Shown piece by piece: positions 1-20,545 of a stretch of DNA of 20,545 bases. The notes below the pieces were generated by a model. That model saw only the letters and a program-made list of their open reading frames with translations. It was not told the DNA's origin and made no database searches. The translations under genes and the position numbers were made by a program. The stretch covers positions 1 to 20,545 of IMG/VR virus record IMGVR_UViG_3300033141_003285; one strand, given 5' to 3'. The stretch is from a virus. Positions within the stretch are counted from its first letter, which is position 1. Each line of letters begins with the position of its first letter.

Positions 1-62
1 AGTATTCATCTATAGAAATATAGGTGGATACAATGAAATATTTTATTTTTAAAAATAATACT

Positions 63-401
63 ATGCCTAAAAAATTTGCTACTGTTACAAGTGCTACATG
101 AGCTGCCGCAATAAATACTACTACAGCTATTAATGGTTTTTTTAGATTAAGTTCTATTACTTTACATTTTAGTGCTGCTCCAGCTGCAGCAGGAGATATA
201 ACTTTTACTGTAAATGCTAAAGATTGAGCTGATTATGATAATATCTTATTTACAGTCGATCCTAGTACTGCATCTGAGACAGATATAACTTATACTCCTA
301 CAAATGATTTAGTTTTTGAAGAATGAGATGAAATAGTTGTTGCTTATGCAAATGCTGATGCTAGAACTTACGGATTAAGAATAGTTACACAAAGTTTATA
401 A
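63..401 (+). CDS. small phage virion protein, tandem copy A
   Basis: Read with TGA as Gly this gives 112 aa. The C-terminal two thirds look like a compact beta-sandwich, with motifs FTVDPS, DLVFEEGDE and a terminal YGLRIVTQ. It is clearly paralogous to the next gene, which has the same length and the same ending (YGIRIVTQ). I recognise this as a type of small conserved protein found in phage structural operons; a head decoration or head-fibre role is inference from its position upstream of the connector genes. The start at 63 is chosen because it makes the two paralogues collinear from residue 1 (28 residues before the LSS/LNS strand in both). An in-frame ATG at 33 with AGGTGG five bases upstream would add ten residues and cannot be excluded. 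Confidence 0.8.
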
Positions 402-416
402 TATAACCTACATAAT

Positions 417-755
417 ATGGCTATATGACAAGTAACGGCTAGAAAAGAAAAGTGAAATTGACCTATGAATTTTGATAATAATATAAAAAGACAATTTATA
501 TTAAATTCTGTCACAATTCATTTTGATTCTGTGCCTACAACAGCTGAAGAATTGATTATAAAAGTAGATAGTATAGGATGAGTTGAATATGATGCTATAT
601 TATATAAAATAGATCCAAGTGCTGCAATTGCAACTGATATAGTATTTATGCCTGATCGTGATTTATTTTTTGAAGATTGAGATATTATTAATGCTACTTA
701 TCCAAATAGTGATTGAAATATATATTGAATAAGAATAGTTACTCAATGATTATAA
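417..755 (+). CDS. small phage virion protein, tandem copy B
   Basis: This 112-aa protein is a paralogue of the preceding gene, separated from it by 15 bases. Aligned segments include LNSVTIHF against LSSITLHF, KIDPSAA against TVDPSTA, DLFFEDGDII against DLVFEEGDEI, and the shared C-terminus YGxRIVTQ-G/S-L. The pair therefore arose by an old tandem duplication followed by strong divergence. A role as a minor virion or decoration protein is inferred from its place in the structural operon. Gly codons within the conserved blocks are TGA in this copy where copy A sometimes has GGN, for example in the YGxRIV motif, which supports the recoded reading. No signal peptide or membrane segment is seen. 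Confidence 0.8.
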
Positions 756-770
756 GATAATTTTAAAAAT

Positions 771-1583
771 ATGACTCAATATATAAACTGACAAGAAAAT
801 AATGGAGTATATGATAAGGATTGAAAAGGTATTTTAAGCTTAAATTGAGCTTTAAATGTACATGATGCAGATGTACATAATACCCCAATAAATGAATTAT
901 TTCATAGACATACTTGAATTAATACAACTCTTGCTGCTCCAATAACTAAATGAGATTATGTAATAACAGTAAATGATACAAATATATTAAATTGATTTGA
1001 CATACAAATAGAAGATTGAATTGTTGAAACAACATTTCCTAAAGTTTTAAGTTGATGATGAACAACGACATTAACCTTAGATAGACCAATTGATAATGAT
1101 TTTATTATATGAAATCCTGTTGAACAAGTTACTTATAATATGAATGTAGATTGAAGTACAACTCCAGTTGCATTTAGACTTATTCCAGATAAAGATCAAA
1201 CTTGGCATATAGTTAGATTTTTATTATGAATGGTACATGATTCAGCTGCAGATGATAGTAAATTTGGAAGTTTAGATGCCTTAACTAGATGATGTGTATT
1301 AAGATGATATAATTGAACACTAAATCAATACAGAACATTTACAAACTGGAAAAGTAATGAGGATATTAAAATGGATATGTTTGATTTAGTTTATACTGAT
1401 AAATCTTGAGGTTGAAAATACTGAACTAATTGAAGATGAAGTGTTAAGATATGAACATGAGCTACTCCAACAATAAATTGAGCTAATTGAGATTATCTTG
1501 AATTATTAATACAAGATGATTTAACAGATACAAATCTAACAAGTTTCAATTTAAAATGACAATGACATATTGAATCAATGTAA
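771..1583 (+). CDS. conserved phage structural protein (head-associated?)
   Basis: This is a 270-aa protein, soluble and beta-rich. The N-terminal part carries HDADVHNTPINELFHRHT. The middle (about residues 55-125) is made of short strands with many Gly. The C-terminal half has the conserved-looking blocks TWHIVRFLLGM, FGSLDALTRGCVLRG, FTNWKSNEDIKMDM, GTNGRGS and GDYLELLIQDDL. I recognise this C-terminal arrangement from uncharacterised proteins in structural operons of other tailed phages but cannot name a characterised family. Its position between the small virion proteins and the head-tail connector suggests a capsid or neck component. It is rather short for a HK97-type major capsid protein and I see no such fold signature. 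The start ATG lies 15 bases after the previous stop and has no Shine-Dalgarno sequence. Confidence 0.8.
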
Positions 1584-1608
1584 TTTTTAGTACTTAATTT
1601 ATTGAAAA

Positions 1609-2379
1609 ATGTATACAACTATAGATATAGTTAGAACAATGTCCTGACTAGATGATGAATTAAATATAACTGATTCTAATATAAAGGATAAAATAACAAG
1701 AGCCTGTGCTATGGTAGATTCTTCTATTTGATGTATTTATACACTTCCTATTGCTTATAGATATAAAAATATATTAACTTTTGCTTGATCTGGTACATGA
1801 TCTTGAACTATGACTATAGTGGTTAATTGAGTTGATTATCCTATTAGTATAGTTAATTGAGATACTCCTGATTCTGCTGCAGATAAATTTAGAGTTGCAG
1901 CTATCAATTCTACTGATTTTAAAGTTGATAATCTAGGATTATGAGAAGAAGTAACAATAGTTAGTTTTACTGATTCTGAAGATACTGTAACTGCTTATGC
2001 TGAGGTAAATATTACTGCAGCTCCTGATACTCAATGAATAACTACTACTATTTGAACTAGAACTCAGAGATATCCTCAAACTTTAGATCAAGCAGCTGCT
2101 GAGATAGCTACAGCTCTATTATTTATAGATATATACTGAATAGAATCTCAAGACACTTGAAAGGACGGAGAAACTAGAATGGATAGTGTTAACGAACTTT
2201 TAAGAAAGTTGCAAGGAACTGATGAAAGCGGTCAGAATATGAAAATATATGACGATATAACTCATATAGAAATAACTGAATCCACTTTATGAAATGCTGA
2301 AAGTTATCCAAACGATACTAGTGATGTTAGTAAAACAGATCCAACAAGTCCTAAAATGTTTATAAATAAAGAATTTTAA
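1609..2379 (+). CDS. head-tail connector/completion protein with inserted beta domain
   Basis: This 256-aa protein has an N-terminal helical part (residues 1-50: DIVRTMSGLDD, then ITRACAMVDSSIG and YTLPI) and a C-terminal helical part (about 153-203: PQTLDQAAAEIATALLFIDIYG, then MDSVNELLRKLQG). Together they resemble the helical connector proteins that close phage heads (DUF1320/gp6-like group). Between them, residues about 54-150 form a separate beta-rich segment with VVNGVDYPISIVNGDT and AADKFRVAAIN, a pattern met in phage sheath and tube proteins. An insertion of that domain into the connector fold is my reading. Its placement directly before the virion morphogenesis and terminator genes is typical of a connector. 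The assignment is by arrangement and weak motifs, not by a decisive signature. Confidence 0.7.
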
Positions 2380-2380
2380 G

Positions 2381-2836
2381 ATGGTTATTATAACTATAAA
2401 AGCAAATACTAAACAAATTAATTCTATAATTAAATCTATAGATAATTGACTGAAAGATTTCAGAAAACCTTTTAGAGAATTAGAAAAAATACAATTAAAA
2501 GAAATAGATGAAGCTTTTAAAGTTGAGTGAAGAAATATTACTTGAACAAGATGGGAAAAGTTAAACTTTGCTACTAGTAAACAAAAAATCAAACTTAATG
2601 TAAATAAATGAATATTACAAAGAAGTGGAAAAATGAGAAAGTCATTTAAAAGGTTTGTACTGAAAAAAGATTATCTTGTTATAGGAAATAAGGTAGATTA
2701 CTATAAATACTCTCAAAGAGGGACTAAGTATGCTCCTCAGAGACAATCTATAGGACATTGAAGAGTAATGATAAAAAGAACAGAAATATTGTTTACTAAA
2801 TATTTATTAACTTTAATAAGAAAATGAATGAAATAA
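2381..2836 (+). CDS. phage virion morphogenesis / neck protein (Mu gpG-like)
   Basis: The 151-aa basic protein shows the layout of the phage virion morphogenesis family (tail completion or neck proteins). It has an N-terminal helix, then FKVEGRNITGTRWEKLNFAT (about 46-65, the usual GxxWxxL-xxxT block), then ILQRSGKMRKSF (about 78-89, the usual L-xxTGxLxxS block), then VIGNKVDYYKYSQRGT (about 100-115, the usual YAxxHQxG block) and a basic end. Such proteins sit at the head-tail junction of siphoviruses and Mu-like phages. It starts one base after the preceding stop, and its end overlaps the next start by 13 bases, so it is translationally coupled. Gly in the GxxW block is TGA. Confidence 0.75.
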
Positions 2837-3294
2837 TTGAAGCTATACAAACTTTATTATCTACAAAGTTTTGAAGTAAATATAAGAAATATTATTATTG
2901 AGAAATAAAAGTTCCAAATTCAAAATATATGCCTTTTTTAGATATTGCTCCATTAACTTCTCTAGTTGAAAATAGATGAACTTGAGGAATGGCAAATAAC
3001 ACTTTTCAAATACAAATAAGAGTTGTATCTACTTTAAAAAAATATTTAAAACAAAATACAAACGTACAAACTCTCGATCATATGCAAGATTTAATTGATC
3101 AAGTAGAATGAAGAAATGCAGATAGAACACTTAAAAGTGATTCAGTATTATGAGTTCTTCATGATAATTTACAACTTTCTAGTTCTGTACATATAAATGG
3201 AGATTGGAACGTTGCTTATGATGAAATTGAGTTATGAGAATCATATTTAGTATATGCTACTATTGTATTTTCAGCGAATCTGATTACAATGTAA
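2824..3294 (+). CDS. tail terminator-like protein
   Basis: This 156-aa protein overlaps the preceding gene by 13 bases. The only same-frame start is the ATG at 2824; the neighbouring ATG at 2828 lies in the upstream gene's frame. It shows an N-terminal helix (IIEAIQTLLSTKFG), strands with MPFLDIAPL and FQIQIRVVST, a central helix around QTLDHMQDLIDQVE and a C-terminal strand YLVYATIVFSAN. This alternation matches small tail terminator or tail completion proteins (lambda gpU/gpZ type), which cap the tail tube before head joining. The call rests mainly on size and position: neck protein before, tail tube after. No unique motif proves it. Confidence 0.6.
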
Positions 3295-3321
3295 ATAATT
3301 TATTTTTTAAATATTTGAATT

Positions 3322-3417
3322 ATGAATAATTTTGATATAATAAAGGAGGAAAAAGATGGGGTAGAAATTGTGAAAGCAGTGAAAAAGAAGAAAACAGCTA
3401 CTAAAAACAGTGATTAA
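3322..3417 (+). CDS. small charged hypothetical protein
   Basis: This 31-aa ORF sits in the gap between the terminator-like gene and the tail tube gene, with spacing (27 and 23 bases) and an AT-only leader like its neighbours. The product is rich in Lys and Glu, with a basic run KKKKTATK at the end and no Cys or hydrophobic segment. An AAAGGAGG-type sequence at 3342-3349 lies inside the ORF, where it encodes Lys-Glu-Glu. The ATG after it (3356) is followed at once by TAG, so it does not serve a downstream gene in that frame. I do not recognise the protein; it may be a scaffold or assembly helper, or simply spacer. Confidence 0.45.
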   Translation: MNNFDIIKEEKDGVEIVKAVKKKKTATKNSD

Positions 3418-3440
3418 TTTAATTTTATAATTACACATTT

Positions 3441-5024
3441 ATGTCTAATTTTGCACCTTATGCTAATTATGGTTACCTATCGTTAGTTAGTTACCTATCG
3501 TTAGTTAAAGAAGCTACAGCTTGAACTCCTGTAACTCCTACAGATTATTTAAGAATACTTTCTGATAGTCTAGAAACTAGTTTTTGAGTATCACAAGTTC
3601 AAGAAATTGCTTGAAGTAGAGAAAGAAATATAAGAAGTGTTCAAAATCAAATAGATATTTCTTGAGATGTTGAATTTTATATAGAATCTAAAATGATTTG
3701 ACATTTTTTAAGAGGTTTATATTGAGCTCCTGTTTCACAAACTCTAACTGCAGCTACTGCTTTTAGACATATATTTAAAGTTACAGATACTCCGAAAACA
3801 TATACTATAGATATGAAACTTGCTGATTCTCCTTGGATTCATAGATATTATGGAGTACAAATTACATGAATTAGTATTGAACAAGATGATAATAAAATTA
3901 AATGTACTGCTAGTCTTATGCCTAGAAAAGCATTTATTAATGCTAGAGTTACAACTGCTGCAAATTCAGGAACTACTTTAACAGTAGATCAAACTGCATG
4001 ATTAACTACTGCTGATTCAATATTAGTATTAGATAAAGCTGATTGATTCACAACAATTAAGGAATTAACTATTACTTCAGTTGATAGCGATACTCAATTG
4101 ACAACTGCTACTATTGATGTTCAATTAGATGTTGATGATATAGTTGTTATTAAAAAAGCTACTGCTACTTACGATCAAGATAAAGTATTTACATGGTTAG
4201 GGTGAAGTGAAGTATATACTTGAGTTGATATTGATAACACTTCTGCTGAGAAAAAAGAAAACTTTACTTTAGAATATATAAATGAAGTAGAACCTAGATT
4301 CTTTGGTTGATGTAATGAAAGTGATAGATTTGCTTGAGATGTATTAGTTAAATGATATGCATGATCAGGAACTTTAGATAAATTCTATGATGATGAAAGT
4401 AATTTAGATAAACTTAGAAAAAACGCTCAAATTGGTTATAGATTATTAACTAAATGAGAAACTGCTATAGAAGCTAATTCAGCTATAAAAGCAAGTTCTA
4501 CATGGGGTGCTACTGCAAATGGATTTAAGGTTGAAGCTACTGCTGCTTGAAAAGATTGAAATGATATTAGTGTTACAACGATAGTTGATACAGTTGATAC
4601 TCTTAGTGCAACTAAATCAGGTAATACTATTACAATTAAATTAGCAAGCACTACTGCTTCAAATAATACTTGAACATTAATCGCTGCTGTTGTAGACGCT
4701 TTAACATGAGTAGATTGAACTGCTGAATGAACTTGAGCTGAAGAATTTACAGTTGCTGAAGATAGTCAAAATTTAGGGTTTAGAATTGATAGTGCATGAG
4801 CTGAAACTTGAACTAATGTAGTTTGAAGAGATGCTTCAGAAACGCCTTATCTACAATTTGATAATGCTGCTACTAAATATGATACTTTTTCTCCAACTGC
4901 AACTGAAGATGATATAGTTATGGAAGAAATTCCTTTAGTTTTCTATAAAGATGTTGAAAGTGGGGATAATGCTAAAAAATGGAGTACTAGAATTACTCTA
5001 GTAAATTCAGTTTCTAGTTATTAA
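3441..5024 (+). CDS. phage tail tube (major tail) protein with added beta domains
   Basis: This 527-aa protein is the presumed major tail subunit that stacks as hexameric rings around the tape measure. The N-terminus, with YLSLVKEATAGTPVTP followed by DYLRILSDS, and the block QIDISGDVEFYIESKMIGHFLRGLYG (split here into DISGDVEF and IGHFLRGL) are typical of siphovirus tube proteins of the Phage_tube group. Two additions lie further on: around residues 170-225 (TTLTVDQTAG, then a strand-rich segment) and around 350-450, with GNDISVTTIV and SGNTITIKL, resembling the extra Ig-like or sheath-type domains displayed on tails. The family ending FYKDVESGD and TRITLVNS is present. Canonical position: before the chaperone pair and tape measure. 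An 18-bp tandem duplication lies near its start, and a terminator follows it. Confidence 0.85.
3472..3507 (+). repeat. perfect 18-bp tandem duplication inside the tail tube gene
   Basis: Positions 3472-3489 and 3490-3507 are identical (unit GTTACCTATCGTTAGTTA). In frame they give YLSLVS then YLSLVK, so six residues are duplicated near residue 12. Homologous tube proteins, as I know them, have a single copy before the KEATAG motif, so this looks like a recent, still perfect microduplication. Confidence 0.9.
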
Positions 5025-5032
5025 TAAAATAG

Positions 5033-5070
5033 GGTATACGAGTTCTTAAGCTGTTCCTTGTATACCTTTT
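5033..5070 (+). terminator. Rho-independent terminator after the tail tube gene
   Basis: The ten-base arms GGTATACGAG (5033-5042) and CTTGTATACC (5057-5066) pair with one G-T wobble and a 14-nt loop, followed by TTTT. The hairpin begins eight bases after the tube gene stop. Because no strong promoter is visible before the chaperone gene, it probably lowers rather than abolishes read-through, so that the tube protein is made in excess of the downstream minor tail proteins. Confidence 0.75.
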
Positions 5071-5112
5071 CATTTTAAACAGCCAAATAGCTTATTTATA
5101 TAATTTTAAATT

Positions 5113-5430
5113 ATGTCAAGATTTGTCGGAAAAGAATTAAAAACAATAGATTTATGAGAGGGTGAATGGATTAAAATACCAACTGCATTATCTTTTAATG
5201 ATGTATCTAAAATAACATCAGAAACTGATACTACAGAGATGTCAAAAAAAATGTTAGTTGTTTGTATTAAAGAATGGAATTTAAAAGATACTGAAGGTAA
5301 TATTCCTGAAGTAAATGAAGAAAATATTTTAACGTTAGATGTTTCTACAATAACTATTCTTACAGAAGAAATAACTAAAATAATTAATCCTGAAACAAAA
5401 GAAGATAATAAAAAAAAATCGTCAAATTAA
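5113..5430 (+). CDS. tail assembly chaperone, gpG-like
   Basis: This is the unshifted 105-aa product between the tail tube and tape measure genes, the invariant place of the siphovirus tail assembly chaperone. These proteins coat and spool the tape measure before tube polymerisation. The N-terminal half has short strands (KELKTIDLGEGEWIKIPT) and helices with MSKKMLVVCIKEW; the C-terminus is charged (ETKEDNKKKSSN). The gene runs through a stretch of nine A residues just before its stop, the place where a -1 shift would produce the longer GT form. Family assignment is by position, size and the frameshift architecture, as these proteins diverge too far for short motifs. Confidence 0.75.
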
Positions 5431-5636
5431 CACTTTCTGTTAGATGAAAATGAAAATGAAGTAATATTATGACTGACTATCTGATGAGTGAGAAATTTTG
5501 ACTTGATCGGAAATTATATGAAAATCAAAGAATGTTAAATTTTATTCTTATTAGTAATATGATAGAAAAAGAAAATGGCAACAACAAACACAAAGCTAAT
5601 ACTGGAAACAGTAGTAAAATGAACAGCCACAGCTAG
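5113..5636 (+). CDS. tail assembly chaperone GT, -1 frameshift fusion
   Basis: A -1 shift at the A run (slippery heptamer A AAA AAA, 5412-5418) exchanges the last residues for a 72-residue extension ending at TAG 5634-5636, giving a 174-aa fusion. The extension begins IVKLTLSVRGKGKGSN and continues with MTDYLMSEKFGLDRKLYENQ, which resembles the T region of other phages, where a helix with LSEKFG/LP-type residues interacts with the tail tube protein. It overlaps the tape measure start by 62 bases, as in lambda-like phages. Three Gly of the extension are TGA. A single CGG codon (5508-5510) is read here as Arg. An ATG inside the extension (5470) could give a separate T protein, but the fusion is the usual solution. 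Confidence 0.7.
5410..5418 (+). other. probable programmed -1 ribosomal frameshift site
   Basis: There are nine consecutive A, read as AAA AAA AAA in the chaperone frame, eleven codons upstream of nothing but ten bases from its stop codon. A tRNA-Lys pair can slip back one base on A AAA AAA. The -1 frame then stays open for 72 codons with phage-T-like content. I see no strong downstream stem-loop; only a weak TTTC/GAAA pairing is possible. Confidence 0.7.
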
Positions 5637-7287
5637 AAAACAACTAAAAGGTATTTCTAGCTCTTTGTCGTCTATTTCAGATGAATCTAAAACAGCTTTA
5701 AAACAATTATGAGCATTATGATTAGTTGCATGATGATTGGTTATTAGACAGTTTGCGGCTTTTGAAAAACAAATGTCAAAAGTAAAAGCTATAACAAATG
5801 CTACTGAAGATGAATTTGTACAATTAAATAAATTAGCTAAAGAAATGGGTGCTACTACAGCATTTACAGCAAAAGAGGCATGAGATGCCTTTGAATTTCT
5901 ATGAATGGCTTGATTAAGTGTAAAAGAATCATTAGACGCTTTGCCATGAACTTTACAATTAGCTGCTGCATGAAACTTAGCATTATGAGAAGCTGCAGAT
6001 ATTGCAACTAATATAATGGCTCAATTTTGAATCAAAGCTAAGGATATTTGAAGAGTAAATGATGTTTTAGCTAAATCTGCAACTTCTGCAAATACTAGTG
6101 TATGAGAATTAGCTGAAGCTATGAAATTTCTATGACCAGTAGCAAATGCTATGAAAGTTCCTTTAGAGGAAACAGCTGCAGCTATTGATGTATTAGCAAA
6201 TAATGGTATTAAATGAGGGATGGCTTGACAAAGTTTTTCAGCTTCTCTTTTACGTATTACAAAATTAACTCCTAAAATGGCTGCTTCAGTAGAAGCATTA
6301 AATTTATCACTATTCGATCAAAAATGAGAGTTTGTATGATTAATTGATACAGTTAAACAATTAGAAGCAGGTACTAAAAGTATGACTGATGAAGAAAAAG
6401 CTAAACATATTTCTACTCTTTTTGGTATTCAATCAACTAAACAATGGTTAACTCTTTTAAAAGAAGGTAGTTGAACAATACAAGAATATACTACAAGTCT
6501 AGAAAATGCTTGATGAGCAGCTGAAAAAATGGCTGAAATTCAATTAGATAATTTGGCTGGATCATTTACATTATTAAAAAGTGCTGTATCTTGAGCTATG
6601 ATTGATATAGGTTGATCTATGAATAATGAATTAAGACCACAAGTAGATTTATTAACAGAATCTTTATCAAAAAATTCTAAACAAATACAAGAAAATTGAG
6701 AGGCTTTTGCTAAAGTTATTAGTTGAATGATATTTGCTATAAAATTTTTAGTTCAATCTTGGTTTAATCTTTGAAAAGTAATATGATTTATAGCAGCTGA
6801 TATAGTTATTAGTATAAATAGTCTTTGGGAGAGTTTAAAATCAATATTTACTGATATAAAAAATCTTTTAGTTGAATTTGCTACAGCTATGAAAGATGTT
6901 GTAGTTGAAACATTTACAAGTATAGTAAATACTATAACATCTAAAATAAATGCAGTTGTAAAGTTTTTCAAAGATAAAATAAGGGCAATAAAAAAACTAT
7001 GATGATCAGTATCTGCATTTTTTAGCTGATGAGATTCATGAAGTATTGATTGAGCTAGAGCTAAATGATGACCTGTAAGTTGAGGTAAATCTTATCTTGT
7101 ATGAGAACAATGACCTGAAATATTTTCGCCTCAGCAAAATGGACAAATTATTCCTAATAATAAAATAGGTTCAAGTAATAGATGAGCTCAATATAATATT
7201 ACAATAAGTTGAATATTCTGAACTGATGCAGTAGATGAGATTTGAGATCAATTAGTTGATAGATTAACAAAAGCTGTATTTGTATAA
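5575..7287 (+). CDS. tail tape measure protein
   Basis: This 570-aa protein sets tail length. Residues about 60-260 match the PhageMin_Tail (tape measure) domain: FEKQMSKVKAITNATEDEF, MGATTAFTAKEAGDAFEFLG, ALPGTLQLAAAGNLALGEA, DVLAKSATSANT and ETAAAIDVLANNGIKGG. Residues about 380-450 hold hydrophobic helices (ISGMIFAIKFLVQ, VIGFIAADIVISI), common in tape measures that reach the cell membrane. The C-terminus has the typical glycine-rich tail GGPVSGGKSYLVGEQGPEI and then GQIIPN. These last motifs make sense only with TGA as Gly. The protein is short for a tape measure, which predicts a short siphovirus tail. The start at 5575 lies inside the GT extension frame, a normal coupling. Confidence 0.93.
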
Positions 7288-7298
7288 GAAGTTAAAAT

Positions 7299-9782
7299 AT
7301 GTATATTTTTATAGATTGAATAAATAAAACATCTTCAGTAATAAATAATTCTATTACTATAGTTGATGAATTACAAGAGAGGATTAATAGTGCTACATTG
7401 ACTGTAGCTTGATTTAATCCTTCTTATTTTGATGATATAAAATTATACGATTGATACCCTATTATTTCAGCTACTTCTACAACAATTACATTAAAAAAAG
7501 ATTATAATACAGCTATTCAAAATAATATCTTCAGAGTTGCAGATACTGTAACTTTTGCTATATGATTAAGTGATGAAGAAACTGGAGTAATAACTTCGAT
7601 CGATAACAATTCTTGAAATATCCGTCTAAATTTTACGTCTAGCTTTTCAAATACTCCTATTTTAGACGAATTAGCATGAATTAAAAAGTTTGCTTGAAAT
7701 ATAATTGATATAACAGATAAAAATCAAGATATATTAACGAATGTGAGCTTTAAATTAAAATGTCTTGATTATACACGTATTTTTGATAAAAGTCTTATAA
7801 ACGACACTTATGATAGTAAAGATGCACGTTTTATAATAAATGACTTCTGTAATAAGACTGTAAATAACAATATTACAATAGATGAGTTTAATTATTCAAA
7901 TACTACAGAATTAAGAAATGCCTGGATCGAAAGTTGAGATTGAAACGATCCTACTTTAGATACTAGTAATTTTAGAGAAACTACTGGAAGCTGAATTTTT
8001 GATTGGACTTTTTCTTGATGAACGGCTAATTTTACTAACGCTATTACTACTACAAATTTATCAGAATTTACTTGAGTAAATACTTGAACTCCTACAAAAT
8101 GAGTAATTTGATCATGGATAGAAACGGCTGATTTTAGTTTAGTTACATCTATAGAATTTAGAATATGAAGCGATTCTAGTAATTATTGAAGCTTCACTAT
8201 GAACCCTACTGAGAATGATTGGGTGTTTTATGATGGTAAAATGGAAGATTTTAACATAGTATGAACTCCTGATTGGACTGTTACTGATTATGTAGAAATA
8301 ATAATAACTCAAACTGCAGATAGTAATATTAATATAGATTGAATAAGAGTTTTAGAAAAAGAATATTTTAAACATTATCCTTATGTAAATACCTCTTCAG
8401 CTTTTGCAGATTTTAGAATACCTAGAGTAAAACCTACTGAAATAATGCAAAGATTAGCGGATGAATTAGGGTGGTTTTGGTATGTTGATTATGATAGAAA
8501 TATTAGACTTTTCCCTGAATCTACAAACTTTTCTCCTATATATATAAATGAAACTAGTGATAACTTCAAAAATTTAAGCGTTTCTGAAGATACATCTAGA
8601 CTTATGAATAGAATAGTTATAAAATGATGAAATGAAACTAGTGAAGATACATATAGTCAAGTAGTTGAATGAGATGGATTTATTAGAGAATGGATTTTAA
8701 AAAATAAATTTAAAAATCTAGTTGTAAAATTAGATGATAATAGTGTTACTGATTTAACTGAATCCTGAACTACAGAAACATTGATAAATGCAACTGCTCA
8801 TTGATTAGTGGTATGAGATTACATAATAAATAGAACTAGAAGTAGTGCAGTTAGACAAGTTTTAACCGTACCAACATCAGATAGTTTTACAGTTGATGCA
8901 GTAATCTGACAGGTTTCATGAGACACATTTTCAACTTTTGTAGAACAAGTAGTATGAGTTGAGTGACTGGAAGCTGAAACTTCAAATAATTTCATGTCTA
9001 ATTTTAACGAAAAGTCAATTAGAAATGCTGAAGAAGAAATTACTTTAGAAATATGAGATTTTCTACAATTTACTTATAATGAAGTTTTTCCTATATTAGT
9101 TCAAAGAACTGATAATGTGTCTGTTTCTAATGTTAAAACTGTTCTATGACATAGTGATTGAATATTTGATTGACAGCCTATAACTGATAGGACTATATTA
9201 TCAAGATCGGAAGCAGTACAATTAGCAGAATGAAAACTTATAAAATACTCCAATGTAGTTATAACTGCTAAATTTCAGACTTATCAAGAATGACTAAAGG
9301 CTTGACAATTAATTGATATTAAAGATACGACAAGTAGTGAAAGAAATATCAATCAAAGTTTTTTAATACAGTCAGTAAATAGTAAACAAATAGCCTGGTG
9401 AGAAAACATTTACACCGTAACTTGTAGTAGCTTATTATTCTGATTCTTGGAATTATTTCAACAATTATTAGCTTCTAATAGAAAAATAAAAGTTGAAGAA
9501 GATGAAATAATCAATAATATAGAAGATGGATTTGAGACTGTAACGATTACAGATGTAGAAACAGATACAAAATGAGGAGAGATACAAACAGAAACTGTAA
9601 CTATAGCTGATATAGAATCTGATCAAGTTATAGAACCTCCATTTGCATGGTGACCTGTACTTGAGGATTGAGATTTAATATTAGAAGACGATACAGATTT
9701 TTTATTAGAAGATTGAGCTACAGCTGAAATAGATACTCCTTGATGATTTCCATTTATTTGGAATCTATCATCTTGGGATTAA
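7299..9782 (+). CDS. tail hub / tail tip protein (Dit-Tal-like) with inserted binding domain
   Basis: This 827-aa protein directly follows the tape measure, where siphoviruses encode the distal tail and hub proteins. The N-terminal 180 residues look like a Dit-type ring domain (opening MYIFIDGINKTSSV, then CLDYTRIFDKSLINDTYDS at about 158-176). Residues about 220-355 are a beta-sandwich insert with Gly/Ser/Trp-rich strands (FDWTFSGGTANF, IETADFSLVTSIEFRIGSD, DGIRVLEK), reminiscent of carbohydrate-binding modules. From about 383, MQRLADELGWFWYVDYDR opens the hub domain seen in many phage tail proteins. The last 100 residues are very acidic with repeated ED/DG. The chain is probably the receptor-facing baseplate core. 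Exact domain borders are estimates. Confidence 0.75.
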
Positions 9783-9800
9783 TTTTTAACTTATATTAAA

Positions 9801-10901
9801 ATGACTAAAATATCTGCACTACCTGAAGATACTAGTATATCAGATGATGATATACTTTATAAAGTAGATGATCCTTCTGGATCTCCTTTAAGTAGAAAAA
9901 TTACTTGGGCTAATATAAAAGCTGTATTAAAAACTTATTTTGATACTCTTTATGAAGGTGTTTTATGATTTACTCCAGAAGATGTATCTAATAAAAGTAC
10001 TGATACTGCTTTATGAACTTCAGATACTTTATATCCTTCTCAAAAAGCAGTAAAAACATATGCTGATAATTTAGTAGCTTGACTATTAGATTATAGAGGC
10101 GCTTATGATGCTTCAGTAAATACTTTTCCAACAACTTGATGAAGTTGATCTGGTTGAGCTGTTTTAAAGTGAGATATGTGGATTATTTCAGTTGCTTGAA
10201 CTTTATGATGAGAGGCAGTACAAATATGAGATAGTATTATTTCAAATGTAGACACTCCTTGACAAACCTCTACAAATTGGGATATATTAAATAGTAATAT
10301 ATCTTATGTACCTGAAGATGTAGCTAATAAGTCTACGGACGTAGATGCTGATAAAGCTAGTGATACTAAATATTCAAGTACTAAATCTATTTATGATTGG
10401 GCTGTTGCACTATTTGCAAACATAGCTTGAGATATATCGCAAACTTTTTCTGCACTTACAATAGAATTATGACACGCTACAGATACTACAATAAGTAGAG
10501 TTAGTGTGTGAAAAATAGCAGTAGAATGAATTAATGTAGTTACAGTATCTTCTGTTGATACATTATTAAATAAAAGAATTACTACTAGAATAAATACAAT
10601 AGCTTCTTCAGCTACTCCTACTCCTGCTTGAGATACAACAGATGAATTTACGGTTACTGCTTTAGCTGCTGCTGCAACGTTTGCTGCTCCTACTTGAACT
10701 CCTACAGAAGGGCAAGTATTACTTATTAGAATTAAAGATGATGCAACTGCTAGAGCTTTATCTTGGAATGCAATATATAGAGCTAGTAGTGATTTAGCAT
10801 TACCAACAACAACTATAGTGTCAAAAACACTATATTTACAGTTTGTATATAATAATACAGACAGTAAATGGGATTTATTATGATTACTTGATAACTTCTA
10901 A
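9801..10901 (+). CDS. tail fibre protein
   Basis: This 366-aa protein contains two copies of a repeat of the form PEDVxNKSTD-(8)-DTxYxSxKxxxxxA (about residues 59-88 and 171-202), a motif I know from fibre and appendage proteins of many phages. The middle (about 98-162) has the strand-rich GDMWIISVAGTLGGEAVQIGD (positions given approximately, 124-144), typical of short collar modules. The C-terminal domain (about 255-366: LNKRITTRI, TDEFTVTALAAAATFAAPTG, LLIRIKDDATARALSWN, TLYLQFVYN) is a common phage fibre tip domain. The protein likely forms a trimeric receptor-binding fibre attached to the hub encoded just upstream. Most Gly codons are TGA. Confidence 0.75.
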
Positions 10902-10904
10902 ATT

Positions 10905-11576
10905 ATGAAATTACCAATATTTGTCTGAACTGGTGCAGGTGCAGTAGTTATTCCTATGAGTTTTATAGGGGTTACTGTATATAACAGCACTTCAAGTAAT
11001 ACTATATCAATAAATAAACCAGCAGGTACAGCAGATGATGATATAATGTTTTTAGTGACAGCATCAGATACAGGGCTTATTACTAGTGCTCCTTGATGGA
11101 CATCTTTATGATGGACAGATACAGGTTGAAGATATGAATTATGGTACAGGGTTGCTTCTAGTGAGGGAGCATCATATACTATAACAAATAGTACAGTTAA
11201 TGATTTAGCATGAACTATATATGTATATAGATGATGATTTAATACATCTGACCCTATTGATACATCTTCTAATGTAAAGTATATAGTTAGTTGAACTGAA
11301 TGTAGAGCAGCTAGTATAACAGTAGCTAAAGTAAATTCACCATTATTCGTTTTTGCTAATCTTTGAAGAACAGCTAGTACAACTTTTTCAAAACCAGCTC
11401 TACCTACAGGTGAAACTTGGGTAGAAGATTATGATGGAGGGGCTACTACTAGTGATTATTGGAGAGCTGTATTTAGTATGCAACGGACAGGGTCTTGAGC
11501 AACTTGAGATATGGATGCAATAATGTCAGTTTCTACTACTAATAAACACGCTTTTGCCGTAGCTCTTAATCCTTAA
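10905..11576 (+). CDS. tail-associated adhesin-like beta protein
   Basis: This 223-aa beta-rich protein starts three bases after the fibre gene. It has the pattern KPAGTADDDIMFLVTASD (about 40-57), APGWTSLGW and YELWYRVASSEG (about 63-90), and a later RAVFSMQRTGSG. This is the layout of a family of phage and cell-surface beta-sandwich proteins (P-GT-xGD, ptGWt, lwyRva). A role in receptor binding is inferred. It is compositionally odd: about half of its glycines are GGN (11 by my count, against 11 TGA), while the fibre gene just upstream uses TGA for most. It also carries one of the only two CGG codons seen in genes here. This suggests later arrival than its neighbours. Confidence 0.65.
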
Positions 11577-11590
11577 TAATTTTCAATATT

Positions 11591-11770
11591 ATGAATGACC
11601 AACAAAAACTTGAACACGAAGAAACTCAACTAGAAATATTTAGAACTAGGGTAACAAACTGTAAATCTCCTAGTTCTTTTGATGGTTTATATGATAAGTT
11701 TCTTTGTCAGGAAATTGTTGTTAATGAATTAAAAGAAAAGGTTGATGAAATTTTAGATTCTAATGAGTAA
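11591..11770 (+). CDS. small helical hypothetical protein
   Basis: This 59-aa protein is mostly Glu/Lys/Gln, with two predicted helices (QQKLEHEETQLEIFRTRV and VVNELKEKVDEILDSN) separated by a short turn with CKSPSSFDGLY. It contains two Cys and no membrane segment. It closes the first run of tightly packed structural genes; a 78-base AT-rich gap follows. Small helical proteins at this place could be fibre chaperones, but nothing in the sequence proves it. The start follows an AT leader without a Shine-Dalgarno sequence, as for the other genes. Confidence 0.6.
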   Translation: MNDQQKLEHEETQLEIFRTRVTNCKSPSSFDGLYDKFLCQEIVVNELKEKVDEILDSNE

Positions 11771-11848
11771 TAATATTATTAATAACTAAATTTTGTAAAA
11801 TCATATATTTATATATACTAAAATTATATAATAATTAAAAATAATCAT

Positions 11849-12325
11849 ATGAATAAAAACGATTGATTAAAAATAAGCTGATTATGGAAGTTTGAAATTA
11901 CAGATACTATAACTTGAAAAAAAAGATTTATAGAAAAAACTAATTTAATTCCTGCAGTTTGAAAAGAAGCTTTTGCAGCTCAAATGTCTGGCGACAATAC
12001 AACTAATATTTGAGATAATTTATATATTGCAGTTTGAGATGATGCTACTGCTCCTGCCTCATGAGATATTGCTTTATGAAATGAAACAGCTAGAAAAGCA
12101 GCTTGAAGTACTAGTTTTAGTGCATGAACAGCTTCTATTGCTGTGTTTTTTGCTGCTTGAGAAGCCACTTGAACACATCGTGAATTTTGATTATTTTGAG
12201 ATTGAAACACAGCTACAGCTAGTTGAAGTGTTGATACTTGAATAATATTTTCTCATGTTTGAGTTTCAGTTGGAGTTAGCTCAGTTGAGACAATAACTAT
12301 CACTTTTTCCATATCTTTTACATAG
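11849..12325 (+). CDS. phage tail fibre/collar-type structural protein
   Basis: This 158-aa beta-rich protein has the blocks NLIPAVGKEAFAAQMSGDN, IGDNLYIAVGDDATAP, LGNETARKA, IAVFFAAGEATGTHREFGLF and a C-terminal TITFSISFT. I recognise this as a recurrent small structural protein of tailed phages encoded among fibre genes. The GD and GLFGDGN glycines are encoded by TGA, so a standard-code gene caller would shatter the gene. It ends with TAG, showing that TAG is a genuine stop in this genome. It begins a new gene group after a gap; a weak TATAAT at 11827-11832 has no matching -35. A virion appendage role is inferred. Confidence 0.7.
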
Positions 12326-12395
12326 AATAAATAATTAGTTTGACTTTAACACGATTTAAAATACAATAATTATATTATATTTTAAAGAAATTAAT

Positions 12396-12689
12396 ATGTT
12401 ATCAAAAAATTGTATTGTTTGTGAAAAAGAATATTTTAGAAAAACTAGTGTTAGATATTCAGAATGGGATAAATCTAAGTTTTGTAGTAATGAATGCAGA
12501 AAAGAATACTGACAAGTAGAAAATAATTGCATTATATGTTGAGATAAATTCATAGTAAAGAAATCTATGAAGGATAAACTAACTTGCTGTAGTGAAATGA
12601 TCAAAATTATCTGATTGACATGGATATGTTATGATAAAAGTTACTGATATTGTTTTATGAAAAAACTGGAAAGTAGAACATATTTATAA
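12396..12689 (+). CDS. HNH nuclease, N-terminal zinc-finger half (frameshifted gene)
   Basis: This 97-aa frame contains two Cys clusters typical of the zinc-binding front of phage HNH homing-type endonucleases: C6-xx-C9 with FCSNEC (C30, C34), then C45-xx-C48 with TCCSE (C64, C65). After residue 67 the sequence in this frame loses family character and stops. The +1 frame continues as a typical HNH sequence (SDGHGYVMIKV and onwards). One extra base in GAAATGATC (about 12594-12602) explains the break. This is therefore best read as the 5' part of a single broken gene of about 170 codons, unless the halves work as two peptides or a shift is programmed. It sits alone between two fibre genes, a usual place for free-standing homing nucleases. 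Confidence 0.6.
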
Positions 12690-12912
12690 TGTAGAACAAG
12701 ATTTATGAATAGAAATTAATACAAAAACACATTGTGTCCATCATATTAATTGAAAAAAAGATGATAATGATTTAGAAAATTTATGTTTAATGACTCATAA
12801 TGAACATAAATCTTTACATAATACTATTTTAAATTCGGTAATAAAAGAATTAATAGATAAAAATATAGTATTTTTTGATAAATCTGAAAAAATATATAAA
12901 GTAAGAGTATAA
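12631..12912 (+). CDS. HNH endonuclease, catalytic half
   Basis: This 93-aa frame starts at the ATG in the GYVMIKV strand; the preceding codons in the same frame (SKLSDGHGY) belong to the same domain, so the true protein likely began further upstream. It carries EH (16-17), VHHINGKKDDNDLENLCLM (36-54) and THNEHKSLH (55-63), the complete HNH core with its metal-binding His and Asn. The Gly of HHING is TGA, one of the clearest proofs of the recoded table. The function would be a Mg-dependent endonuclease that spreads into related phages lacking it. It is separated from its zinc-finger half by a one-base frame change, so activity is uncertain. Confidence 0.75.
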
Positions 12913-12931
12913 TATTTAATAAAAATTAATT

Positions 12932-13753
12932 ATGTCTTTAAATTCATCAACTACAACAGCATGAGCTGATGCTTTAGCATCTCAATATAATAATCTTAGA
13001 AAAGATGTTATTGAAAAAGCTTGAGATAGAACTATTACTACATGATCTACAAATGCTTATGTATTAACTACAGATGCACAAATAACAGCCTATTCTTCTT
13101 CACAGAGATTTGTTTTTCAAGCAAATTTTACTAATACAGCGAGTTGTACTTTAAATGTAAATAGTCTTTGAGCTGTTGCAATTAAGGATTCAAAAAATAA
13201 TGATTTATGATCTTGAGCTATAACTTCTTGAAATGAAGTTGAAGTTATATATGATTGAAGTTCTATGGTTGTTTTATCATGAGTAACTCTTACTAGTACT
13301 AATGAATGAGTATGAAAAATAGCTTCTACTGCTGAAGTTGATGCATGAATAAATGCTTCTAATCTTCTTGTCCCAGCTCATCTACCAGTATTCCCATGAA
13401 CTACAAATGAATATTTTAATCAGTCTGTTTCCGAAAATAATACATATACATATGATTTCACTAGAAGTTGAACTTATACATTAAGTTTTTCTCTTATATC
13501 TACAAGTTCATCATTTGATTATGATTGATTTGAGGCTCCAGATATTGATGGTGTAACTATACCAGTTAAAATTAATGATACTCCAAGTGATTTATCTTTA
13601 ATTGGTTCTTGAGAGATAGATATATCTACTTGAAGTCTTTATTTATTTTCTACACATATAACAGCAAATAAATGACAAACTTTTTCTATTACTTTCCCGC
13701 TTGATCCTAATGCGGATGTAGAAGGTACTGTAATAATATCATGAGCTTATTAA
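12932..13753 (+). CDS. tail fibre / receptor-binding beta protein
   Basis: This 273-aa protein opens with LNSSTTTAGADALASQYNNL and LRKDVIEKAG, a start common in phage fibre or appendage proteins. Residues about 30-120 form a collar-like domain (QRFVFQANFTNTASCTLNVN, then GNEVEVIYDGSSMVVLSG). A linker with TSTNEGVGKIASTAEVDAG follows, then a C-terminal beta-sandwich (about 160-273: YTYDFTRSGTYTLSFSL, KGQTFSITFPLD) likely to bind a surface ligand. It immediately follows the HNH nuclease gene, which separates it from the other fibre genes. Product length and position fit a host-range determinant; no enzymatic motif is seen. Confidence 0.65.
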
Positions 13754-13770
13754 TTTAAATTATTTATATT

Positions 13771-14082
13771 ATGTCTCCAGAAAGATTAGATAAAATAGAA
13801 GAACAAATTATTAAGCAACAAGAACAGTTTTATAAACATGAAAGTTTGCTTTGAAAAATTGAATCTACTCTTGAAAATATAGAGAAAGCTATTTTAACTG
13901 CTGTCTGAATTAATAATACTGTTGTAACTCATCAAGAAAAACATAAAGTGTCAGAAAAAAGACATGAAAAAACAGAAGAGAAAATCGTTAAAATGCAAGA
14001 AAATATAAATTGAATAAATTTAAAAATTGCAATGGTTTCTTGAGCATGGACTGTTGTAATTTTTGCTATTTCTAAATTATAA
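13771..14082 (+). CDS. coiled-coil protein with C-terminal membrane anchor (XhlA-like)
   Basis: This 103-aa protein has a long charged coiled coil (about residues 1-80: RLDKIEEQIIKQQEQF, KIESTLENIEKAI, KRHEKTEEKIVKMQE) followed by a single hydrophobic segment at the end (about 85-103: IAMVSGAWTVVIFAISKL). This is the layout of XhlA-type holin partners and related phage lysis proteins, in which the coil faces one side of the membrane and the C-terminal helix anchors it. Position supports this: it opens the block ending in the endolysin. I did not find a separate classical two-helix holin nearby, so this protein could itself take part in pore formation. Confidence 0.6.
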
Positions 14083-14085
14083 AAT

Positions 14086-14550
14086 ATGCAAGTAAAAATA
14101 CTTAAAAATTGAACTCTTCAAAAAATTATATGAACTAAATATTTTCAAGTAAAAGATTATTATTTATTTTTAATAATTATTTGAAGAAAAAGATATACTG
14201 TAAAAGTTCCTGAATGATTTATAACAGATTTTTGAAGTATCCCTTCTATATTTTTCTTTTTTGATAAATCTCGTTATATAAGTTATATTCTTCATGATTA
14301 TTTGTATTCACTTATATGAAAAATAGTAAATATATCTTGAGAATTAGAATATAATCAAAGATTATCTGATGAAATACTAATTAATTGATTAGGTGCTGAG
14401 TGAATGAATGATAGATGAAGAACATTAGTATTATTATGATTAGACATTTGATGAAAATATAATTATAAAAAATATAATGAAGAAATATCAGAACTTAAAT
14501 TAATATTAAAACAATCATTATGAAAGTCACTGAAACAAATAGAGATATAA
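14086..14550 (+). CDS. DUF1353-family protein
   Basis: This 154-aa protein contains the DUF1353 signature: VPEGFITDFGSIPSIF (about 41-56), then YISYILHDYLYSLIG (64-78) and a later LSDEILINGLGAEG (93-106). The invariant Asp-Ser-Pro, His-Asp and Asp positions are D48, S51, P53, H70, D71 and D95. The family is common next to phage lysis or tail genes, and its His/Asp pattern suggests a metal-dependent hydrolase, but its biochemical function is not established as far as I know. Three bases separate it from the upstream coiled-coil gene, and its 3' end overlaps the endolysin start by 31 bases, so the three genes are coupled. Confidence 0.8.
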
Positions 14551-15416
14551 ATAAACTTTCTGATAACTTCAGATTAAAAGTTATTGACTTTTTAAAAGAA
14601 GCATGAAATCTAATTTTTATTACTGAATCCTTGAGAAGCGATGAAAGGCAAGCCTATTTATATAATAAAATACCTAAAGTTACTTGGGTTAAACACTCAA
14701 ATCATCAAGATTGAAATGCTATTGATATAGCTTTTAAATGAGATAATTTATATCCTAATAATATTGAAAAATGGGACTTGATAGCTAAAATAGCAAATAA
14801 ATACTGAATTGATTGGGGTTTTGATTTATGGGGGAAAGATAAAGTACATTTTCAAGATAATTGAAAACCTTATATTTCTAAAAAAGAAAGTATGAAAATA
14901 GAACAATTTTGAGAAGAGATAATAAGAAATTGAAATAAATTCCCTAAATCAGTTTATTGAATACCTGTTAGATTCGTAAAAACAGATTCAAAAACTTTAA
15001 TGTGAAAAGCTAAAGTAAAATGATATTTACCATGATGTACTAAAGATGAAATATTAATATTTGAAAACACTTTTAAAAGATCGAATGATTATCTATATAA
15101 AGTATTAATGCATGAATTTTCTCATTTTATCTATCATAGACATCTAGATAATAGAGAAGATGATGATAAATTATTTAATGATTGAAAAAGCTTTTGGGAA
15201 CAATTCTCTAAAAATATACCTAGTTATATTTCTAATTATGCTAGTACGCAACCTGCAGAAGATTTCGCAGAATTAATATGATACAGTCATTATATAAGTA
15301 ATAATATAGAATTACCAAGTAAATATACTTATGATGATCCAGTTAAATTCAAGTATCAGGTAGCTATTACACTATATTTAGCTTGATTAAAAAAACATTT
15401 AAATAGCTTAAAATAG
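14520..15416 (+). CDS. endolysin: M15 peptidase fused to an HExxH metallopeptidase-like domain
   Basis: This 298-aa protein has two parts. Residues about 5-115 are an M15 (VanY/L-Ala-D-Glu type) peptidase: SLRSDERQAYLY (37-48), HSNHQDGNAIDIAF (59-72) with zinc ligands H62 and D69, then GIDWGFDLWGKDKVHFQ (96-112) with D107 as likely catalytic acid and H110 as third ligand. The G65 codon is TGA. Residues about 145-298 hold LMHEFSHFIYH (196-206), an HExxH zinc site, and SNYASTQPAEDFAELIGY (238-254) with E247 or E251 as third ligand, as in lethal-factor-like gluzincins. The first part should cut peptidoglycan cross-links; the target of the second is unknown. It is the last gene of the late operon, ends at TAG and is followed by a terminator. 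Confidence 0.85.
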
Positions 15417-15424
15417 GTATTATT

Positions 15425-15454
15425 AAAAGAATAATTAATTTTATTCTTTTTTTT
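15425..15454 (+). terminator. terminator ending the late operon
   Basis: AAAAGAATAA (15425-15434) and TTATTCTTTT (15441-15450) form a perfect ten-bp stem with a six-base loop, followed by more T. The stem is AT-rich, but the position eight bases after the endolysin stop and just before a promoter makes it convincing. Confidence 0.7.
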
Positions 15455-15455
15455 G

Positions 15456-15477
15456 TGACATATTTTTGACATATTTT
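15456..15477 (+). repeat. 11-bp tandem repeat over the -35 region (possible operator)
   Basis: TGACATATTTT is repeated exactly at 15456-15466 and 15467-15477, with a decayed third copy (TAACATAATGT) after it. The spacing of about one helical turn and the overlap with the -35 box of the promoter suggest a site for a dimeric or stacked regulator; the XRE-like protein at the end of the window is one candidate. Confidence 0.5.
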
Positions 15478-15494
15478 TAACATAATGTTATTAT
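15466..15494 (+). promoter_or_regulatory. sigma70-type promoter for the 15543-16648 operon
   Basis: TTGACA (15466-15471), exactly 17 bp, then TATTAT (15489-15494). The -35 is perfect and the -10 differs at one position. Predicted start is near 15501, about 40 bases before the first small ORF. It follows directly on the late-operon terminator. Confidence 0.8.
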
Positions 15495-15542
15495 TAATAG
15501 GTGAAGTTGCAACAACACATTTATATTATTAATTACATAGGT

Positions 15543-15632
15543 ATGAAATACATAACATTTAGAAATTTAATTTCTTTAATTCTTTATATAGAATTAGCAA
15601 TAATTATATTTACTTCTTTAAATATAGCATAA
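15543..15632 (+). CDS. 29-aa single-helix membrane peptide
   Basis: This is the first ORF after the strong promoter; 29 aa: a short basic-polar start (MKYITFRN) and one hydrophobic helix (about residues 9-27, LISLILYIELAIIIF and onwards). It has no charged residue in the helix apart from one Glu. The stop overlaps the next start as TAATG-type coupling (shared A at 15632), and AGGT lies directly before its ATG. Such tiny membrane peptides occur in phages as lysis regulators, superinfection or host-takeover factors; nothing here decides which. Support comes from promoter, coupling and coherent hydrophobicity only. Confidence 0.5.
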   Translation: MKYITFRNLISLILYIELAIIIFTSLNIA

Positions 15633-15847
15633 TGAAAAAACAAATAGAAAAAATAGATGAAGCTTTATTAAAAGTTTCGGGGTGAATTGAAAAAACAATT
15701 AATTGAGAATTTAGAAATAATAAATTAATTTTACAATTATTACATAAAAAAGAAAGATTACTTGAAAAAACTAAGAAAAAATTAGTCGCATTGAATTTAG
15801 ATAATCTTTTAAACTGGGAAGAAGTCCAAAAACATATTATTAACTAA
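15632..15847 (+). CDS. small helical/coiled-coil hypothetical protein
   Basis: This is a 71-aa basic protein, almost entirely helical: KQIEKIDEALLKVSGGIE, then a run with LILQLLHKKERLLEKTKKKL (about 36-55) and a C-terminal LLNWEEVQKHIIN. Heptad spacing of Leu and Ile suggests a coiled coil. No membrane segment or Cys is present. It overlaps the preceding membrane peptide by one base and precedes the membrane-anchored DPBB-like protein by 12 bases, so the three are one transcription unit. I do not recognise a family. Confidence 0.65.
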
Positions 15848-15859
15848 TTATAAACACAT

Positions 15860-16648
15860 ATGAGATACTTAAATATAAAAAAGGTATGAATATACCTAAA
15901 AGATAAAACAACACTTAAAATGATAGCTATTTTATTAATAAGTGCAGTAATTTTATGAGCTTGATTATTTTTTCATGAAAATCATGTAAAAATTGAAAAA
16001 GCAAAAGCAGAATTATTAAAAGAATCAATTGAAGATAAAAAGCTAATTGATTATAAAAATAAGATAAAAGCGAGACAAGAAAAAATTAAAATAAGAAATG
16101 AAAGTATTAAACAAATGCAGATAGATAATTTAAAAGATATGGATTTTGAGGAATGTTTTAAAAAACAGGTAACAAGAATGATTAATTGACAAGATAGTTT
16201 GATCAATTATTGTGAGGATAAAATTTCACAAGTACACAAAAATAAAGAAATTTTAGTTAAAGAAAAATCTATTGCACAAAAAACAGAAGAAATTGTGCAT
16301 AGATACTATTTTACAAACTATGATTTATGAGATGTTTGGCAGAATGATGCAACTCCTTGTATAGGTGCTAGTGGTAAAGATTTATGTTATTTACATCAAA
16401 AAGGAATCAACACAATGGCTCTTGTAAATATAAAAAGAAAAGAAATGTGAATAAATTTCTGAGATAAAGTTGAATTAACTTGATGACCTTGTGAATGAAT
16501 ATATCAAGTAGAAGATGAAATGAATATTAGATTTAGACAAAAAACGCCAATATATAAACCATGAACTAAGTTTGAAATAAGATGAGATATTGCTAGATAT
16601 AAGCATAATTTAGAATGTGGATGAGCTTATACTATTAAAAAAGTATAA
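15860..16648 (+). CDS. membrane-anchored coiled-coil protein with DPBB/3D-like C-terminal domain
   Basis: The 262-aa chain has a basic N-terminus, one membrane helix (about 20-38, MIAILLISAVILGAGLFF), a Lys/Glu-rich coiled coil (about 43-150) and a C-terminal globular domain (about 150-262). That domain has YYFTNYDLGDVWQND, CIGASGKDLC, MALVNIKRKEMGINFGDKVEL, GPCEGIYQVEDEMNIR and a final Cys-Gly-Gly. The order 'small ASGK, then al-aV...G..fGd.V.l, then G.y.V.D.MN.R' is that of double-psi beta-barrel (3D/RlpA-like) domains, which act on or bind peptidoglycan. The Asp of VEDEMN would be the catalytic-type residue. It may act in the envelope in lysis, exclusion or entry. Five Cys in the exported part could form disulfides. 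Confidence 0.6.
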
Positions 16649-16652
16649 AAAT

Positions 16653-16680
16653 TTGACTTAACTTAGGTTGTGAATATAAT
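16653..16680 (+). promoter_or_regulatory. promoter of candidate noncoding RNA 1
   Basis: TTGACT (16653-16658), 16 bp, then perfect TATAAT (16675-16680), followed by AG and the box TGTGCTTAAA (16684-16693). It begins four bases after the stop of the DPBB-like gene, and no gene starts downstream before the terminator at 16747. Confidence 0.8.
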
Positions 16681-16686
16681 AGTTGT

Positions 16687-16777
16687 GCTTAAATCCGTAA
16701 AAGGAGTTAAGTAAGAATATTTTTTCATACCTGATCAACTATTCAGAAAAACCAATTGCTCACCCGATTGGTTTTTT
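16687..16777 (+). ncRNA. candidate small RNA 1 (about 90 nt)
   Basis: A strong promoter and a strong terminator enclose about 90 nt with no ATG-initiated frame. Foldable elements are CTTAA (16688-16692) with TTAAG (16707-16711), a CTGA/TCAG hairpin and the terminator stem. The loop of the first hairpin shows AAAAGGAG, a Shine-Dalgarno-like sequence in a genome that otherwise hardly uses one. The function is unknown; it could be a regulatory sRNA or an RNA decoy. Confidence 0.6.
16747..16777 (+). terminator. terminator of small RNA 1
   Basis: AAAAACCAAT (16747-16756) pairs perfectly with ATTGGTTTTT (16767-16776) around a ten-base loop and runs into TTTTTT. This is the most GC-containing and textbook-like terminator of the window. 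Confidence 0.85.
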
Positions 16778-16778
16778 A

Positions 16779-16805
16779 TTGACTTAAATTTTAAATCCTT
16801 ATAAT
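16779..16805 (+). promoter_or_regulatory. promoter of candidate noncoding RNA 2
   Basis: TTGACT (16779-16784), 15 bp, then perfect TATAAT (16800-16805), AG and the box TGTACATAAA (16809-16818). The -35 is embedded in TTGACTTAA, the same nine bases as in the promoter of RNA 1. The ten-base TTGACTTAAA recurs inverted at about 16864-16873 within the transcript. Confidence 0.75.
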
Positions 16806-16811
16806 AGATGT

Positions 16812-17004
16812 ACATAAAGTTTCAATCCTATATATGCAAAATCTAGAAATAGTTGTATAGGACTTTAAGTCAAGTAATCAGTGGTGATAGACCTCGTATC
16901 TAACTAAGCGTGATTACAAAACTTATGAATTAAAGGATACCCCCTTATATGTAATTGTTCGTTACATAGAATCAAGAAGAGTTTTGGTTACCTCTTCTTT
17001 TTTT
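16812..17004 (+). ncRNA. candidate structured noncoding RNA 2 (about 190 nt)
   Basis: The unit has a promoter, about 190 nt without a plausible gene, and a terminator. Visible helices: AAAGT (16816-16820) with ACTTT (16862-16866) enclosing CCTATATA (16827-16834) with TGTATAGG (16854-16861), capped near CTAGAAATAG, which can form a GAAA tetraloop; GTAATCA (16874-16880) with TGATTAC (16911-16917); TATGTAA (16948-16954) with TTACATA (16962-16968); then the terminator stem. GTATC (16896-16900) can also pair with GATAC (16936-16940) as a pseudoknot. I do not recognise tRNA, tmRNA, RNase P, a CRISPR RNA or a known riboswitch core. Confidence 0.6.
16974..17004 (+). terminator. terminator of RNA 2
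   Basis: AAGAAGAG (16974-16981) pairs with CTCTTCTT (16992-16999) around a ten-base loop and is followed by a T run to 17004. Confidence 0.8.
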
Positions 17005-17025
17005 CTTGCTTTAAATTAAAAAAGT

Positions 17026-17064
17026 GCAAAAAAGTTTTGCGTTATTTGAATAAATGATTATAAT
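17026..17064 (+). promoter_or_regulatory. promoter with inverted-repeat operator before the early genes
   Basis: TTGCGT (17037-17042), 16 bp, then perfect TATAAT (17059-17064). GCAAAA (17026-17031) and TTTTGC (17035-17040) form a six-bp inverted repeat with a three-base centre that covers the start of the -35 box, a good operator layout. Transcription from here would start near 17071, downstream of the ATG at 17054, which bears on the choice of start for the next gene. Confidence 0.6.
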
Positions 17065-17116
17065 AGATTTGTTAGTTAGAAATAACTACAAATATTATTA
17101 TTTAATTATATATTTT

Positions 17117-17281
17117 ATGTTTAATTTAGAGTTTTTGAACTTCTTATTATTTATTGGAGCGATTTACTTCACTCATAAATGGTATATTAAAGCTAAACAT
17201 AAAGAGTTATTAAATAATAAAAGAAAAATTTATATGTTTAATTATAATTATGAAAGCAAAAGTACTACCTTGAAGTTGTAA
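17117..17281 (+). CDS. small single-span membrane protein
   Basis: This 54-aa protein has one hydrophobic segment near the N-terminus (about residues 4-19, LEFLNFLLFIGAIYF), followed by a basic tail (HKWYIKAKHKELLNNKRK). The frame is open from an ATG at 17054, which would add 21 residues, but that ATG lies within the predicted promoter (-10 at 17059-17064). The internal ATG at 17117 is therefore preferred. The 3' end overlaps the next gene by 32 bases in another frame. It contains no TGA codon, so gene calling with the standard code also finds it. Function unknown. Confidence 0.55.
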   Translation: MFNLEFLNFLLFIGAIYFTHKWYIKAKHKELLNNKRKIYMFNYNYESKSTTLKL

Positions 17282-17462
17282 ATGTGATAAATGTACAGAA
17301 GTAATTACAAAGATTATAAATAAGAGAATAAAACAATATAATTTACTTTGTAAATGCTGATGTATACATTGACATCATTTAACTACAATGAGTCCAAATT
17401 TTACAGCTTGACAATGCATGGACTGTAATAAATGTGATTGATTCATTATAAAAACGAAATAA
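17250..17462 (+). CDS. cysteine-rich small zinc-binding-like protein
   Basis: This 70-aa basic protein has three evenly spaced Cys clusters: C10-x-C12-xx-C15, C34-x-C36-x-C38 and C56-xx-C59-xx-C62, plus HGHH at 40-43. Nine Cys and three His suggest one or two zinc sites. It does not match a standard zinc ribbon exactly; each cluster has three Cys rather than a CxxC pair. Several of the residues between the Cys are Gly encoded by TGA, so the protein is invisible in the standard code. It overlaps the upstream membrane-protein gene and precedes an acidic small protein. A nucleic-acid or host-protein binding role is conceivable but not shown. Confidence 0.65.
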
Positions 17463-17499
17463 TTATAATAATATTACTTAATTTTTAACTTTAACAGGT

Positions 17500-17745
17500 A
17501 TGGCAAATACAGAAATAGATAACTATAAGGATAGTATAGTGGAAGGTTCTGAAATAGAATTTGAATGAAATGAATATATTTTTATAAAATATGATTGAAT
17601 TTATATGATTTGTGAAAATTTAGAGACAATTATAACTGATGATTTTCATGATGATCTTGAATTTTGAGAAAATCATATATTTGGGAAATGGTGCAAAGAA
17701 GAAAAACAAGATGATTTACAAAATAACTTTAGAAAAGATGACTAA
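17500..17745 (+). CDS. small acidic hypothetical protein
   Basis: This 81-aa protein has strongly acidic patches (DDFHDDLEFGE) and a compact beta-like centre (EGNEYIFIKYDGIYMI, about residues 21-36), with two Cys (C38 and C66). AGGT lies directly before the ATG, as before the 29-aa peptide at 15543. Its last codons overlap the start of the next gene by eight bases, so the two are translationally coupled. I do not recognise a family. Acidic small early phage proteins are sometimes DNA mimics, but this one has no feature that would show it. Confidence 0.6.
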
Positions 17746-18229
17746 AACACACTGGTTACAGAATCCTAATAAAAATTATTTAGGACACCCTGATTTACCA
17801 AATTGAGAAGATTTAATATTGACTATTAAAAGCTGACATTGGGAAGAAGTTAAAAACCCCACTCTATGAACTAAAGAGATGAAAAGAGTAATTAGATTTA
17901 AAGAAGATGTAAAACCTTTTATATGTAATGAAACTAATGCTGAAACTATAATGAAAGCAACAAATGCTAAATATATAGAAGATTCAGTTTGAAAGAAAAT
18001 ACAAATGTATGTATCACAAACTAAAATGATGAAACAACTTGTAGATTGTATTAGAATAAGAGAAACTGCTCCAAAAAGTAATATAAGTAATAAAAAAGCA
18101 TTAATTGCCTTGAAAACTTGTAAAACACTAGATGATTTACAAAAAACTTTTCTATGATTAACACACGAAGAAAAAGCAGATAAAGAAGTTATTAGTTTAA
18201 AAGATAATCTAAAAACAACACTATGATAG
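17738..18229 (+). CDS. conserved phage protein next to recombination exonuclease
   Basis: This 163-aa protein has the layout HWLQNPNKNYLGHPDLPNG (5-23), DLILTIKSGHWEEV, then KPFICNETNAETIMKATN and VGKKIQMYV with VDCIRIR. I recognise it as the widespread small phage protein with 'NYLGsydLpdGkd', 'ILNrTN' and 'GKkIqlY' motifs that is regularly encoded next to YqaJ exonuclease, replication or annealing genes. The extra C-terminal part (about 115-163: KKALIALKTCKTLDDLQKTF) resembles helical tails found on phage recombination proteins. A DNA-binding or annealing-related role is inferred from context. It overlaps both neighbours (8 and 7 bases). Its last sense codon is TGA (Gly), followed by TAG. 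Confidence 0.75.
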
Positions 18230-18837
18230 AACTAAAAGTAGAACAAAAAAGTAAAGAATGGCATTTAGCTAGAGTATGAAAAGTAACTTGAACAACTCTA
18301 AAAGATGTAATGGCTAGTAATAATTTACCATTAGTGGATAAATTACTTGCGGAATTATTATCAAATCAGTCTAAAGAGTTTAATCCTAGTAGAGAAATGG
18401 AAAGAGGAATAGATCAAGAACCAAGAGCAATTAAGAAGTTTGAAAAAGTAACAGGTAAAAAAGTAAAAGATGTTTGATTTTGTTTAAGTGAGGAATTTGA
18501 TTTTTTATGACATTCTCCTGATTGATTAATTGAGATTGATTGAGTTTATAAAGAATGAGTAGAAATTAAGTGTTGAGATAGTGCAACACATATTAGATAT
18601 ATTAGAACAAATAAAGTAGATACTAAATACTGGTATCAAATATTAAATTATTTCTTAGTAGTTGAAACATTAGAAAGAGTACATTTTGTATCTTATGATG
18701 ATAGGATTTTAGCAAAACCTTTAAATGTAGTAACTATTGAAAGAAAAGATGTTGAAGAAGAACTTGAGGAAGTAAGAAAAGAATTAACTAAATTTAAGAA
18801 AAAATTAGATAAATACCATGAACAAATAATATTTTAA
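18223..18837 (+). CDS. YqaJ/lambda-type recombination exonuclease
   Basis: This 204-aa protein of the PD-(D/E)xK superfamily shows the YqaJ domain: QKSKEWHLARVGKVTGT (8-24), MERGIDQEPRAIKKFEKVTG (59-78) with E66, FDFLGHSPDGLIEIDG (92-107) with D100, and GVEIKC (112-117) with E114 and K116. It also has the conserved Gln of YWYQILNYF (136-144). The enzyme should degrade one strand of double-stranded DNA ends to prepare single-strand annealing. The Gly of SPDG is TGA. A coiled coil follows at about 175-198. No RecT/Bet/Erf annealase is recognisable next to it, so the upstream conserved protein or the downstream helical proteins may take that role. The start overlaps the previous gene by seven bases. 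Confidence 0.92.
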
Positions 18838-18857
18838 TTAATAAATAAAACAAAAAT

Positions 18858-19406
18858 ATGGAAGCAATTAAAATGGCTTTAAATAAAAAAGCAGATCAAA
18901 TATTAGAACAGGAAATGCAAGACTTAAATGAATTAATATGAAAAAATAAATTAGCAAGTCATATTAATATAATGTTTCAAAAATGAGAAGTATCTGATTG
19001 AGATAATAAGTGAAAAAAAGAAGTTATTAAAAAATTATATTGAACTGATTGAATATTTTATTTTTCTGAATATTGAAGCTGATTATGAAATTCAGTAATT
19101 AATGATTATAAAGAAAAAAGGAAAGAAGAAATTATAAGAGATATTTTAAATTGACAAGAAATTAGATTAAAAGATGAAAAAGAAGATTTAAAAGCTTGTG
19201 AATCAAAAGAATTATCAGAACATCAAATTATAATAAATTTCTTAGAAAAAAATATAACAGAATATACTGGGCAAATTACTTCTACTATTTCAGCTATTAG
19301 TCATTGACATATTCAAAGTAACTGAACTGAAATAGATATTTATAAAGAAATAGTTAGTTCATTATCATTTTTAAAAGCAGATTATATAAATAATAACAAT
19401 AAATAA
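18858..19406 (+). CDS. helical hypothetical protein, early region
   Basis: This 182-aa charged protein is largely helical (AIKMALNKKADQILEQEMQD; YKEKRKEEIIRDIL; KDEKEDLKACESKELSEHQ), with a central FYFSEYGSGLGNSV that could be a Gly-rich loop. It ends with the block SSLSFLKAD, very similar to the end of the next gene (SSELSFLKAE). It follows the exonuclease by 20 bases and overlaps the next start by one base. I cannot name a family. Its position beside the exonuclease makes a recombination or replication accessory role likely but unproved. Confidence 0.7.
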
Positions 19407-19831
19407 TGTTAGATGAAAAAGTGCTAGAAAATATAGCTAAAACTAAAGAAATACTTATTGAATACGAAAAAACTAAAGAATTAGTAGCAATATTAAATCT
19501 ATATAAAAGACTTTCTTTATATTCTGTATTCTTATGAGAAAATCTAAGTGATCTAAAAAAACAATATAATACTTCTTATTACACTAGAAAAATTGAAGTG
19601 AGTAAATCATATCTTCATAATAAAAAAACAAAGATAACTGATAGACAATCACTTGAAATGGCAACTACTGAAAATGAGGAATTATTTAAACAAGAATGAG
19701 ATTTAGAAGCTTTAACTATGAGGTTAGATACGTTTTTAAAGCAAATTAATAAAGTTTTAATGGCAATGTCTAGTGAACTTAGTTTTCTTAAAGCAGAAGC
19801 TAATAGAACAAATAGAAATGATATAACATAA
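19406..19831 (+). CDS. helical phage protein next to exonuclease gene cluster
   Basis: This 141-aa protein is helical throughout, with YSVFLGENLSDLKKQYN (about 40-56), YYTRKIEVSKSYLHNKKTK and DRQSLEMATTENEELFKQEGD. It ends with a helix containing FLKQINKVLMAMSSELSFLKAE. The central part looks like a conserved short phage protein found near YqaJ genes, but its function is unknown to me. The C-terminal SSxLSFLKA is shared with the upstream protein, suggesting a common partner or partial duplication. It is coupled to that gene through TAATG. Only two TGA codons occur in it, so a standard-code caller would split it into three pieces. Confidence 0.7.
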
Positions 19832-19854
19832 AATTACTCCTAAAAAATAAACAA

Positions 19855-20142
19855 ATGCCAATAAAAAACAGAATAAAAATCACTTTTAAAGAATTTTTAA
19901 AGAAAAAAGGTATAAAGATATATCAAATACAAAGTGTAAGTACTAGAACGGTAAATAATATACTTAAATCAGAACATAGTTGAAAGTATAATAAAAATTA
20001 CAGGTGAAAATTGCCCTATTTTCCTACAGAAAGGACTATAAGTCTCTTATGTTTAGAATTAGATATAACTTATCATGATTTAGAACAATTAATACAGAAT
20101 CAGTATAAAAGTAATAAAAAACTTGTAAAAAATAACGATTAA
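19855..20142 (+). CDS. XRE-like helix-turn-helix regulator (divergent)
   Basis: This 95-aa basic protein has KEFLKKKGIKIYQIQ (about 13-27), VSTRTVNNILKSE (28-40) and, after an insertion rich in Lys/Asn/Tyr, TISLLCLELDITYHDLEQLI (about 61-80). The order helix, turn, recognition helix (STRTVNNIL) and the closing 'icleLdIt..dLe' helix is that of Cro/CI-type HTH proteins, with an unusual loop of about 20 residues between the recognition helix and the last helices. It is the last gene before a terminator and a region with promoters, so it may regulate the noncoding loci or the operators at 15456 and 17026. Candidate early/late switch protein; the HTH call is moderate. Confidence 0.65.
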
Positions 20143-20165
20143 AGCCTTTTGGGGCTTTTTTTATT
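20141..20165 (+). terminator. terminator after the HTH gene
   Basis: AAAGCC (20141-20146) pairs with GGCTTT (20153-20158), loop TTTTGG, followed by a run of T to 20162. The stem begins inside the stop codon, a compact arrangement. Confidence 0.8.
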
Positions 20166-20182
20166 TTATATTAAAAATAAAT

Positions 20183-20209
20183 TTGCATTTCTTATTTTAT
20201 CATTATAAT
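20183..20209 (+). promoter_or_regulatory. promoter of candidate noncoding RNA 3
   Basis: TTGCAT (20183-20188), 15 bp, then perfect TATAAT (20204-20209), followed by the box TGTACATAAA (20215-20224), identical to that after the RNA 2 promoter. No gene begins downstream in the window. Confidence 0.65.
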
Positions 20210-20215
20210 ACAACT

Positions 20216-20309
20216 GTACATAAATTACATTCTCTCACAATAAAGCAATTTAGCCTGAACGGGTGTAATTTGCAAATAAGATATTGTTGTGAGAGACGAT
20301 GTCTTTTTT
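20216..20309 (+). ncRNA. candidate rod-like small RNA 3 (about 95 nt)
   Basis: TCTCTCACAATAA (20231-20243) pairs with TTGTTGTGAGAGA (20284-20296) over 13 bp with one G-U. The 40-nt loop can extend the rod through GCAA/TTGC, TTA/TAA and CC/GG helices to a TGAAC tip. A short AGAC/GTCT hairpin (20294-20304) with six T follows and might terminate it, although it competes with the main stem. No ORF is present. The transcript could also continue into the structured region downstream. Confidence 0.55.
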
Positions 20310-20545
20310 GTTACTTTAATAAATAGATGTAGTATATAAATAATAGTATTGCCTTTTTGATGGAAACAGAATCATATGAACCATGATACAAACTCAAAAG
20401 CACGGAACCTATACTAACCGAAGCTAGAGGCTTTATATACTACATCTATTTATTAAAATAGTTAACTTGGGATATATCGGCAACTAGAATGGATATATCA
20501 TAACTGAGGCTTACTTTAATTAGTAAGGGGGGAATAATTCTAGGA
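20310..20545 (+). other. gene-free structured region, candidate large RNA running off the window
   Basis: No plausible gene is seen on either strand. Beyond the 26-bp inverted repeat lie AGTTA (20460-20464) with TAACT (20501-20505), enclosing two copies of the palindrome GATATATC (20471-20478 and 20492-20499), which can pair with each other. CTTACT (20510-20515) and AGTAAG (20522-20527) form another hairpin. A GGGGGG run follows, and the window ends without a terminator. The succession of nested helices in a phage suggests the 5' part of a large ornate RNA, but this is inference. Confidence 0.4.
20315..20457 (+). repeat. perfect 26-bp inverted repeat around a 91-nt structured loop
   Basis: The arms 20315-20340 and 20432-20457 are exact reverse complements over 26 bases (start TTTAATAAATAG, end CTATTTATTAAA). 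Inside, AGTAT/ATACT, CTTTTTGA/TCAAAAG (one bulge) and ATCAT/ATGAT can form successive inner helices. No transposase, integrase or ORF is associated. It could be the stem of a large RNA, or a DNA element such as a replication origin. Confidence 0.85.

Follow-up and report, generated by a model that had tools for sequence, protein, structure and literature searches.

A candidate gene for a large structured noncoding RNA behind an attenuator-like leader in two unrelated TGA-recoded phages

Related RNAs and the present element

Large structured phage RNAs of unknown function are few in number. GOLLD and ROOL are large, ornate RNAs of phages and prophages, often located near tRNA islands, that form RNA cages (PMC12286853). 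OLE RNA, an ornate large RNA of bacteria, falls into a size class similar to that of the element described here, but it resides in the chromosomes of Gram-positive extremophiles rather than in phages, and no Rfam match links the two. With regard to transcription termination, the put RNA of phage HK022 comprises two stem-loops, as does the present leader, and acts through specific contacts with RNA polymerase, and the CI RNA of P4 follows the same plan of a short terminated and a longer read-through RNA that is predicted for this leader. HK022 put is a phage cis-acting RNA that suppresses the termination of early genes (PMC9378689), and the IsrK locus of prophage Gifsy-1 likewise uses a prophage promoter to yield one short RNA by termination and a longer one by read-through (PMC4825925). 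In the paper on code-25 phages of candidate phyla, noncoding RNA is nowhere mentioned (PMC10746230).

The window analyzed here is the complete IMG/VR record IMGVR_UViG_3300033141_003285 (20,545 bases), and its right-hand end probably belongs to a plus-strand phage gene, present only as its 5' half, whose product is a large structured noncoding RNA. Because the window is the whole record, the assembled contig breaks off within the element. A second carrier, the 36-kb phage IMGVR_UViG_3300033148_004051 (36,226 bases; hereafter G001), provides the complete element. Covariance models from Rfam were applied to the truncated window copy and to the whole G001 copy. A sequence-only reading of the window had likened its end to large ornate phage RNAs such as GOLLD and ROOL and had recommended such models; however, no match to GOLLD, ROOL, OLE, intron, RNase P or tmRNA was obtained on the element, either at the gathering score or at E<=10, where only sub-threshold, chance-like matches to unrelated families appeared. 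ARAGORN finds no tRNA genes in the window or in G001.

Thus, the comparison with described systems is one of kind. Like ROOL and GOLLD, the element is predicted to be a long, protein-free, highly structured RNA of a phage genome with unknown function; unlike them, it has a core of about 460 nt, lacks a tRNA island, matches no model and belongs to a different host group. The present leader would be, like HK022 put, a phage leader RNA bearing on termination, but its second stem-loop is the terminator, its two loops are complementary and its sequence differs between copies. Unlike IsrK and P4 CI, the product predicted downstream is a structured RNA rather than an mRNA. HK022 put and IsrK therefore resemble the leader in kind but not in sequence or layout. 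Separately, G001 contains a tRNA-like segment 12 kb from the element (L009 3380-3290, minus strand), whose T arm, GGTTCGAGTCC, is canonical and whose acceptor-like helix, GAATTATG/CATAATTC, has 8 bp; the segment was called by neither ARAGORN nor Rfam.

The element and its two copies

In-frame TGA codons align with GGN glycine codons of relatives at 113 of about 164 sites, supporting the view that the window phage reads TGA as glycine (code 25) and agreeing with the earlier attribution of this DNA to a recoded candidate-phylum phage; TGA also stands for glycine in G001. The window phage encodes a tape-measure tail protein, and G001 encodes a terminase of phrog_38, a portal of phrog_156 and a capsid protein with kinship to that of a TM7 phage. 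The genes flanking the element are wholly different in the two phages, the only other DNA that they have in common is a single 40-nt match (85%), and their protein similarity amounts to one weak HNH-like match, with none convincing. Given this near-absence of other DNA and protein similarity, the element is common to two unrelated phages. Window positions 20309-20545 are 94% identical to G001 over 237 bases (14 differences), with the final 113 bases 100% identical, and the identity begins exactly at the U run preceding the stem. The window contig ends within the 100%-identical part, which fits an assembly break at a sequence common to several genomes.

G001 was the only carrier recovered from IMG/VR, whether the query was an RNA pattern, a pseudo-translated version of the RNA or a phage protein. 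The records of related phages, mostly short fragments, contained no copy of the element, and BLAST against phages and plasmids returned short A+T-rich matches only. Pattern matches in genome contigs fell in Proteobacteria and were chance-like; a sequence model (R1) gave one weak match within a protein gene, which was discarded, and a search with a structure model (R2) yielded nothing new.

The main landmark of the window copy is a 26-bp perfect stem enclosing 91 nt (P1), as the sequence-only reading had described. This stem is real and far beyond chance: an inverted-repeat search and folding both place its arms at 20315-20340 and 20432-20457 (plus strand), the repeat extends to 29 nt at 97%, and perfect arms within 300 nt reached at most 15 across 60 Markov replicas of the window; in the real window, the second-longest is 12. 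The two further helical units claimed 3' of the stem were likewise recovered by folding, namely an 8-bp hairpin GAUAUAUC/GAUAUAUC at 20471-20499 (20471-20478/20492-20499) and a 6-bp hairpin CUUACU/AGUAAG at 20510-20527 (20510-20515/20522-20527), both on the plus strand and identical in G001. Between P1 and these hairpins lies TAGTTAA (20459-20465, plus strand), the 5' strand of a predicted helix closing a 3' domain, whose partner TTAACTA is past the end of the window contig and visible in G001 only (L009 15615-15609). In G001, the equivalents of the contig's last bases (20528-20545, plus strand) lead into the next helices, and the core runs about 230 nt further. From 20142 to the window edge, no ORF of at least 50 aa exists under code 25, which also agrees with the earlier description.

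The loop domain of P1 (20341-20431, plus strand; about 90% identical in G001) had been said to fold itself. Small plus-strand helices AGC/GCU (20399-20401/20423-20425) and CGG/CCG (20403-20405/20418-20420) are indeed predicted within it, but the 91-nt loop alone has a folding z of -0.2, no better than shuffles. The same is true of the 85-nt stretch after the stem (z -1.4), and significance therefore rests on the stem and on conservation. Taken entire, 20312-20545 reaches z -4.9; however, local windows of 150 nt in other parts of both genomes score similarly, so that folding energy alone proves little, and after this genome-wide control of both genomes it was dropped as proof by itself. A possible pseudoknot would pair 20344-20349 with 20411-20416 on the plus strand (UAGUAU/AUACUA in the window, UGGUAU/AUACCG in G001), with one compensatory and one wobble-compatible change between the copies; this evidence is weak because such a helix arises in 14% of random-substitution simulations. 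As for the conservation of pairing in relatives on which the sequence-only reading had placed weight, G001 keeps the structure, with one P1 pair mismatched and covariation between the two sequences short of significance.

In G001 (L009, minus strand throughout), folding places P1 at 16069-16058/15935-15924 and 16056-16043/15950-15937 and the TAGTTAA/TTAACTA closing helix at 15923-15917/15615-15609. Inside the 3' domain, helices GATATATC/GATATATC, CTTACT/AGTAAG and TTCTAGG/TCTGGAA are predicted, together with a long bulged helix from 15792 to 15641; the sequence of this 3' half of the element comes from the G001 copy alone. The G001 core of 462 nt (16067-15606) has a z of -4.7, folding better than 100 of 100 shuffles, and the part past the window end by itself gives -3.6 in the sense and -2.4 in the antisense direction. 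No protein gene spans the element in G001, the only relative, such a gene being what the sequence-only reading had named as its refutation, and none of the related loci examined has a longer stretch free of ORFs of at least 45 aa. A possible 34-aa ORF directly 3' of the closing helix (15605-15501) might be the real product. Past the RNA and this ORF lies a terminator-like sequence, CTAGA-GTAAAA-TCTAGTTTTTT, and beyond it a separate TTTGCA promoter for the early genes, directly upstream of which the element lies in the same orientation as the early operon. Hence the earlier impression of a large ornate phage RNA is borne out by a long, structured and protein-free continuation, but not as a GOLLD or ROOL RNA by Rfam.

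Promoter and two-hairpin leader

Just upstream of the element is a feature that was absent from the earlier description, a predicted promoter followed by a two-hairpin terminator leader. The small gene before it (19855-20142) looks HTH-like by eye and has no Pfam or PHROG match; it ends in an intrinsic terminator with a 7-bp stem and a T run (20141-20158, plus strand), two such terminators being found against 0.1 in shuffles. A motif scan then locates the promoter TTTGCA-16-TATAAT at 20182-20209 (plus strand). For TTTGCA-N15..18-TATANT, the window has one occurrence against about 0.5 expected, and G001 has three against about 0.7. In front of each copy of the element stands a promoter-like TTTGCA-N16/17-TATANT; the leader that follows it is about 95-100 nt long and contains two hairpins.

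In the window, folding predicts hairpin A (20220-20271, plus strand; 10 bp with G-U), followed by hairpin T (20278-20305, plus strand), which is intrinsic-terminator-like and leads into a U run. The loop of hairpin A, TCTCTCACAA (20231-20240), is the perfect complement of the loop region of hairpin T, TTGTGAGAGA (20287-20296). This loop-loop complementarity is perfect in both phages, spanning 10 nt in the window copy and 8 nt in that of G001, in differing sequences, and crossing helices of at least 8 bp in the leader arose in 0 and 1 of 1000 shuffles. The leader sequences have diverged between the two phages, and their architecture is shared. Thus, hairpin A, a terminator hairpin T and complementary loops, the features of an attenuator leader, are all predicted to be present. 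Assignment to the plus strand is supported by the promoter, by the terminators and by substitutions that can still pair as G-U on that strand.

A third leader was found in G001 ahead of an HNH endonuclease gene (L009 11702-11530, minus strand; promoter and leader within 11702-11515). Its hairpin A has 21 bp and its terminator hairpin T 12 bp (z -6.6), with nine complementary loop bases, AGTGAGACC/GGTCTCACT. At strict thresholds, three two-hairpin leaders with complementary loops were found across the two genomes against 0.1 expected, a comparison that is only indicative because the cut-offs were chosen once the first cases were already known. The three sit behind three of the four TTTGCA promoters, which are the only four in the two genomes. 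A looser scan for tandem complementary hairpins was swamped by chance.

Further loci of interest were noted alongside these leaders. Upstream of the structured RNA in G001, a weaker leader of the same plan (L009 16740-16580, minus strand) contains a TTACAG/CTGTAA hairpin, a segment TCATTAAT complementary to the loop of the next hairpin, and a T run. At L009 4020-3900 (minus strand), a TATAAT-like promoter precedes a pair of hairpins whose loops, TTAATACTA/TAGTATTAA, are complementary; the second has a gene's ATG at its end in place of a T run, and the arrangement is perhaps a translational version of the leader. Within the window, a second intergenic stretch (16785-17005) has a TTGACT...TATAAT promoter of its own, along with several hairpins and a terminator that is strong, and may encode a noncoding RNA of 190 nt, with a folding z of only -1.4; it starts with AGTTTCAATCC, recalling some CRISPR repeats. 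An HNH-like gene at 12396-12912 occupies two overlapping frames (12396-12689 and 12592-12912) and is possibly a frameshifted or split homing endonuclease.

Alternative readings and proposed role

Several other readings of the locus have to be set against a noncoding RNA gene. It is possible, though unlikely, that the element is a cis-acting leader controlling the genes behind it, for instance a put-like processive antitermination RNA or a long attenuator. Its position in G001, immediately upstream of the co-oriented early operon, the attenuator-like appearance of the leader and the precedent of HK022 put speak for this; however, the G001 RNA has its own terminator and the early genes a separate TTTGCA promoter, 460 nt is far longer than put, and the surrounding genes are entirely different between the two phages. 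Alternatively, the RNA might serve not as the product but as the regulatory leader or structured UTR of a small protein, of 34 aa in G001. The ORF begins with an ATG a few bases past the closing helix and stops just before the terminator (L009 15605-15501), but it is short and has no clear ribosome-binding site by eye, the window contig ends before the equivalent part, and a structured leader of 460 nt would be odd for 34 codons; this reading is improbable.

Near-identical copies in otherwise unrelated genomes, together with the 26-bp inverted repeat, could also be taken as signs of a mobile element (an intron, a MITE or another non-autonomous element) that hopped between phages. This is quite improbable, as the similarity continues far beyond the inverted repeat and peaks outside it, no intron model matches, and both copies are intergenic behind similar promoters with no sign of insertion in a gene; group I and group II introns were rejected, with no catalytic core by Rfam models. 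A replication origin, the main alternative offered by the sequence-only reading, or another DNA element would account for A+T-rich inverted repeats in an intergenic position, but no DnaA boxes above chance, iterons or skew switch were found, and promoter-like sites in one orientation lie ahead of both copies, making a DNA element of this sort very unlikely. A diverged GOLLD or ROOL RNA, suggested by size class, phage location and elaborate structure, is extremely unlikely in view of the lack of any covariance-model match even at E<=10 and of any tRNA island by ARAGORN. Since there is no Rfam family match, no tRNA island and no origin feature, the element is filed as a candidate new family of large structured phage RNA.

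The best reading is therefore that the element may be a new, transferable structured noncoding RNA of phages under attenuator control. Of the general features of a noncoding RNA gene, a promoter-like site, a terminator and the lack of a protein gene are seen, and the structure is kept across two sequences, with covariation short of significance. Transcription would start at about 20215, and part of it would stop at hairpin T, leaving a short transcript of about 95 nt; the remainder would pass hairpin T and produce the structured RNA. The balance between stopping and read-through would be set by loops A and T through their complementarity. The structured RNA may then act in trans on a host component common to the hosts of both phages. 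Such a role is the most likely one because the core is near-invariant across differently built phages and the leader has diverged freely, which suggests that the core has a conserved host partner and that the leader need only preserve the complementarity of its loops. The identity could also stem from recent transfer between the phages, so that the conserved partner is a step that we infer. A bolder version would make the element a new class of large RNA confined to TGA-recoded candidate-phylum phages, in which the terminated product of the attenuator acts in trans on other copies, giving a phage-specific RNA switch or immunity, and the core hits a conserved host target; taken whole, this version is distinctly unlikely.

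For the biology of these phages, the presence of a near-invariant core both in a phage with a tape-measure tail protein and in one unrelated to it suggests that the RNA is directed at the host. The leader, with its loop-complementary terminator, would constitute a compact control device that recurs in these genomes.
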